From Paracoccus alcaliphilus (GTDB taxonomy: Bacteria > Pseudomonadota > Alphaproteobacteria > Rhodobacterales > Rhodobacteraceae): a stretch of 64,000 nucleotides of DNA. The notes under the pieces are model-generated. The model made no database searches. It was not told the DNA's origin and was given only the letters and a program-made list of their open reading frames with translations. The stretch's first letter is position 1; the number at the start of each line of letters is the position of its first letter. Location: contig NZ_CP067124.1 in assembly GCF_028553725.1 (NCBI RefSeq), forward strand, positions 2,552,001 through 2,616,000, written 5' to 3'. Both the position numbers and the translations under genes were made by a program. This document shows positions 1-64,000 of this stretch, piece by piece.

Positions 1-97
1 TCGGTTCGCGCCCGATGATTTGCAGGATGCGGTCGTATTCGTCCGGCTTCAGCCCGTGCGCGGCGATCAGGTCCGGGGTGATCGTCGGTTCCTGCAT
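1..97 (-). CDS. purL: Phosphoribosylformylglycinamidine synthase subunit PurL, N-terminal fragment
   Basis: Only the first 32 codons lie in the window; the gene continues past base 1. The fragment reads [20 protein letters not shown] and then continues [12 protein letters not shown], the characteristic beginning of the Bacillus-type small PurL, which with PurS and PurQ converts FGAR to FGAM in purine synthesis using glutamine-derived ammonia. The ATG at 97-95 is the natural start. The call rests on recognising this N-terminal signature; nothing further can be checked here. A transcript terminator on the same strand lies about 120 bases upstream, so the gene may have a regulated leader. Confidence 0.85.
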
Positions 98-219
98 GTC
101 TGGCCCTTCCTGCCCGTGGAGTCTGGCGCCTTGTAAGTGCTGGCGCCTCGCATGGGAAGGGGCTGGTGCGTTTGGCGCGCGCTTTGCCCGAAGCGGTCGC
201 GCGGACCGGATATGCGGGC

Positions 220-246
220 AAAAAAAAGCCGGGCACTAAGCCCGGC
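220..246 (-). terminator. Intrinsic terminator (minus strand)
   Basis: GCCGGGC (228-234) pairs perfectly with GCCCGGC (240-246) around a 5-base loop, and the minus strand continues into eight consecutive T. This is the clearest intrinsic terminator in the window. It ends the candidate sRNA or leader and would also stop readthrough from the LysR gene toward purL. Confidence 0.85.
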
Positions 247-302
247 CTAAGTCCAACAGGGAGGTTGAAGGTGATGAACCGCTAAGCTTTCCACCGCCTT
301 CG
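220..302 (-). ncRNA. Candidate small RNA or purL leader ending in an intrinsic terminator
   Basis: The gene-free stretch 98-458 holds, on the minus strand, a sigma70-like promoter (-35 TTGAAT at 337-332, 17-base spacer, -10 TAAATC at 314-309), then about 80 transcribed bases ending in a perfect 7-bp hairpin and eight U. The body contains CACCUUCAACCUCCC, a pyrimidine stretch complementary to ribosome-binding sites, flanked by GGUU/AACC that could form a short stem. No ORF of useful size is present. Two readings are possible: a free-standing trans-acting sRNA, or an attenuated leader of purL, whose ATG is at 97. The promoter and 5' end are inferred. Confidence 0.5.
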
Positions 303-458
303 AAGCCTGATTTATGTGCAGGCTATGAACTATTCAAGGAATATAGTGTCGCACTTGCAGCATAGCGGCCATGCAGTTACCGAATGGCTGCAAAATCCTG
401 CCAAAACAACGCTGAAAACCCGACCAAAGTCGTAAGGACGGTACCGGAATTGCGACCT

Positions 459-1364
459 TTAGCTGCCCCGGATTTCGCTTTGTGCGCGGCGATAGGCCTG
501 GATTTCCTCCAGCACGAATTCGCGGAACACGGCGACGCGGCGGGTCTGGCGCAGCTCTTCGGGATAGGCGATGAAAACCGGCACCTCGCCCGACTCGATT
601 TCGGGCAGCACGCGAATCAACCGGCCGTGGTCGGCGGTCAGGTAATCGGGCAGCACGCCGATGCCGATATTGGCCAGCACCCCTTGCAGCACGCCGAAAT
701 AATTATTCACTGTCAGCATGGTCGAGATGTTCTGCGCCAGCAGTTCCTGCACCAGCCGGGCACCCGCGGCGACCTGCGGCTGGTCGGTTTTCTGGCAGAT
801 CAGCCGGTGCGAGGCCAGTTCAGTCAGCGACTGCGGCATCCCCGCCTTTTCCAGATATTCGGGCGAGGCATAAAGACGCATGCGGATGTTCAGCAGGCGG
901 CGGCGGATCAGGTCGGACTGGCTGGGCTCTTTCATGCGAATGGCCACGTCGGCCTCTCGCATGGGCAGGTCCAGCACGCGCTCCTCAAGGATCAGGTCGA
1001 TCTTGAGGTCGGGATATTTCTCATACAGCTTGACCAGACGCGGGGCCAGCCACAGCGTGCCAAAGCCAACCGTCGCCGTGACCTTCAATTCGCCGAAGAC
1101 ATGTTCTTCGCTGTCGCGGATACGCGCGGCGGCGCCGTCCAGCTTGCGGGTCATCGACATCGTCGCCTCGAACAGCAATTCGCCCTGTTCGGTCAGGATC
1201 AGCCCGCGCGCGTGGCGGTGAAACAGCGTTGTCCCAAGTGATTCTTCCAGCGCGCGGATCTGCCGGCTGACCGCCGATTGCGACAGATGCAGCGTGTCGC
1301 CGGCATGCGTCAGGCTGCCCGCGTCGGCGACCGCGTGAAATATTCTGAGCTTGTCCCAGTCCAT
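459..1364 (-). CDS. LysR-family regulator, LsrB/VtlR type
   Basis: 301 residues from the ATG at 1364. A longer reading frame begins at 1406, but family members begin MDWDKLRIFHAVADAG, which matches 1364; the ribosome site there is weak. Residues 1-60 form the winged helix-turn-helix (LSQSAVSRQIRALEESLG) and roughly 88-295 the periplasmic-binding-type effector domain. The run LFHRHARGLILTEQGELLF is typical of the rhizobial LsrB / Brucella and Agrobacterium VtlR group, regulators of redox and envelope functions and, in Brucella and Agrobacterium, of AbcR small RNAs. It is divergent from the indolepyruvate oxidoreductase gene and lies just upstream of a candidate sRNA on its own strand. Orthology is inferred from sequence feel, not from a tree. 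Confidence 0.85.
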   Translation of the reverse strand: MDWDKLRIFHAVADAGSLTHAGDTLHLSQSAVSRQIRALEESLGTTLFHRHARGLILTEQGELLFEATMSMTRKLDGAAARIRDSEEHVFGELKVTATVGFGTLWLAPRLVKLYEKYPDLKIDLILEERVLDLPMREADVAIRMKEPSQSDLIRRRLLNIRMRLYASPEYLEKAGMPQSLTELASHRLICQKTDQPQVAAGARLVQELLAQNISTMLTVNNYFGVLQGVLANIGIGVLPDYLTADHGRLIRVLPEIESGEVPVFIAYPEELRQTRRVAVFREFVLEEIQAYRRAQSEIRGS

Positions 1365-1462
1365 TGTTGTAATAATCCTGCCTTGGCAGCCATGCATTTT
1401 TTGCAACCCTATCCTGACAGGCGCTATCAGGCAAGATGCTGCGTTGCGGCGACGAATATTCT

Positions 1463-1490
1463 TTGTCGGTCAGCAATTCTGACCTACAAT
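1463..1490 (+). promoter_or_regulatory. Predicted promoter of the indolepyruvate oxidoreductase gene with embedded inverted repeat
   Basis: A -35-like TTGTCG (1463-1468) and a good -10 TACAAT (1485-1490) are separated by 16 bases. The spacer is almost entirely an inverted repeat, GGTCAG (1468-1473), CAATT, CTGACC (1479-1484). A dimeric regulator, perhaps the divergent LysR protein, could bind there. Function is inferred from position and symmetry only. Confidence 0.45.
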
Positions 1491-1525
1491 GGATGAAAGG
1501 CCAGTAATTCTTGGGGAGGACCGGG

Positions 1526-4500
1526 ATGAGCAAGCAGGAATTCACGCTGTCGGACCGCTTTGACCTGACAAAGGCCCACGTTCTTTTGAACGGGACGCAG
1601 GCGCTGGTGCGGCTGATGCTGATGCAGGCGGCACGCGATGAACGGGCGGGGCTGAACACGGCGGGGCTGGTCACCGGCTATCGCGGCAGCCCGCTTGGCG
1701 GCGTCGATCTGGCGATGATGCGCGAAAGTGACCGGTTGGCGCAGGCCAATGTGCTGTTCCAGCCCGGCCTGAACGAGGATCTGGCCGCCACCGCGCTGTG
1801 GGGCAGCCAGCAGGCCGAGTTGCGCGGCGAGGGCAGATATGACGGCGTTTTCGGGCTGTGGTATGGCAAGGGGCCGGGGATCGACCGTTCGGGCGATGTG
1901 ATGCGCCACGCCAATATGGCGGGGTCGTCGAAACATGGCGGCGTCATCATGGCGATGGGCGACGACCATACGGGCGAAAGCTCGACCGTGCTGCATCAGT
2001 CGGACTGGGCGATGGTGGATGCCTATATCCCGGTGCTGTCGCCCGCAGGGGTGCAGGAAATTCTGGATTATGGGCTTTATGCCTATGCCTTGTCACGGTT
2101 TTCTGGCCTTTGGGCCGGGTTGAAGGTGATGAAGGACACGGTCGAGGCCACCGCTGTCGTCAATGGCGATCCCTTCCGGCTGAACTTCACCCGCCCCGAT
2201 TTCGACCTGCCCGATGGCGGGTTGAACATCCGGCTGGGCGATACGCCGATCGCGCAGGAAGCGCGGATGATCGACCACAAGCGATGGGCCGCCGAGGCAT
2301 TTTCCCGCGCCAACATGCTGGATCGCCGGATCTGGGGCAAGCCGGGCGCCAAGATCGGCTTTGTCGCGGCGGGCAAGAACTGGCTGGATCTGGTCCACGC
2401 GCTGTCGCTGCTGGGCATCGACGAGGCCGAGGCCGAACGGCTGGGGCTGACCACCTACAAGGTCGGGCAGACATGGCCTCTGGATATGAAGTCCATGCAG
2501 GAATGGTCTGAAAATCTTGAACTTATCGTCTGCGTCGAGGAAAAACGCAAACTGATCGAGGTGCAACTGAAAGAGGCGATCTTCGACAATCGCCACGGCC
2601 GCCGCGTCCACGGCTGGAAGCACGATCTGAGCGGCGCGGAACTGTTCCCAACCCGCTATGCGCTGGACCCGGTGATGATCGCCCAGAAGATCGGCGCCGT
2701 GCTGATCGAGGAAGGGCGCGGCACCGATGGCATCCGCGCCGGGCTGGAGCGTCTGAACGAGGTGCGACGCAATGACAACGCACCTGAAATATCGACCAGA
2801 ACCCCTTGGTTTTGTTCTGGTTGTCCGCATAACAGCTCGACCCGTCTGCCCGAAGGCAGCCGTGCCTATGCCGGTATCGGTTGTCACTATATGGTGCAAT
2901 GGATGGGCCGGGACACGCAGGGTTTCACCCATATGGGCGGCGAGGGCGCGAACTGGGTCGGAGAAGCACCATTCAGCAAAAGAAACCATGTTTTCCAGAA
3001 TCTTGGCGATGGAACCTATAACCATTCGGGGATTCTGGCGATCCGGGCGGCGCTGGCTGCGGGCACCAACATCACCTATAAGGTGCTGTATAACGACGCG
3101 GTGGCGATGACCGGCGGGCAGCCGAACGAGGGCGGGCTCAGCGCGCCGCAGATCGCACGGGAACTGGTTGCGATGGGCGTCGATCCGGTCGTCGTGGTCT
3201 TTGACGAAAAGGAAGAGATCGACCCCGAGGCCTTCCCGAAAGGCCTGCGGATCGAGGAACGCGCGCAGCTGATGGAGGTCCAGCGCGATCTAGAAACCTC
3301 GCCCGGCGTCAGCGCGATCCTCTATGTCCAGACCTGTGCTGCGGAAAAACGTCGCCGCCGCAAGAAGGGGCAGTTTCCCGATCCCGACCGTCGCATCTGG
3401 ATCAATCCCGAGGTCTGCGAGGGCTGCGGCGATTGCGGCATCCAGTCGAACTGCGTGTCGGTGGTGCCGCTGGACACCGAACTGGGCCGCAAGCGCCAGA
3501 TCGACCAGTCCAGTTGCAACAAGGACTACTCCTGCGTGAACGGCTTTTGCCCCAGCTTCGTCTCGGTTCGGGGGGGCAAGTTGCGCAAGCCCAGCCCCGA
3601 GGCGTTCGATCTGCCCGATCTGCCCGCGCCTGCGCTGCCCGCGATCAGCGGCACGCATAACATCGTCGTCACCGGCGTGGGCGGCACCGGCGTCGTGACC
3701 ATCGGCGCGGTTCTGGCGCAGGCCGCGCATATCGACGGCAAGGGCGCAGGCATGATGGAGATGGCCGGGCTGGCCCAGAAGGGCGGCGCGGTCCATATCC
3801 ACCTGCGGCTGGCCAACGCCCCCGAGGACATCAGCGCCATCCGCGTCGCCGTGGGCGAGGCCGATTGCATCATCGGCGGCGATCTGGTGGTGTCGGCGGG
3901 CGCGAAAACCATCGGGCTGATGACCACGGGGCGTACCGGCGCGGTGGTCAACGATCACGAGATCATCACCGGCGATTTCACCCGTTTCCGCGATTTTCAG
4001 GTGCCGACCGACAGGCTGCGCATGTCGTTGCAGGCGCGTCTGGGTGATCGGGTGGCGTTTTTCGACGCCAATGATCTGGCGCAGCGGATGTTGGGCGATT
4101 CTATCTATGCCAATATGCTGGTGCTGGGTGCCTGCTGGCAGCAGGGGCTGATTCCGCTGAGCCATGAGGCGATCATGGACGCGATCCGCCTGAATGGGGC
4201 CAAGGTCGCGGAAAACCAGCGCGCTTTCCAGATCGGACGTTGGGCGATGGCCTTTCCCGAACAGACCCACAAACCCGCCGGGGTGACGCAACTGCCGCCC
4301 GATCCGGTCGCCTATCGAGAGGCGCGGCTGGTCGAATATCAGGGCAGGCGGCTGGCGCGGCGCTTTCGCAAGCTGGTCGCGCAGGCCCCGGAACCGCTGC
4401 GCGACAGCGTGGCGCGGGGTTATTACAAGCTGCTGGCCTATAAGGACGAATACGAGGTCGCGCGGCTGCACCTGTCCACCGCGGATCAGATCGGGCGGAT

Positions 4501-4915
4501 ATGGGAAGGCGCGCCGCAGCTGTCCTTCCATCTGGCGCCGCCCTTCATGTCCGGCACCGATGCGCTGGGTCGCCCGAAAAAGCGCGAATTCGGCCCGTGG
4601 ATGTTGAAGGCGTTCCGGGTGCTGGCGGCAATGAAGGGCTTGCGTGGCACGCCGCTGGACCCGTTCGGCCGCAGCCCCGAGCGTCGCCGTGAAAGGGCGA
4701 TGATCCGCGAATACGAGGCCGATATGGCCGAAATCTTCGCCTCGGTCAGTGATGCGACCATGCCGCTGGCGATCGAACTGGCAGAGCTGCCGCTGACCGT
4801 GCGTGGCTATGGCCCGGTCAAGGACGAGGCCGCCGATCTTGCCGCGCGGCGTCGCGATGAACTGCTGGCCCAGTTCCGTGGCGGCCATGCACCCATCCGT
4901 GAAGCCGCCGAATGA
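1526..4915 (+). CDS. Indolepyruvate ferredoxin oxidoreductase, fused alpha-beta type
   Basis: 1129 residues from the ATG at 1526, preceded by GGGAGG. It oxidatively decarboxylates arylpyruvates to acyl-CoA and reduces ferredoxin, using thiamine diphosphate and iron-sulfur clusters. Order along the chain: N-terminal pyrimidine-binding domain (about 1-400), a CxxC segment FCSGCPHNSS, the thiamine-diphosphate site NLGDGTYNHSG with the distal Asn in YNDAVAMTGGQ (around 490-540), a cysteine-rich cluster region (about 627-673, CEGCGDCGIQSNC and later CSFV-like cysteines), and the gamma-type domain GVGGTGVV at about 712-910. Length and order match the single-chain enzymes of aerobic proteobacteria, which serve aromatic amino acid breakdown. 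It appears monocistronic, and no paired ferredoxin gene is nearby. Confidence 0.93.
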   Translation: MSKQEFTLSDRFDLTKAHVLLNGTQALVRLMLMQAARDERAGLNTAGLVTGYRGSPLGGVDLAMMRESDRLAQANVLFQPGLNEDLAATALWGSQQAELRGEGRYDGVFGLWYGKGPGIDRSGDVMRHANMAGSSKHGGVIMAMGDDHTGESSTVLHQSDWAMVDAYIPVLSPAGVQEILDYGLYAYALSRFSGLWAGLKVMKDTVEATAVVNGDPFRLNFTRPDFDLPDGGLNIRLGDTPIAQEARMIDHKRWAAEAFSRANMLDRRIWGKPGAKIGFVAAGKNWLDLVHALSLLGIDEAEAERLGLTTYKVGQTWPLDMKSMQEWSENLELIVCVEEKRKLIEVQLKEAIFDNRHGRRVHGWKHDLSGAELFPTRYALDPVMIAQKIGAVLIEEGRGTDGIRAGLERLNEVRRNDNAPEISTRTPWFCSGCPHNSSTRLPEGSRAYAGIGCHYMVQWMGRDTQGFTHMGGEGANWVGEAPFSKRNHVFQNLGDGTYNHSGILAIRAALAAGTNITYKVLYNDAVAMTGGQPNEGGLSAPQIARELVAMGVDPVVVVFDEKEEIDPEAFPKGLRIEERAQLMEVQRDLETSPGVSAILYVQTCAAEKRRRRKKGQFPDPDRRIWINPEVCEGCGDCGIQSNCVSVVPLDTELGRKRQIDQSSCNKDYSCVNGFCPSFVSVRGGKLRKPSPEAFDLPDLPAPALPAISGTHNIVVTGVGGTGVVTIGAVLAQAAHIDGKGAGMMEMAGLAQKGGAVHIHLRLANAPEDISAIRVAVGEADCIIGGDLVVSAGAKTIGLMTTGRTGAVVNDHEIITGDFTRFRDFQVPTDRLRMSLQARLGDRVAFFDANDLAQRMLGDSIYANMLVLGACWQQGLIPLSHEAIMDAIRLNGAKVAENQRAFQIGRWAMAFPEQTHKPAGVTQLPPDPVAYREARLVEYQGRRLARRFRKLVAQAPEPLRDSVARGYYKLLAYKDEYEVARLHLSTADQIGRIWEGAPQLSFHLAPPFMSGTDALGRPKKREFGPWMLKAFRVLAAMKGLRGTPLDPFGRSPERRRERAMIREYEADMAEIFASVSDATMPLAIELAELPLTVRGYGPVKDEAADLAARRRDELLAQFRGGHAPIREAAE

Positions 4916-4980
4916 TCTATGTCATTTTCAAATGTCGCGCAGCGGCCTAGAAGAACCTGCGCGACAGAAGGAATGGCGAT

Positions 4981-5793
4981 ATGGCGGTTGGGATCTTTGA
5001 TTCGGGGCTGGGTGGTCTGACGGTGCATCAGGCCATTGCCGCGCGCCTGCCTGATCTGCCGCTGGTCTATCTGGGCGACAATGCCCATGCCCCTTATGGG
5101 GTTCGCACCTCGGACGACATTTTCGATCTGACCTGCAGGGGCGTCGAACGCCTGTGGGCCGAAGGTTGTGATCTGGTGATCCTTGCCTGCAACACCGCCA
5201 GCGCCGCCGCTTTGAAGCGGATGCAGGAAACCTGGCTGCCCGAAAACAAGCGGGTTCTGGGCGTTTTCGTCCCGATGATCGAGGCGCTGACCGAGCGCCG
5301 CTGGGGCGACAATTCCCCGCCGCGAGAGGTCGCGGTCAAGCATATCGCGCTGTTCGCCACCCCCGCCACCGTCGCCAGCCGCGCGTTTCAGCGTGAACTG
5401 GCCTTCCGCGCCGTGGGTGTCGATGTCGAGGCGCAACCCTGCGGCGGGGTCGTGGACGCCATCGAGCAGGGCGACGAAATTCTGGCCGAGGCGCTGGTGA
5501 CCTCTCATGTCGAGGCTTTGATGCGCCGGATGCCTTATCCCGAGGCGGCGATTCTGGGCTGCACACATTATCCCTTTGTCGAGGCTGCTTTCCAGCGCGC
5601 TTTGGGCGATGATGTAAGGGTCTATTCGCAGGCGGGACTGGTCGCCGAAAGCCTTGCCGACTATCTTCAGCGTCGGCCGGAATTCGTCGGACCGGGCGCG
5701 GAAGCGAAGTTTCTGACGACGGGCGACCCCCAGCGGGTATCGGGCAAGGCGACGCAATTCCTGCGCCGCGCCTTCCGCTTCGAGGCAGCATGA
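4981..5793 (+). CDS. murI: Glutamate racemase
   Basis: 270 residues, start ATG 4981 after GAAGGA. It interconverts L- and D-glutamate for peptidoglycan. The N-terminal [12 protein letters not shown] and the two catalytic cysteines in LACNTASAA (Cys70) and GCTHYPFV (Cys194) are present, with HxxLF and normal length. The ccmE gene starts 9 bases after the stop, so the two are probably co-transcribed. Confidence 0.95.
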
Positions 5794-5802
5794 GGTGATG
5801 TG

Positions 5803-6261
5803 ATGGCGGGAATGAAATCATTGAAGAAACGGCGCCGCGTTCAGGTTCTGGCCGCCGCCGCCGTGGCGCTGCTGATCGCGGTGGTGCTGATCGGATATGG
5901 ATTTCGCGACGGCATCAACCTTTACCGCTCGCCCTCGCAGGTGACCGAGGCCATGCCCGACCCTGACGAGTATTTCCAGCTGGGCGGACTGGTCAAGGAT
6001 GGCTCGATCGTCGAACGCGACGGGGTCCGGTTCGATTTCGTCATCACCGACGGGGTGGCGGAAATCCCGGTCAGCTATACCGGGGCCGAGCCGCGCCCGG
6101 ACCTGTTCACCGAAGGGCAGGGCACCATCGCCAAGGGTTGGTACCGCAATGGCCGCTTCGAGGCGCGCGACCTGCTGGCCAAGCATGACGAGAATTACAT
6201 GCCGCGCGAGGTGATCGACACGCTGAAGGCCACAGGCGTTTACGAGGAACCCACGACCTGA
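5803..6261 (+). CDS. ccmE: Cytochrome c maturation heme chaperone CcmE
   Basis: 152 residues from ATG 5803, with GAGG (5792-5795) overlapping the murI stop; ATG 5812 is an alternative. CcmE is a membrane-anchored periplasmic protein that binds heme covalently through a histidine and passes it to CcmF/CcmH. Seen here: a basic N terminus KKRRRVQVL, one transmembrane segment (about 13-33), the beta-barrel domain, and the heme-binding His128 in LAKHDENYMP. The partner genes ccmF and ccmH lie 2-5 kb away on the opposite strand, separated by the lysis pair and paaG. Confidence 0.95.
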   Translation: MAGMKSLKKRRRVQVLAAAAVALLIAVVLIGYGFRDGINLYRSPSQVTEAMPDPDEYFQLGGLVKDGSIVERDGVRFDFVITDGVAEIPVSYTGAEPRPDLFTEGQGTIAKGWYRNGRFEARDLLAKHDENYMPREVIDTLKATGVYEEPTT

Positions 6262-6281
6262 CCCCGGCAACGCACGGCGGG

Positions 6282-6297
6282 TTAACGAAAGGTTAAC
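6282..6297 (+). promoter_or_regulatory. CtrA-binding box (TTAA-N7-TTAAC) upstream of the lysis genes
   Basis: TTAA (6282-6285), seven bases, then TTAAC (6293-6297) is a perfect match to the full CtrA consensus. It sits 21 bases after ccmE and 57 bases before the endolysin ATG, where a promoter is expected. The same bases form a GGTTAAC/GTTAACC inverted repeat. In Rhodobacter capsulatus, CtrA controls GTA production and lysis genes, so this fits the two genes downstream. Binding is inferred. Confidence 0.7.
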
Positions 6298-6353
6298 CGG
6301 CCCGCGCCACCCTTGGGCGCTCCGCCATTCCGGCGGGGTGCAAAGGGGGTATC

Positions 6354-6965
6354 ATGCAAAGCGTGGAAGAGATCGCGGCGGGGATCGTGGCGCGTGAGGG
6401 GGGCTATGTCGATGATCCGGACGATCCGGGCGGGGCGACCAATTTCGGCGTGACCATCGGAACGATGAAGACGCTGGGGCTGGATCTGAACCGCGACGGG
6501 CGCATCGACAAGCAGGATGTGCGGGCGCTGACACGGACGCAGGCGCAGCAGATATTCGTCGAGCATTACTTCACCCGACCGCGTCTGGCCGAACTGCCGC
6601 AGATGGTACATGCCAGCGTTTTCGACATGTATGTCAACGCCGGAACCAATGCGGTCAAGATCCTGCAACGGCTGATCACCCGCATGGGATTCGCCGCGAC
6701 CGCCGACGGCATTGTCGGGCCGAACACCATCGCCGCCGCCCATGATGCGGGTCGTGCCGCGCCGCTGCATCTGGCTGATGCCTATGGGATCGCGCGGCGT
6801 AACTATTACTATGCGCTGGCCGATCAGCGCCCGGCCAGCCGCAAATATGCCCGCACCAAGGCAGGCGGCAAGGGCGGCTGGATCACCCGGGCCGAGGAAT
6901 TCATCGCCCCGCGCTACCACCTGACCGAGGCCGAACATCGCGAAAGGACCGCCAAATGGGCCTGA
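6354..6965 (+). CDS. GTA/phage-type N-acetylmuramidase endolysin (glycoside hydrolase 108)
   Basis: 203 residues. The catalytic signature REGGYVDDPDDPGGATNFG with Glu15 marks family GH108, followed by a C-terminal peptidoglycan-binding domain of the PG_binding_3 type (about 100-190). It cleaves the glycan backbone to release particles. It has no signal peptide, so it needs a holin, and the next gene, overlapping by 10 bases, encodes one. In R. capsulatus the gene transfer agent uses such an endolysin/holin pair located outside the structural cluster. No capsid or tail gene occurs here, so an isolated GTA lysis unit is more likely than a prophage. A CtrA box lies upstream. Confidence 0.88.
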   Translation: MQSVEEIAAGIVAREGGYVDDPDDPGGATNFGVTIGTMKTLGLDLNRDGRIDKQDVRALTRTQAQQIFVEHYFTRPRLAELPQMVHASVFDMYVNAGTNAVKILQRLITRMGFAATADGIVGPNTIAAAHDAGRAAPLHLADAYGIARRNYYYALADQRPASRKYARTKAGGKGGWITRAEEFIAPRYHLTEAEHRERTAKWA

Positions 6966-7873
6966 TCGACCGATTTCTGGGCGCCGCGCCCACCGTCACC
7001 GCGCTTGGCAGCGCCGCATCTGGCATGGCCGAGGTCTTTACCCGTAACGCCACAAGGCAGATGGAGCTGAACGAAGAGGCTTATGCCCGTGCCATGGTCC
7101 AGATGGGGCAGGAGTTCCAGCAGGTCAGGCCCGGGTTCTTCGACTGTTTCGTCAATGGGCTGAACAGGCTGCCCCGACCGGTTCTGACATTGGGCACGTT
7201 GGGGCTGTTCGTCTATGCGATGGTCGAGCCTTTCGGCTTCAGCGTCAGGATGGAAGGGTTGCAGACCGTGCCCGAGCCGTTGTGGTGGCTGTTGGGCGCG
7301 ATCGTCAGCTTCTATTTCGGGGCGCGAGAGGCGCATTATTTCCGCGACCGGGTCTGGACCCCACGCCCGGCACCTGCCGCCACGGTGGCACCCGCCGGGG
7401 CGACCGTGGCGCGGCCGGACGATGATTTCGCCGACAATGCGGCGCTGCGCGACTGGCTGAACAGTCTGCACGATCAGGCGGATCAGCGCCCCCGAAACCG
7501 GGGTTTGCGCTTTTCCAGAAAGGCCGTGACGCCCTCGGTGAAATCCGCGCTGCGTCCGGCCTGCCCCTGCAATTCGGCCTCAAGCGCCAGTTGCGCATCC
7601 AGATCATTGCCGGAACTGGCCCGCAAGGCGCGGCGGATCGCTCGGTATGCCAGCGTCGGTCCCTGCGCCAGATGCCGCGCCCGCGTGCTGACGCCCTCGG
7701 CAAAATCCTCATCCGGCAGGGCCTGCCAGATCAGGCCCCAATCGGCGGCCTGCCGCGCCGGGACGGCATCGGCGAACAGCATCATCCCCGCCGCGCGCGC
7801 CATGCCGATGGCGCGGGGAATGGCCCATGTCCCGCCCGCATCCGGGATGAGCCCGATGCGGGTGAATGCCTGA
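6956..7873 (+). CDS. GTA-type holin (3TM family) with abnormal antisense C-terminal extension
   Basis: Start ATG 6956 overlaps the endolysin stop by 10 bases. The first 175 or so residues fit the 'holin of 3TMs, for gene-transfer release' family: a region after MGLIDRFLGAA, then two strong hydrophobic segments LTLGTLGLFVYAMVEPFG and EPLWWLLGAIVSFYFG, then an Ala/Pro linker and DNAALRDWLNSL. It should form lesions that let the endolysin out. Family proteins are usually under 200 residues; here the frame stays open for 305, the last 130 being Ser/Arg/Ala-rich and exactly antisense to paaG. The true stop may have been lost or shifted near 7455-7490. A functional end near 7480 is my guess. Confidence 0.7.
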   Translation: MGLIDRFLGAAPTVTALGSAASGMAEVFTRNATRQMELNEEAYARAMVQMGQEFQQVRPGFFDCFVNGLNRLPRPVLTLGTLGLFVYAMVEPFGFSVRMEGLQTVPEPLWWLLGAIVSFYFGAREAHYFRDRVWTPRPAPAATVAPAGATVARPDDDFADNAALRDWLNSLHDQADQRPRNRGLRFSRKAVTPSVKSALRPACPCNSASSASCASRSLPELARKARRIARYASVGPCARCRARVLTPSAKSSSGRACQIRPQSAACRAGTASANSIIPAARAMPMARGMAHVPPASGMSPMRVNA

Positions 7874-8253
7874 ATGAACTGGGCGCTTTCGATGGCAATC
7901 ACCACATCGGCCACCAGCGCCAGATTGGCCCCGGCACCCGCCGCCACGCCATTGACCGCCGCAATCACCGGCACCGGGCAATCCACCACCGCACGCAGCA
8001 TCGGTTCATATTCGCGCCGCAGCGTGCCCTCCAGATCCTGCGCCGCCGCCGCATCGGTCAGATCCTGACCCGAACAGAAGGCCCGGCCCTCGCCGGTCAT
8101 CACCACGCAGCGGGTATCGGATGACAGCCCGGTCAGTGCCGTGACGATCTCGGCCCGCATCTGGCTGTTCAGCGCGTTCATCACCTGCGGACGATTCAGG
8201 GTCAGCGTGGCGACGCCGTCGTTTTCGCTGAACAGGATGGTCTCGAATCCCAT
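7483..8253 (-). CDS. Enoyl-CoA hydratase/isomerase, PaaG-like
   Basis: 256 residues of the crotonase fold. The oxyanion-hole segments GRAFCSGQDL (about 57-65) and NGVAAGAGANLALVAD (101-116), and Asp138 in GLIPDAGGTW, follow the layout of PaaG, the ring-epoxide/oxepin isomerase of phenylacetate breakdown. Glutamates of ordinary hydratases are not conserved in the PaaG pattern. No other paa genes are in the window, so it may instead be a general 2,3-enoyl-CoA isomerase. Its 3' end overlaps the overlong holin frame on the other strand by about 390 bases. Start ATG 8253 with a modest ribosome site. Confidence 0.85.
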   Translation of the reverse strand: MGFETILFSENDGVATLTLNRPQVMNALNSQMRAEIVTALTGLSSDTRCVVMTGEGRAFCSGQDLTDAAAAQDLEGTLRREYEPMLRAVVDCPVPVIAAVNGVAAGAGANLALVADVVIAIESAQFIQAFTRIGLIPDAGGTWAIPRAIGMARAAGMMLFADAVPARQAADWGLIWQALPDEDFAEGVSTRARHLAQGPTLAYRAIRRALRASSGNDLDAQLALEAELQGQAGRSADFTEGVTAFLEKRKPRFRGR

Positions 8254-8328
8254 GATCTTCCCCCTCTTTTGCCGCCATGATGCCGTAAAATGCAGCGGGG
8301 GAAAGCGCGACCCGGCGTCATTGCCGGA

Positions 8329-8796
8329 TCAATCGCGCATGATCTCATCCAGACGGGCGCGTTCATCCTTGCTGAGCGCCTGCGTCGCCGGCACCTCGGC
8401 CCGGGCGCGGGCCCGCAGGAAACCCCATGCGACCAGCAGCGCGATCAGCGCCATGAGCGGACCGGCCAGCCACAACAGCAGATTGCCGCCGCTGGCCCGG
8501 GGCTCGAACAGGACGAATTCACCGAAGCGGTCGGCGACATTGTCCAGCACCTCGGCATCGCTGTCGCCCTCGACCAGCCGTTCGCGCACGTAAAGCCGCA
8601 GGTCGCGGCTGATCGCGGCGTTCGATTCGTCGATATTCTCGCCCTGACAGATCGGACATCGCAGCTTTTGCGACAGGGCGCGGGCGCGGGCCTCCAGTCC
8701 GGGGTCGGACAGCACCTCGTCGGGTTGCACAGCAAGGGCAGGCGTGGTCAGAGCGAACAGCAGGGTCAGGGCAAGGCCGGTTTTGCGCATCGTCAT
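8329..8796 (-). CDS. ccmH: Cytochrome c maturation protein CcmH
   Basis: 155 residues. A signal peptide (1-22, ending TPALA) exports the domain carrying LRCPICQGE (Cys47, Cys50), the thioredox pair that reduces apocytochrome c cysteines before heme ligation; a transmembrane helix (about 106-127) anchors it. The short C terminus shows the CcmH/Ccl2 form without the TPR half (CcmI). Its ATG overlaps the ccmF stop as ATGA, indicating translational coupling in a ccmF-ccmH unit. Confidence 0.94.
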   Translation of the reverse strand: MTMRKTGLALTLLFALTTPALAVQPDEVLSDPGLEARARALSQKLRCPICQGENIDESNAAISRDLRLYVRERLVEGDSDAEVLDNVADRFGEFVLFEPRASGGNLLLWLAGPLMALIALLVAWGFLRARARAEVPATQALSKDERARLDEIMRD

Positions 8797-10757
8797 TCCG
8801 CCGGGACCGCATCGGCATTACTGCGCCGCGCCGCGCCTGCCGCCACGCGATAACGCCGGTCGCTGAGGCTGATCAACCCGCCAAGCGCCATCAGGAACGA
8901 ACCCATCCAGATCCAGTTGGCGAAGGGCTTCAGATAGGACCGGACCGCCCAGCCGCCGCTGCTTTGCGGATCGCCGATCACCAGATAGAGGTCACGGAAC
9001 AGCCCGCCATCAATCGCGGCCTCGGTGGTCGGCATCCCCTGCACCGGATAGATGCGCTTTTCCGGATGCATGATCGCGACCGGCCGCCCGTCGCGCGTGA
9101 CCTGCATCGTCGCCATGGTCGAGATATAATTCGGCCCCTCGACCTCGGCCACTTCGGTCATGGTTACGGTATATCCGGCAAATTCAAAGGGTTCGTTCAG
9201 ATGGGCGACGCGGATATCCTCGACCTGCCAGGCGGTCAGCAGGCTGACGCCGATGAAGGTCACGCCCATCCCGGCATGGGCCACCGCCTTGCCCCAGTCG
9301 GCGCGCGGCAACCGCCACAACCGGGACAGGCCGGAATTGCCGGTGCGGTGGATCAGGTCGGCCACCGATCCGGCAATGATCCATGTACCCAGTCCGGCCC
9401 CGATCACGGCAATCGCCGAACGCCCGGTGGACACCGCAAAGATCAGCAGGGTGACGGCTGCGGTAAAGATCAGTGCCCCGCGCAGGGGTTTCATTATCCG
9501 CGACAGCGTGGCGCGTTTCCATGGCAGCATCGAACCGAGCGGCAGGGCTATCGCCAGCACGATCATGAAGGGCGTGAAGGCCTTGTTGAAGAATGGCGGC
9601 CCGACCGACAGCTTGCGATCCCAGACCATTTCCGCGATCAGCGGCCAGACCGTGCCGATGAAGACGACAAAGGCCGAAACCGCCAGCAACACATTGTTCA
9701 GAACCAGCGACCCCTCGCGCGAGACGGGGGCAAAGACGCCCTTGGCCGTCATCTCGCTGGCCCGCGCGGCATAAAGCGTCAGCGCCCCGCCGGTAAAGCC
9801 GGCAAGGATCGCCAGAATGAACACGCCGCGCTGCGGATCGCTGGCGAAACTGTGGACCGAGGTCAGCACGCCCGAGCGCACGATGAACGTCCCGATCAGC
9901 GAAAACCCGAAGGCCATGATCGCCAGCAGGATGGTCCAGCTTTTCAGCGCCTCGCGTTTTTCGACGACGATGGCGGAATGCAGCAGCGCGGCGGCCAGAA
10001 GCCATGGCATGAAGCTGGCATTTTCCACCGGATCCCAGAACCAGAAGCCGCCCCAGCCCAGCTCGTAATAGGCCCACCACGACCCCAATGCGATGCCGAT
10101 GGTCAGAAACACCCAAGCCGCCAGTGTCCATGGCCGCACCCAGCGCGCCCATGCGGCATCGACGCGACCCTCGATCAGGGCGGCGACGGCAAAGCTGAAG
10201 GCCATCGAAAGCCCGACATAGCCCAGATAGAGAAACGGCGGATGGAAGGCCAGGCCGGGGTCCTGCAACAGCGGGTTCAGGTCGCGCCCGTCGAAGGCCG
10301 GTACGGGCATGCGGATGAACGGGTTCGAGGTGAAGATGATGAAGGCATAGAAGGCAGCACCGACCGAGGCCTGTACCGCCAGCACCCGTGCGCGCAGGCT
10401 GGGCGGCAGGTTGCCGCCCCAGACCGCCGCCGCCGCACCGAACAGCGCCAGAATCAGCACCCACAGCAGCATCGAGCCTTCGTGATTGCCCCAGACGCCG
10501 CTGATCTTGTAGATCATCGGCTTCAGACTGTGCGAATTGTCATAGACCAGCTTGACCGAGAAATCCGAGGTCACGAAGGCCTGCGTCAGCGCCGCGAATG
10601 ACAGGCAGACCAGCAGGAATTGCGCGATGGCGGCGGGGCGGGCGCTGTCCATCCAGCCCTCCCATCCCTTCGCCGCGCCGATCATCGGCACGACCATCTG
10701 GTAAAGCGACAGGGCAAAGGCCAGGATCAGGGCGAAATGGCCGAATTCTGCTGTCAT
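8793..10757 (-). CDS. ccmF: Cytochrome c heme lyase subunit CcmF
   Basis: 654 residues, a polytopic inner-membrane protein. The WWD domain WGGFWFWDPVENASFMPWL is intact, with flanking conserved histidines (for example FHPPFLYLGYVG) that ligand heme. With CcmH it attaches heme from CcmE to apocytochrome c. Length and about 15 hydrophobic segments agree with the family. It is followed directly by ccmH. A 127-base gap separates it from the Nudix gene upstream, room for its own promoter. Confidence 0.96.
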   Translation of the reverse strand: MTAEFGHFALILAFALSLYQMVVPMIGAAKGWEGWMDSARPAAIAQFLLVCLSFAALTQAFVTSDFSVKLVYDNSHSLKPMIYKISGVWGNHEGSMLLWVLILALFGAAAAVWGGNLPPSLRARVLAVQASVGAAFYAFIIFTSNPFIRMPVPAFDGRDLNPLLQDPGLAFHPPFLYLGYVGLSMAFSFAVAALIEGRVDAAWARWVRPWTLAAWVFLTIGIALGSWWAYYELGWGGFWFWDPVENASFMPWLLAAALLHSAIVVEKREALKSWTILLAIMAFGFSLIGTFIVRSGVLTSVHSFASDPQRGVFILAILAGFTGGALTLYAARASEMTAKGVFAPVSREGSLVLNNVLLAVSAFVVFIGTVWPLIAEMVWDRKLSVGPPFFNKAFTPFMIVLAIALPLGSMLPWKRATLSRIMKPLRGALIFTAAVTLLIFAVSTGRSAIAVIGAGLGTWIIAGSVADLIHRTGNSGLSRLWRLPRADWGKAVAHAGMGVTFIGVSLLTAWQVEDIRVAHLNEPFEFAGYTVTMTEVAEVEGPNYISTMATMQVTRDGRPVAIMHPEKRIYPVQGMPTTEAAIDGGLFRDLYLVIGDPQSSGGWAVRSYLKPFANWIWMGSFLMALGGLISLSDRRYRVAAGAARRSNADAVPAE

Positions 10758-10884
10758 CGCGGGTCCTCCATAGGCGTATCAGCATAGGCTGATGGCTGGG
10801 TCGGGGAAAGTCCCCACCTTGGTCGCGACCACGTTCCGGGTGCTTGCGGCTTGCGGCCGATGCGCGCAAGGAAAACGCTCGGGT

Positions 10885-11580
10885 TCAGGTGATCTGGCAG
10901 AAGCGCGGCGCCGGGCCGCGATTGTCGAAAAAGGGCACGGTATCGGGAACGGGAAGGGGGGCGTCATGCGCGACCGAGCCGACCAGCTCGGCCAGTTCGG
11001 CCAGCACCACCTCGGTGATGAAGGGCAGGTTCAGCGCCCGCGCCTCGGTCACCGGAACCCAGTGCAGATGCGAAAGCTCGTCACAGGCGCGGCTGAAATC
11101 ATCGGGATCCCCTACCAGATCCGCCGCATCCAGCGCAAAGAAGTGCGCATCGAACCGCCGCGGGCGGCCCGGCGGCGTAATCGCACGGAACACATAGCTG
11201 AGCGATCCGGCATCGGGCGACAATCCGGCCTCGGCATAGCCCGGCCAGTCGCTGGCCGGCCCGTCAGAGGCGCCGATCAGCAGGCCGGTTTCCTCGGCCA
11301 GTTCACGCAGTGCGGCCGCGGCGATGGCGTCGGGATCGGTGCGGGTGTCCCCTCGCGGCTCGGCCAGAAGGCGGCTGCGATGCGGCTCGGCCAGTTTGCG
11401 CGACAGGGGGGCGGCCGCATCCTCTGCATCGACGGCGCCGCCCGGAAAGACATATTTCGACGGCATGAACACCGCCTTTGCGCCGCGCATACCCATCAGG
11501 ACCGAGATGCCAGCGGGCTTTCGCCGCAGCAGGATCAGCGTGGCCGCATCGCGAATCGGCGGATCGCCGGGATTGGTCAT
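10885..11580 (-). CDS. Nudix hydrolase
   Basis: 231 residues from ATG 11580, which overlaps the stop of the DUF983 gene as ATGA. The Nudix core LRELAEETGLLI (Arg92, Glu93, Glu96, Glu97) supplies the metal-binding glutamates, but the usual leading Gly-x5-Glu is replaced (Asp84 at the Glu position). The region KYVFPGGAVDAED before it and the long insert between GGAVD and the box resemble NUDT7/NUDT19-like diphosphatases acting on CoA or related nucleotides. Substrate unknown. Longer upstream reading of this frame lies inside the DUF983 gene and is not used. Confidence 0.85.
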   Translation of the reverse strand: MTNPGDPPIRDAATLILLRRKPAGISVLMGMRGAKAVFMPSKYVFPGGAVDAEDAAAPLSRKLAEPHRSRLLAEPRGDTRTDPDAIAAAALRELAEETGLLIGASDGPASDWPGYAEAGLSPDAGSLSYVFRAITPPGRPRRFDAHFFALDAADLVGDPDDFSRACDELSHLHWVPVTEARALNLPFITEVVLAELAELVGSVAHDAPLPVPDTVPFFDNRGPAPRFCQIT

Positions 11581-11987
11581 GGCAATGCGGGATCCGGCCC
11601 CTGACCAAAGCCATGCATCCGCCGGGCCCATTGAAAGCCGACAAAGGCGCCCTTGATCCGCGGCAGCAGCGCCAGCGACAGGATGATCGCCCCAAGGCTG
11701 AAGCTGATGATCATCGACATGGCCGAAGGCCGCCACGCCATATAGACGGCCATCAGCAGCGGCGCGCCCAGATGAGAGACCAGAAAGATCGTCAGATAGG
11801 CAGGGCCGTCATCGGCGCGCTGATGATGCAGCGCCTCGTTGCAATGCGGGCAATGGTCCGCGACCTTCAGATAGCGCGAGAACAGGTTGCCCTGACCGCA
11901 AGCCGGACATTTCCCAAGGCTGGCGCGCTTGACGGCCTGCCCCGTCGGACGTTCGGCATTTTCGGCGCTGATTGCTGCCTGTGACAT
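11577..11987 (-). CDS. DUF983 family zinc-ribbon membrane protein
   Basis: 136 residues from ATG 11987, with GGAG upstream. Two CxxC pairs (LGKCPACGQGNLF and DHCPHCNEAL, about residues 26-54) suggest a small metal ribbon, followed by two transmembrane segments. This is the DUF983 pattern, a family of unknown function common in alphaproteobacteria. It is translationally coupled to the Nudix hydrolase gene. Confidence 0.85.
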   Translation of the reverse strand: MSQAAISAENAERPTGQAVKRASLGKCPACGQGNLFSRYLKVADHCPHCNEALHHQRADDGPAYLTIFLVSHLGAPLLMAVYMAWRPSAMSMIISFSLGAIILSLALLPRIKGAFVGFQWARRMHGFGQGPDPALP

Positions 11988-12095
11988 TGCGACTCCATCC
12001 TCATGGTCCGATTCCGGCTGTCGGACAATAACCCCACCGTCCGCCTTTCGCCAGAGTGTCAAGGCCGACAAAAAGTCGCAGAGATACGCATTCTT

Positions 12096-13493
12096 TCAGG
12101 CCGCATGGCGCGTACTGGCCAGCATCACCCGGTTGCGGCCCCGGTTTTTGGCGCTGATCAGCGCCCGGTCGGCGCGTTCCAGTACATGCTGGGCGACGGC
12201 CTCGGGCTCCAGCAGCATATAGGCCGAGATCATCAGCGCGACGCCGACAGACAGGGTAATTCCGACCGCGCCGCCGCCCGATAGATTCGACAGCAGAATC
12301 GGGCGCGTTTCAACCGTGCTGCGCAACCGCTCGGCCAGCGTGCAGGCCAGATTTTCGTCGCAATCGGGCAGGATAACCAGAAACTCCTCACCGCCGTGAC
12401 GTGAGACGAGGCCGCGATCACCGACGGTCCGGCTGAGCCTGCGGGCAATTTCGGACAGAACCGCATCCCCGGCGGGATGGCCATAGGTGTCGTTGATCCG
12501 CTTGAAATAATCCAGATCCATGATCAGCACGGCAAAACGCCGGTCATGGCGCACGCTGTCCGCCGCCAGTTCGGTCAGCCGGGGCATGGCATAGCGGCGG
12601 TTGTAAAGACCGGTCAGCGGATCGGTCATGGCCCAGAGCATCCGGCGCTGCGCATCCTCGCGCTGCCGGTCGCCGCGCAGCTTGCGCGACATCTGCGCCT
12701 GCAATGTCAGTGCCGCGGCTTCGGTTCCCGTGCCGCCAAGCCCCAGCGGCAGCACATCGCCCGCGCCCAGATCCAGCGCGAAGGCGCTGATATCGGGGGC
12801 CTGCGAATCGGTCGCCACGACGAATGCCGCATCGCGCGACCCGGTGCGGGAACGCAACTCGGACAGCAGGCGAAGGCCGTCGCCTTGCATCTCGATATTC
12901 GCGGCAATCAGATAGAGATCGGCAGCCTGACCCATGCTGGCCGCCCCCAGCGCCTTTTCCGGGTCGTTGATCACAAAGCTGTAGGGAAGCCGTTGACCCA
13001 GCAGGTGCTTCCAGCACAGCGCCCGTCCGATACTGTCGGCGACCAGCGTCACCTGCCCGCCATACGCGGCGTCATCGCCCCGGTGATCGAAGGCAGAGGC
13101 CGATTCCGCCAATCCGACCCCGGCTGTCTGATCGCAATCGCGCAGCAATCCGCGAATCCGCGCCAGCAGCATCTGTTCATCTATCCCCGGCGCCAGAACG
13201 GCGGCAGCCCCGGCGCGCAGACCGGCAAGGCGTTGGTCGTCGTCCGCGATCATCACGATGGGAATGCCCGCGCAGTCGCGTCCTTCGCCCAATGTCTGAC
13301 ACAGTTCGACCAGCCCGGCATCATGCAGATCCCCGCCCAGCAGGATCAGATTGGGCCGGATCCGGGCCAGCTCATCCATCAGTTGCTGCGCGCTGGCGGC
13401 GGTCGTCACCTGATAACACGCCGCCGTCAGCCGGACCTTGAGGGTGATCCGGTTCGTCGCCTGTCCGTCCACGACAAGAATGCGTGCTGTCAT
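12096..13493 (-). CDS. PleD-like diguanylate cyclase with two degenerate receiver domains
   Basis: 465 residues: receiver 1 (about 1-120), receiver 2 (about 145-275), and a GGDEF domain (about 300-460) with MDLDYFKRINDTYGH and the active RHGGEEFLVI, so c-di-GMP synthesis is plausible. Compared with Caulobacter PleD, the acidic pair becomes Asp9-Gly10 and the phosphorylated Asp53 is Gly53 (ILLGGDL). Receiver 2 also has Ala at the acceptor position (LYLIAANIE). The product-inhibition RxxD site before GGEEF reads GDRG. It should therefore be active without phosphorylation or feedback, if folded. It is divergent from a DUF3572 gene, the usual neighbour of pleD in this group. Confidence 0.9.
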   Translation of the reverse strand: MTARILVVDGQATNRITLKVRLTAACYQVTTAASAQQLMDELARIRPNLILLGGDLHDAGLVELCQTLGEGRDCAGIPIVMIADDDQRLAGLRAGAAAVLAPGIDEQMLLARIRGLLRDCDQTAGVGLAESASAFDHRGDDAAYGGQVTLVADSIGRALCWKHLLGQRLPYSFVINDPEKALGAASMGQAADLYLIAANIEMQGDGLRLLSELRSRTGSRDAAFVVATDSQAPDISAFALDLGAGDVLPLGLGGTGTEAAALTLQAQMSRKLRGDRQREDAQRRMLWAMTDPLTGLYNRRYAMPRLTELAADSVRHDRRFAVLIMDLDYFKRINDTYGHPAGDAVLSEIARRLSRTVGDRGLVSRHGGEEFLVILPDCDENLACTLAERLRSTVETRPILLSNLSGGGAVGITLSVGVALMISAYMLLEPEAVAQHVLERADRALISAKNRGRNRVMLASTRHAA

Positions 13494-13604
13494 GACAACG
13501 ATCGCCCTTTACATGCCACTCTGCTCGGCCCAACTTCGCAGCTAATCGTTAAGAAAGGGTTTCCGGCGCAGCTTGGTGGCGGAATTTCGCAAGGATAGGC
13601 GGAT

Positions 13605-13889
13605 ATGAGCTATGCGGGAGCAGAGGCGCTGACAGTGCAGGCGCTGCAATTCATCGCGTCGGATCAGGAACTTGTCGAGGCCTTGCTGGCGATGACGGGC
13701 CTGCGGGCGCTGGATTTGCGGCAGGCGGCTGCCGATCCGGGATTTGGCGTCAGCCTGCTGGATTTCCTGCTGGAGGACGATCAGCGGGTACTGCGTTTCG
13801 CGCGCTCGGCCGGAATCGCGCCGCAAGAAGTGATGACCGCCCGCACCGCGCTGGCCGGGCCGGGCAGTTACGGCTGGACGGCTGATTAA
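13605..13889 (+). CDS. DUF3572 family protein
   Basis: 94 residues, a small helical acidic protein (LTVQALQFIASDQELVEALL at the start, then LLDFLLEDDQRVLRFARSAG). DUF3572 proteins have no known function but are regularly divergent from PleD-type response regulators, as here. Start ATG 13605 follows AAGGATAGGCGGAT. Confidence 0.85.
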   Translation: MSYAGAEALTVQALQFIASDQELVEALLAMTGLRALDLRQAAADPGFGVSLLDFLLEDDQRVLRFARSAGIAPQEVMTARTALAGPGSYGWTAD

Positions 13890-13952
13890 AATCTCGATCC
13901 GCTTACGTTTTCTTTACGTCTGGGCGCTAGGCATGTCGTGAACGAGGACGAT

Positions 13953-14528
13953 ATGCACGGCTTGATCCACCGCTCCATCGAGGCTTTTCTGCGCGAGGTC
14001 TGCGCCACCCCGCTCTGGTCGCGCGTGGCCGAGGATGTGGGCGTCGATCCGCGCGGTTTTCAGACCGGGCGCCGCCATTCCGATCAGGTCAGCCTCGATC
14101 TGATCGGGGCGGCGGCGCGACGGCTTGGCAAACCTGAATCCGAATTGCTGGAAGATCTGGGCGCATGGCTGGCCGGGCTTCAGGCGCTGCGGCGGCTTTT
14201 GCGGTTCTCGGGGCGCGATTTCCGCGAATTCCTGCATCGGCTGGATGAACTGCCGGGCCGGGCACATATGGTCGTGCCCGATCTGGGATTGCCCGAGGTG
14301 ACGGTCATGATTGACGAACAGGATCGGGTGATCGTGACCCTGTCAGAGCCTGCGGGCCTGTGGCTGCCCGTTCTGGCGGGGCTGATTCGGGCGATGGCCG
14401 ATGATTATGGGGCTTTGGGGGTGATTCTGACGGAAAAGGACAGGATCTGCGTTCATGTGCCGCTGGATGCCTTCACACCGGGGCGGGGCTTCAGCCTTGG
14501 CGGGCAGGACCCCGAGGTGGTGACATGA
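13953..14528 (+). CDS. H-NOX (heme NO-binding) domain protein lacking the heme ligands
   Basis: 191 residues from ATG 13953, chosen because GAGG lies 5 bases upstream and H-NOX proteins begin MxGxI; a GTG at 13938 is possible. The fold is recognisable from MHGLIHRSIEAF and FLHRLDELPGRAH to VPDLGLP. Standard H-NOX has LDxxH with the proximal heme histidine (His102 in Thermoanaerobacter); here the aligned residue is Pro101. The propionate-binding YxSxR is T-L-S-E-P (129-133). It probably cannot bind heme as known members do. Its stop overlaps the ATG of an H-NOX-associated GGDEF gene (ATGA), so it should still act as that protein's partner. Confidence 0.8.
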   Translation: MHGLIHRSIEAFLREVCATPLWSRVAEDVGVDPRGFQTGRRHSDQVSLDLIGAAARRLGKPESELLEDLGAWLAGLQALRRLLRFSGRDFREFLHRLDELPGRAHMVVPDLGLPEVTVMIDEQDRVIVTLSEPAGLWLPVLAGLIRAMADDYGALGVILTEKDRICVHVPLDAFTPGRGFSLGGQDPEVVT

Positions 14529-15525
14529 TCTCGGTCAGGCGCGGTTGCGTCACGCTTGGCTGGCAGGCGCTTGATCTGCTGTTGCCGCTGCATTTGCTGA
14601 TCGATCTGCACGGGCAGATCCGCAATGCCGGGCCGATGATGCGCAAATTGCTGCCTGTGGGGCCCAGCCGGTTACAGGACAGTTTCACCTTGCTGCGGCG
14701 CGGCATCCAGACCGTCGACCGCAGGATTTCATCCATGCCTGCCTGCATGACGAACGCCTGTTTCTGCGCCTGAACGCAATGCCGCAGATGACGCTGCGGG
14801 GCCACGCGATCCCGTTCCCGAACGGCTGTCTGCTGAACCTTGGCTTTGGTATCGGGCTGGTCGATGCGGTGCGCGAACTGAACCTGACGGATTCGGACTT
14901 CGCGCCGCCCGATCTGGCGATGGAGCTGCTGTTTCTGCACGAGGCCAACCGTGCCGCCATGACTGAACTGTCCCGATTCAACCGCTATCTGGCCGCGGCC
15001 CGGCAAGAGGCCGAGATGCAGGCATTCTCTGACCCTCTGACCGGATTGCCGAACCGCAGGGGGCTGGACATGTCGATCCGCGATCTGCTGCGGCGATTGC
15101 CCGAAGGTGGAACATTCGCCATCGCCCATCTGGATCTGGACCATTTCAAGGAGGTGAACGACAAATACGGACATGCTGCGGGCGATGCGGTGCTGACCCA
15201 TGTGGCCTGCGCGTTGCGCGAAACGATCCGCTGGCACGACACGGCGGCGCGGGTGGGGGGCGACGAATTCGTGCTGCTGCTGGACGGGATCGACAGCCGG
15301 GCCGATCTTGAATCGCTGGCGCAGCGGATCATCGACCGTATTCGCCAGCCGATCGGGACGGGGGCCGGGTCCTGCCGTGTTTCCGCCAGTATCGGCATCA
15401 ACTGCGCGCAGGCGCATGAAGGCGTTGTGATCGAGGATCTGCTGAGCCAGGCCGATGCCGCGCTTTACCAGTCCAAGCGCGAGGGACGCGCACGCGCCAC
15501 GATCCGCTGCGCGGGGCAGCGTTGA
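14525..15525 (+). pseudogene. H-NOX-associated (HNOBA) diguanylate cyclase, split by a frameshift
   Basis: The first frame (14525-14773) encodes the start of an HNOBA domain (LLLPLHLLIDLHGQIRNAGP) and ends at TGA. The rest continues in another frame: DFIHACLHDERLFLRLNAMP can be read from 14725 with no start codon until 14779, then the HNOBA end, a coiled coil, and a full GGDEF domain. One base appears missing near 14723-14724. The GGDEF part is well kept: LDLDHFKEVNDKYGH, RVGGDEFVLL, and an RWHD inhibitory site. The enzyme would normally be controlled by the H-NOX protein encoded just upstream. Sequencing error, recent decay or reinitiation at 14779 are all possible. Confidence 0.8.
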
Positions 15526-15602
15526 ACAGGCGCCGGCAAAGGCACGGGAAACCGCATCCGGCTGCGGTTGGCTTGGTCGCGCGGATCGACTAGGTCTGGC
15601 GG

Positions 15603-16238
15603 ATGTCAACTGGGTTTCCCATCGCCTTCGCCGGGCAACGGATCGGATTGCTGGGCGGGTCTTTCGATCCTGCCCATGACGGTCACGCGCATATCACCGA
15701 AACGGCGCTGCGCCGCTTCTGTCTGGATCGGATCTGGTGGCTGGTCAGCCCCGGAAATCCGCTGAAGCCGCATGGCCCCGCGCCGCTGGTGCAGCGGATC
15801 GAAATGGCGCGCAGGGTCATGGGCCACCCTTCGGTCGAGATCACGGATCTGGAGGCGCGGCTGCACACGCGGCTGACCGCCGATACCATCGCCGCGTTGC
15901 AGGCACGCTATCGGGGTGTGCGCTTCGTCTGGCTGATGGGCTCGGACAATCTGGCGCAGTTCGACCAGTGGAACCGCTGGAAAGAGATTGCCGCCCGCGT
16001 TCCCATCGGCGTGCTGGCCCGTCCCGGCACCCATCAAAGCGCCCGCACAGCCCGCGCGACGCGCATCCTGGGACCAGCGGCGCGCCTGCCCGAAAGCCGC
16101 GCGCAATTACTGCCGTTCTGCCGGCCCCCGGCATGGGTCCTGATCAATATGCCGATGTCGCAACTGTCCTCGACCGCGATCCGCAGCGGACATGCCGGGC
16201 AGTCCGAGGCACGGCAGACAGAGGGAAAGACACGATGA
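15603..16238 (+). CDS. nadD: Nicotinate-nucleotide adenylyltransferase
   Basis: 211 residues. It joins ATP and nicotinate mononucleotide to form deamido-NAD. LGGSFDPAHDGH (17-28) is the nucleotidyltransferase signature, SPGNPLKPH the substrate loop, and LSSTAIRSG the ISxTxIR motif near the C terminus. The ATG at 15603 gives an N-terminal tail of about 12 residues before the first strand. The stop overlaps the dacB start as ATGA. Confidence 0.95.
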   Translation: MSTGFPIAFAGQRIGLLGGSFDPAHDGHAHITETALRRFCLDRIWWLVSPGNPLKPHGPAPLVQRIEMARRVMGHPSVEITDLEARLHTRLTADTIAALQARYRGVRFVWLMGSDNLAQFDQWNRWKEIAARVPIGVLARPGTHQSARTARATRILGPAARLPESRAQLLPFCRPPAWVLINMPMSQLSSTAIRSGHAGQSEARQTEGKTR

Positions 16239-17662
16239 GGCTGACCCGACGCGATACACTGGCCGCGCTGCTGGCTTGCGGGGTTGCGGCCCCGGCGCTG
16301 GCCCAGGCCCTTGTCGAGGGTCACCCTTCGCCCGGTGGCGGGCTGGGACAGCCGCCTGCGCGCCGTCCAATCCCGGATTCGCGGGCGCTGATCGCGCGCT
16401 CCGGGCTCAGCGGGCATGTCGGCTTTGCGCTGACCGATCAGACCGGCGCGCTGATCGACGATGAACCCGCCCCCTCGGCCATCGCGCCCGCCAGCACGCT
16501 GAAGGCGATCACCGCCATCTATGCGCTGGACCGTCTGGGGCCTGATCACCGTTTCCGGACCCGTGTCATCCGCGCGGGCGACATGCTGGTGCTGGTGGGC
16601 GGTGGCGATCCGGTGCTGGACAGCGACGGGCTGGCGCGGCTGGCCGGTGATCTGGTGGCCGCGGGTGAGACCAGCCCTGCGCGCTTTGCCGTCTGGGGCG
16701 GCGCCTTGCCCGCCATTGCCGAGGTCGCGCCCGAACAGGACGATCATCTGGCCTATAACCCCGCGGTTTCGGGGATGATCCTGAACTTCAACCGCGTGCA
16801 TCTGGGCTGGCGCCGCGCGGATGGCGACTGGCAACTGTCGTTGGAGGCCCGCGCCGCGCGGCAATCCCCCCGCGCCTATACGGTTTCGGCGGCGGCGGCG
16901 GCGCAGTCTGATCTGTTCACCTATTCCGACGATGGCAAGACCGAACACTGGACCATCGCCCGCAGCGCGCTGGGAAGTGGCGGCAGTCGCTGGTTGCCCG
17001 TCCGCCGACCCGAGCTTTATGCGGGCGATGTGTTCCAGACCCTGTGCCGGGCGCGCGGGCTGGTGCTGCCAACGCCCGAGGTCGTCGACGATCTGCCCGC
17101 CGGACAGGAACGCGCCGCCATCGACAGCCCGCCGCTGGAACAGATCCTGCGCGACATGCTGTACCACTCGACCAACCTGACCGCCGAGGTGGTGGGGCTG
17201 CATGCCAGCGGCGCATCGGATCTGACCGGATCGGCTGCGGCGATGATGTCATGGCTGCACGGGCAGGGGCATGGCGAAGGGCTGCAACTGGCCGACCATT
17301 CGGGCCTGTCCGGTGCCAGCCGGGTCACCCCCCAGGCGATGGCGCGGCTGATGTCATGGGCCGCGCCGGGGCTTGCCCCGCTGCTGAAATCCGACCCGCT
17401 GGCCGGGGATCTGCCGCAGGGCAGCGCCCGCCAGCCCTGGCTTCGGGCCAAGACCGGCACGCTGAATTTCGTCTCGAACCTTGCGGGCTATATCGAGACG
17501 CCTTCAGGCCGGGTGCTGGCCTTCGCGATCCTGTGCAACGATCCGGAACGCCGCGCCGGAACCGAGGGGCAAGAGCAACCCGCGGGCGTCAGAACATGGA
17601 CCCGGCAGGCCAAGCTGCTGCAACGCGATCTGATCGACGCATGGGCCGCGCGCTTTGACTGA
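16235..17662 (+). CDS. dacB: D-alanyl-D-alanine carboxypeptidase/endopeptidase (peptidase S13, PBP4 type)
   Basis: 475 residues from ATG 16235; the same frame stays open upstream inside nadD but that part is not coding. It trims and cleaves peptide cross-links in the periplasm. Penicillin-binding motifs are all present: Ser87-x-x-Lys90 in APASTLKAIT, the SxN motif YHSTNLTAE, and KTG in RAKTGTLN. The N terminus TRRDTLAALLACG followed by APALA is a signal peptide with a twin-arginine flavour, so Tat export is possible. Translationally coupled to nadD. Confidence 0.92.
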   Translation: MRLTRRDTLAALLACGVAAPALAQALVEGHPSPGGGLGQPPARRPIPDSRALIARSGLSGHVGFALTDQTGALIDDEPAPSAIAPASTLKAITAIYALDRLGPDHRFRTRVIRAGDMLVLVGGGDPVLDSDGLARLAGDLVAAGETSPARFAVWGGALPAIAEVAPEQDDHLAYNPAVSGMILNFNRVHLGWRRADGDWQLSLEARAARQSPRAYTVSAAAAAQSDLFTYSDDGKTEHWTIARSALGSGGSRWLPVRRPELYAGDVFQTLCRARGLVLPTPEVVDDLPAGQERAAIDSPPLEQILRDMLYHSTNLTAEVVGLHASGASDLTGSAAAMMSWLHGQGHGEGLQLADHSGLSGASRVTPQAMARLMSWAAPGLAPLLKSDPLAGDLPQGSARQPWLRAKTGTLNFVSNLAGYIETPSGRVLAFAILCNDPERRAGTEGQEQPAGVRTWTRQAKLLQRDLIDAWAARFD

Positions 17663-17666
17663 CCGC

Positions 17667-18089
17667 TCAGACGACGCGGTGACGGACCTGCGCCGACAAC
17701 TCGATCGCGGCGGCATGCAGACGCGCGATGCCCAGCTGATCGCGGATTTCGGCCAGCATGCGGATTTCGCCCTCATACAGCCGCCCGTCGGCCGCGCCCA
17801 CATCGCAGGCCAGCGCATAGGCGGTCTCATACAGCTTTTCGGGCAGGGCATCGCGCACCAGTCCGAACAGCGCATCCAGCCCGTCCTCTTCCTCGAACAG
17901 GGTCATCACGGTCTGGCTGACGACGCGGATGCGGTCCTCGTCATATTGCGCAAAGATCGGCATGTGATCGACCATGCGCTGAATCGCCACCAGTTCGGCC
18001 GTGCGCATGTTGTTGTCCGAGGCCGAGACCGCCACCATCACCGCCACAAGGGCGTCGCAGGGCGACAGGGAAGGGGTCTCGATTCTCAT
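17667..18089 (-). CDS. TerB-like tellurite-resistance/DUF533-type domain protein
   Basis: 140 residues, all-helical and acidic. The pattern VMVAVSASDNNMRTAELVAIQRM and later CDVGAADGRLYEGEIRML gives the two 'D-G-x-x-x-x-E' half-repeats of TerB proteins, likely metal-binding. No tellurite cluster is nearby, so the name says nothing about physiology. It has a good ribosome site (GAGGAG) and ends 5 bases from the convergent dacB stop. Confidence 0.8.
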   Translation of the reverse strand: MRIETPSLSPCDALVAVMVAVSASDNNMRTAELVAIQRMVDHMPIFAQYDEDRIRVVSQTVMTLFEEEDGLDALFGLVRDALPEKLYETAYALACDVGAADGRLYEGEIRMLAEIRDQLGIARLHAAAIELSAQVRHRVV

Positions 18090-18181
18090 GCTTTGCTCCT
18101 CAGGCGATACCGGGGCAGATTATTGACGATGGCGCCGGCTTTCAATAAGGCGTCGTAGCCTTGCATACATGGAGACAAGCG

Positions 18182-19780
18182 ATGACCACCCTGCGCGACG
18201 CCGCAATGAAATCGAAGGCTTGGCCGTTCGAAGAGGCGCGCCGGGTGCTGAAACGCTATGAGAAGAAGGACCCCGACAAGGGCCATGTCCTGTTCGAGAC
18301 GGGTTACGGCCCCTCGGGCCTGCCCCATCTCGGCACCTTCGGCGAGGTCGCGCGCACCACGATGATCCGCCGCGCCTTCGAGATGATCAGCGACATCCCG
18401 ACCCGGATGATCTGCTTCTCGGACGATATGGACGGGATGCGCAAGGTGCCTGAAAACGTGCCCCGGCAGGACATGCTGCGCCAGCATCTGCAACAGCCGC
18501 TGACCACGGTGCCCGATCCCTTCGGCGAATATGACAGCTTTGGCGCCCATAACAACGCCATGCTGCGGCGCTTCCTCGATACCTTCGGCTTTGAATACGA
18601 GTTCATCAGCGCGACGGAGTTCTACAAATCCGGCCGCTTTGACGAGACACTGCTGCGGGCCGCCGAACGTTATGACGCGATCATGGAGGTGATGCTGGCC
18701 AGCCTGCGCGAGGAACGCCAGCAGACCTACAGCTGTTTCCTGCCGGTCAGCCCGACATCGGGGCGGGTGCTTTACGTCCCGATCAGGCATATCGATGCGA
18801 AGGGCGGCACCATCACCTTCGACGACGAGAATGGGCAGGAACTGACCCTGCCGATCACCGGCGGCAATGTGAAGCTGCAATGGAAGCCCGATTTCGGCGC
18901 CCGTTGGGCGGCGCTGGATGTCGATTTCGAGATGTATGGCAAGGATCACAGCACCAATACGCCGATCTATGACCGGATCTGCGAAATCCTTGGCGGCCGG
19001 AAGCCCGAACATTTCACCTATGAGCTGTTTCTGGACCAGCACGGCCAGAAGATCAGCAAGTCCAAGGGCAACGGGCTCAGCATCGACGAATGGCTGACCT
19101 ATGCGGCGACCGAAAGTCTCAGCTATTTCATGTTCCAGAAGCCGAAAACGGCCAAGCGGATGTATTTCGACGTCATCCCCAAGGCGGTGGACGAATATCA
19201 CCAGCAGTTGCGGGGATATCCCGACCAGACGCCGGAACAGCAGCTGGCCAACCCGGTCTGGCATATCCATGGCGGCGATGTGCCTGCCTCGGATATGGTG
19301 GTGCCGTTCCAGATGCTGCTGAATCTCGCCTCGGTCGCGGGGGCCAAGGACAAGGACGGCTTGTGGGGCTTCATCCGCCGTTATGCCCCCGAGGCCAGCC
19401 CGGAAACGCATCCGGGCCTCGATCAGGCGGCGGGCTTTGCCGTGCGCTATTTCACCGATTTCGTCGCCCCCACGCGCCAGTTCCGCGCGCCCACGGATGT
19501 CGAACGCCGCGCGCTCGAGGATCTGGCCGGCCGCCTTGCCGCATGGGATCAGCTCGCCGACCCCGAGGCGCTGCAATCCATGGTCTTCGCCATCGGCAAG
19601 GACCACGGGTTCGAACCTCTGCGGGATTGGTTCAGCGCGCTCTATCAGGTGCTGCTGGGCGCCGATCAGGGGCCGCGCTTCGGCGGCTTCATCGCGCTTT
19701 ACGGCATCGACGAAACCCGCGCCCTGATCGAAAAGGCGCTGGCCGGGGAACTGGCCGGCCCTGCCTCATCTCTGGTGTGA
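18182..19780 (+). CDS. lysK: Lysyl-tRNA synthetase, class I
   Basis: 532 residues from ATG 18182 (GGAG 10 bases upstream). This is the archaeal-type class I enzyme found in alphaproteobacteria in place of class II LysRS. The HIGH-type motif is [11 protein letters not shown] (41-51) and the KMSKS motif KISKSKG (about 290-296). A C-terminal helical anticodon-binding part follows. The last codons and stop run into a copy of the short repeat described separately, so that repeat supplies the gene's end. Confidence 0.95.
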
Positions 19781-19790
19781 AAATATCCGG
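19764..19790 (-). repeat. Short 3'-end repeat, copy A (overlaps the lysK stop)
   Basis: Read on the minus strand it is CCGGATATTTTCACACCAGA followed by GATGAGG. It matches copies C and D in GGATATTT-N4/5-CACCA(A/G)AGATG. It covers the last codons and stop of lysK and is followed by a terminator hairpin. Confidence 0.6.
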
Positions 19791-19827
19791 CGACACCGCC
19801 GTCTGGTGCGCCATTGAAAGCAGTCGG

Positions 19828-19852
19828 GACGGGGGCAATGCCCCCGTCTTTA
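19828..19852 (+). terminator. Terminator between convergent lysK and livM
   Basis: GACGGGGGC (19828-19836) pairs with GCCCCCGTC (19840-19848) around AAT, followed by TTTAT on the plus strand, so it mainly ends lysK. The livM TAA lies inside its foot, so the hairpin would also cap that transcript. Confidence 0.75.
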
Positions 19853-21187
19853 TCGTTCCGGCACCAGCCCCCTTGGTGCGAAGCGCAGCACCAGCAGCAG
19901 CACCGCCCCCATGGCGATAAAACGCATATGCGGCGCGCCCGACAGCAGATGCGATTTCAACCCGCCATCGGGCAGCGGCAGGGTCAGCAGCGCGATCAGC
20001 GCCGGACCCCAGACCTCGGCCTTGATCCACAGGAACCAGATCAGCACCGCGCCCAGCACCGCCCCCCAGTTGTTGCCCGAGCCGCCGACGATCACCATCA
20101 CCCAGATCAGGAAGGTATAGCGCAGCGGGTTATAGCTTGACGGCGCCAGCAACCCGTCCAGCGTCACCATCATCGCCCCCCCGATGCCGATCACGGCAGA
20201 GCCGATGATGAACACCTGCAAGTGCCGCGCGGTGACATTCTTGCCCATCGCGGCGGCGGCGGTCTCGTTGTCGCGGATCGCCCGCATCATCCGGCCCCAG
20301 GGTGATTGCAGCGCCAGCTGCGCCAGCAGGATCAGCAGCAGCAGCACGACAAGGAACAGCGTCATATAGCCCAGCTTGACCCAGATCCCCGATCCCGTCG
20401 CGGCGGTGAAACCCCAGCTTTGCGCGAATTCGACAAATTCCGGGTTGCGCTGCAACTGCACCTCATAGGGCACTGGGCGGGGAATGCCGGTGATGTTCTT
20501 GACGCCGCGTGCCAGCCATTCCTCGTTGCGCAGCACGGCGACGATGATCTCGCCGATCCCCAGCGTCGCGATCGCCAGATAGTCCGAGCGCAGCCCCAGT
20601 GCCACCTTGCCCACCGCCCATGCGACGGCGGCGGCAAAGATGCCGCCCACCACCCATGACAGCATGACCGGCAGGCCCAGCCCGCCGATATTGCCGTGGC
20701 GGGCGGGGTTGTTGGCCTCGATCGCGGTGACGGCCGGGTCGAACAGCCCGCGATAGACGACGAAGCCGACGATCAGGATGGCGATCACCGCCAGCCCCCG
20801 TCCGCGGTGCAACCTGCGCCATGCAAGGGTCGCCAGCGCCAGCGTGCCCAGCCCCGCCAGCAGCGCGGCCAGCAGCCGGACCCCGCCCGCGGCCCATGCG
20901 CCCTCGACCGGGGGCAGTGAGATCAGGATCGGGGCCAGCGCGCCTATCGCCAGAAAGCCCACGACCCCGGCATTGAACAGGCCCGCATAGCCCCATTGCA
21001 TATTCACCCCAAGCGCGATGATGGCCGAGATGAGCCCCATGTTCAGGATCGCAAGCGAGGTGTTCCAGCTGCCCGAGAACATCGCATTGCGCTGCGTTCC
21101 CTCCAGAATGAACAGCAGCGCCAGAATGGCGAACAGGACCGGCGCGCGCCAACGGCTGGTGGGGCTGGCTTGACGGTTGGTGGACAT
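19850..21187 (-). CDS. livM: Branched-chain amino acid ABC transporter permease LivM
   Basis: 445 residues with about ten transmembrane segments and the LivM/LivH family core (GRMMRAIRDNETAAAAMGKNV, the EAA-like loop contacting the ATPases). It is the last gene of the livK-G-F-H-M unit on the minus strand. It is long for LivM because of an insert between early helices (VEGAWAAGGVRLLAALLAGLG and on). With LivH it forms the channel for leucine, isoleucine, valine or related substrates. Confidence 0.92.
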   Translation of the reverse strand: MSTNRQASPTSRWRAPVLFAILALLFILEGTQRNAMFSGSWNTSLAILNMGLISAIIALGVNMQWGYAGLFNAGVVGFLAIGALAPILISLPPVEGAWAAGGVRLLAALLAGLGTLALATLAWRRLHRGRGLAVIAILIVGFVVYRGLFDPAVTAIEANNPARHGNIGGLGLPVMLSWVVGGIFAAAVAWAVGKVALGLRSDYLAIATLGIGEIIVAVLRNEEWLARGVKNITGIPRPVPYEVQLQRNPEFVEFAQSWGFTAATGSGIWVKLGYMTLFLVVLLLLILLAQLALQSPWGRMMRAIRDNETAAAAMGKNVTARHLQVFIIGSAVIGIGGAMMVTLDGLLAPSSYNPLRYTFLIWVMVIVGGSGNNWGAVLGAVLIWFLWIKAEVWGPALIALLTLPLPDGGLKSHLLSGAPHMRFIAMGAVLLLVLRFAPRGLVPER

Positions 21188-21201
21188 CAGGCGGCCTCCC
21201 T

Positions 21202-22212
21202 CTATACCGATTTTCCGCGGAACAGCCCGGTGGGGCGGAACAGCAGCACGACGATCAGAATGACGAAGCTGACGGCGAACTTGTATTCGGTCCCCAGCAG
21301 TTGCAGCAGCCCGTCAGGCTGCCAGCCGGGGAACAGGTAACCCGCCACCTTGCGCCAGGGATAGGTCACCGCGACCTCGGAAAAGGCGACGATGAAGCCA
21401 CCCGCGATGGCGCCGACCGGGTTGCCCAGCCCCCCCACGATGGCGGCGGCAAAGATCGGCAGCAGCATCTGGAAATAGTTGAAGGGGCGGAAGGACTTGT
21501 CCAGACCGTACAGCACCCCGGCGATGGTCGCCAGCGCGGCGGCGATGATCCATGTCATGCGCACCACGCGGTCGGGATCGATCCCCGACAGCAGCGCCAG
21601 ATCCTCGTTGTCGGAATAGGCGCGCATGGCCTTGCCCGATTTCGTGCGGTTCAGGAACCAGAACAGCGCCCAGACAACGATCACCGCGATGACCACCGTC
21701 AGGACCTGAGTGCCGCGCAGCGCCAACCCCTCGGACAGACCGGTCCATTCGCGGAAATCGCGGGCGTTGATGATGAAGCGCACGCCGTCGTCGAAACGCT
21801 GCTCATCCACCCCGATCAGCAGCCGGGTCAGCCCGTTGGTCACGAACATCACCCCCACCGAGGCCATGACGAAGATGATCGGTGCCGCCTTCTGCACCCG
21901 ATAGAAGCGATAGACCCCCCGGTCGGTCAGCAGCACCAGCGCCGCCGTGCAGGCGATGCCGAAGGGCAGGGCCAGAAGCGCGGTGGGCAGCGGCCCGAAG
22001 GACAGGCCCAGCATCTGCAGCCCCCATGTGAACAGGATGGTGATGGCGGTGCCGATCGCCATCGTGTCGCCATGGGCAAAGTTGGAAAACCGCAGGATGC
22101 CATAGATCAGCGTCACCCCCAGTGCGCCAAGCGCCAGCTGCGCGCCATAGGCGGCGGCGGGGATGAAGACGAAGTTCAGGAAGGCCACAAGCGCGTTCAG
22201 GATATCCATCAT
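21202..22212 (-). CDS. livH: Branched-chain amino acid ABC transporter permease LivH
   Basis: 336 residues, eight or more hydrophobic segments, with GVTLIYGILRFSNFAHGD near the N terminus and the cytoplasmic loop GKAMRAYSDNEDLALLSGID. Its ATG overlaps the livF stop (TGATG), and livM begins 14 bases after its stop, so the genes are tightly coupled. Confidence 0.93.
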   Translation of the reverse strand: MMDILNALVAFLNFVFIPAAAYGAQLALGALGVTLIYGILRFSNFAHGDTMAIGTAITILFTWGLQMLGLSFGPLPTALLALPFGIACTAALVLLTDRGVYRFYRVQKAAPIIFVMASVGVMFVTNGLTRLLIGVDEQRFDDGVRFIINARDFREWTGLSEGLALRGTQVLTVVIAVIVVWALFWFLNRTKSGKAMRAYSDNEDLALLSGIDPDRVVRMTWIIAAALATIAGVLYGLDKSFRPFNYFQMLLPIFAAAIVGGLGNPVGAIAGGFIVAFSEVAVTYPWRKVAGYLFPGWQPDGLLQLLGTEYKFAVSFVILIVVLLFRPTGLFRGKSV

Positions 22213-22967
22213 CAGCCCCCCAGAAAGGTGCGGCGGACCTCGGGGTCGGCCATCAGGGCCGCGCCGGTGTCGGTGTAACGGTTGGTGCCCTGCACCAGTA
22301 CATAGCCGATATCGGCGATTTCCAGCGCCTGCCGGGCGTTCTGTTCCACCATCAGGATCGAGATGCCGCTGCGCGCGATCTCGATGATGCGGTCGAACAG
22401 CTCGTCCATGACGATGGGGCTGACGCCCGCGGTGGGTTCATCCAGCATCAGCAGTTGTGGCCGGGTCATCAGCGCCCGGCCCACAGCGACCTGCTGGCGC
22501 TGGCCGCCGGACAATTCGCCCGCAGGCTGACGGCGCTTGGTTTTCAGGATCGGGAACAGGTCAAAGACCTGCGCCATGGTCTCGGAGATCTCGTCCTTGC
22601 GGATGAAGGCGCCCAGTTCGAGGTTTTCCTCGACCGACATCGAGGGGAAGACGTTATGGACCTGCGGCACGAAGCCCATGCCCTTGCGGACCCGTTCCTG
22701 GGGCGACAGGGCGGTGATGTCCTCTCCGTCCAGCACGACATTGCCTTCGCGCAGCGGCAGCATCCCGAATACCGCCTTCATCGCGGTGGATTTTCCGGCG
22801 CCGTTGGGGCCGACGATGACCGCGATCTGACCCTTGTTCACGGTCAGGTTGCAGCCATGCAGGATATCGGCCTTGCCATAGCCGCCGCGCATGGCATTGG
22901 CCGACAGGAAGGGCTGGCCGGGGACGGCTGCCGGCGCGGCGCCCGGCATGGTGTCGGTCGCGCTCAT
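22212..22967 (-). CDS. livF: Branched-chain amino acid ABC transporter ATPase LivF
   Basis: 251 residues: Walker A GPNGAGKST, signature LSGGQRQQVAVGRAL, Walker B LLMLDEPTAG and the switch histidine region LMVEQNA. The short form and ENLELGAF mark LivF rather than LivG. The start overlaps the livG stop as ATGA. An N-terminal tail of about 20 residues precedes the domain. Confidence 0.93.
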   Translation of the reverse strand: MSATDTMPGAAPAAVPGQPFLSANAMRGGYGKADILHGCNLTVNKGQIAVIVGPNGAGKSTAMKAVFGMLPLREGNVVLDGEDITALSPQERVRKGMGFVPQVHNVFPSMSVEENLELGAFIRKDEISETMAQVFDLFPILKTKRRQPAGELSGGQRQQVAVGRALMTRPQLLMLDEPTAGVSPIVMDELFDRIIEIARSGISILMVEQNARQALEIADIGYVLVQGTNRYTDTGAALMADPEVRRTFLGG

Positions 22968-23761
22968 GCCTCACCTCCGACCAGTTCGGCCTTGACCTTG
23001 TTTTTCAGGCCGGTGCCCAGATAGGCCTCGATCACGTCCTCGTTCTTCATGATCTCGGCGGCAGAGCCTTCGGCCAGCACCTTGCCCTCGGCCATGACGA
23101 TCACCGGGTCGCACAGGCGGCCGATGAAATCCATGTCATGCTCGATCACGCAGAAGGTATAGCCGCGTTCCTTGTTCAGCCGCACGATGGCATCGCCGAT
23201 GGTACCCAGCAATGTGCGGTTCACGCCCGCGCCGACCTCGTCCAGAAACACGATCTTGGCATCGACCATCATCGTGCGGCCCAGTTCCAGCAGCTTTTTC
23301 TGCCCGCCCGACAGGTTCCCGGCGCGTTCATGGGCCAGATGCCGGATGGTCAGGAAATCCAGAACATCATCGGCGCGCTGGCGCAGCTCGGCCTCTTCGC
23401 GGGCGATCTGGCCACGGCGGAACCATGCGTTCCACAGCGTCTCTCCGGTCTGGCCTGCGGGCACCATCATCAGGTTTTCGCGCACCGTCATCGAGGCGAA
23501 TTCATGCGCCAGCTGGAAGGTGCGCAGCAGCCCGCGCTGGAACAGCTCGTGCGGGGGCAGGCCGGTGATGTTGTGCCCGTCCATATAGACCTCGCCCGAG
23601 GTCGGCGGCAGCATGCCCGCGATCACGTTGAACAGCGTCGTCTTGCCCGCGCCGTTCGGGCCGATCAATCCGGTGATGGACCCCTTGCGGATGGTCAGGC
23701 TGGCGCCATCGACGGCGCGGAATCCGCCGAAATGTCGGTGAAGGTCTTCGACCCTGATCAT
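22964..23761 (-). CDS. livG: Branched-chain amino acid ABC transporter ATPase LivG
   Basis: 265 residues from ATG 23761, where AGGGA precedes; the longer frame to 23800 lacks support. Walker A GPNGAGKTT, signature LSGGQKKLLELGRTMM, Walker B KIVFLDEVGAGVN, and the LivG-type C-terminal region with FIGRLCDPVIVMAEGKVLAEG. The Glu after Walker B Asp is present. It pairs with LivF. Confidence 0.93.
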   Translation of the reverse strand: MIRVEDLHRHFGGFRAVDGASLTIRKGSITGLIGPNGAGKTTLFNVIAGMLPPTSGEVYMDGHNITGLPPHELFQRGLLRTFQLAHEFASMTVRENLMMVPAGQTGETLWNAWFRRGQIAREEAELRQRADDVLDFLTIRHLAHERAGNLSGGQKKLLELGRTMMVDAKIVFLDEVGAGVNRTLLGTIGDAIVRLNKERGYTFCVIEHDMDFIGRLCDPVIVMAEGKVLAEGSAAEIMKNEDVIEAYLGTGLKNKVKAELVGGEA

Positions 23762-23824
23762 GGTATTCCCTGTCTTCGCTTCGGTGAAGCATGACCGCAT
23801 CGGCGGTTCTTGTCTTTAGGTAAT

Positions 23825-23856
23825 CGGCCCGGCACCCTGTTGCGGGTGCCGGGCCG
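23825..23856 (-). promoter_or_regulatory. Strong intercistronic hairpin between livK and livG
   Basis: CGGCCCGGCACCC (23825-23837) and GGGTGCCGGGCCG (23844-23856) make a perfect 13-bp stem with a 6-base loop. No T-run follows on the minus strand, so it is more likely a 3' stabiliser or processing barrier that keeps binding-protein mRNA abundant over the permease part than a terminator. Confidence 0.7.
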
Positions 23857-23872
23857 TCATCCGCTTGATGCC

Positions 23873-25057
23873 TCAGCGATAGCCGACGACGCTCATCTCG
23901 CCGCCCTCGAAGGACAGTTCGCGGTAAACGCCCGCCGATTCGCCCGGCTCGATCAGTTCGACGGCGGTGGCGCCGACATAATCGACATCGCCACCCTCGG
24001 CGATGATCTCGATGGCGCGGCCCAACTCGCCCGGCATGATCTTTTCGCCCGGCTCATTGGCGATATCCACCACGCTGTCCTTATAGACATTGGGATCGGA
24101 CGAACCCGCCTTGGCCATCGCCAGCAGGATCAGCGCCGCCGCGTCATAGGATTCGCCCGCGAAGGTGCCGGTGCCGTCAAAGCCCGCGGCCTCGGCCAGT
24201 TCGACGAAGGTGTCGCGGCCCTCGCCCTCGCCTGCGGGGTTCTGGCCGAAGCTGCCGTCGATCTCGCTGCCGAAGCTGCTGGTCAGCGTGTTGCTGATCA
24301 TGCCGTCCGGAAAGACGAAGGTGTCGAATGCGCCGGTATCCAACGCGCCGCGCACGATGCCTGAGCCGCCCTGATCGACATAGCCCACCACGACCAGCGC
24401 GTCACCGCCCGCGGATGCCAGCGCCGCGACCTCGGCCGAATAGTCGGGCTTGCCGTCGTCATGGGCCGAGTTCACCGTGACCGTGCCGCCCTTTTCGGTG
24501 AAGGATGCGGCAAAGCTGTCGGCCAGCCCCTTGCCGTAATCGTTGTTGGTATAGGACACGGCAACGGTGTCGATGTCCTTTTCCAGGATAAGATCGGCCA
24601 TGACCTCTCCCTGACGCGCATCCGATGGCGAGGTGCGGAAGAACAGCCCGTTATCCTCGATCGTCGAAAGCGCGGGCGAGGTGGCCGAGGGCGATACCAT
24701 CACGACGCCATTGGGCAGCGCGACATTTTCCAGAATGGCGATGGTCTCGCCCGAGCACATGCCGCCGACGATGCCGTGCACGCCTTCCGCCGTGATCAGA
24801 CGTTCCGCGGCTGCGGTGGCTGCGGCGGCGTCGATGCAGGTGGTGTCGCCGGTGACCGCGCGGACGGTCGAACCTTCCAGCAGATTGCCGGCCTCATTGA
24901 CTTCGCTGATCGCCAGTTCGGCGCCGCGCTGCATGTCAGGCGACATGGTTTCCAGCGGGCCGGTGAATCCGAACAGGATGCCCAGCTTGATCTCTTCGGC
25001 ACTGGCCGCGCCGGTCAGCAGCGCAGTTGCGGCAGTGGCGAGAAGAAGTTTCTTCAT
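23873..25057 (-). CDS. livK: Branched-chain amino acid ABC transporter substrate-binding protein
   Basis: 394 residues from ATG 25057, after GGGAGA. Signal peptide MKKLLLATAATALLTGAASA (1-20). Type I periplasmic-binding fold (Peripla_BP_6): LGILFGFTGPLE, IVGGMCSGETIAI and SVSATSP-like VSPSATSPALS. It delivers substrate to LivHMGF. Aromatic amides or urea-like substrates are also known for such proteins, so the ligand is not certain. First gene of the operon, with 210 bases upstream. Confidence 0.92.
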   Translation of the reverse strand: MKKLLLATAATALLTGAASAEEIKLGILFGFTGPLETMSPDMQRGAELAISEVNEAGNLLEGSTVRAVTGDTTCIDAAAATAAAERLITAEGVHGIVGGMCSGETIAILENVALPNGVVMVSPSATSPALSTIEDNGLFFRTSPSDARQGEVMADLILEKDIDTVAVSYTNNDYGKGLADSFAASFTEKGGTVTVNSAHDDGKPDYSAEVAALASAGGDALVVVGYVDQGGSGIVRGALDTGAFDTFVFPDGMISNTLTSSFGSEIDGSFGQNPAGEGEGRDTFVELAEAAGFDGTGTFAGESYDAAALILLAMAKAGSSDPNVYKDSVVDIANEPGEKIMPGELGRAIEIIAEGGDVDYVGATAVELIEPGESAGVYRELSFEGGEMSVVGYR

Positions 25058-25267
25058 TTGGTCGTCTCCCAGTTGGAACAAGGTCCTGAGATCAGGTTAG
25101 AAGCGCCCTGTTCAAAAGAAAAGCCGGTTGTCGCGCGCCATTTTCGATAATCCGTACCCGCTTACGCAGCGTCAGAGGATCGGGGCGACGGGAACAGTCC
25201 GGCAATTCATCTGGTGGACGGCACGGGCCATGGCCGAGATACACGCCAAAGCCCGTGCGGGCGGGGT

Positions 25268-26629
25268 TCAGGCCGTGGGCAGGGCCGCGTCAAGAACCGG
25301 CTGATAGATCTGCAACAGGCGTTCGACGGCTTCCGAGGGTGACATCTCGATGCTGTCGCCGCTGCGGCGGCTGGTCAGTTCTACCTTGTTGTTGGCCAGA
25401 CCGCGCGGGCCGACGGTGATCCGCCACGGCAGGCCGATCAGGTCCATGGTGGCGAATTTCGCCCCCGCCCGTTCGTCGCGATCATCGTAAAGTGGATCCA
25501 GCCCGCGCGATTTCAGCTCGGCATAGATCGCCTCGCAGGCGCTGTCGGTGGCGCTGTCGCCCTGTTTCAGGTTGACGATACCGGCATGGAAGGGGGTCAC
25601 GCCCTCGGGCCAGATGATGCCCTTGTCGTCATGGCTGGCCTCGATGATCGCGCCCAGCAGGCGTGACACGCCGATGCCATGCGACCCCATATGCACCGGC
25701 ACCCGCGCGCCATCGGGGCCGACCACGGTGGCGCCCATCGGCTCGGAATACTTGGTGCCGAAATAGAAGATCTGGCCGACTTCGATGCCGCGCGCGGAAC
25801 GGCGGCGATTCTCGGGGATCTGCTCGAACAATGCTGCGTCGTGGGTCTCGTCGGTGCGGGCATAGCGGCTGGTGAATTCCTCCAGCACGGCCTGACATTG
25901 CGCCTTGTCGTCATAGTCGATCTGGCGGTCGCCGAAGCTCAGATCGGTGATCTGGCTGTCATAGAACACCTCGGATTCGCCGGTTTCGGCCAGCACCAGA
26001 AATTCATGGGTATAGTCGCCGCCGATGGGTCCGCCGTCGGCGCGCATCGGGATCGCCTGCAACCCCATGCGTTCATAGGTGCGCAGATAACTGACCAGAT
26101 GGCGGTTATAGGCGTGCAGCGCGTCATCCTTGGTCAGGTCGAAGTTATAGCCGTCCTTCATCAGGAATTCGCGCCCACGCATCACGCCGAAACGGGGGCG
26201 GATCTCGTCGCGGAACTTCCACTGGATGTGATACAGCGTCAGCGGCAGGTCCTTGTAGCTGTTCACATGGCTGCGGAAGATGTCGGTGATGACCTCTTCA
26301 TTGGTGGGACCATAAAGCAGATCGCGCTTGTGGCGGTCGCGGATGCGCAGCATTTCCTCGCCGTAATCGTCATAGCGGCCGGATTCGCGCCACAGATCCG
26401 CCGATTGCAGCGTCGGCATCAGCAGCGGGATATGGCCCGCGCGCTGCTGTTCCTCATGCACGATCTGTTCGATCCGGCGCAGCACCCGAAAGCCCAACGG
26501 CAGCCAGGAATAGATCCCGGCGGTTTGCTGCTTGATCATCCCGGCGCGCAGCATCAGCCGATGGCTGACGATCTGGGCCTCTTTCGGATCCTCTTTCAGG
26601 ACGGGCAGGAAATAGCGCGACAGACGCAT
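25268..26629 (-). CDS. proS: Prolyl-tRNA synthetase, short alphaproteobacterial form
   Basis: 453 residues from ATG 26629; the longer frame to 26767 runs into the divergent promoter region. Class II motifs are visible: motif 2 [20 protein letters not shown] and motif 3 [11 protein letters not shown]. The usual 180-residue editing insertion between motifs 2 and 3 is absent, as is normal for alphaproteobacterial ProS, so proofreading of Ala-tRNA(Pro) would need a separate protein. Divergent from perM. Confidence 0.95.
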
Positions 26630-26792
26630 GGGCGGGGTCCTTCGTGACGGTTCGGCCCGAAGCGTTAGCGGATCGGCGCCCCATTGCCAAGCGCCAGCGC
26701 AGTGGCAAACAAGGGGGCCGGACCCTTGGGCATCTTGCAACCGCCGCGCTCTGCGGTCAAATTCCACCCACGCGACAACAGGAGACGCGACG

Positions 26793-28001
26793 ATGCGGAT
26801 GCCGGTTCAGAAACAGCTTGTCTGGTGGGGCGTCGCCACCGCCATCCTGCTGGTCGCCATGTGGTTGCTGGGTCAGCCGATCCTGCCTTTCATCATGGGA
26901 GCCGGGATCGCCTATCTGCTGGACCCGGTCGCCGACCGGCTGGAGCGGATGGGCCTGTCGCGCATCATGTCGGTGGTGGTCATCACTGCGGGCGCGATCA
27001 TCCTGCTTGCGGCGCTGATCCTGCTGGTGATGCCGCTGCTGCTGCGGCAGGCGGCGGCGCTGATCAACACTGCGCCGCAGATGTTCGATCAGGCGATGAG
27101 TTTCATCTCGGCCCGGTTCCCCGATCTGGTGCCGGAAAACAGCAGCCTGGGAACCACGCTCAGCGATCTGGGCAGCACCTTCGGCGAACAGATGGGCAGC
27201 ATCGCGACGACGGTGATCGGCTCGGTCGGGGGCGTCATCAGCACCATCGCGCTGTTGGTCATCGCGCCGGTCGTGGCCTTTTATCTGCTGCTGGACTGGG
27301 ACCACATGGTCGAGGAAATCGACCGCCTGCTGCCGCGCGAACATGCCCCCACCATCCGCCGCATCGCGCGCGCGATCGACGAGGCGTTGTCGGGCTTCGT
27401 GCGCGGGCAGGGGCTGGTGATCCTGATTCTGGGGACGTGGTATTCCATCGGGCTGATGCTGGTCGGGCTGCCCTTCGGCTTTTTCATCGGTATCATGGCG
27501 GCGGTTCTGTCCTTCATCCCCTATGTCGGCGTGCTGATCGGCGGCGCGACGGCCATCGGGGTGGCGCTGTTCAGCTTCTGGGGCGATCCGCTGTGGATCG
27601 GCGCGGTGGTCACGATCTTTGCCATCGGCCAGATCGTCGAGGGCAACTATCTGCAACCCAAGATCGTCGGCGGCCATGTCGGCCTGCATCCGGTCTGGCT
27701 GCTGCTGGCGCTGTCGGTCTTCGGCTCGTTGTTCGGCTTTGTCGGCATGGTGGTGGCGGTGCCGCTGGCGGCGGCGCTTGGCGTTATCGCCCGCTTTCTG
27801 ATCGAGCGTTACCGCTCGAGCGCGCTTTATACCGGGCAGGAGGTTCCGCATGAACCGGCCCAGCCGACGCTGATCGAGATCGTGCCGCCCGGCACCGTGG
27901 CCGACAACATGCGCAAGGCGCGGCTGGCCGCCGACCGTGGCCGCGCCATATCCGAAATCGAGACCATGCAGGAAGACCTGCGACGCAAGGAAGACCCGTG
28001 A
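26793..28001 (+). CDS. AI-2E family transporter (PerM/YdgG-like)
   Basis: 402 residues from ATG 26793 after GGAG. Eight transmembrane segments, a long periplasmic stretch after the third, and the family motif region [14 protein letters not shown] plus [18 protein letters not shown]. Family members export autoinducer-2 or act as sodium/proton antiporters; the substrate here is unknown. Its stop overlaps the hdaA start (GTGA). PerM-HdaA-Ppk order is conserved in alphaproteobacteria. Confidence 0.9.
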
Positions 28002-28699
28002 TCCCGGCATTGTCGCGGCAACTGACGCTGGACCTGACCACGCCTCCGGCCCATTCGCGCGCCGATTTCCTGCCGGCGCCGGCAAATGCGGCGGCGCTGG
28101 CGGTGCTGGATGCGCCGCAGTTTTGGCCGCAGGGGCGGATGCTGCTGATCGGCCCCGAAGGCGCGGGCAAAACCCATATGGCGGCCTTCTGGGCGGCGGA
28201 AAACGGGGCCCGCCGCGTCACCGCCGCCAGCCTGCGACCCGATGGCGCCGACCTTCTGGCGGTCGAAGGCGGCGCTCTGGTGATCGAGGATGCCGATCAC
28301 GCCGGTTTTGCGGCGGGGGCGGAACAGGCGCTGTTTCATCTGTGGAACCTCTGCGGGCCGCGCGATTGCCTGCTGCTGCTGACCGCGCGATCCGCGCCGC
28401 GCGACTGGGGGCTGGTGCTGCCAGACCTGCGTTCGCGCATGGACGCGATGCCGCAGGTGCGGCTGGGCGCCCCGGACGAGGCGCTGATGGCCGCCGTTCT
28501 GGTCAAGCTGTTCGCCGACCGCCAGCAGGCGGTGTCCGCCGGGCTGATCGACTGGCTGGTGCTGAACATGGACCGCGATCTGGGCCTTGCGCGGCGGCTG
28601 GTCGCGGCGATGGACCGCGAGGCGATGGCCGACAAACGTCCGATCACGCGACGGATCGCGGCTGGCCTTCTGGACAATCTGCGGGGTCCTGACGCATGA
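27998..28699 (+). CDS. hdaA: DnaA-related regulatory inactivator HdaA
   Basis: 233 residues from GTG 27998 with AAGGA upstream. A DnaA-like AAA+ domain with Walker A GPEGAGKT (52-59) and Walker B-like ALVIEDAD, but no DNA-binding domain IV. The N-terminal QLTLDL (8-13) matches the sliding-clamp binding motif. HdaA with DnaN stimulates hydrolysis of DnaA-ATP after initiation. It is translationally coupled to perM and lies upstream of ppk. Confidence 0.9.
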   Translation: MIPALSRQLTLDLTTPPAHSRADFLPAPANAAALAVLDAPQFWPQGRMLLIGPEGAGKTHMAAFWAAENGARRVTAASLRPDGADLLAVEGGALVIEDADHAGFAAGAEQALFHLWNLCGPRDCLLLLTARSAPRDWGLVLPDLRSRMDAMPQVRLGAPDEALMAAVLVKLFADRQQAVSAGLIDWLVLNMDRDLGLARRLVAAMDREAMADKRPITRRIAAGLLDNLRGPDA

Positions 28700-28744
28700 T
28701 CCGCGCGCACCGGCAAGGCCGCGCCCCCAACGCCAGATGACCCG

Positions 28745-30910
28745 ATGACCCAAGCCGATTTCCTTCGCAACGCCTTTCCCCAGCCTGTCGAACCCCCTGA
28801 AGGCGTGCCCGAAGGGGCGTCACGCTTTTTCAATCGCGAACTCAGCTGGCTGTCCTTCAATTGGCGGGTGCTGGACGAGGCGCGCAATCCCCGCGTGCCG
28901 CTGTTGGAGCGGTTGCGATTCGTCTCGATCAGCGCGACCAATCTGGATGAATTCTATACCGTCCGCGTCGCCGGGCTGCGCGAACTGGTGCGCGAGGGCA
29001 ACACCACGCCCTCGGATGACGGGCTGACCCCGGCCGAACAGCTGAACCTGATCAATGCCGACGCCCGCCGCCTGATGAGCGCGCAGCAGGGCGTCTGGAA
29101 CCGCATCCGGCGCGAGATGGAAGAGGCAGGCATCATGATCCTGTCGCGCAACAACGTCACCCGCGCCGAAGAGGAATATCTGCGCCGCTATTTCGAGGAC
29201 AAGGTGTTCCCCGTGGTCTCGCCGCTGGCGATCGACCCGGCGCATCCGTTCCCCTTCATCCCGAATGCGGGCTTTTCGCTGGCGCTGGAACTGGCGCGGC
29301 AAAGCGACGGGCGGCGGATGCAGGCGCTGCTGCCGGTTCCCGCGCAGTTGCGCCGTTTCGTGCCGCTGCCGGGCGGCCAGCGCTTCCTGCGGCTGGAGGA
29401 GTTGCTGCTGATGCATCTGCCCAGCCTGTTTCCGGGCCATCGCGATGCGGATTACTGCGCCTTCCGGGTGCTGCGCGACAGCGATCTGGAGGTCGAGGAA
29501 GAGGCCGAGGATCTGGTCCGCGAATTCGAGACCGCGCTGAAACGCCGCCGCCGTGGCAGCGTCATCCGCATGAAGATCACCGCAGGCGCGCCCGACCGGC
29601 TGCGTCGCCTGATCATGGAGGAACTGGAGGTCATCCCCGACGAGGTGATCGAGGTCGAGGGCCTGCTGGGCATGGCCGATCTGCGCGAACTGGTACTGGA
29701 TTCGCGCCGCGATCTGCTGTGGCCGGGCTTTACCTCGCGCGTGCCGGAACGGGTGCAGGACCATCACGGCGACATGTTCGCGGCGATCCGGCAAAAGGAC
29801 ATGCTGCTTCACCACCCCTATGAAACTTTCGACATGGTGGTGCGGTTTCTGGCGCAGGCGGCGCGCGATCCCGATGTGCTGGCGATCAAGCAGACGCTCT
29901 ATCGCACCAGCCGCGACAGTCCCATCGTCGAGGCCCTGTGCGAGGCCGCCGAGGCGGGCAAATCCGTCACCGCGCTGGTCGAACTCAAGGCGCGCTTCGA
30001 CGAGGCCGCCAATATCCGCCAGTCACGGCGGCTGGAGCGGGCGGGCGCGCATGTCGTCTATGGTTTTGTGAACTACAAGACCCATGCGAAGATCAGCACG
30101 GTGGTCCGGCGGGAAGGCGACAATCTGGTCACCTATACCCATTACGGGACCGGCAACTATCACCCGATCACCGCGCGCATCTATACCGACCTGTCGCTGT
30201 TCACCTGCGATCCATCCTTGGGGCGCGATGCGACCAAGGTTTTCAATTACTTGTCCGGATATGTTCAGCCGGATGGTCTGGAAAATCTGGCGATCTCGCC
30301 CATTGATCTGAAGGACCGGCTGATCTCTCTGATCGCGCGAGAGGCCGAATATGCCCGGCAAGGCCGTCAGGCGGCGATCTGGGCCAAGATGAATTCGCTG
30401 ATCGAAAAGGACGTGATCGAGGCGCTTTATGCCGCCAGCAATGCCGGCGTCAAGGTCAGCCTGATCGTGCGCGGCATCTGTGGAATACGGCCTGGTATCA
30501 AGGGGATGTCCGAGAATATTCGCGTAAAGTCCATCGTCGGACGCTATCTGGAACATTCGCGGATCGTCTGTTTCGGCAACGGGTTCGGGCTGCCGTCGAA
30601 AAAGGCGCGGGTCTTCATCAGTTCGGCCGACTGGATGGATCGCAACCTGAACCGCCGGGTCGAGACGCTGGTGGAATGCGTCAATGAAACGGTCAAGGCG
30701 CAGATCGTCAGTCAGGTCATGGCCGCCAACATGGCCGACGAGGCGCAAAGCTGGCTGCTGCTGCCCGACGGGCGTTCGGTGCGCTATCTGCCCGATGGCC
30801 GCGACGATCTTTTCAACTGTCATCGCTTTTTCATGGAAAATCCGTCTTTGTCGGGACGGGGCACCGCGGGGGCGCGCGATGTCCCGGCCCTGACCCATTC
30901 TGCCGATTGA
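28745..30910 (+). CDS. ppk1: Polyphosphate kinase 1
   Basis: 721 residues. It polymerises phosphate from ATP. Seen: [19 protein letters not shown] (N domain), [19 protein letters not shown], the catalytic-histidine regions [10 protein letters not shown] and [13 protein letters not shown], and the ATP-loop arginines in [19 protein letters not shown] sequence (here [14 protein letters not shown]). Full length. The start ATG 28745 has only a weak ribosome site. The exopolyphosphatase gene follows after 51 bases. Confidence 0.96.
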
Positions 30911-30961
30911 CGGGCGGGCCGTGACGATACATGAACCCTGATGCGCAAGCAGGAGGCTTGA

Positions 30962-32497
30962 ATGAACGGCGTACGGACCACCTCCGGCAAGCAGATCGAG
31001 CCTTTGGAAAAGGCGTTCGTCACCCTGCCGAAACGGGCATTGAAACGGGTCGGCGTGGTCGATGTGGGCTCGAACTCGATCCGGCTGGTCGTGTTCGACG
31101 GCGCGGCGCGGTCTCCGGCCTATTTCTATAACGAAAAGATCATGGCCGGGCTGGGGCAGGACATGGCGACGACCGGCAGGCTGAACCCCGCCGGGGTCGA
31201 GCGCGGCTTCAACGCGCTGTGCCGCTTTGCCGCGCTGGCGCGGGGCATGGACATCATGCCGGTGACCTGCGTCGCCACCGCCGCCGTGCGCGAGGCCGAG
31301 GACGGTCCCGCCTTTCAACAGCGGGTCGAGCGTGAAACCGGCCTGAAGCTGCATGTGATCGCAGGCGAGGAAGAGGCGAGGCTGTCGGCGCAGGGGGTGC
31401 TGCTGGGTTGGCCGGATGCCGTCGGGCTGGTCTGCGATATCGGCGGCAACTCGATGGAGGTGGCCGAGGTTGCACAAGGCAAGGTCGGCCAGCGCGCCTC
31501 GTCGCAACTGGGGCCGTTCCGGTTGCAGCAGGTGGCGGGCGGCAAGTCGGGGCTGAAAAAGCATATCCGTGCCATCATGGCCGAACTGGCCGAAAAGATG
31601 GGAACGCATCACCAGCGGCTGTATCTGGTCGGCGGATCATGGCGAGCCATCGCGCGGCTGGACATGGAGCGGCGGCAATACCCGATGACGGTGCTGCACG
31701 AATACCGCATGACCCCGCAGGATGTTGCCAGGACCATCGAATGGATCGGCGAAACCGACCTGAACGAGCTGCGCAGCCGGGTGGGGATTTCCTCGTCGCG
31801 GATGGAACTGGTGCCGCTGGCCTCGCAGGTCCTGTCAGAGATGGTCTCGACCTTCGCCCCCGAGGAACTGGCCGTGTCAAGCTATGGCATCCGCGAGGGG
31901 CTGCTGTACGAGCATATGTCCGACAGCCTGCGCAAGCGCGATCCGCTGATCGAATCCGCCCGCTTTACCGAACGGCAGATGAGCCGCGTGCCCGGCTTCG
32001 GCAAGAAGCTGTATCATTTCCTGCAACCCCTGTTCGCCGATGTCCCGCCCGAGCGGGACCGCCTGATCCGCGCCGCCTGTCTGCTGCATGACACGACATG
32101 GCGCGCCCATCCCGATTACCGGGCCGAGGCCTGCTTCGACAATGTGACCCGCGCCAACATGGCCGCGCTCAGCCATCCCGAACGGGTGTTTCTGGGGCTG
32201 GCGCTGCTGCATCGCTATAAGAACAGCCGCGCCAATTCGCCGATGGCACCGCTGTTCGGGCTGCTGTCCGCAGATCAGACCCGCGATGCCGAGACCCTGG
32301 GCAAGGCGATGCGCTTCGGGGCCATGTTCTCGGTCGATGATCCGGGTTGCGCGGGCAGCCTGACCCTTGACCGCAAGAAAGGGCATCTGAATTTGCGCCT
32401 GACCCGCACCGGCCGCGACCTGATGGGCGAGGTGGCGCAGGCGCGGTTGAAATCGCTGTGCAACTCCCTGGGTGTAGAGCCGCTGATCACCGGCTGA
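30962..32497 (+). CDS. ppx: Exopolyphosphatase (Ppx/GppA family)
   Basis: 511 residues, start ATG 30962 after AGGAGG. ASKHA fold: VDVGSNSIRLVVFDG (phosphate 1 loop), EEEARLSAQGVLLG, and CDIGGNSMEVAEV (phosphate 2). A C-terminal HD-like segment RAACLLHDTTWRAHPDYRA follows. It degrades polyphosphate from the ends and is paired with ppk1. GppA (pppGpp) activity cannot be excluded. Confidence 0.93.
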   Translation: MNGVRTTSGKQIEPLEKAFVTLPKRALKRVGVVDVGSNSIRLVVFDGAARSPAYFYNEKIMAGLGQDMATTGRLNPAGVERGFNALCRFAALARGMDIMPVTCVATAAVREAEDGPAFQQRVERETGLKLHVIAGEEEARLSAQGVLLGWPDAVGLVCDIGGNSMEVAEVAQGKVGQRASSQLGPFRLQQVAGGKSGLKKHIRAIMAELAEKMGTHHQRLYLVGGSWRAIARLDMERRQYPMTVLHEYRMTPQDVARTIEWIGETDLNELRSRVGISSSRMELVPLASQVLSEMVSTFAPEELAVSSYGIREGLLYEHMSDSLRKRDPLIESARFTERQMSRVPGFGKKLYHFLQPLFADVPPERDRLIRAACLLHDTTWRAHPDYRAEACFDNVTRANMAALSHPERVFLGLALLHRYKNSRANSPMAPLFGLLSADQTRDAETLGKAMRFGAMFSVDDPGCAGSLTLDRKKGHLNLRLTRTGRDLMGEVAQARLKSLCNSLGVEPLITG

Positions 32498-32521
32498 TCG
32501 CCACACCACCGCAATTCCCGA

Positions 32522-32547
32522 ACGGCCGCCCTGCGCGGCCGTTTTTG
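32522..32547 (+). terminator. Terminator of ppx
   Basis: ACGGCCG (32522-32528) and CGGCCGT (32536-32542) form a 7-bp stem; the plus strand then has five T. Located 25 bases after the ppx stop. Confidence 0.8.
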
Positions 32548-32570
32548 TGGCTTACGGCCGGGCAAATGAC

Positions 32571-32595
32571 AAAGGGCGCCACCGGGGCGCCCTTT
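32571..32595 (-). terminator. Terminator of groESL
   Basis: AAAGGGCGCC (32571-32580) pairs perfectly with GGCGCCCTTT (32586-32595) across a 5-base loop. The A/T ends let it work in both directions; it lies 26 bases beyond the groEL stop. Confidence 0.75.
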
Positions 32596-32620
32596 GCGTG
32601 ACTGCAATGGCAGCGGCTGA

Positions 32621-34282
<1,662 letters not shown>

Positions 34283-34311
34283 TTATCGTTGAAGGTGGCG
34301 TATTTCCGGGA

Positions 34312-34599
34312 TCAGCTGATGATGCCCAGAATGTCGCTTTCCTTCATGATCAGCAGCTCTTCGCCATCGACGGTGACTTCGGTGCCCGACCATTTGCCGA
34401 ACAGAACGCGGTCGCCTGCCTTGACGCTCGGCGCGATCAGTTCGCCCGAATCCTTGCGCGCACCTTCGCCGACCGAGATGATCTCGCCTTCGGCAGGTTT
34501 TTCTTTCGCGCTGTCGGGGATGATCAGGCCACCCTTGGTCTTTTCATCCGATTCGACGCGGCGAACCAGCACGCGGTCATGCAGCGGTTTGAATGCCAT
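34312..34599 (-). CDS. groES: Co-chaperonin GroES
   Basis: 95 residues from ATG 34599 ([17 protein letters not shown]), the family start; a longer frame to 34647 would extend over the CIRCE operator. The mobile loop [16 protein letters not shown] that contacts GroEL is present. First gene of groESL. Confidence 0.97.
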
Positions 34600-34640
34600 T
34601 TTCAGAACACTCCGGTGTTTCAGGTTGCAGTGTTGCGCTG

Positions 34641-34667
34641 TTGGCACTCACTCATGGTGAGTGCTAG
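34641..34667 (-). promoter_or_regulatory. CIRCE operator (HrcA site)
   Basis: TTGGCACTC (34641-34649), nine bases, GAGTGCTAG (34659-34667): the standard inverted repeat bound by the heat-shock repressor HrcA, with only the outermost position imperfect. It lies just downstream of the -10 of the groESL promoter. Confidence 0.93.
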
Positions 34668-34674
34668 CGACGGA

Positions 34675-34703
34675 TATCTAGTCCTGCGATCAGGCGCTGT
34701 CAA
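34675..34703 (-). promoter_or_regulatory. groESL promoter
   Basis: On the minus strand TTGACA (34703-34698), a 17-base spacer, and TAGATA (34680-34675) make a near-consensus sigma70-type promoter directly upstream of the CIRCE element. Confidence 0.85.
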
Positions 34704-34803
34704 CAGGGCGGAAACACCGACAATTTTAAACAGATCGGATTCGCCCGACAGATGTCGCAATGCCATAGAGAAGCCGTTGCTTTGTGACAGGTTATGTTGG
34801 TCG

Positions 34804-36129
34804 ATGCGCAAAATCAAAGCTCTGCTGATTGCCGAGGCCGCCAATCCGGAATGGGTATCGGTTCCGTTGGTTGGCTGGTCGCTTGCCACCGCGCTGAGGG
34901 AGGTGACGGATGTTCATATCGTGACCCAGTTGCGCAATCGCGACGCGTTCTTGCGCAGCGGTCTGGTGGAGGGGCGCGATTTTACCGCCATCGACACCGA
35001 AAGGGTGGCGGCGCCGCTGTGGCGGTTGGCGATGAAGCTGGGGGTGGGCAAGGGCGTCGGTTGGACAATGGCGCAAGCCCTTGCGTCGCTGGGATACGGT
35101 TATTTTGAACGTCTCGTCTGGCGCCGTTTTGGCGCTGAAATAAGGGCAGGTGAATATGATCTCGTGCATCGGATAACACCACTTTCTCCGGCAGTGAACA
35201 GCCCGCTGGCAAGCAAATGCCGTGCTGTGGGCGTGCCTTTCATACTGGGACCGATCAATGGTGGTGTTCCGTGGCCCAAAGGCTTTGCTCAAGAGCAGCG
35301 GCGCGAAAGAGAGATACTGTCATATTTCAGGGGCCTGTATCGCTATCGAAGAGCCAGGATGCGCATGCTGCGCTCTTGTGCCGCAATCATCTGCGGTTCG
35401 CATTCCGCACTGGCGGAGATACCTGAGAAATATGCCCGTAAAACCATCTATATGCCCGAGAACGGGATTGATCCTGCACGCTTCAATCTGATTTCTCGTC
35501 AGAATGGTGATCTGCCGTTGCGGGCATGCTTCATTGGTCGGCTGGTGCCTCTCAAAGGCGTCGATATGGCGATCCGGGCTGCGGCGCCTTTGCTTCGCGA
35601 CAACAGGCTGACTCTGGATATCATAGGAGATGGTATTCAAGCGACTGAGCTACAAGCACTCGCGCAATCGATCGGTGTGGGACATGCGATCTGCTTTCAT
35701 GGTTGGAAGGCGCATGCCGAGGTTCAGGAGATCGCATCTCGATCCCAGCTGCTGATCTTTCCGTCGATACGCGAATTCGGTGGTGGCGCAGTGCTTGAGG
35801 CGATGGCAATGGGGCTTGTTCCGATTGTGGTCAACTATGGCGGTCCGGGAGAACTGGTTGATCCGGCGACCGGCATTCGTATTCCGATCAGCGATCGTGA
35901 AAGGATCATCAAGGATTTACAGCAGGCGCTTCAGAAGATTTCGGAAGATCCGGAGATGTTACGTCCATTGGCTGCCGCAGCACGCGAGCGCGTGATGAAT
36001 GAGTTCACATGGCAGGCCAAGGCTGCCCAGATGGTCCGAATCTGGCAGGCAGTTCTTGCGGGGCAGCCTTTCTCACAGCAGGACGCCGCGCAATCTCTCG
36101 GCCCTGTTGGCATGCCGCAAGGGTTGTGA
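34804..36129 (+). CDS. Glycosyltransferase, GT4 family
   Basis: 441 residues from ATG 34804, though the ribosome site is weak. GT-B fold: an N-terminal acceptor domain, then FIGRLVPLKGVDMAI, DIIGDGIQ and the nucleotide-sugar site REFGGGAVLEAMAMGLVPIV with GGPGELVD. Likely transfers a hexose to a cell-surface polysaccharide or lipid; donor and acceptor unknown. Composition differs clearly from its neighbours: more A/T-ending codons and segments such as ATATTTCAGG, and no glycan gene is beside it. It may have been acquired between groESL and the TraB gene. Confidence 0.87.
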   Translation: MRKIKALLIAEAANPEWVSVPLVGWSLATALREVTDVHIVTQLRNRDAFLRSGLVEGRDFTAIDTERVAAPLWRLAMKLGVGKGVGWTMAQALASLGYGYFERLVWRRFGAEIRAGEYDLVHRITPLSPAVNSPLASKCRAVGVPFILGPINGGVPWPKGFAQEQRREREILSYFRGLYRYRRARMRMLRSCAAIICGSHSALAEIPEKYARKTIYMPENGIDPARFNLISRQNGDLPLRACFIGRLVPLKGVDMAIRAAAPLLRDNRLTLDIIGDGIQATELQALAQSIGVGHAICFHGWKAHAEVQEIASRSQLLIFPSIREFGGGAVLEAMAMGLVPIVVNYGGPGELVDPATGIRIPISDRERIIKDLQQALQKISEDPEMLRPLAAAARERVMNEFTWQAKAAQMVRIWQAVLAGQPFSQQDAAQSLGPVGMPQGL

Positions 36130-36161
36130 CAGTCTGAGGTCTACCAACCATCGGATTTGTC

Positions 36162-37169
36162 ATGCGCTTTGTCTCTGCCGCCATATTCTGTCTCTTTTCC
36201 CTGCCGGTTGCTGCTGAATGCGTGGGTACCAATCTGATCGCCGAGATGCCCGTCGAAACGCAGGCGCGCATCGACGAGGCCGTGGCCGCTGTTCCCTTTC
36301 ATCGCGGCAATCTGTGGCGCGCCACCAAGGACGATGCGGAAATCGTGCTGGTCGGCACCTATCACTTCGCCGATTTCCGGCATGACGCGATGATGCAGCG
36401 GCTGGCCGGGGCGCTGGACGATGCGGCGCTGCTCTATGTCGAGGCGGGGCCCGAGCAGGAGGCGCAGCTGACCGAGGCCCTGCAGAACGATCCCGAACTG
36501 ATGTTCGACAGCAATGGCCCGACCCTGCCGGAACGACTGACAGAGGATGAATGGCAGCGCCTGTCCACGGCGATCGAGGCGCGCGGGGTGCCCGCCATCA
36601 TCGCCTCGCGCATGCGGCCCTGGTATATCGCGCTGCTGGTTGGGATTTCGCCCTGCATGATGCAGCGCATGACCGAGAAAGGCGATCCCGGCGGACTGGA
36701 CCGGATGCTGACCGCACGGGCGGAAGAGCTGGACATCCCCGTGCGCCCGCTGGAGCCTTGGGACACGGTGTTTTCGATCTTCGAGGATCTGACGCCGGAT
36801 CAGGAAGAAGACATGATCCGCGCCAATCTGCCCGCCGCGGAATATGCCGATGACTATGCCGCGACCCTGACCGAGGCCTATTTTGATGCGGATGTCTGGC
36901 GGATCTGGGAATTCGCGCGCTTTGATGCCTATGAAACCTCGGGCCTGCCACACGAGATCGTGGATGAGCAGATGGATTTGGCCCGCGCCATGCTGATGGA
37001 CCGGCGCAATCAGAGCTGGATCGAGCCGCTGACCACCGGCGCATTCGAGGCGGCCGAGGACGGCAAGGGCATCGTTGCGGGTTTTGGCGCGCTGCATCTG
37101 CCGGGGCAGCAGGGGGTGCTGCAACTGCTGAAAGATGACGGCTGGGAACTGGAGCGGCTGGACGGCTGA
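36162..37169 (+). CDS. TraB/GumN family secreted protein
   Basis: 335 residues with a signal peptide (1-18, FCLFSLPVAA before ECVG). The TraB/GumN core has VGTYHFAD with the conserved His, YVEAGPEQEA, and GFGALHLPGQQGVL near the C terminus. These proteins resemble metal-dependent TIKI-like proteases, but the activity of bacterial members is not established. It ends 18 bases from the convergent next gene. Confidence 0.85.
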   Translation: MRFVSAAIFCLFSLPVAAECVGTNLIAEMPVETQARIDEAVAAVPFHRGNLWRATKDDAEIVLVGTYHFADFRHDAMMQRLAGALDDAALLYVEAGPEQEAQLTEALQNDPELMFDSNGPTLPERLTEDEWQRLSTAIEARGVPAIIASRMRPWYIALLVGISPCMMQRMTEKGDPGGLDRMLTARAEELDIPVRPLEPWDTVFSIFEDLTPDQEEDMIRANLPAAEYADDYAATLTEAYFDADVWRIWEFARFDAYETSGLPHEIVDEQMDLARAMLMDRRNQSWIEPLTTGAFEAAEDGKGIVAGFGALHLPGQQGVLQLLKDDGWELERLDG

Positions 37170-37187
37170 TTCGCGCCGCCCTTTCGA

Positions 37188-40100
37188 TCACTGCCCGTTC
37201 AGAACGCCAAGCGCGTGGCTTTGGCCGCCCTTGGTATAGGTGATGCGGCTGTCCTTGATCTCGGTGATGGTGCCGCCATTGATCTTGTCGCCGATGCGCA
37301 GGGTGACGACGCGCCCGTTCGACAGCCGCACCAGCGCCCGGCTGGCCTTGCCCGCGCCGATGGTGCCGATGATCTGGGTGCGGTTGATCTGGATCCCCCG
37401 GCTGACGGTTGCGGCTGCGGCGACCGAGGCCGGTGACTGGCCCTGCGGGATGGCGGCGGCGACCTCTGGTTCGTTCTCGGCCTCGGGCGGGGTGTAGTTC
37501 TGCTGGCGGGCGGCGGCGGCGCGGGCCTCGGCTTCGGCCTGCGCACGGGCGCGGGCTTCGGCCTGGGCGCGGGCCTGTGCCTCGGCCTGGGCATCCGCCT
37601 GCGCGCGGGCACGGGCGCGGGCCTCTGCCTGAGCCTGCAATTCGTCATCCTGACGGCGTTGCTCGGCCAGCGCGGCGGCCTCTTGCTGCGCGGTCGGCGT
37701 CGGGGCGCCGCGCACCGAATCCGGCGTCGCGGCCAGACTGGCCACCGGCGTTGCCGCTGCGGTTGCGGCAGGGGCGGCGGCGTTGCGGGCGCGACGGGGC
37801 GGCAGCGCAGATGAACGAAGCGCCGTCAAAGCGACGGCGCCTGATGGGGTCTGGTTTTCCGATACGGCCGATGCGATGGCATTATCGACCGCCGATCGGG
37901 CGAGGCTGGCATCTCCTCCTCCGCCTCCGCTGCGGTTGGCGATGCTGCCGGGGCGGGCCGTGGGTCGGGATGAATGCGCCGGGCTGGCCGCAGGTGCCGA
38001 GCTTGACGCGGGTTCTGCCGATGGGGTCGGGGGCGGCGTGTCCACGACCGCCGCGACCGAGGCGCGGGCGGCGGGACGTTGCGAGGTTGCCTCTTGCTGA
38101 CTGTCGCGCAGGGCCTGTTGCGACGGTGCCGAAACCGCCACCGGGCGTCGGGCAGGACGGGCGTCGGCCAGCCGGATCATGGCACCACGCTCGGCTTCGG
38201 ACAATCCGCTGACCCCGGCCTGAGCGGTCCGCAGATCACGCAGCAACTGCTGGATCTCCTGAAGCTCGGCGCGGCTGGGCGCAGCGTATTGAACCGGCTC
38301 GGACGCGCTGCCCTCCTCAAGCTGAGAGCTGCGGCTGGGGCGGGCAGGCGGGCGCGATGAACTGCGGACGGCGGGGTTCGCTGCCGCCGGTGCCGGCGGG
38401 GCGGCTGCCGGCGTTGCCGGTTGCGCTGCGGGGGCAGGCGCGGGTTCGGGCGTTGCCGCCGCACTGCGGGCCGGGCGTGCTGCCGGACGGGCGGCGGTGA
38501 CGGCGGGAGGCTCGGCCTGCGAACGCTGCGCATAGGGTTGCGGATTGGCTGGGACCGCCGGGGCAGGGTCCGCCGCAGCGGGTTGGGCGGTGCGGACGGG
38601 TGCCGAACGCGGTCGCGCCGAACTGCTGAGACCCGCCGCCGAAGCCGCCGAGGTCGATGCGGGCGCAGGCGCGGCAGAAGGCGTCGCAGAAGGCGTCGCA
38701 GCGGGCGCCGTCGCTGCCGGACGGTTGGCCGGGGCAGCCGGGGGCGGGGCCGCCTGCGTCACCTGAGCCGCCGTTTCCGATGCGGCGCTGGGGGCGGCTG
38801 CGGTCGCGTCATTGGTCGTGGCGGACAGCGCCTCATTCAGCGCGGCGGTCAGGGCATCATCCTCGGCACCGGCAGGGGCGGTGGCAAGCGGGGTTTCGGC
38901 GGGGGCGGTCACACCGTCCAGCACGGTCTCGATGGCCTCGGAGGCGGGCGGCAACGCGGTATCGGTGGCCGTCGCGATGCCTTCGACAGCATCCGAGGGC
39001 AGAACCTGATCCGATGCGGGGGGCGTTTCGGCCTGCACGGTCTCGGACGGTGGCAGAAGCGCATCGGCCTCGGGCGCCAGCGCCTGATCGTCCATATCGG
39101 CAAGGCTGCCATCGTCGATTTCGGGATCAACGGCGGCGGTATCGACAGGGGCCGTATCAACCGGCGCGGCATCCTCGGGCTGAGACTGGGCGATCTCGGT
39201 CGGGTTACTGCCGCCGAACAGCCACAGAATCACGACCAACGCCAACACCAGTGCCGCCAGCATCGAGCCGAACGGGCCGGGACGAAATGCCGCCAGCCGT
39301 TCCAGCAGCGCGGGGGCGGCATCCTCATCCGCCGGGGCGGCGGCTGCGCGCTGGGTGCGGGCCTCGGCGGCGCGGGTATGGACGGCCTTTGCCCGGTCGC
39401 TCAGCCGGGCGCGGTCGGGCGTCGGGGCCTTGACGTCGCCGTGGCGGATCACGGCCGCAACGGGGGCGGGTTCTGCCGGGGCTTCGGGCTGCGGTTCGGT
39501 CGCTGTCTCGGGTTCCGGCGCTTCGTCAATGACAGGCGCGGCCACCGGGGCTGGGGCAGGCTCGGGCTCGGGCGTGGAATCCGGCACCACATGCGGCGTG
39601 ATACGGGAAATCACCGGCGGCGTTGCCTCTGCCCTGTCGGCGGCGGGGCGTTCTTCGACGGGGGCGGTGATCTGTTCGGCCGTCACCCCGGCCAGCAGCA
39701 ACTCGCTTTCGCTGAACGGGCCGCGCGAGGGCTTCTGCTGGCTCAGCCTGCTGGCGCCGAAATCGGGCTGACCGTCGAAACGCTCATCCTCGGGCCGGGC
39801 GATAAAGCCGGTCGGGCGGAACCCCTGCGAGACGGCGAAATCCTCGGCCTCTTCCAATGTGCGGCGGGCGACGGCGGCGACGCGCAGACTGTCGGGATCG
39901 CCACCTTCGGCCAGACACCAATCATAGGACAGATCATCGGCGGCATAGGGCGTGATCCGCTCCAGCGCGCGGCCGATCTCGGCGCTGATGTCGGAATTCG
40001 CCGGCACCGTCAGGGTGATGTAAAGGACCTGATCGTCGGGAATGATCAGCACGGTGTCGAGGTCGTTTTCCGCCGCCGTCCCGTCATCCAGCACCACCTC

Positions 40101-40247
40101 GCGCAGCGCGTTCAGCCGGGCGGACAGATCCCCGCCCGAGAACTGCGCCTGACCCAGCGGATGCCAGTCATGTCCCTGCCGTCGTTCCAGCAGGACTGCC
40201 TCATGCGTGAAGCTCATTGCGAATTCGGGTGCGGCGTGTTTGTTCAT
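37188..40247 (-). CDS. Large membrane protein with GspL/PilM-like N terminus and GspC/PilP-like C terminus
   Basis: 1019 residues. Residues about 10-170 look like the actin-fold cytoplasmic part of GspL/PilM (VLIIPDDQVLYITLTVPA, ALERITPYAADDLSYDW). One transmembrane helix lies at about 325-347 (MLAALVLALVVILWLFGG). A Pro/Ala/Thr-rich, probably disordered stretch fills 350-850, then a coiled coil of Ala/Arg/Gln/Glu repeats at about 852-915. The last 65 residues (ALVRLSNGRVVTLRIGDKI, GTITEIKDSRI) resemble the GspC/PilP periplasmic domain. No secretin, pilin or ATPase gene is nearby. Function unknown; a scaffold linking cytoplasm and periplasm is inferred. ATG 40217 is an alternative start. Database names such as translation initiation factor would be due only to the repeats. 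Confidence 0.75.
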   Translation of the reverse strand: MNKHAAPEFAMSFTHEAVLLERRQGHDWHPLGQAQFSGGDLSARLNALREVVLDDGTAAENDLDTVLIIPDDQVLYITLTVPANSDISAEIGRALERITPYAADDLSYDWCLAEGGDPDSLRVAAVARRTLEEAEDFAVSQGFRPTGFIARPEDERFDGQPDFGASRLSQQKPSRGPFSESELLLAGVTAEQITAPVEERPAADRAEATPPVISRITPHVVPDSTPEPEPAPAPVAAPVIDEAPEPETATEPQPEAPAEPAPVAAVIRHGDVKAPTPDRARLSDRAKAVHTRAAEARTQRAAAAPADEDAAPALLERLAAFRPGPFGSMLAALVLALVVILWLFGGSNPTEIAQSQPEDAAPVDTAPVDTAAVDPEIDDGSLADMDDQALAPEADALLPPSETVQAETPPASDQVLPSDAVEGIATATDTALPPASEAIETVLDGVTAPAETPLATAPAGAEDDALTAALNEALSATTNDATAAAPSAASETAAQVTQAAPPPAAPANRPAATAPAATPSATPSAAPAPASTSAASAAGLSSSARPRSAPVRTAQPAAADPAPAVPANPQPYAQRSQAEPPAVTAARPAARPARSAAATPEPAPAPAAQPATPAAAPPAPAAANPAVRSSSRPPARPSRSSQLEEGSASEPVQYAAPSRAELQEIQQLLRDLRTAQAGVSGLSEAERGAMIRLADARPARRPVAVSAPSQQALRDSQQEATSQRPAARASVAAVVDTPPPTPSAEPASSSAPAASPAHSSRPTARPGSIANRSGGGGGDASLARSAVDNAIASAVSENQTPSGAVALTALRSSALPPRRARNAAAPAATAAATPVASLAATPDSVRGAPTPTAQQEAAALAEQRRQDDELQAQAEARARARAQADAQAEAQARAQAEARARAQAEAEARAAAARQQNYTPPEAENEPEVAAAIPQGQSPASVAAAATVSRGIQINRTQIIGTIGAGKASRALVRLSNGRVVTLRIGDKINGGTITEIKDSRITYTKGGQSHALGVLNGQ

Positions 40248-40341
40248 TTTGTCATTCGTCGCTCAGATGGCCATCGCGCGTCCCGTGTCGCGATGTGGTG
40301 GGAGTCCTTATCAACTACCGCAATTTCTTGTGTTAGGAAAG

Positions 40342-40370
40342 CGTATCTGGCGTATCTGTGATCGTATTTC
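40342..40370. repeat. Tandem octamer repeats in the divergent promoter region
   Basis: CGTATCTG at 40342-40349 and 40351-40358, then CGTATTTC at 40363-40370. They sit between the 1019-residue gene and the SIMPL gene and could be a regulator's direct-repeat sites. No known family recognised. Confidence 0.4.
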
Positions 40371-40449
40371 GGTGAACATTTGACCGCCGCCGCCTGTTCT
40401 GGTCGCGTGGCGGGGCGTAAACCTGACCTTCCTGAATGAGGAGCAGAAC

Positions 40450-41346
40450 ATGAACCGAACTTCCCTGACCTTCCGGCGCGCGGCGCTGGCGATCCCTGCC
40501 GGGCTGGCAATGGCGCTGGCGGCGCCCGCATTCGCCGCGCCGGGCGGCGGGCATGGCATGGGCTGCGGCCCGATTCCACGGCTGTCCGTCACCGGGCAGG
40601 GCGAAAGCCGGATCGCCCCCGATCTGGCGGTGATCCAGCTGGGCGTCAGCACCCAGGCCGACAGTGCCGCCGCCGCGATGGAGCAGAACGCGGGTCAACA
40701 GACCGCCGTTATCGAGGCCCTGAACGACAGCGGCATCGAGTCGGACGAGATCCAGACCTCGGGCATCAACCTGAACCCGCTGGTCGATTACGATGAAGGG
40801 CGGGCGCCGCGTGTCACCGGCTATCAGGCGTCGAACATGGTCTCGGTGCGGGTGACCGAACTGGATCGTCTGGGCGAGGTTCTGGACGCCATCGTCGCGG
40901 CGGGGGCCAATGAGATCAGCGGCATCCATTTCCAGCGTGAGGACGGGCTGGCCGCCGAGGACGGCGCCCGCCGCGACGCGGTCGAGGATGCCCGCCACAA
41001 GGCCGGGATCATGGCCGAAGCCGCCGGGCTGGAACTGGGGCCGGTTCTGGTCATCCGCGACACGCCGCAGAATGGCGGCCCGCAGCCAATGATGATGCGC
41101 GCCGAGGCCGCCAGCGCCGCCCGCACCCCGGTCGAGCCCGGCCAGCTGTCGGTCACCGCGCAGGTTCAGGTCGATTATGCGCTGAAAGGCGACGGGTTCG
41201 ATTGCGGCGCGCATCGCGGCAGGGGCAAGCTGCCCGAAGGCCATCCGCCGGTGCCGCAGGACGGCGCGGCGCAAGATGATGCGGCCCATGACCACGCAGC
41301 CCCCGACGATGCGGCGCCAGCGGATGAGGGCCAACCGGCCAACTGA
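40450..41346 (+). CDS. SIMPL-domain (DUF541) periplasmic protein
   Basis: 298 residues, start ATG 40450 after GAGGAG. Signal peptide about 1-30 (ALAAPAFA). The SIMPL/BP26 domain (45-260) shows ISVTGQGE-like LSVTGQGESRIAPD, and the alternating pattern DEIQTSGINLNP and YQASNMVSVRV. The tail is Asp/Ala-rich and disordered (260-298) with AHDHAAPDD. Members assemble into periplasmic rings or channels (Brucella BP26); role unknown. Confidence 0.88.
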   Translation: MNRTSLTFRRAALAIPAGLAMALAAPAFAAPGGGHGMGCGPIPRLSVTGQGESRIAPDLAVIQLGVSTQADSAAAAMEQNAGQQTAVIEALNDSGIESDEIQTSGINLNPLVDYDEGRAPRVTGYQASNMVSVRVTELDRLGEVLDAIVAAGANEISGIHFQREDGLAAEDGARRDAVEDARHKAGIMAEAAGLELGPVLVIRDTPQNGGPQPMMMRAEAASAARTPVEPGQLSVTAQVQVDYALKGDGFDCGAHRGRGKLPEGHPPVPQDGAAQDDAAHDHAAPDDAAPADEGQPAN

Positions 41347-41367
41347 TCCGGCATCACCGCGTTCACG

Positions 41368-41394
41368 AAAAAGGGGGCGTTCGCGCCCCCTTTT
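41368..41394 (+). terminator. Bidirectional terminator between the SIMPL gene and metY
   Basis: GGGGGCG (41373-41379), UUCG loop, CGCCCCC (41384-41390), then TTTT, with AAAAA on the other side. It can stop both convergent genes. Confidence 0.85.
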
Positions 41395-41418
41395 GTCGTC
41401 CGCAGGAATGGCCCCGAG

Positions 41419-42717
41419 TCAGCCCTTTCCGACGGCGGCGGCCAGCGCCTGATCCAGATCGGCGATCAGGTCGGCGGGATCCTCGATCCCGATGGACAGG
41501 CGCACCAGTTCGGGGGCGGCGCCGGATGCGCGCTGCTGTTCCTCGGTCAGCTGGCTGTGGGTGGTCGAGGCCGAATGGATCACCAGCGACCGCGCATCGC
41601 CCAGATTGGCCACATGGCTGAACAGTTTCAGCGCATCGACCATCTTGACCGCCGCGTCATAGCCGCCCTTGATCTCGAAGGTGAACAGCGACCCGGCACC
41701 ATCCGGATAAAGCCTCTTGGCGGTTTCATGCCACGGAGACGAGGGCAGCCCGGCATAGGTGACGCTGGTCACGCGCGGGTCCTGCTCCAGCCATTCCGCG
41801 ACCTTCTGGGCGTTCTCGACATGGCGCGGGATGCGCAGACCAAGGGTTTCGATCCCCATCAGCGTGTAATGGGCGCCCTGCGGGTTCATGGTCATGCCCA
41901 GATCGCGCAACCCGATGGCAATGGAGTGGAAGGTGAAAGCCAGCTGGCCGAAGGTCTCGTGGAACTTCATCCCGTGATAGGCGGGCTCGGGTTCGCTGAG
42001 CGAGGGGAACTTGTCACTGGCGGACCAGTCGAAGCGGCCCGAGTCGATTATCGCGCCGCCGGTCACCGTGCCGTTGCCGGTCATGAACTTGGTCAGCGAA
42101 TGGACGACCAGAGTCGCGCCCATCTCGATCGGGCGGCACAGCTTGGGCGTGGCCAGCGTATTGTCCACGATCAGCGGAATGCCCGCCTCATCCGCGATTT
42201 GCGCGACGGCGGGAATATCGGTGACATAGCCGCCCGGATTGCTGATCGATTCGCAGAAGATCGCGCGGGTGTCGTCGTCGATGGCGGCCCGCAGCGCGTC
42301 CAGATCGTCCAGATCGACGAATTTCGCCGACCAGCCGAAACGCCGGATCGTATGGCTGAACTGGGTGACTGTGCCGCCATAAAGCCGGGTCGAGGCGATG
42401 ATGTTGCGCCCCGGTCCCATCAGCGGAAACAGCGCCATGATCTGCGCCGCATGTCCCGACGAACAGCAAACCGCGCCCGCGCCGCCCTCCAGCGCCGCGA
42501 CCCGGTTCTGCAGGGCCGCCACCGTCGGGTTGGTCAGGCGGGAATAGATATATCCGACCTCTTGCAGGCCGAACAGCCGCGCCGCATGGGCGGCATCGCG
42601 GAACTGATAGGACGTGCTTTGATAGATCGGCACCTGCCGCGCCCCGGTCGCGGGATCGGGCCCGGTTCCGGCATGAACGGTCAGCGTGTCGAAAGACAGG
42701 GCGATGTCGTCGGTCAT
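41419..42717 (-). CDS. metY: O-acetylhomoserine aminocarboxypropyltransferase (O-acetylhomoserine sulfhydrylase)
   Basis: 432 residues from ATG 42717, after a strong AAGGAGGAG. Cys/Met-metabolism PLP fold: TVHAGTGPDPATGA near the start, YSRLTNPT, SSGHAAQ, and the PLP lysine in HSLTKFMTGNGTVTGG. The long form with the FHSIAIGLRDLG insert is typical of MetY rather than MetB/MetC. It forms homocysteine from O-acetylhomoserine and sulfide or methionine from methanethiol. Confidence 0.92.
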   Translation of the reverse strand: MTDDIALSFDTLTVHAGTGPDPATGARQVPIYQSTSYQFRDAAHAARLFGLQEVGYIYSRLTNPTVAALQNRVAALEGGAGAVCCSSGHAAQIMALFPLMGPGRNIIASTRLYGGTVTQFSHTIRRFGWSAKFVDLDDLDALRAAIDDDTRAIFCESISNPGGYVTDIPAVAQIADEAGIPLIVDNTLATPKLCRPIEMGATLVVHSLTKFMTGNGTVTGGAIIDSGRFDWSASDKFPSLSEPEPAYHGMKFHETFGQLAFTFHSIAIGLRDLGMTMNPQGAHYTLMGIETLGLRIPRHVENAQKVAEWLEQDPRVTSVTYAGLPSSPWHETAKRLYPDGAGSLFTFEIKGGYDAAVKMVDALKLFSHVANLGDARSLVIHSASTTHSQLTEEQQRASGAAPELVRLSIGIEDPADLIADLDQALAAAVGKG

Positions 42718-42801
42718 GTGAACTCCTCCTTGCTTGCCGGCAGAGTAGGGTTGTCCCGACCGGGGTTGCAACGAAGAAAGACGCCCCCCGGCCCGCAGCG
42801 G

Positions 42802-43251
42802 TCAGAACGGGCGGTTATAGCGGATGAAGGGCGTGTGCTCTCCCACCCGGTCATAGAGCATCCGACCGGCATAGTTGAATTCCTGCGTCAGCCAATAGAC
42901 GCGCGGAACGCCCGCCGCATCGGCTGCGGCATAAACGCCCTCGATCAACGCGCGCCCGACGCCCTTGCCCCGCGCCTCGGCGGCGGTGAACAGGTCCTGC
43001 AAATAGCAGGTGCCCTCGGGATACCACATATGCGGATGGAACAGGTAATGCGCGACCCCGACCAGCGTGCCATCGACCTCGGCCACCAGCGCCTTGTAAT
43101 CGCCCGCATCACCCGACATCAGCCGCTGGAAACATTGATCGAAAAAACTCTGCGGCAGATCCGGGCGGTGATAGAACCGGTGATAGTCGTCATAAAGCGC
43201 CTGCCAGCCCTGCCTGTCGCCCGTCTCCAGCGGCCGGATGATCGGGATCAT
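42802..43251 (-). CDS. GNAT-family N-acetyltransferase
   Basis: 149 residues. The acetyl-CoA site LFTAAEARGKGVGRALIEGV follows the R/QxxGxG/A pattern. The substrate is unknown; the pattern TQEFNYAGRMLYDRVGE resembles small amine or ribosomal protein acetyltransferases. Its start overlaps the stop of the MoxR gene (ATGA), so both are co-translated. Confidence 0.88.
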   Translation of the reverse strand: MIPIIRPLETGDRQGWQALYDDYHRFYHRPDLPQSFFDQCFQRLMSGDAGDYKALVAEVDGTLVGVAHYLFHPHMWYPEGTCYLQDLFTAAEARGKGVGRALIEGVYAAADAAGVPRVYWLTQEFNYAGRMLYDRVGEHTPFIRYNRPF

Positions 43252-44111
43252 CGCTGCCTCCGCGCCATGAAGGCCAGCTTTTCGAACAGTGCCACGTCCT
43301 GCTCGTTCTTCAGCAGCGCGCCATGCAGCCGGGGCAGCATCTGCGAGGGCTCGCGCCGCAGGTCCTCGGGCGACAGATCCTCGGCCAGCAGCAGTTTCAG
43401 CCAGTCCAGCAACTCGCTGGTCGAGGGCTTCTTCTTCAGCCCCGGCACCTCGCGCAGTTCAAGAAACTGGTTCAGCGCCTCATCCAGCAGGCGCGGCTTC
43501 AGGCCGGGATAGTGGACATCGACGATGGCCCTCAGGGTTTCGGCATCGGGGAATCGGATGAAGTGGAAGAAACAGCGGCGCAGGAAGGCGTCGGGCAGTT
43601 CCTTTTCATTGTTCGAGGTGATGATGACCACGGGGCGGTGCTTCGCGCGGATCGTCTGGCCGGTCTCGTAAACGTGAAACTCCATCCGATCCAGTTCCTG
43701 CAACAGATCGTTGGGGAATTCGATATCGGCCTTGTCCACCTCGTCGATCAGCAGCACCACCTTGGCATCGGCCTCGAAGGCCTGCCACAGCTTGCCCTTG
43801 CGGAGGTAATTGCCCACGTCATGGACCCGCGCATCGCCCAACTGGCTGTCGCGCAAACGCGACACGGCGTCATATTCATACAGCCCCTGCTGGGCCTTGG
43901 TCGTCGATTTCACGTTCCATTCGATGATCGGCAGATCCAGCGCCTGCGCCACCTGCCGCGCCAGTTCGGTCTTGCCGGTGCCCGGCTCTCCCTTGACCAG
44001 CAGCGGACGTTCCAGCGTGACGGCGGCATTGACGGCCATCGACAGATCGGGCGGCGCGACATAGCGATCGGTGCCCGTGAACCGGCCGGTGATTTGCCCC
44101 GTGAACTGCAT
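43248..44111 (-). CDS. MoxR-type AAA+ ATPase
   Basis: 287 residues: Walker A GEPGTGKTELAR (about 41-52), Walker B VVLLIDEVDKAD, sensor 1 ITSNNEKELPDAFLRRC with the arginine finger. MoxR ATPases are chaperones that usually act with a von Willebrand factor A protein encoded next to them. Here the following gene is a GNAT instead and no VWA protein is in the window. Function is therefore only 'assembly ATPase of unknown target'. Confidence 0.9.
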   Translation of the reverse strand: MQFTGQITGRFTGTDRYVAPPDLSMAVNAAVTLERPLLVKGEPGTGKTELARQVAQALDLPIIEWNVKSTTKAQQGLYEYDAVSRLRDSQLGDARVHDVGNYLRKGKLWQAFEADAKVVLLIDEVDKADIEFPNDLLQELDRMEFHVYETGQTIRAKHRPVVIITSNNEKELPDAFLRRCFFHFIRFPDAETLRAIVDVHYPGLKPRLLDEALNQFLELREVPGLKKKPSTSELLDWLKLLLAEDLSPEDLRREPSQMLPRLHGALLKNEQDVALFEKLAFMARRQR

Positions 44112-44284
44112 CGAATATCCCCTTTCGCGTGAAACGATTGCCCGGATTTGCCCTCACGCGGGCATTTCCACCCGATTGCGGACAAATAGACGTCTTTCCG
44201 CTAGTGACAAGCACAACCGCATACTTTAATGGGGCGCGCAAGGTGCCGGATTTCCAGACCCCGCCCGGCGCCGCCGGAGGACAA

Positions 44285-44707
44285 ATGAAAGCCCAGACCT
44301 TTCTCCCGCAAGATTACCGTCCCGCCGAAGACGAACCCTTCATGAACGAGCGTCAGCTCGAATATTTCCGCCGTAAGCTGGAAGCCTGGAAACAGGAATT
44401 GCTGGACCAATCGGCGGAAACTCTTGAAGGCTTGCAGGAAAGCGCCCGCAGTGTTCCCGATCTGGCCGACCGTGCCAGCGAGGAAACCGACCGGGCGTTG
44501 GAACTACGCACCCGTGACCGCCAGCGCAAGCTGGTCAGCAAGATCGACGCCGCCTTGCGTCGCATCGAGACGGGTGAATACGGCTATTGCGAAATGACCG
44601 GAGAGCCGATCAGCCTCAAACGGCTGGACGCGCGCCCCATCGCGATCATGACGCTGGAGGCGCAGGAACGCCACGAACGCCGCGAAAGGGTGCATCGCGA
44701 CGACTGA
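44285..44707 (+). CDS. dksA: DksA/TraR-family RNA polymerase regulator without zinc cysteines
   Basis: 140 residues from ATG 44285, after GGAGG. A coiled coil (about 20-105) carries the tip motif DLADRA (DxxDxA), used in the secondary channel of RNA polymerase with ppGpp. The C-terminal globule has GYCEMTGEP and later IMTLEAQERHE where E. coli DksA has CxxC and CxxC: only the first cysteine remains (Cys, Thr, Thr, Ala). This fits zinc-independent DksA forms known in alphaproteobacteria and Pseudomonas DksA2. It is monocistronic, divergent from moxR. Confidence 0.9.
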   Translation: MKAQTFLPQDYRPAEDEPFMNERQLEYFRRKLEAWKQELLDQSAETLEGLQESARSVPDLADRASEETDRALELRTRDRQRKLVSKIDAALRRIETGEYGYCEMTGEPISLKRLDARPIAIMTLEAQERHERRERVHRDD

Positions 44708-44816
44708 TCCAGCCTGCGGTCCCGCATGGTCGGGACCGATGACGACTCCGCCCGCCGGTCAACCTTGATCCGGCGGGTTGTTCATGACGGAACGGCAAAA
44801 AAAGGGCAGGGGCGCA

Positions 44817-45941
44817 ATGGGCAGCTTGCAGGATCGGCAGATCGCCATCATCGGCGGCGGCGTCGCGGGCCTGACCGCCGCATTGGCTCTCAGCCGACGC
44901 GGCGCCCGCGTCACGCTGCATGAACGCGCCCCCGCCATCACCGAGGTCGGCGCCGGGTTGCAACTGTCGCCCAATGCCATGCGGGTGCTGGATGCGCTGG
45001 GACTGGGTCCCGAACTGGCCAGGATCTCGCTGCGCAGCCACGCGGTGGAGCTTCGCAACATGCAAGGCGCGCGCGTGCTGCGTCTGGACATGCTGGCACA
45101 CCGGCCCAATGCCGAATTCCGCCTGATCCACCGCGCAAGGCTGATCGACTGCCTTGCCGGTGCCGTGCAGGCTGCAGGCGTCACCCTGCGGCTGGGCAGC
45201 GACATCCAGACCCCGCCGGAGGCCGATCTGACCATCGGCGCCGATGGGTTGCGCAGCCGGATGCGGCAGATCCTGAACGGCCGCGAGGCGCCGTTCTTCA
45301 CCCATCAGACCGCATGGCGCACCGTCATCCCTGATCGCGATGCAACACCTTGCGCGCAGGTCTTCATGGGGCCGGGCCGCCATCTGGTCAGCTATCCGCT
45401 GGCCGGCGGCCTGCGCAACATCGTCGCCGTGATGGAGCGCAATGCCTGGCAAGAGGAAGGCTGGTCGCATCAGGACGACCCGGCCAATCTGCGCGCCGCC
45501 TTCGCGGATTTCCGTGGGCCGGTGCCGCACTGGCTCGATGCCGTCGAGCAGGTCCATATCTGGGGTCTTTTCCGCCACGAGGTCGCACGCAACTGGCAAA
45601 ACGGCCATCTGGTGCTGATCGGCGATGCCGCCCATCCGACGCTGCCCTTCATGGCGCAAGGCGCGGTGATGGCGATCGAGGACGCCTGGCATCTCGCCGC
45701 CTGCCTCGACGCCATCCCGGATCAACCACAGGCCCTGTCCCGGTTCGAGGCCTCACGTCGCGACCGCACCACCCGCATCGTCGCCGCCGCCAATGCGAAT
45801 GCCCGCAATTATCACCTGACCGGCCTGCGCCGCCTGATCGGTCACAGCGCCCTCAGACTCGCCGACCGCCTCGCCCCCAAACTCGCCCTGTCGCGCTTCG
45901 ACTGGCTCTACGATCACGACCCGACCAGCGAAGAACCCTGA
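44817..45941 (+). CDS. FAD-dependent monooxygenase (salicylate-hydroxylase-like)
   Basis: 374 residues from ATG 44817; an ATG at 44784 would add 11 residues. Rossmann FAD site IAIIGGGVAGLTAALAL, the conserved LTIGADGLRSRMR (DG motif), and GDAAHPTLPFMAQGA (GD motif). Class A flavoprotein hydroxylase acting on an aromatic ring with NAD(P)H; substrate unknown. Similar proteins sit beside aromatic catabolism genes, but none is here. Confidence 0.88.
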   Translation: MGSLQDRQIAIIGGGVAGLTAALALSRRGARVTLHERAPAITEVGAGLQLSPNAMRVLDALGLGPELARISLRSHAVELRNMQGARVLRLDMLAHRPNAEFRLIHRARLIDCLAGAVQAAGVTLRLGSDIQTPPEADLTIGADGLRSRMRQILNGREAPFFTHQTAWRTVIPDRDATPCAQVFMGPGRHLVSYPLAGGLRNIVAVMERNAWQEEGWSHQDDPANLRAAFADFRGPVPHWLDAVEQVHIWGLFRHEVARNWQNGHLVLIGDAAHPTLPFMAQGAVMAIEDAWHLAACLDAIPDQPQALSRFEASRRDRTTRIVAAANANARNYHLTGLRRLIGHSALRLADRLAPKLALSRFDWLYDHDPTSEEP

Positions 45942-45950
45942 TCCCTCGCA

Positions 45951-46010
45951 CTCCTTATAAATACCTCGGGGGTGTGGGGGCAGCGCCCCCACCTTCGCGG
46001 GACGCAATCC
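45951..46010 (-). repeat. Composite 3'-end repeat, copy B (after glmM)
   Basis: Minus strand after the glmM stop: GATTGCGTCCCGCG, hairpin GTGGGGGC-GCT-GCCCCCAC, then CCCCCGAGGTATTTATAAGG. Its layout equals copy D at 61945-62020: conserved GCGTCCCGCG, a G/C-rich hairpin, and a GAGGTATTT/GGATATTT tail. It lies directly behind a stop codon on the same strand and probably acts in termination or 3' end protection. Confidence 0.65.
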
Positions 46011-46011
46011 C

Positions 46012-47355
46012 TCAGGCCGCCTGTTCCACCGCCGCGACGATCCCGTCCACGACCTCACGCAATGTGGTCTCATCCTCGGCTTCGGCCATGACCCGGATCA
46101 GCGGCTCGGTGCCGGATTTGCGGATCAGCACCCGGCCCGTTCCGGCCAGCCGGATCTCGGCATCGGAAATCGCCAGTTGAACCTGCGCGGCGGACAGCGG
46201 GTCCGAGCCGCTGGCATAGCGCACGTTCTTCAGCAATTGCGGCACCGGTTCGAACTGGGCGGCAAGCTGGCTGGCGGCCATGCCGCTGTCGGTCAGCGCG
46301 GCAAGGAACTGCATTGCGGCAATCAGCCCGTCGCCGGTGGTGGCGTAATCGGTCATCACGATATGGCCCGACTGCTCGCCGCCCAGATTGAAGCCCTTTT
46401 CGCGCATTCGCTCGACGACATAGCGGTCGCCCACCGCCGTCCGCTCCAGCCGCAGCCCATGCCCGCCCAGATAACGCTCCAGCCCCAGATTGGACATCAC
46501 CGTGGCCACCAGCGCGCCGCCGCGCAGCCGCCCCTGATCGGCCCACCGGCTGGCCAGCAGCGCCATGATCTGATCGCCATCGGCCAGCTGGCCCTTTTCG
46601 TCGATGATCGCCACCCGATCGGCATCGCCGTCCAGACTGATCCCCAGATCCGCGCCATGTCGCAGCACTGCCGCCGCGCAGGCCTCGGGATGGGTCGAAC
46701 CCACGCCCTCGTTGATGTTGAACCCGTCCGGCTCGACGCCCACGGGGATCACATCGGCGCCCAACTCCCACAGCACCTCAGGCGCGGCGCGATAGGCGGC
46801 GCCGTTGGCACAATCCACCACCACCTTCAGCCCGTCCAGCCGCTGACCCGCCGGGAAGGTGGTCTTGGCATATTCGACATAGCGCCCGCGCCCGTCGTCG
46901 ATCCGCTTGGCGCGACCGATATTCTGCGGCTGGGCGGGGGTGATCTCGCCGGTGACGATGCGTTCGATCTCGATCTCGGCCTCGTCCGACAGCTTGAAGC
47001 CGTCGGGGCCGAAGAACTTGATGCCGTTATCCTCGGCCGGGTTGTGGCTGGCCGAGATCATGATCCCCAGATCGGCCCGCATCGAGCGCGTCAGATAGCC
47101 CACCGCAGGCGTCGGCACCGGCCCCAGCAGCAGCACGTTCATGCCCGTAGAGGTCAGCCCCGCCGTCAGCGCGTTTTCCAGCATATAGCCCGACAGGCGC
47201 GTATCCTTGCCGATCACCACGCGATGTCCGTTGCGCCCGTCGCGCCGGAAATAGCGGCCTGCCGCCGCGCCAAGCCGCAGCGCCATCTCGGCCGTCATGG
47301 GATGGCTGTTCGCGCGGCCGCGAACGCCGTCGGTTCCAAAAAGCTTTCTGCTCAC
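46012..47355 (-). CDS. glmM: Phosphoglucosamine mutase
   Basis: 447 residues. It interconverts glucosamine-6- and -1-phosphate for UDP-GlcNAc. FGTDGVRG at the start, the phosphoserine loop ISASHNP (Ser103), metal site DGDADR, and the C-terminal [12 protein letters not shown]. Its ATG overlaps the folP stop as ATGA, giving the common folP-glmM coupling. Confidence 0.96.
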
Positions 47356-48335
47356 TTGCCTGATCCTTCACTCAAAACCTGCCACAACCGGATCCCCTGC
47401 GTGATCTCTGCCACGTCATGCACCCGATGTATCTGTATTCCCTGCGCAATTGCCGCAAGCGTCAGCGCCAGCGTTCCCGGCCCGCGTTCGGCGGCTGTCC
47501 TCGCTCCGCCGATGGTGCCGATGAAAGCCTTGCGCGACACGCCCAGAAGAATAGCGCAACCCAGCCCATGATACAGGGAAATCCGCCGCAGGATGGCCAG
47601 ATTATGCTCAAGCGTCTTGCCAAAGCCGATTCCCGGATCGACGATGATGCGGTCGCGCGTGATCCCCGCAGCCTCGGCCCGCGCGATCCGCGCCGCCAGC
47701 GCGTCATAGACATCCAGCAGCACGTCGTCATAACGCGGATCGTCCTGCATATCCGCAGGCAACCCCTGGGCATGCATCAGGCAAACGGGTGCCGCGTGGT
47801 GGGCCACCATACCGGGCATGCCGGGGTCGAAATCAAAACCCGAGACGTCATTGACCATCCCCGCCCCGGCCTTCAGCGCGGCATCGGCAACGGCGGCCTT
47901 GCGCGTATCGGCCGAGACCGGCACCGGCCCAGCCGCCGCGATCACCGGCAGGATACGGGCGACTTCTTCGGCCGGGGGGATTTCCTGCGCGCCGGGGCGG
48001 GTGGATTCGCCGCCGATATCCAGCATCTCGGCCCCCGCCGCGATCTGGGCGGCGGCATGGGCGGCAGGATCATAGCTGCCGCCATCCGAAAAGCTGTCCG
48101 GTGTCGCGTTCACGATGCCCATGATCCGGGGACGATCCATGGACAGGCCCAGAATATCGGCCCTTGGCGCGGTCAGCGCCCGGATGACGTAATCGGGCGC
48201 GGCATCGCTCAGCTCGGGCGCGGCGCCACGGCGCAGCAGCTCGAATTGCGAAAATCCGACCGGACCGCCCGCCAGCCGCCAGCGGCCACCCGACAAAAGC
48301 GGCAGGGGACGATAATAGATTTCGGAATCCGTCAT
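47352..48335 (-). CDS. folP: Dihydropteroate synthase
   Basis: 327 residues. It joins p-aminobenzoate to the pterin pyrophosphate. The TIM-barrel begins at about residue 68 with [16 protein letters not shown], followed by [11 protein letters not shown] and [13 protein letters not shown]. The first 65 residues are an extension ([18 protein letters not shown]) seen in relatives and of unknown role. The middle gene of the folB-folP-glmM unit. Confidence 0.95.
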
Positions 48336-48353
48336 GCCCGGTCCTCGAATGAT

Positions 48354-49151
48354 TTAGCCAAGGGTACGGCGGACCGGGACCGGCTGGTCCGCGGGCAGGT
48401 CCGGCATCGCCTCGTCCGCAGGCAGGGCCAGCAAAACCTCGCGCGCATCAAGGCGGCGGGCCAGCCAGAGCGCAAGGCCGAACGGATCGACCCCGGCCCC
48501 GGAATCGTCGGCAGCCAGCCGGGCAGGGGCCCAGACCACCGGATGACCGGCAAGAATTGCGTGTTCCAGCTCGGTCCGGCTTTCGGCGACTCTCAGCCCC
48601 AGATCGCCCGCCAGCGCCCATGCCGCCTGATCCAGCGCCAGCAGCGCGATGCGCCGCTGATCGCCGCCCGGGGGCAAGGGCAGGCCGGGCGCCGGGGGCA
48701 CGATCACCACCGGGCCAGCGGGCGCCGGGATCGCCGTCTTGTGCAGCAGAACCACGGCGCTGGCCCCGGAAGCGGTGGCCTCGACCCGACCCGTACTGCG
48801 GGTGATGGTGACGCCAAGCGCGAAGGGCCCCCGGTCCAGCTTTTCGACCGTGACCTGGATCCGCGCGGCGTTGGGATGGGCCAGAACCTCGGCGGCGATC
48901 TTCTCGGCCAGGGTCTCGACCAGATTGTAGCGCTGATCGGCAAGGGCGGTTTCCACGGCGCGGGTCAGCACGTCATAGGACAGGATCGCATCGACCTGAT
49001 CGCCCACGCCGCTGACCGGCTGGGACAGATCGACGCTCAGGTTGAAACGCAGCCGCTGTTGGGTGCCGCGTTCGGACTGAAAGGCGCCGATCTCGGTCGA
49101 GACGATGTAATCGCGCAGGTGGATACGGTCAGGATGCTCCATATCCGCCAT
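48354..49151 (-). CDS. folB: Dihydroneopterin aldolase with C-terminal amino-acid-kinase-like extension
   Basis: 265 residues. Residues 1-125 are FolB (DRIHLRDYIVSTEIGAFQSE, DAILSYDVL, VEKLDRGPFALGVTITR), which removes glycolaldehyde from dihydroneopterin. Residues about 135-265 are not part of any FolB I know: they have AAWALAGDLGLRV, PVVWAPARLA and FGLALWLARRLDAREVLLA, which resembles a piece of amino acid/uridylate kinase-fold proteins. The active part is normal; the added half may be remnant or regulatory. Starts the folB-folP-glmM unit. Confidence 0.85.
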   Translation of the reverse strand: MADMEHPDRIHLRDYIVSTEIGAFQSERGTQQRLRFNLSVDLSQPVSGVGDQVDAILSYDVLTRAVETALADQRYNLVETLAEKIAAEVLAHPNAARIQVTVEKLDRGPFALGVTITRSTGRVEATASGASAVVLLHKTAIPAPAGPVVIVPPAPGLPLPPGGDQRRIALLALDQAAWALAGDLGLRVAESRTELEHAILAGHPVVWAPARLAADDSGAGVDPFGLALWLARRLDAREVLLALPADEAMPDLPADQPVPVRRTLG

Positions 49152-49192
49152 TCACAGCAAATTCGCCCGACAGGCAAGGGCGAAGGGCGGCC

Positions 49193-49831
49193 TCAGTTCG
49201 AGGCGACGCGCTGGCCGGTGCGATAGAAGATATGCGCGCCGATCTGAACGGTGCGCTGGAAGCGGTGCGACCATGCCGGACGCACGGCGGGGGTGTGGAA
49301 ATAGGTCGCGCCATTGGTCAGGTTGCGCGGCGCGCCCGACAGCGCGGCCTCGGCAATCTGGCGGGCGCGCAGATAGGCGGCCTTGTTGCTGATCGCCTTG
49401 CGTCCCCCGATGGTATAGCTGAACTGCGCCGGCTGGTTGATTACCCCGCAGACGGTCGAGGGAAACTGGCGGCTGTCCACGCGGTTCAGAATCACCTCGG
49501 CCACGGCGGCCTGACCCTGCCGGCTTTCTCCGCGCGCCTCGTGGTAAACGGCCTCTGCCAGACAGTTCAGGTCATTGGCGCTGAAGCGGGGCGTATTGCG
49601 TGCAAGAAACAACTGTTCGGGTGCTGTTTTCACCTTCACAGGCTCGGAATCCGTATATAGAAGCGGTGCTGCGCGAGGCGATTCAGCAACCGTCGTCGCA
49701 CCGCCCAGCAGCTTGGAACTGGACGAGAACAGCGATCCGTTGCCCCCCGCAACGGCGCTGGTGATGGTCAGGGTCGTAAGGGTGGCAGCACAAAAACATA
49801 AACGTGCAAGCCGTGGCAGCAGCTTGGTCAT
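49193..49831 (-). CDS. SleB-type cell wall hydrolase
   Basis: 212 residues from ATG 49831 (AGGA upstream; a TTG at 49837 is in the same frame). Signal peptide to about residue 28. Hydrolase_2 domain from 83 onward: CLAEAVYHEARGESRQGQAAVAEVILNRV with the catalytic Glu, then FPSTVCGVINQPAQFSYT. It cleaves peptidoglycan in the periplasm, as in spore cortex enzymes. A 261-base stretch to the ppdK-like stop holds no gene; it contains an imperfect CGGGCC/GCCCG structure that could terminate the ppdK-like transcript. Confidence 0.9.
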   Translation of the reverse strand: MTKLLPRLARLCFCAATLTTLTITSAVAGGNGSLFSSSSKLLGGATTVAESPRAAPLLYTDSEPVKVKTAPEQLFLARNTPRFSANDLNCLAEAVYHEARGESRQGQAAVAEVILNRVDSRQFPSTVCGVINQPAQFSYTIGGRKAISNKAAYLRARQIAEAALSGAPRNLTNGATYFHTPAVRPAWSHRFQRTVQIGAHIFYRTGQRVASN

Positions 49832-50098
49832 GGTCAATCCTGTTATACCGTTTTCCTTGACGGAACTTTAAGGTCGCCGCGACAGGAAACGGGTTTGCCG
49901 CCGCAGGGCTGGAAAAATGGATAAGATTATCCGCGCCCCTGTCGCCACCGCACATCCGCGCGAGGGGGGCGAAAGCCGATTTTCATGCGAAACTGGGCAG
50001 AAACCCGCCGATAGGGAAATCGTTAACGGGCGGAAAACGGCAAAAGCCGGCCCGAATAGGTCCGTTTCGGCACTATATCAACCACTTGGAATGTCCGG

Positions 50099-52660
50099 TC
50101 ACGATTCGGTCTTGCGGGGATCCGTGGCCTTCTCGCGGGCTTCGCGGATGGCGCATTGGGCTGCTGCCAGCCGCGCGATCGGCACCCGGAAGGGCGAACA
50201 GGACACATAATCCAGCCCCGCCCGCTGGCAGAAGGCGATGGACTCGGGATTGCCGCCATGTTCCCCGCAGACCGACAGGGTAATGCCCGGATGATGGGCG
50301 CGGGCGCGTTCGGCGCCGATCAGCAGCAACTCCCCGACGCCTTCCTGATCCAGAATATGGAAGGGGTCCTCTTCATAGACCTGCTGATTGACATAGATGC
50401 TCATGAAGCGCCCGGCATCGTCGCGCGACAGGCCATAGGTCATCTGCGTCAGGTCGTTGGTGCCGAAGGACAGAAAGGCGGAATGCAGGGCGATCTCTCC
50501 GGCGCGCAGGCAGGCGCGGGGGGTTTCGACCATCACCCCCAGACGATAGGTGAATTCGGCGCGCCGTTCGTTGCGCACGGCGGCGGCGACGGCATCGATC
50601 CGGGTCTTGACCAGTTCGACCTCGCGGCGGGCGGATACCAGCGGGACCATGATCTCGGGCACGACCGGGTCGCCGTGGCGGCTGGCCTCGATGGTGGCCT
50701 CGAAAATGGCGCGGGCCTGCATGTCATAGATTTCGGGCACGGTGATGCCCAGCCGCACGCCGCGCATCCCCAGCATCGGATTGAATTCCGACAGGGCCTC
50801 GACGCGGCGGGTCACGTCCGACAGCGGCAGATCCAGCGATTCGGCCAGTTCACGCAATTCATCGCGGTCATGGGGCAGGAATTCATGCAGCGGCGGATCG
50901 AACAGGCGGATGGTGACAGGAAGGCCGGCCATGATCTGGAACAGTTCGATGAAATCCTCTCGCTGCATGGGCAGGATGCGTTGCAGCGACAGCCGCCGAT
51001 CCTCGGGCGTGTCGGCAAAGATCATCTCTCGCATGGCATGCAGGCGGCTGGCGTCAAAGAACATATGTTCGGTGCGGCACAGCCCGATGCCCTGCGCCTT
51101 GAAGCGCCGCGCGGTGCGGGCGTCCTCGGGCGAATCGGCATTGGCGCGCACGCCGATGCCACCGGCCTGATCGGCCCATTCCAGCAATTGCTCGAAACTG
51201 TCGTCCAGCGCCGGTTCCAGCATGGCGGCGGCCCCGGCCAGAACCTCGCCGGTGCTGCCGTCGATGGTGATGACCTCGCCCTCGCGAAAGCTGCGCCCGC
51301 CCGCGCGCAGAATGCGGTTACGCAGGTCGATGCTGATATCCGAGGCGCCGACGATGCAGGGCAGGCCCAGACCGCGCGCGATCACGGCGGCATGGCTGGT
51401 GGTGCCGCCGCGTCCGGTCAGCACCCCGACCGAGGCATGCATGCCGCGGATATCCTCGGGGACGGTTTCGCGGCGGACCAGCACGCAGGGCTCGTCCCGC
51501 GCGGCCGAAGCCTGCGCGGCGGCCGAGGAAAAGACGATCCTGCCTGTGGCCGCGCCGGGGCTGGCATTGATGCCGCGCGTGATCAGATCGCGCGGCGCGC
51601 GCGGATCGACCTGATGGTGCAGCAGATCGGCAAGGGCGCGCGGCTCGATCCGCATCAGCGCCTCGTCTGGGGGAATGATCCCGTCGCTGGCCAGCGCCAC
51701 GGCGATGCGGACACTGGCGCGGGCGCTGCGCTGGACGCGGGTGGCGTCGATGATCGAGATGCGGCCGTCACTGACCACGAATTCCAGCTGCATCTCTTCG
51801 CGCAGCCTTTCGCGGGCGGCGATGCCAAAGCGGATCAGATCGGCAAAGACCTCGGGGGCGGCTTCCTCCAGCGAGGGGCCGCGTTCGTCGCGGGTCAGAT
51901 ACAGCGTCTCGGCGCCGGGTCCGACGGCGCTGCCCTGCCGCTGGCCCCGAAAGCGCCCGGTCACGCGGGGCTGGCCGGTAACCGAATCGGCGAACTGGAT
52001 CGTGCCGGAACCGCACAGACCCGGCCCCATCCCCAGCGCCATTTCCTGCACCACCAGACCCAGAGGCGCATCGGCGGGCGCGCCCTTGGCCTGACGCAAA
52101 AGCCGCGCGGTCGGCCCCTCCCATGCCCGCGCCATCGAACGCAACACCTCGGCCAGTTGTCTGGCCGGGTCCTGTGGAAAGGGCTCGTCCATTTCTTCGC
52201 GAAACAGCCGCAGCGCATCGCTCAGCGCGTCGGGGCCTTCCTGCGCGAACATGTCGGGGTCAAGCCGGGCGATATTGATGGCATAGGATTGCACGAAGGA
52301 CAGATAGATCGCATCGGCATTATCCTGCCCGATGCTGCGCGACAGGCAGGCGTGGCTTGCGTCATTGATGCCGACGGTCAGCACCGTGCCGGGGCCGCCC
52401 CACTCGGTGCGCACCGCCGAGGGACGGACACTGACCAATGTTTCGCCATTGCCGAACAGGTCGCGGAACCGTTCTTTCGGGACCGGCTGGCCCTTGGCGA
52501 TATCCTGCACCGCAGCGGATGAGATCGCCACGCTGCGCGGCACCGGCAGGCCCATTCGGACCAGCCGTTGCAGGCATTTGGCCCGCCAGCCGTGCCGGTC
52601 GGTCTCGATCCGGGCGGAAGGAGTGATTTCAATCACATCTGTTATGTCGCGCATTTCCAT
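50099..52660 (-). CDS. Pyruvate phosphate dikinase-like PEP-utilising enzyme with divergent ATP domain
   Basis: 853 residues from ATG 52660; GTG 52678 or ATG 52654 are other starts. Swivelling domain with phospho-histidine TSHAAVIARG (about 424) and PEP-binding barrel with FGTNDLTQMTYGLSRDD and CGEHGGNPESI, as in PpdK. The N-terminal ATP-grasp part is changed: canonical GGKGANL and SMPGMMDT-type segments are replaced by GWRAKCLQRL and EWGGPGTVLTVGIND. It may be a PpdK paralogue with altered phosphate donor. It is preceded by the cyclophilin genes on the same strand, with a terminator between. Confidence 0.8.
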   Translation of the reverse strand: MEMRDITDVIEITPSARIETDRHGWRAKCLQRLVRMGLPVPRSVAISSAAVQDIAKGQPVPKERFRDLFGNGETLVSVRPSAVRTEWGGPGTVLTVGINDASHACLSRSIGQDNADAIYLSFVQSYAINIARLDPDMFAQEGPDALSDALRLFREEMDEPFPQDPARQLAEVLRSMARAWEGPTARLLRQAKGAPADAPLGLVVQEMALGMGPGLCGSGTIQFADSVTGQPRVTGRFRGQRQGSAVGPGAETLYLTRDERGPSLEEAAPEVFADLIRFGIAARERLREEMQLEFVVSDGRISIIDATRVQRSARASVRIAVALASDGIIPPDEALMRIEPRALADLLHHQVDPRAPRDLITRGINASPGAATGRIVFSSAAAQASAARDEPCVLVRRETVPEDIRGMHASVGVLTGRGGTTSHAAVIARGLGLPCIVGASDISIDLRNRILRAGGRSFREGEVITIDGSTGEVLAGAAAMLEPALDDSFEQLLEWADQAGGIGVRANADSPEDARTARRFKAQGIGLCRTEHMFFDASRLHAMREMIFADTPEDRRLSLQRILPMQREDFIELFQIMAGLPVTIRLFDPPLHEFLPHDRDELRELAESLDLPLSDVTRRVEALSEFNPMLGMRGVRLGITVPEIYDMQARAIFEATIEASRHGDPVVPEIMVPLVSARREVELVKTRIDAVAAAVRNERRAEFTYRLGVMVETPRACLRAGEIALHSAFLSFGTNDLTQMTYGLSRDDAGRFMSIYVNQQVYEEDPFHILDQEGVGELLLIGAERARAHHPGITLSVCGEHGGNPESIAFCQRAGLDYVSCSPFRVPIARLAAAQCAIREAREKATDPRKTES

Positions 52661-52699
52661 GACGGCACAGATAGGCACCTGTCTTCGCCGCCCGCAAGT

Positions 52700-52724
52700 A
52701 AAAAGGGGACCCGAAGGCCCCCTT
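52700..52724 (-). terminator. Terminator of the cyclophilin pair
   Basis: Minus strand: AAGGGGGCC (to 52716), UUCG loop, GGTCCCC (52711-52705), then five T (52704-52700), with one A-C mismatch in the stem. It lies just after the secreted cyclophilin stop and upstream of the ppdK-like gene. Confidence 0.75.
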
Positions 52725-52750
52725 GTCGCGACGTTGTTCTGCGCCGCCGC

Positions 52751-53347
52751 TTATTCGACGATGGTTACCGTCGCCATATAGTCGGGCTCGTCCACCTTGC
52801 CATTAGCCGCCGGGTCGCCCTTGGTGATGGATTGCAGCACGTCCCAGCCGTCGATCAGCTGACCCACGACGGTATATTGCCCGTCAAGGAAGGTCGCCGG
52901 GGCCAGGTCGATGAAGAACTGGCTGTTGGCGCTGTTGGGGTCCTGCGCGCGGGCCATGCCCACGGTTCCGGCCTGAAAGCTGATATCGCCGAACTCGGCA
53001 TCCAGATCCGGCAGGTCCGAGCCGCCGGTGCCCGCCATCGAGATGTCGCCATCCTGCTTGCCGTGCTGCACATCGCCGGTCTGCGCCATAAAGCCTTCGA
53101 TCACGCGGTGAAAGACGACTCCGTCATAGGCACCCGATTGCGCCAGTTCGACCAGACGCGCGACATGGTTGGGCGCGGTCTCTTGCAGCAGGTCCAGCGT
53201 GATGGTGCCCTTGGCGGTGCCATCGGCGGCGGCAACCTCGATCACCATGTTGGGGCCGGGGCCATCCTCGTTCTGGGGCGCCTCCTGAGCCAGCGCGGCA
53301 CCGGCCATCACAGCAAGAATCGCGGGGGGCAGGATCAGCTTACGCAT
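52751..53347 (-). CDS. Periplasmic peptidyl-prolyl cis-trans isomerase (cyclophilin)
   Basis: 198 residues. Signal peptide (1-20, MAGAALA before QEAPQ). Cyclophilin domain with FHRVIEGFMAQTGD, SQFFIDLA and GQYTVVGQLIDG. The catalytic Arg, Phe and Gln are kept. Its start overlaps the stop of the cytoplasmic copy by 8 bases. Confidence 0.93.
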   Translation of the reverse strand: MRKLILPPAILAVMAGAALAQEAPQNEDGPGPNMVIEVAAADGTAKGTITLDLLQETAPNHVARLVELAQSGAYDGVVFHRVIEGFMAQTGDVQHGKQDGDISMAGTGGSDLPDLDAEFGDISFQAGTVGMARAQDPNSANSQFFIDLAPATFLDGQYTVVGQLIDGWDVLQSITKGDPAANGKVDEPDYMATVTIVE

Positions 53348-53846
53348 CGGCAGCCACCTTGACCGAGATCATCCGGTCGGGTTGCGCGGGTGGCTCGCCC
53401 CGAGCGATGGCATCCACATGTTCCATCCCCGAAACGACCCGGCCATAGACCGTATATTGACCGTTCAGGAAATGGTTGTCCTTGAAATTGATGAAGAACT
53501 GGCTGTTGGCGCTGTTGGGATTGGCCGAACGCGCAGCCCCCAGCGTGCCACGGTCATGCGGCAGCTTGGAAAATTCCGCCGGCAGATCGGGCAGGTCGGA
53601 ACCGCCGGTGCCTGCACGGCCCGGATTCCAGCCATTCTCCATATTGGCATGCTGCACGTCGCCGGTCTGCGCCATGAAGCCCTCGATCACGCGATGGAAG
53701 GCGACATTGTCATAGGCGCCTGCGCGGGCCAGTTCCTTCATGCGCTTGGCATGTTCGGGCGCGACATCGGGCAGCAGCTCGACGACGACAGGACCGTCTT
53801 TCAGCTCGATGATGACGGTATTCTCTGGATCCTTGATATCGGCCAT
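53340..53846 (-). CDS. Cytoplasmic peptidyl-prolyl cis-trans isomerase (cyclophilin)
   Basis: 168 residues from ATG 53846 (AAAGGAGG); the longer frame to 53942 is not used. No signal peptide. FHRVIEGFMAQTGDVQ, GGSDLPDLPAEF and FFINFKDN, all PpiB-like. A tandem pair with the periplasmic form downstream, typical for this family. Confidence 0.93.
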   Translation of the reverse strand: MADIKDPENTVIIELKDGPVVVELLPDVAPEHAKRMKELARAGAYDNVAFHRVIEGFMAQTGDVQHANMENGWNPGRAGTGGSDLPDLPAEFSKLPHDRGTLGAARSANPNSANSQFFINFKDNHFLNGQYTVYGRVVSGMEHVDAIARGEPPAQPDRMISVKVAADA

Positions 53847-54018
53847 CCGGCCCTCCTTTGCCAGTGTCACTGCCAGACTTATTGACTTGCGGGCCGAAGG
53901 GCAACGCGGTTGCGCCTCACGCGCGGATAACGACCACGTCATACCTTAGCGAGAGTTGACGCGCTGCCAATCATGCGGGACAAGCCGCCAGACGCCTCAC
54001 AGCCCGAAAGGACGCGAC

Positions 54019-55221
54019 ATGGCCGCATTCAAGACGATCGATGATATGGAACTGGACGGGAAGGCCGTGCTGACCCGTGTTGACGTGAACGTCCCGGTCG
54101 AGAATGGCAGGGTGACCGACACCACGCGGATCGAAAAGATCGTACCCACCGTCAAGGATATTCAGGCCAAGGGCGGCATTCCCGTCCTGCTGGCCCATTT
54201 CGATCGTCCCAAGGGCCAGCGTGTGGACAGCATGAGCCTGAAGGTGGTGCTGCCCGCACTGGAGGCGGCGCTGGGACAGAAGGTGGCCTTCGCCGATGAT
54301 TGCATCGGCGGCCCGGCCAAGCGGGTCGTTGCCGACCTGAAACCGGGCGATGTGGCACTGCTGGAAAACACCCGCTTTCACGAGGGCGAGGAAAAGAACG
54401 ACGCGACCTTTGCCGCCTCGCTGGCCGCGCTTGGCGGGGCCTATATCAATGACGCCTTCTCGGCTGCGCATCGCGCCCATGCCTCGACCGAGGGGCTGGC
54501 GCGGCTGCTGCCCGCAGGCGCCGGACGGCTGATGGAGGCCGAACTGAAGGCGCTGGACGCCGCCCTTGGCAATCCGCAACGCCCGGTCATGGCGGTGGTC
54601 GGCGGGGCCAAGGTCTCGACCAAGCTGGACCTGCTGATGAACCTGATCGACCGGGTGGATCATCTGGTGATCGGCGGCGGCATGGCCAACACCTTCCTTG
54701 TCGCGCAAGGGGTCGAGGTCGGCAAATCGCTGGCCGAGCGTGAGATGGCCGATACCGCCCGCGCGATTCTGGAGAAGGCCTCGAACGGGGGCTGCACCAT
54801 CCACCTGCCGGTCGATATCGTGGTGGCGCGAGAGTTCAAGGCCGGGGCCGACAGCGAAACCCTGCCGGTCGATCAATGCCCCGCAGATGCGATGATCCTG
54901 GATGCCGGTCCGGCGACCGTCGAATCGCTGCGTGCGGCCATGACCACCTGCCGCACATTGATCTGGAACGGCCCGCTTGGCGCCTTCGAGATCGAACCCT
55001 TCGACCGCGCCACCAACGCCGCCGCACAGGCTGCGGCAGAGCTGACGCGCGAAGGCAAGCTGACCTCGGTTGCAGGTGGTGGCGATACGGTTGCGGCGCT
55101 GAACAAGGCGGGCGTGGCGGACAGCTTTACCTTCATCTCGACCGCGGGCGGGGCCTTCCTTGAATGGATGGAAGGCAAGGAACTGCCCGGCGTGGCGGCG
55201 CTGGAAGCCTCGGCACGCTGA
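54019..55221 (+). CDS. pgk: Phosphoglycerate kinase
   Basis: 400 residues from ATG 54019 (AAAGGA upstream). Substrate site TRVDVNVP and [12 protein letters not shown], and the ATP site [13 protein letters not shown] with GGGDTVAAL. One oddity is FDRPKG where the family has FGRPKG/LGRPKG beside the 3-phosphoglycerate arginine. The gene stands apart from gap in this window, near fba and tpiA. Confidence 0.95.
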
Positions 55222-55246
55222 GAGGCGCCTTGTCCGATAATGTGAA

Positions 55247-55273
55247 AAAAGGGGCGCCGAGGGCGTCCCTTTT
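55247..55273 (+). terminator. Terminator of pgk
   Basis: AAAAGGGGCGCC (55247-55258) pairs with GGCGTCCCTTTT (55262-55273) through one G-T pair around a 3-base loop, ending in TTTT. Confidence 0.8.
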
Positions 55274-55288
55274 ATATTGTGCCGCGAT

Positions 55289-55783
55289 CTATGCGCCTTG
55301 TTCCGTGTCGGCAGGCGGCGTGTCGGCGGCTTGTTCAGGCGAGATCATCGCAGGTTCGCTCCGATCCGGCGCGGGCTGTGATTCCGCCGCCGCTGGCTTT
55401 GGCGCAGTCACCACGCGCAGCGCATCGTCCTGTGACGCATCGGGGCCAAGGGGCGGGGCGGCCCCATTACGCGCGCCGGGTTCCGCCGGACGGGCTTCGG
55501 CGGGCTTCGGTTCTTCGGTCTGCGCCTTTTCCGTGCGCCGGATCAGACTAGCCTCGCGATAGCTGGCCAGCTTTTCCTGCCATGACCGCATTTCGGTATC
55601 GTCCCACAGCTGTTCGGTGGCATCGACCGGAAAGGGCCAGTTGCGGAAATAAAAGGCGATGTTCTGCGCGGCGGGGGCCAGCGAAAATGCCCGCGCGCCG
55701 TTGCCTTCGGCATTCGAGGTTCCGATTGCGCTGCTGCCCGCGGCTGACAGCGAATAGGGCATGAGGGCGGTGTTCATCTCCAT
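55289..55783 (-). CDS. Conserved hypothetical protein, Pro/Ala-rich
   Basis: About 164 residues if it starts at ATG 55783; ATG 55777 is close and the ribosome site is weak. An N-terminal part with IAFYFRNWPFPVDATEQLWDD and LASYREASLIRR looks folded and may be an interaction domain; the rest is low-complexity (KPAEARPAEPGARNG, PADTEQGA). No family recognised. It lies convergent to pgk and divergent from fba. The frame is open further upstream into the promoter region but probably not coding. Confidence 0.55.
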   Translation of the reverse strand: MEMNTALMPYSLSAAGSSAIGTSNAEGNGARAFSLAPAAQNIAFYFRNWPFPVDATEQLWDDTEMRSWQEKLASYREASLIRRTEKAQTEEPKPAEARPAEPGARNGAAPPLGPDASQDDALRVVTAPKPAAAESQPAPDRSEPAMISPEQAADTPPADTEQGA

Positions 55784-56021
55784 CTGCAAGCGCCTGTCTT
55801 GTTCGTTCCTGTAAGAGTGGTTCACTGTCAGATTGGCATGAAAATGCCCCGGCCTCGACTCCGTAATCCCTTGCATTTTAGACAGTTGTGCCGCCATTCC
55901 GACGCGTCGCGGCGCGGATTTGCCGATCGCGGCGGCGCGGGCGGGCTTGTTAGCGTCAACAACATTGCCACCCCCCTTTCGTATGATATGCACCGGCCAT
56001 CACGAAAGGAGATCCATTCCA

Positions 56022-56948
56022 ATGACGATGACCGATACGGTGCGCAAGATTCTTGCGAATTACGAGGGCGAGACTCCGGGCGTCAAAGCGCAGCTGGCAC
56101 GGATGCTGATGACCGGCAGGCTGGCGGGCACCGGCAAGATGATCATCCTTCCCGTGGATCAGGGATTCGAGCATGGCCCGGCGCGCAGCTTTGCGCCGAA
56201 CCCGGCCGGTTACGACCCGCATTACCATTACCAGTTGGCCATCGATGCCGGGCTGAACGCCTATGCCGCGCCGCTTGGCATGATCGAGGCAGGGGCCGAT
56301 ACCTTCGCCGGCCAGATCCCGACCATCCTCAAGGTCAACAGCGCCAATTCGCTGATGTCGGACACGGCGGGCAAGAACCAGGCGGTCACGGCCTCGGTCG
56401 ATGACGCGCTGCGTCTGGGCTGCGCGGCCATCGGCTTCACCGTCTATCCGGGTTCGGACATGGCGCTGGACATGTTCGAGGAGATCGTCGAGATGCGCAA
56501 GGAGGCCGCCGCCAAGGGCGTGGCGACCGTGATCTGGTCCTATCCGCGCGGCGAGGCGATCACCAAGGACGGCGAGACCGCCATCGACGTGGCCGCCTAT
56601 GCCGCCCAGATCGCGGCGCTGATCGGCGCGCATATCATCAAGATCAAGCTGTCCACCGACCATCTGATGCTGCCCGAGGCGAAGAAGGTCTATGAGGACA
56701 AGAAGATCGACATCGCCACGCAGGCCAAGCGCGTCGAACATTGCATGCAGGCGGCCTTTGGCGGGCGGCGCATCGTGGTGTTCTCGGGCGGTGCGGCCAA
56801 GGGTGCCGATGCGGTCTATGACGACGCCCGCGCGATCCGCGACGGCGGCGGAAATGGCTCGATCATCGGGCGCAACAGCTTCCAGCGTTCGCGCGAGGAT
56901 GCGCTGGATATGCTGGGCAAGCTGGTCGATATCTATAAGGGCGCCTGA
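56022..56948 (+). CDS. fba: Fructose-bisphosphate aldolase, class I (DhnA/FbaB type)
   Basis: 308 residues from ATG 56022, with AAAGGAGAT upstream. IILPVDQGFEHGPARSF, HYHYQLAIDAGLNAYA, ATVIWSYPRGE and HIIKIKLSTD carry the Schiff-base lysine region and phosphate site GGAAKGADAV. Metal-independent aldolase of the DhnA family; some relatives act on other sugars. Stands downstream of pgk, divergent hypothetical gene between. Confidence 0.92.
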   Translation: MTMTDTVRKILANYEGETPGVKAQLARMLMTGRLAGTGKMIILPVDQGFEHGPARSFAPNPAGYDPHYHYQLAIDAGLNAYAAPLGMIEAGADTFAGQIPTILKVNSANSLMSDTAGKNQAVTASVDDALRLGCAAIGFTVYPGSDMALDMFEEIVEMRKEAAAKGVATVIWSYPRGEAITKDGETAIDVAAYAAQIAALIGAHIIKIKLSTDHLMLPEAKKVYEDKKIDIATQAKRVEHCMQAAFGGRRIVVFSGGAAKGADAVYDDARAIRDGGGNGSIIGRNSFQRSREDALDMLGKLVDIYKGA

Positions 56949-56970
56949 TCTTTTTGCGTATCGTGAGATG

Positions 56971-56998
56971 GGAAGGGGCGCGGCCGGCGCCCTTTTCC
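56971..56998 (+). terminator. Terminator of fba
   Basis: GGAAGGGGCGC (56971-56981) pairs with GCGCCCTTTTCC (56987-56998) with one bulge, ending T-rich. A second palindromic stretch (57019-57053, AGCCTTGCCG/CGGCAAGGCT) and a GGGGGC-TGCC-GCCCCC hairpin (57055-57070) follow; these look like a degraded relative of repeats B and D. Confidence 0.7.
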
Positions 56999-57179
56999 AT
57001 GCCGGAATCTGAAGGGGCAGCCTTGCCGACCCCATCGAAGGGCCGGCAAGGCTCGGGGGCTGCCGCCCCCGCATCGCCCCGTTTGCTTCGGTTGTGCCGC
57101 GAGGGCAGATGGGGGGCAGATCAGAGGGCACGTCACGGGGCGGATTGACCCCCGCAGCCGGGCAGGCTAGGGCGCTGGC

Positions 57180-58988
57180 ATGGCACGCGCACCGCTTCTT
57201 CAACTGACCGATATTTCCCTGACCTTCGGCGGCAATCCCGTTTTCGAGGGGCTTTCCCTGACCATCCAGCAAGGTGACCGGGTGGCCTTGGTCGGGCGTA
57301 ACGGCTCGGGCAAGTCGACGCTGATGAAGGTCATGGCGGCGCTGGTCGAGCCCGACCGGGGCGAGGTGGTTCTGGGTGCAGGCACGCAGGTCGGCTATAT
57401 GGAGCAGGATCCGGATCTGTCGGACTTCGCCACACTTGGCGATTTTGCGCGTATGGGCCTGCCCGAAACCGAGGGCTATCGCGTCGAGATGGCGGCCGAG
57501 GGGCTGAAATTCGATCCCGACCGGCCGGTGGCCACGGCCTCGGGCGGAGAGCGCCGCCGCGCCGCGCTGGCGCGTCTGCTGGCGCAGGCGCCCGAACTGA
57601 TGCTGCTGGACGAGCCGACCAACCATCTGGATATCGAGGCCATCGGATGGCTGGAGGATCACCTGAAACAGACCCGCGCGGCCTATGTGCTGATCAGCCA
57701 TGACCGCGCCTTTCTGCGGGCGCTGACCCGCGCGACCCTGTGGATCGACCGGGGCGAGGTACGCCGCCAGGAAAAGGGTTTCGAGGGTTTCGAGGACTGG
57801 CGCGAGACCGTCTGGGCCGCCGAGGACGACGCGCGCCACAAGCTGGACCGCAAGATCAAGGCCGAGGCGCGTTGGGCGGTCGAAGGCATCAGCGCGCGGC
57901 GCAAGCGCAATCAGGGCCGGGTCCGCGCGCTGGCGGCGCTGCGGGCCGAGCGCAGCGCGCAGATCCGGCGTCAGGGCACGGCGGCGATGGCGCTGGATTC
58001 CGGGCCGCAATCGGGCAAGAAGGTGATCGAGGCGCGGGGCATCGCCAAGGCCTTTGGCGATCGCGTGATCCTGCGCCCCTTCGATCTGCGGGTGAATCGC
58101 GGCGACCGGATCGCCTTTGTCGGCCCCAATGGCGCGGGCAAAACCACCTTGATCAAGATGCTGACCGGCGAGATCGCGCCCGATGAGGGCACGGTCAGCC
58201 TGGGCACCAATCTGGAGATCGCGGTTTTCGATCAGGCCCGCGCCGCGCTGAACCCGGACCAGACGCTGTGGGAATCGCTGGCCGGGGACACGGATATGCG
58301 GGTCTCGGGCCGGGCCGATCAGGTCATGGTGCGCGGCCAGCCGAAACATGTCGTCGCCTATCTGAAAGATTTCCTGTTCGACGATGCGCAGGCCCGCGCG
58401 CCGGTCCGCAGCCTGTCGGGTGGCGAAAAGGCGCGGCTGCTGCTGGCGCGGCTGATGGCGAAGCCCTCGAACCTGCTGGTCATGGACGAGCCGACCAACG
58501 ATCTGGACGTGGAAACGCTGGATCTGTTGCAGGATCTTCTGGGCGATTACGATGGCACCGTGCTGCTGGTCAGCCATGACCGCGATTTCATCGACCGGGT
58601 GGCCGATACCACCGTGGCAATGGAAGGCGACGGGCGCGCGGTGACCTATGCCGGTGGCTGGAGCGATTATCGCGCCCAACGGGGCGAGGATGCCGCCGTC
58701 ACTCAAGTAACCGCTCCCGCCAAGAAAGCCGCCGCGCCTGAAAAGGCGCCGGCGGCGCGGTCTGGTCTCAGCTTTACGGAAAAGCACCGTCTGGACGAAC
58801 TGCCCGCGATCATCGAACGGCTGGAGGCCGAGATCGGCAAACTGTCCGAATTCCTTGCCGATCCGGATCTTTACGCCACTTCGCCCGCGAAATTCGAAAA
58901 GGCCAGTACGGCGCTGTCGGAGCGTCAGGCGGCGCTGGCGGGTGCGGAAGAGGAATGGTTGCTGCTGGAAGAGAAGGCGGCGGGCTGA
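57180..58988 (+). CDS. ABC-F family ATPase (Uup-like)
   Basis: 602 residues with two ABC domains: Walker A GRNGSGKST and GPNGAGKTT, signatures ASGGERRRAALARL and LSGGEKARLLLARL, Walker B LMLLDEPTNHLD and LLVMDEPTNDLD. Between them a helical linker (about 230-280) and at the end a coiled coil (about 530-602, LDELPAIIERLEAEIGK), the DNA-binding C terminus typical of Uup. Ribosome- or DNA-associated; Uup limits transposon excision in E. coli. Confidence 0.9.
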   Translation: MARAPLLQLTDISLTFGGNPVFEGLSLTIQQGDRVALVGRNGSGKSTLMKVMAALVEPDRGEVVLGAGTQVGYMEQDPDLSDFATLGDFARMGLPETEGYRVEMAAEGLKFDPDRPVATASGGERRRAALARLLAQAPELMLLDEPTNHLDIEAIGWLEDHLKQTRAAYVLISHDRAFLRALTRATLWIDRGEVRRQEKGFEGFEDWRETVWAAEDDARHKLDRKIKAEARWAVEGISARRKRNQGRVRALAALRAERSAQIRRQGTAAMALDSGPQSGKKVIEARGIAKAFGDRVILRPFDLRVNRGDRIAFVGPNGAGKTTLIKMLTGEIAPDEGTVSLGTNLEIAVFDQARAALNPDQTLWESLAGDTDMRVSGRADQVMVRGQPKHVVAYLKDFLFDDAQARAPVRSLSGGEKARLLLARLMAKPSNLLVMDEPTNDLDVETLDLLQDLLGDYDGTVLLVSHDRDFIDRVADTTVAMEGDGRAVTYAGGWSDYRAQRGEDAAVTQVTAPAKKAAAPEKAPAARSGLSFTEKHRLDELPAIIERLEAEIGKLSEFLADPDLYATSPAKFEKASTALSERQAALAGAEEEWLLLEEKAAG

Positions 58989-59035
58989 GCACCCGGAATG
59001 GGCAGAGGAATGCAGCCGGAATTTGCTGCCTCTGC

Positions 59036-59064
59036 TTGACTTCGGGGCGATGATCGGCCATATC
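59036..59064 (+). promoter_or_regulatory. Predicted rplU-rpmA promoter
   Basis: TTGACT (59036-59041), 17-base spacer, CATATC (59059-59064). It lies 150 bases before the rplU ATG, leaving a leader that contains a terminator-like hairpin (59069-59101) described under findings. Confidence 0.55.
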
Positions 59065-59212
59065 GGCGGCACCGGCCGGCCCCAAAGCCTTGGCCGGTGC
59101 GTTATTTTAATCGACACCCCATCCGGAATGGGGGCGCTGTTCGAAGGCGGGGACACCCTGAAACACCGGTGATGACCGGGGCCGCAGGACGCGGAAAACA
59201 AGGAAAGATGCG

Positions 59213-59575
59213 ATGTTCGCAGTTCTGAAAACGGGCGGCAAGCAATACAAGGTGCAGGCGGGCGACGTCCTGCGCGTTGAAAAGCTGAATGCCGCGGCTG
59301 GCGACAAGGTCCAGTTCAACGAGATTCTGATGGTCGGCTCGACCCTTGGTGCGCCGCTGGTCGATGGGGCCTGCGTGCAGGCCGAAGTGATCGACCAGAT
59401 CAAGGCCGACAAGGTCATCACCTATGTCAAGCGCCGCCGCAAGCACAGCTCGCAGCGGACCCGTGGTCATCGTCAGCAACTGACCCTGCTGCGCGTCACC
59501 GACGTGCTGGACAAGGGCGCCGACAAGACCGGCGTGAAGGCCGCCATCGGCGCGCGCACCAAAGAAAACGCGTAA
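59213..59575 (+). CDS. rplU: 50S ribosomal protein L21
   Basis: 120 residues: FAVLKTGGKQYKVQAGDVLR at the start and the 23S-binding YVKRRRKHSSQRTRGHRQQ. The C terminus is longer than the usual 103 residues (LDKGADKTGVKAAIGARTKENA), as in related alphaproteobacteria. Followed by rpmA after 12 bases. Confidence 0.97.
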   Translation: MFAVLKTGGKQYKVQAGDVLRVEKLNAAAGDKVQFNEILMVGSTLGAPLVDGACVQAEVIDQIKADKVITYVKRRRKHSSQRTRGHRQQLTLLRVTDVLDKGADKTGVKAAIGARTKENA

Positions 59576-59587
59576 GGAGACTGAACC

Positions 59588-59860
59588 ATGGCACATAAGA
59601 AAGCAGGCGGTTCGTCCCGCAACGGTCGCGATTCGGCCGGTCGCCGTCTTGGCGTGAAACTGTATGGCGGTCAGGAAGCGATCGCCGGCAACATCATCGT
59701 GCGTCAGCGCGGCACCAAATGGTGGCCGGGTGACAATGTCGGCATGGGCCGCGACCACACCCTGTTCGCGCTGAGCGACGGTCAGGTGGCCTTCAGGAAG
59801 GGCCTGAAGGGTCGCACCTATATTTCGGTCATGCCTGCGAATTTCGAAGCCGCCGAGTAA
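59588..59860 (+). CDS. rpmA: 50S ribosomal protein L27
   Basis: 90 residues, [16 protein letters not shown] with no Staphylococcus-type prepeptide, then [19 protein letters not shown] and [15 protein letters not shown]. Ribosomal peptidyl-transferase site protein. Co-transcribed with rplU, ending in a strong hairpin. Confidence 0.98.
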
Positions 59861-59884
59861 CCCAGGGTTAACAATTCATTGTTA

Positions 59885-59914
59885 GAGGGGGATCGGCGAA
59901 AGCCGGTCCCCCTC
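59885..59914 (+). terminator. Hairpin after rpmA
   Basis: GAGGGGGATCGGC (59885-59897), GAAA loop, GCCGGTCCCCCTC (59902-59914): a 13-bp stem with one G-T pair. No T-run follows, so it may work as an end-stabiliser or a factor-dependent stop. A short palindrome TAACAATTCATTGTTA precedes it. Confidence 0.65.
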
Positions 59915-59939
59915 GACAGTTTCCGGGGAGGGAAACGGG

Positions 59940-60524
59940 ATGGCCGCGCCGATGAGGGAGGACAGCCGGTTGGGTGAGTTGAATGTGAAAGAGGCGGTGC
60001 CGGATATTCAGCCGGTGATCGAGACGCCGCGCTTTGTGTTGCGTCCGCTGCGGGTTTCGGATGCCGGACTGATTGCCCATTACACATCGGATCGCCGTGT
60101 AGCGGAAGGAACGCGGGCGATACCGCATCCGCTGCCGCCGGGATCTGCACAGGGATTCGTGCAGCGCGCCCTGGCACCGGACCGGGCCGAGGATGTCTGG
60201 GCCATCGACGGCTCGGCCAACCGTCTGGCCGAGTTGCTGGGCGTGGTGTCGCTGACCCGGATGGAAGGCGACCAGTCAGAGCTTGGCTTCTGGGTGGGCG
60301 CCGGCTTCTGGAATACCGGCTTCGCCACCGAGGCTGTCGAAGCCTTGGTGGCCGCCAATCCGCACAAGGCCCGGACATTGTTCGCCGAGGCGTTTCAGGA
60401 CAATCCCGGTTCCGCCCGGGTACTGACCAATTGCGGTTTCGTCTATCTGGGCGATGCCGAAAGCTGGTCTGTGGCGCGCAACTCCCGCGTGCCGACCTGG
60501 ACCTATCTGCGGAAGATGGGTTGA
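59940..60524 (+). CDS. GNAT-family acetyltransferase (RimJ/RimL-like)
   Basis: 194 residues from ATG 59940 after GGGAGGG. IETPRFVLRPLRVSDAGLI begins the domain and WVGAGFWNTGFATEAVEALVA is the acetyl-CoA loop; FAEAFQDNPGSARVLTNCGF is typical of RimJ/RimL. It follows the ribosomal protein genes, a common arrangement. Substrate unknown. Confidence 0.88.
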   Translation: MAAPMREDSRLGELNVKEAVPDIQPVIETPRFVLRPLRVSDAGLIAHYTSDRRVAEGTRAIPHPLPPGSAQGFVQRALAPDRAEDVWAIDGSANRLAELLGVVSLTRMEGDQSELGFWVGAGFWNTGFATEAVEALVAANPHKARTLFAEAFQDNPGSARVLTNCGFVYLGDAESWSVARNSRVPTWTYLRKMG

Positions 60525-60531
60525 GACGGGC

Positions 60532-60551
60532 AGGGGGCGCTCGCGCCCCCT
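60532..60551 (+). terminator. Hairpin after the GNAT gene
   Basis: AGGGGGCG (60532-60539), CTCG loop, CGCCCCCT (60544-60551), followed by CTTG. Located 8 bases beyond the stop. Confidence 0.65.
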
Positions 60552-60576
60552 CTTGCGTCCTGACGACCGCAATTCA

Positions 60577-60610
60577 CCCCCTGAGGATATTTATTGCACC
60601 AAAGATGGGG
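60577..60610 (+). repeat. Short 3'-end repeat, copy C
   Basis: CCCCCTGAGGATATTTATTG followed by CACCAAAGATGGGG. Shares GGATATTT and CACCAAAGATG with copy D and the copy at the lysK end. Lies between convergent GNAT and tpiA genes. Confidence 0.6.
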
Positions 60611-60680
60611 CTATTGTTGCCTTATCTTCGTGATGAGGTGGTTTCGGCGATGCGCAGGATCGGCACCGCCTTACAATGAA

Positions 60681-61427
60681 TCAGGCTGCCGACAGTGCGG
60701 CCATGATCGGCCCGAAATCAGTGGCCTTGAGGCTTGCACCACCCACCAGTGCGCCATCCACATTGGCGATGGCAAAGATTTCGGTCGCGTTGCCGGGTTT
60801 CACGCTGCCACCATAGAGCAGCCGCACATCATCGGCATCCGCGATCACGCCCCGCAGCTTGTCGCGCATCAGCGCGTGAACCTCGGCGATCTGTCCCGTG
60901 GTGGGGGTGCGGCCAGTGCCGATCGCCCAGACGGGCTCATAGGCGATGACAGTATTGGCCGCGGTCGCCCCAGTGGGCAGAGATCCGGCCAGTTGCGCGG
61001 CTATCACATTCAGGGTCTCATCGCTGTCGCGCTGTGCTTCGGTTTCGCCCACACAGATGATGGCGGTCAGCCCGGCCTCATGGGTGGCAACAGCCTTGGC
61101 CGCGACATCGGCATCGGATTCTCCGTGATCGGCGCGCCGTTCCGAATGACCCAGGATGACGTAATCCGCCCCGACATCCCGCAGAAGCATCGCCGACACA
61201 TCGCCGGTATGGGCCCCGGAAACCGAGGCATGGCAGTCCTGACCACCAACGGCAATGGAGCCTTCGCCGATCCGTGCTTTCATCGCCTGGATCAATGGCG
61301 CGGGCGGGCAGAGCAGCACCTCGCATTCCGAAGCCGCCGCGGCTTCCAGCATGGCATCGATCTCGGCCAATGCCGCCAGATCGCCATTCATCTTCCAGTT
61401 TCCTGCAGCAAGTTTGCGCGGTGCCAT
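60681..61427 (-). CDS. tpiA: Triose-phosphate isomerase
   Basis: 248 residues from ATG 61427 (AAGGAGG). AAGNWKMNG (substrate lysine), VILGHSERR (catalytic His), and [11 protein letters not shown] with the catalytic glutamate; [11 protein letters not shown] phosphate site. A longer frame to 61562 is not used. Glycolytic, near pgk and fba. Confidence 0.96.
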
Positions 61428-61504
61428 CCGGACCCTCCTTTCAGGTTTGCGGCCATGGCTTAGGGGCAACAGCTGCGCAAGGCAAGTCGGCAGAAAGTGA
61501 CGGA

Positions 61505-61879
61505 TCAGCCGTCCTGCGTGCGGCTGCCTTCCAGCGGCTCGAACCGGATTGATTCGCCACAACCGCAGGAATCGGTCACATTGGGATTGTTGAACCGAAA
61601 ACCCGATTCCAGCAGCCCGGTCTCATAATCGATCTGCGTGCCGAACAGGAACATTTGCGCCATGGGCGAGATCATGACCCGCGCAGCCCCCTGTTCGACC
61701 ACCTCTTCGTTCGGCTCGGGCGCCTTTGCCAGTTCCATCGTGTATTCCATGCCCGCGCAGCCGCCTTTCTTCAGCCCAATCCGCAGGCCGAAGGCGTTCT
61801 TGCCGGTCATCAGCCGGGCGATCTGCTTTTCAGCCGCCGGTGTGATCGTGACGGGGGCGGTGCCGGGAATGGCGAACAT
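61505..61879 (-). CDS. Iron-sulfur cluster assembly protein (IscA/SufA/ErpA family)
   Basis: 124 residues. [18 protein letters not shown] holds the first cysteine and DSCGCGESI the paired C-x-C ligands. A-type carrier that passes Fe-S clusters to apoproteins. No suf genes occur nearby, so SufA or ErpA cannot be told apart. Confidence 0.9.
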
Positions 61880-61944
61880 GGGTCGGACATCCTGTCTTGC
61901 TGCTCAGAACAAGATAGTGCTGCAAACCCGATCTCTCAAGCCCG

Positions 61945-62020
61945 CCCCATCTTTGGTGCGGAAATATCCGCGGGGGGTCCGGGGGGCAGCCAGCCCCCCG
62001 GCGTCGCGGGACGCAAACCC
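61945..62020 (-). repeat. Composite 3'-end repeat, copy D (after the acyltransferase gene)
   Basis: Minus strand, starting just after the acyltransferase stop: TTTGCGTCCCGCGACG, hairpin CCGGGGGGC-TGGCT-GCCCCCCGG, a C-run, then CGGATATTTCCGCACCAAAG followed by ATGGGG. It lines up with copy B unit by unit. Confidence 0.65.
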
Positions 62021-62022
62021 GC

Positions 62023-62934
62023 TCATGCCATCTCGCGCCGGCCACGGATCAGCCGGACGCCCCCGGTTTCCTGCATCAGCCGGGCCGCAGTTGGCCCGGT
62101 ATCGGGCAGGGCCAGGACGGTCTCGCGCAGTTGGGCGATCGCCTCTTCGCTGCCTTTGGGCAGGGTGTCGGGGTCGATCGGCAGGCCGATGGTCACGCGA
62201 TAGGTCTGGCGATGCTTGTTCAGCACCTCGTTGAACAGGGTCACGTCGCGCAAGGTCGGGTGCAGCGCGTCCAGCAGATAGAACAGTGCCGAATTGTGCG
62301 CCCGGATCCGCAGCGGAATGACCGGCACCCGGAACTTGCGCGCGATCATCGCGGCCGAGGCCATCCAGGGCCGCTCATGCAGGCGCAGGCCCCGGCGATG
62401 CGCCAGCCGGCCCGAGGGGAAGATCAGCCCGATCCGTCCCGCCTCCAGGGCCGCGCGGGTATAGTCCATCGTCGCCTTGGTCTTGGCATGGCTGCGCTTT
62501 TCCACCCGCCATTCGACCCCGGCGATCAGGTCTGCCGTTTGCGGCAGGACCCGGATCATGTCGTGATTGGCATAGATGAACAGATCATTGCGCAGTTGCG
62601 AGATCAGCGCATGCAGCACGATGCCGTCGGCGATGCCGGTCGGGTGGTTCGACACGATCAGCGCCGGACCCGAGGCGGGCAGATGCTCCAACCCCTCGAC
62701 CCGGACATCGCGCAGGATCAGCCGGGCCATGCGGCGCATGATCTCATCCACCGGCAGGTCGCGGAATTCCGCCCCCAGATCCAGCGTGCGTGGATAGCGC
62801 AGCAGCGGCATCATTACCGCCCGCGCGATGGCCGGAAGGACGCCGCGGGAATGAAGCCAGGGGGCCCGCTCGGCGATCAGCGGGTCAAGGCGGGCCTGCA
62901 TTTCGGCCCGGGCTTCGGCAAGGGTCTCAGTCAT
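62023..62934 (-). CDS. Lysophospholipid acyltransferase (PlsC-like)
   Basis: 303 residues from ATG 62934, chosen for AGGA at good spacing (ATG 62940 is close). Acyltransferase signature SNHPTGIADG with the catalytic His and a more distant Asp than the standard NHxxxxD, and FPSGRLAHRRG as the second block. It probably acylates a glycerophospholipid or ornithine lipid precursor at the inner membrane. Followed by repeat D; the pepN gene lies upstream on the same strand. Confidence 0.85.
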   Translation of the reverse strand: MTETLAEARAEMQARLDPLIAERAPWLHSRGVLPAIARAVMMPLLRYPRTLDLGAEFRDLPVDEIMRRMARLILRDVRVEGLEHLPASGPALIVSNHPTGIADGIVLHALISQLRNDLFIYANHDMIRVLPQTADLIAGVEWRVEKRSHAKTKATMDYTRAALEAGRIGLIFPSGRLAHRRGLRLHERPWMASAAMIARKFRVPVIPLRIRAHNSALFYLLDALHPTLRDVTLFNEVLNKHRQTYRVTIGLPIDPDTLPKGSEEAIAQLRETVLALPDTGPTAARLMQETGGVRLIRGRREMA

Positions 62935-62976
62935 CTGCATGATCCTGCCCCGCCACCCCCAAGCGCACAAGCTGGA

Positions 62977-64000
62977 TCATTTCCGGGCGGCGATCATCCG
63001 CGAAACCATCTCGCGCAGGTTGCGGCTGATCCCCTCCATCGCGGCCATGCGCTGCAACGCCGCCAGCGCCTTTTCGCGCCGTCCCGCGTCATAGCGGGTC
63101 CAGGTCTCGAAGGCGGTGGACATGCGCGCCGCGATCTGCGGATTGGCGCGGTCCATCTTCATCAGCCAGTCGGCGGTGAAAGCGTAACCCGCGCCATCGG
63201 CCCGGTGAAAGCCCGCGTGATTCGCCGCCAGCCCGCCCAGCAGGGCGCGAAAGCGGTTCGGGTTCTTCCAGTCGAAATCCTTCCGCTTGGCAAGGGTTTG
63301 CGCGATCTGCACCGATTCGGCCACCGGCGCGACCATCGGCTGGATCATGAACCACTTGTCCATGACCAGTCGGTTGTCGCCGAACTCCTCTTCCAGCAGG
63401 CGCAGGGCGGTCTGGCCGCGTCCGCGACGGATCAGGCAGACCAGCGCCGCCATCCGTTCGGTCATGTTGCCGGCGGTGCCGAACAGCACCTCGGCGCGGT
63501 CGCCGCCGTCGATCCGGCTCAGCAGCCCCAGAACCGCGATGCGCAACGACCGCCGCGCCGCCGCATCCGCATCGGGGGAATAGGCGCCCGGTACCGCCAT
63601 CAGGCGGTAAAGGTTGGACAGCAGCGCCTCATGCGTCTCGGCGATGCGGCGGGCAAGATCGGTTCTGGCGGCATGGATCGCATCGGGGTCGGGCACAACC
63701 CCCCGCGCTGAAAGGCGGGTGGCGATTTCCTCTTCGGACGGCAGGTTCAGGCACAGCGCGCGAAAGGCCGGATCGGCATTCTCATCCGCGATCAGCTGGC
63801 CGATGGCGGCGATATAGTCATCCCCTGCCATGTTCCCCTGCGCCAGTTGTAACAGCGCCGACAGCGCCAGATCGCGACCGGCCTCCCACCGGGCGAAGGG
63901 ATCGCTGTCATGGGCCAGCAGAAAGGCGCGGGTCGCATCGTCGATTTCCCGCTCCAGAATCACCGGGGCGGAAAAGCCGCGCAGCGCCGAGACCACGGGC
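62977..64000 (-). CDS. pepN: Aminopeptidase N, C-terminal part (partial)
   Basis: The frame runs off the window at 64000, and only the last 340 residues are seen: SALRGFSAPVILER (the Ig-like domain 3) and the helical ARM-type domain (FGDNRLVMDKWFMIQ, NRFRALLGGLAANH). The zinc site HExxH lies upstream of this window. Family M1 aminopeptidase; the mode of ending (ISRNLREMVSRMIAARK) matches bacterial PepN. Confidence 0.9.
   Translation of the reverse strand, partial: PVVSALRGFSAPVILEREIDDATRAFLLAHDSDPFARWEAGRDLALSALLQLAQGNMAGDDYIAAIGQLIADENADPAFRALCLNLPSEEEIATRLSARGVVPDPDAIHAARTDLARRIAETHEALLSNLYRLMAVPGAYSPDADAAARRSLRIAVLGLLSRIDGGDRAEVLFGTAGNMTERMAALVCLIRRGRGQTALRLLEEEFGDNRLVMDKWFMIQPMVAPVAESVQIAQTLAKRKDFDWKNPNRFRALLGGLAANHAGFHRADGAGYAFTADWLMKMDRANPQIAARMSTAFETWTRYDAGRREKALAALQRMAAMEGISRNLREMVSRMIAARK

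Follow-up and report, generated by a model that had tools for sequence, protein, structure and literature searches.

A gene-transfer-agent-type lysis gene pair in Paracoccus alcaliphilus with a conserved CtrA-type box and a covarying leader hairpin

In Rhodobacter capsulatus, induction of the endolysin of the gene transfer agent (GTA) RcGTA requires CtrA as well as GafA, the latter of which binds to the lysis promoter (PMC6363796), where putative CtrA half-sites have been described (PMC9638019). The lysis genes rcc00555 and rcc00556 of this agent, an endolysin of the GH108 type followed by a holin, are located outside its structural cluster. A second relevant system is gene e of bacteriophage T4, which encodes lysozyme: in long transcripts coming from upstream a helix hides the ribosome site, while short transcripts born at the gene's own promoter lack the 5' strand of this helix and are translated (PMC3014915). 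The third is the temperate Paracoccus phage vB_PkoS_Pkon1, which integrates into, and disrupts, the gene for an OmpR-family regulator, with attB GTTTCTCAA(G/C)CAT (PMC6536676). How a lethal lysis gene of phage origin can be carried in the chromosome without killing cells by accident, and what restricts commitment to GTA release to a small fraction of cells, are open questions.

Here, we describe a lysis gene pair in a window of 64,000 nucleotides of Paracoccus alcaliphilus DNA (contig NZ_CP067124.1, positions 2,552,001 to 2,616,000). Like rcc00555/rcc00556, it consists of a GH108-type endolysin gene and a holin gene, is separate from the structural cluster and is preceded by a CtrA-type promoter site. 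It differs in that Paracoccus has a full double box and not a half-site, and in that the genome containing the window has an inverted block of ccm genes, an extended holin frame and a split ctrA gene. From the sequence comparisons presented below, we infer that it is a further lysis cassette of the RcGTA kind, with a double CtrA-type box at the level of the genus and an RNA feature found throughout the family. We think it probable, though some way from assured, that the pair belongs to an RcGTA-type GTA and would be controlled by a CtrA-type promoter and an RNA catch acting in series.

The lysis gene pair and its neighbourhood

The endolysin gene (positions 6354-6965 of the window, forward strand) encodes a GH108 muramidase of 203 amino acids, with matches to PF05838 (Glyco_hydro_108, 94 bits) and PF09374 (PG_binding_3, 75 bits). 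The protein also belongs to NCBIfam NF040573, holin-associated N-acetylmuramidase, with 355 bits for a cut-off of 240. The gene for the three-transmembrane (3TM) holin follows on the same strand (6956-7873; PF11351, GTA_holin_3TM, 93 bits), its start at 6956 overlapping the endolysin stop, which ends at 6965. These family matches agree with an earlier note on this DNA, which had named a GH108 endolysin and a 3TM holin; the end of the holin frame, placed by the same note near 7480, has to be moved. The usual end would be at about 7480-7490, where the stop has been lost, and the open frame continues for a total of 305 amino acids up to 7873, running antisense through the ECH gene. In same-genus relatives, the holin stops at 164-220 amino acids in 29/29 loci.

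Upstream of the pair are murI and ccmE, the latter (cytochrome c maturation; 5800-6261, forward strand; PF03100 CcmE, 92 bits) being read in the same direction as the lysis promoter, with no space between them for a separate leader. Downstream, on the opposite strand, a block from 7483 to 10757 contains the open reading frames of ECH (7483-8253), ccmH (8329-8796) and ccmF (8793-10757). This orientation of ccmF-ccmH-ECH is the opposite of that in every relative in which these genes are present (25/29 loci of the genus and 60/80 loci of a named set, which overlaps with the other genome sets used). The edge of the inverted block coincides with the 3' end of the holin gene. The position inside a ccm locus had struck the earlier note as notable, but it is ordinary across the family: 27/30 loci from other genera have ccmE before the cassette and/or ccmF after it, read in its direction and within a stretch of 3.6 kb, and both genes flank it in 55 of the 80 named loci. 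Because the cassette occupies the ccm locus throughout the family, this is its usual place, an ancestral arrangement and not a peculiarity of this genome.

The earlier note had described the pair as GTA-type lysis genes apart from the structural genes, and had proposed a search of the genome for GTA capsid and terminase genes. Such genes are present: a structural cluster is located at C1:3.243-3.263 Mb, roughly 0.7 Mb away from the lysis genes, with the terminase gene at C1:3261695-3263098. Terminase, portal, prohead protease, capsid, connector, GTA-gp10, DUF2460 and baseplate hub all score over their Pfam cut-offs (8/10 cluster proteins tested, with one NlpC/P60 protein just below its cut-off and one protein without a match). 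A GafA-type regulator is encoded at C1:3089426-3089833 (DUF6456, 202 bits). Matches to GTA_TIM occur at three places of the genome, with 489 bits at C1:3251032-3251913. Further GTA_TIM loci, at C1:417653 and C1:499745 (L001, L003, L034 and L036), resemble prophages with GTA-like tails.

Analysis of 198 genomes of the family yields 165 with an endolysin above the cut-off and 174 with a terminase match at E 1e-30. If weak terminase matches are counted as absent, cassette and terminase are both present in 141 genomes, the cassette alone in 24, the terminase alone in 17 and neither in 16 (Fisher p 4.9e-5); if the weak matches are counted as present, these numbers become 154, 11, 20 and 13, respectively (p 5.6e-6). 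A strong GTA-type terminase match is thus missing in 24 of the 165 cassette-bearing genomes, and any match in 11. The 24 genomes would fit a reading in which the cassette is the leftover of a prophage lysis module, with a box that arose by chance and without connection to a GTA, but this reading is hardly credible. The NF040573/PF11351 pair is found at one conserved chromosomal place throughout the family, with promoter and box conserved, and its co-occurrence with the GTA terminase is significant. Furthermore, in R. capsulatus the presumed counterparts rcc00555/556 are needed for release of RcGTA (PMC3423380, PMC6209664).

The promoter region

The CtrA-type double box TTAA-N7-TTAAC (TTAACGAAAGGTTAAC) is located at positions 6282-6297 of the forward strand; it matches the pattern exactly and is conserved in the genus. 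The perfect box that the earlier note had seen ahead of the endolysin gene is therefore real, with its end 56 bases before the ATG at 6354. Having the form GTTAAC-N5-GTTAAC, it can also be read as a box on the other strand (6281-6296), and the window contains no exact match beyond these two strand matches. With one mismatch allowed, the window contains 3 box matches, where 0.47 are expected; a one-mismatch box, GTAACCCAGGGTTAAC, lies at 59857-59872. The whole genome contains 14 strand matches of the box, at 13 distinct places, versus 4 for the reversed control pattern. Among the frames nearest to these places is a gene for a YifB/ComM-type ATPase, with another TTAA-N7-TTAAC box (C1:3358475-3358490, L078) about 35 bp before it. 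ComM is linked to GTA uptake. The name comM has 0 occurrences in the text of PMC9765227.

Conservation of the box in close relatives, a check proposed in the earlier note, was analysed in 30 same-genus loci, the best 30 of the 36 genus genomes over the cut-off, own genome included. A perfect TTAA-N7-TTAA is present 57-79 bases before the start in 27/30 of them, the remaining 3 having one mismatch, and the loci, 102,167 bases in total, contain no further copy of the box. With the structural cluster present and the box conserved in close relatives, the GTA reading passes the sequence part of the refutation set out in the earlier note. Among the named loci, the double box is present in 36/38 from Paracoccus versus 0/42 from the others, and it occurs in 0/90 loci from 90 other genera, the best-scoring of the 165 cassette-bearing genomes. 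Judged by this distribution, the full double box is a trait of the genus Paracoccus, and the other genera keep one half-site.

When the loci of the 90 other genera are aligned at whichever TTAA is closest to the gene (7/90 have no TTAA in range), 83/90 show a single TTAA at rigid spacing from an upstream CGnACG element and from a downstream, -10-like A-N3-T. The CG is found at -18/-17 in 73/83 and TTAAC in 70/83, while A at +16 together with T at +20 is present in 60/83 of these loci and in 24/30 of the own genus. In the window, the upstream element is CGCACG (6271-6276, forward strand), within GCAACGCACGG (6267-6277) and at the fixed spacing to TTAAC. The predicted -10 element is CACCCT (6308-6313, forward strand), 10 bp downstream of TTAACC, of which the conserved A at 6309 and T at 6313 may be read as -11A and -7T. 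Such a spacing of 10 bp between site and -10 element is known for class II promoters of the OmpR/PhoB family. Transcription is predicted to start at +27, which is about position 6320 of the window. TTAACC was also considered as a plain -35 element, with the -10 element 17 bp on, and rejected, the base conservation typical of a -10 element being absent there.

A CGnACG-like sequence is also contained in the TTGAC promoter upstream of terL, in the GTA structural cluster, in 23/30 loci (a count without statistics). Because of this similarity to a GTA structural promoter, the CGnACG element may be a GafA site. The double box would be where CtrA binds. If the GafA-like element were to define an alternative core, in the position that it has in the structural promoter, the start would move upstream and the hairpin described below would be retained in the transcript. 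A search for the same TTAAC in the structural promoter was also made; TTAAC-N15-T is found upstream of terL in only 2/30 loci (L153 and L173), and a shared TTAAC was rejected.

The leader hairpin

The leader of the endolysin gene is predicted to form a hairpin (6310-6348, forward strand), in which 6310-6314 pair with 6344-6348 and 6317-6326 with 6332-6341. Its folding energy is -30.0 kcal/mol (z -4.7), and it covers the Shine-Dalgarno sequence AAAGGGGG (6342-6349). This hairpin, which the earlier note does not mention, is the feature of the region that tells most. Leaders of the other genera have a mean fold z of -1.95, versus -0.42 for the sequence just upstream (89 loci, one with an N having been dropped), and the 30 own-genus leaders one of -1.34, versus -0.15. 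No Rfam family matches positions 6100-6600 (0 matches to E 1).

As the arms of the hairpin do not align by column, an alignment of 40 leaders made with MAFFT for counting pairs was not used, and pairing was analysed by swapping arms. In this test, the 5' arm (-45..-22) of each of 90 genomes is combined with the 3' arm (-20..-1) of every other genome. The self combinations reach -14.33, compared with -11.32 for the permuted ones (z -10.5, 0/10,000), and three shifted pairs of arm windows give no signal (z +0.8 to +1.7). The 80 named loci give z -7.8, and those not from Paracoccus z -8.3 (0/5,000 each). In the own genus alone (30 loci), the arms are so similar in sequence that the swap is not significant (z -0.8). 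Of the control leaders in the same 80 loci, that of ccmF (z -3.7, or -1.5 outside Paracoccus) and that of ECH (z -2.9) show some self-pairing, less than the endolysin leader; it is absent from those of ccmE, murI and ccmH. An uninterrupted helix of at least 6 pairs is formed in 36/89 self pairs versus 9.7% of the cross pairs. The 3' arms comprise 88 distinct sequences among 89, so it is the pairing and not the sequence that is kept; an SD-like motif is present in 83/89. A few bases separate the hairpin from the ATG, and the loop varies in length.

These properties bear on a different interpretation, in which the inverted repeat is a DNA operator, for instance for GafA, and has no role as RNA. 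The repeat does lie within the promoter region, and binding of GafA to this region has been reported (PMC6363796, PMC9638019); a protein site, however, would be expected to keep its sequence, and here nearly every arm is different, the pairing is kept and the loops vary, which makes an operator very improbable. In the available parts of the same two papers a leader hairpin is not mentioned for rcc00555/rcc00556, and a limited literature search found no published hairpin or translation lock at GTA lysis genes. The covarying hairpin is thus a feature for which we found no earlier report, and it may act as an RNA safety catch on a GTA cassette of a known type.

The calculated cost of opening the ribosome site is consistent with such a role. 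In 82 other genera it falls from 15.1 kcal/mol in the read-through transcript to 5.9 in the predicted short transcript, compared with 7.7 to 6.1 for shuffled leaders; in the 30 own-genus loci it falls from 15.4 to 7.5 (shuffled 9.0 to 7.2), and in the leader of the window from 16.2 to 3.5. The drop is above the 95th percentile of the locus's own shuffles in 64/82 other-genus and 19/30 own-genus loci. When the assumed start is moved along the leader, the cost begins to fall at positions from +16 to +28. Since the cost drops at the predicted start, read-through transcripts would be silent and those born at the promoter would be translated.

In the mechanism that we propose, the pair serves the RcGTA-type GTA of the cell itself as its lysis cassette, long lodged between ccmE and ccmF, with two controls. 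The first would be the dedicated promoter, in which CtrA would bind 10 bp ahead of the -10 element, at a full dimer box in Paracoccus and at a half-site in the other genera, with CGnACG perhaps as the GafA site. The second would act on read-through from murI-ccmE: such transcripts would carry the complete hairpin with the Shine-Dalgarno sequence hidden, and would give no endolysin. Transcripts from the dedicated promoter would have their first base where the 5' arm ends, lack the hairpin and be translated. Translation of the holin would follow by coupling, as expected from the overlap of its start with the endolysin stop. With a covarying hairpin in about 90 genera, the proposal makes a testable prediction, namely that the start point of a transcript decides whether endolysin is translated. 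As in T4 gene e, a conserved helix of the long transcript contains the ribosome site, which here is seen by prediction and covariation. The lock of gene e has been measured and is combined with a phage late promoter, whereas here it is predicted, with a CtrA-type promoter, in a domesticated element and with a host ccm operon upstream.

A less elaborate explanation keeps the cassette as an ordinary CtrA- and GafA-dependent one and takes the hairpin as real, but as a terminator or attenuator of read-through, or as a stabiliser of the mRNA. One genus (L118) has a run of T after the hairpin, directly before the ATG, as in an intrinsic terminator, and the GafZ protein of Caulobacter is an anti-terminator (PMC11150451). 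By eye, no such run was noticed in the other leaders listed, however, and in most of them the 3' arm lies on the Shine-Dalgarno sequence, close to the ATG; a strong terminator would, moreover, cut off ccmF, which in many relatives follows the cassette on the same strand. We consider this explanation unlikely, although clearly less so than an operator.

The split ctrA gene and its prophage

The only CtrA-like gene of the genome is in two pieces on the same strand, encoding residues 1-177 and 169-225 and 40 kb apart. The first piece stops after 185 residues, so that the end of the DNA-binding domain is missing. No intact CtrA was found in the genome, the other response regulators having at most 35% identity over most of the query. 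Between the pieces (C1:2295249-2336509, L259-L261) is a prophage of about 40 kb, with phage genes including an integrase gene, and its junctions with ctrA share a 12-base core, AATGTTCCTCAA. With its only ctrA gene split, the box may be idle in this genome, and because the holin frame is extended as well, the lysis system of the isolate is probably impaired.

From this state one could go further and regard the cassette as dead in the isolate, a decaying relic here that is functional in the relatives. Apart from the split ctrA, the holin frame would support this, with 128 amino acids of antisense ECH fused to it and a length beyond that in any of the 29 relatives, as would the inversion, which is present in no other locus examined. 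Against it, the structural cluster and the gafA frame look intact, as do box and hairpin; the prophage could excise, and the longer holin tail may be harmless. We rate a dead cassette as a serious contender, with a chance somewhat below even. Of the CtrA control proposed in the earlier note, the conserved CtrA-type box stands, but working control in the isolate cannot be assumed, the sole recognisable ctrA being split by the prophage and the inversion having lengthened the holin frame. In the same way, its broader idea of CtrA-regulated, GTA-type lysis is upheld as to the pair, the box, the structural cluster and the need for CtrA and GafA in R. capsulatus (PMC6363796), and not as to a system at work in this isolate.

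The integrase of phage vB_PkoS_Pkon1 is 79% identical to that of the ctrA prophage, and the attB of this phage is close in sequence to the ctrA junction described here. The name ctrA has 0 occurrences in the text of PMC6536676, in which the target is given as an OmpR-family regulator; the two similarities point to ctrA as the gene concerned. If phages target ctrA, GTA release would be linked to the state of the prophage. This would be a switch comparable to the comK prophages of Listeria. A wider scheme, which we offer tentatively and believe to have the lesser chance of being correct as a whole, would combine both halves of this work. In it, an RNA lock present throughout the Rhodobacteraceae would guard the suicide gene of the GTA within a live housekeeping operon, and would be bypassed by the CtrA/GafA promoter alone, because transcription from it starts where the 5' arm of the hairpin ends. 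In Paracoccus, a family of temperate phages would use ctrA as integration site, and lysogeny would stop GTA release and the other functions of CtrA until excision.

The gene is split at the same codon in 6/123 genomes of the genus (123 with a CtrA match among 125); a genome with the second half only (G035) would be a seventh, and one in which the break is at a contig end (G316) was left out. An integrase 62-100% identical to that of the window genome is present in 5/6 of the genomes with a split ctrA, the sixth containing a fragment with 81% identity. Integrase matches occur in 16 genomes in total, the other 10 having identities of 31-44%. In five genomes the integrase gene is located 46-72 bases beyond the first half of ctrA, and in the window genome it is beside the second half.
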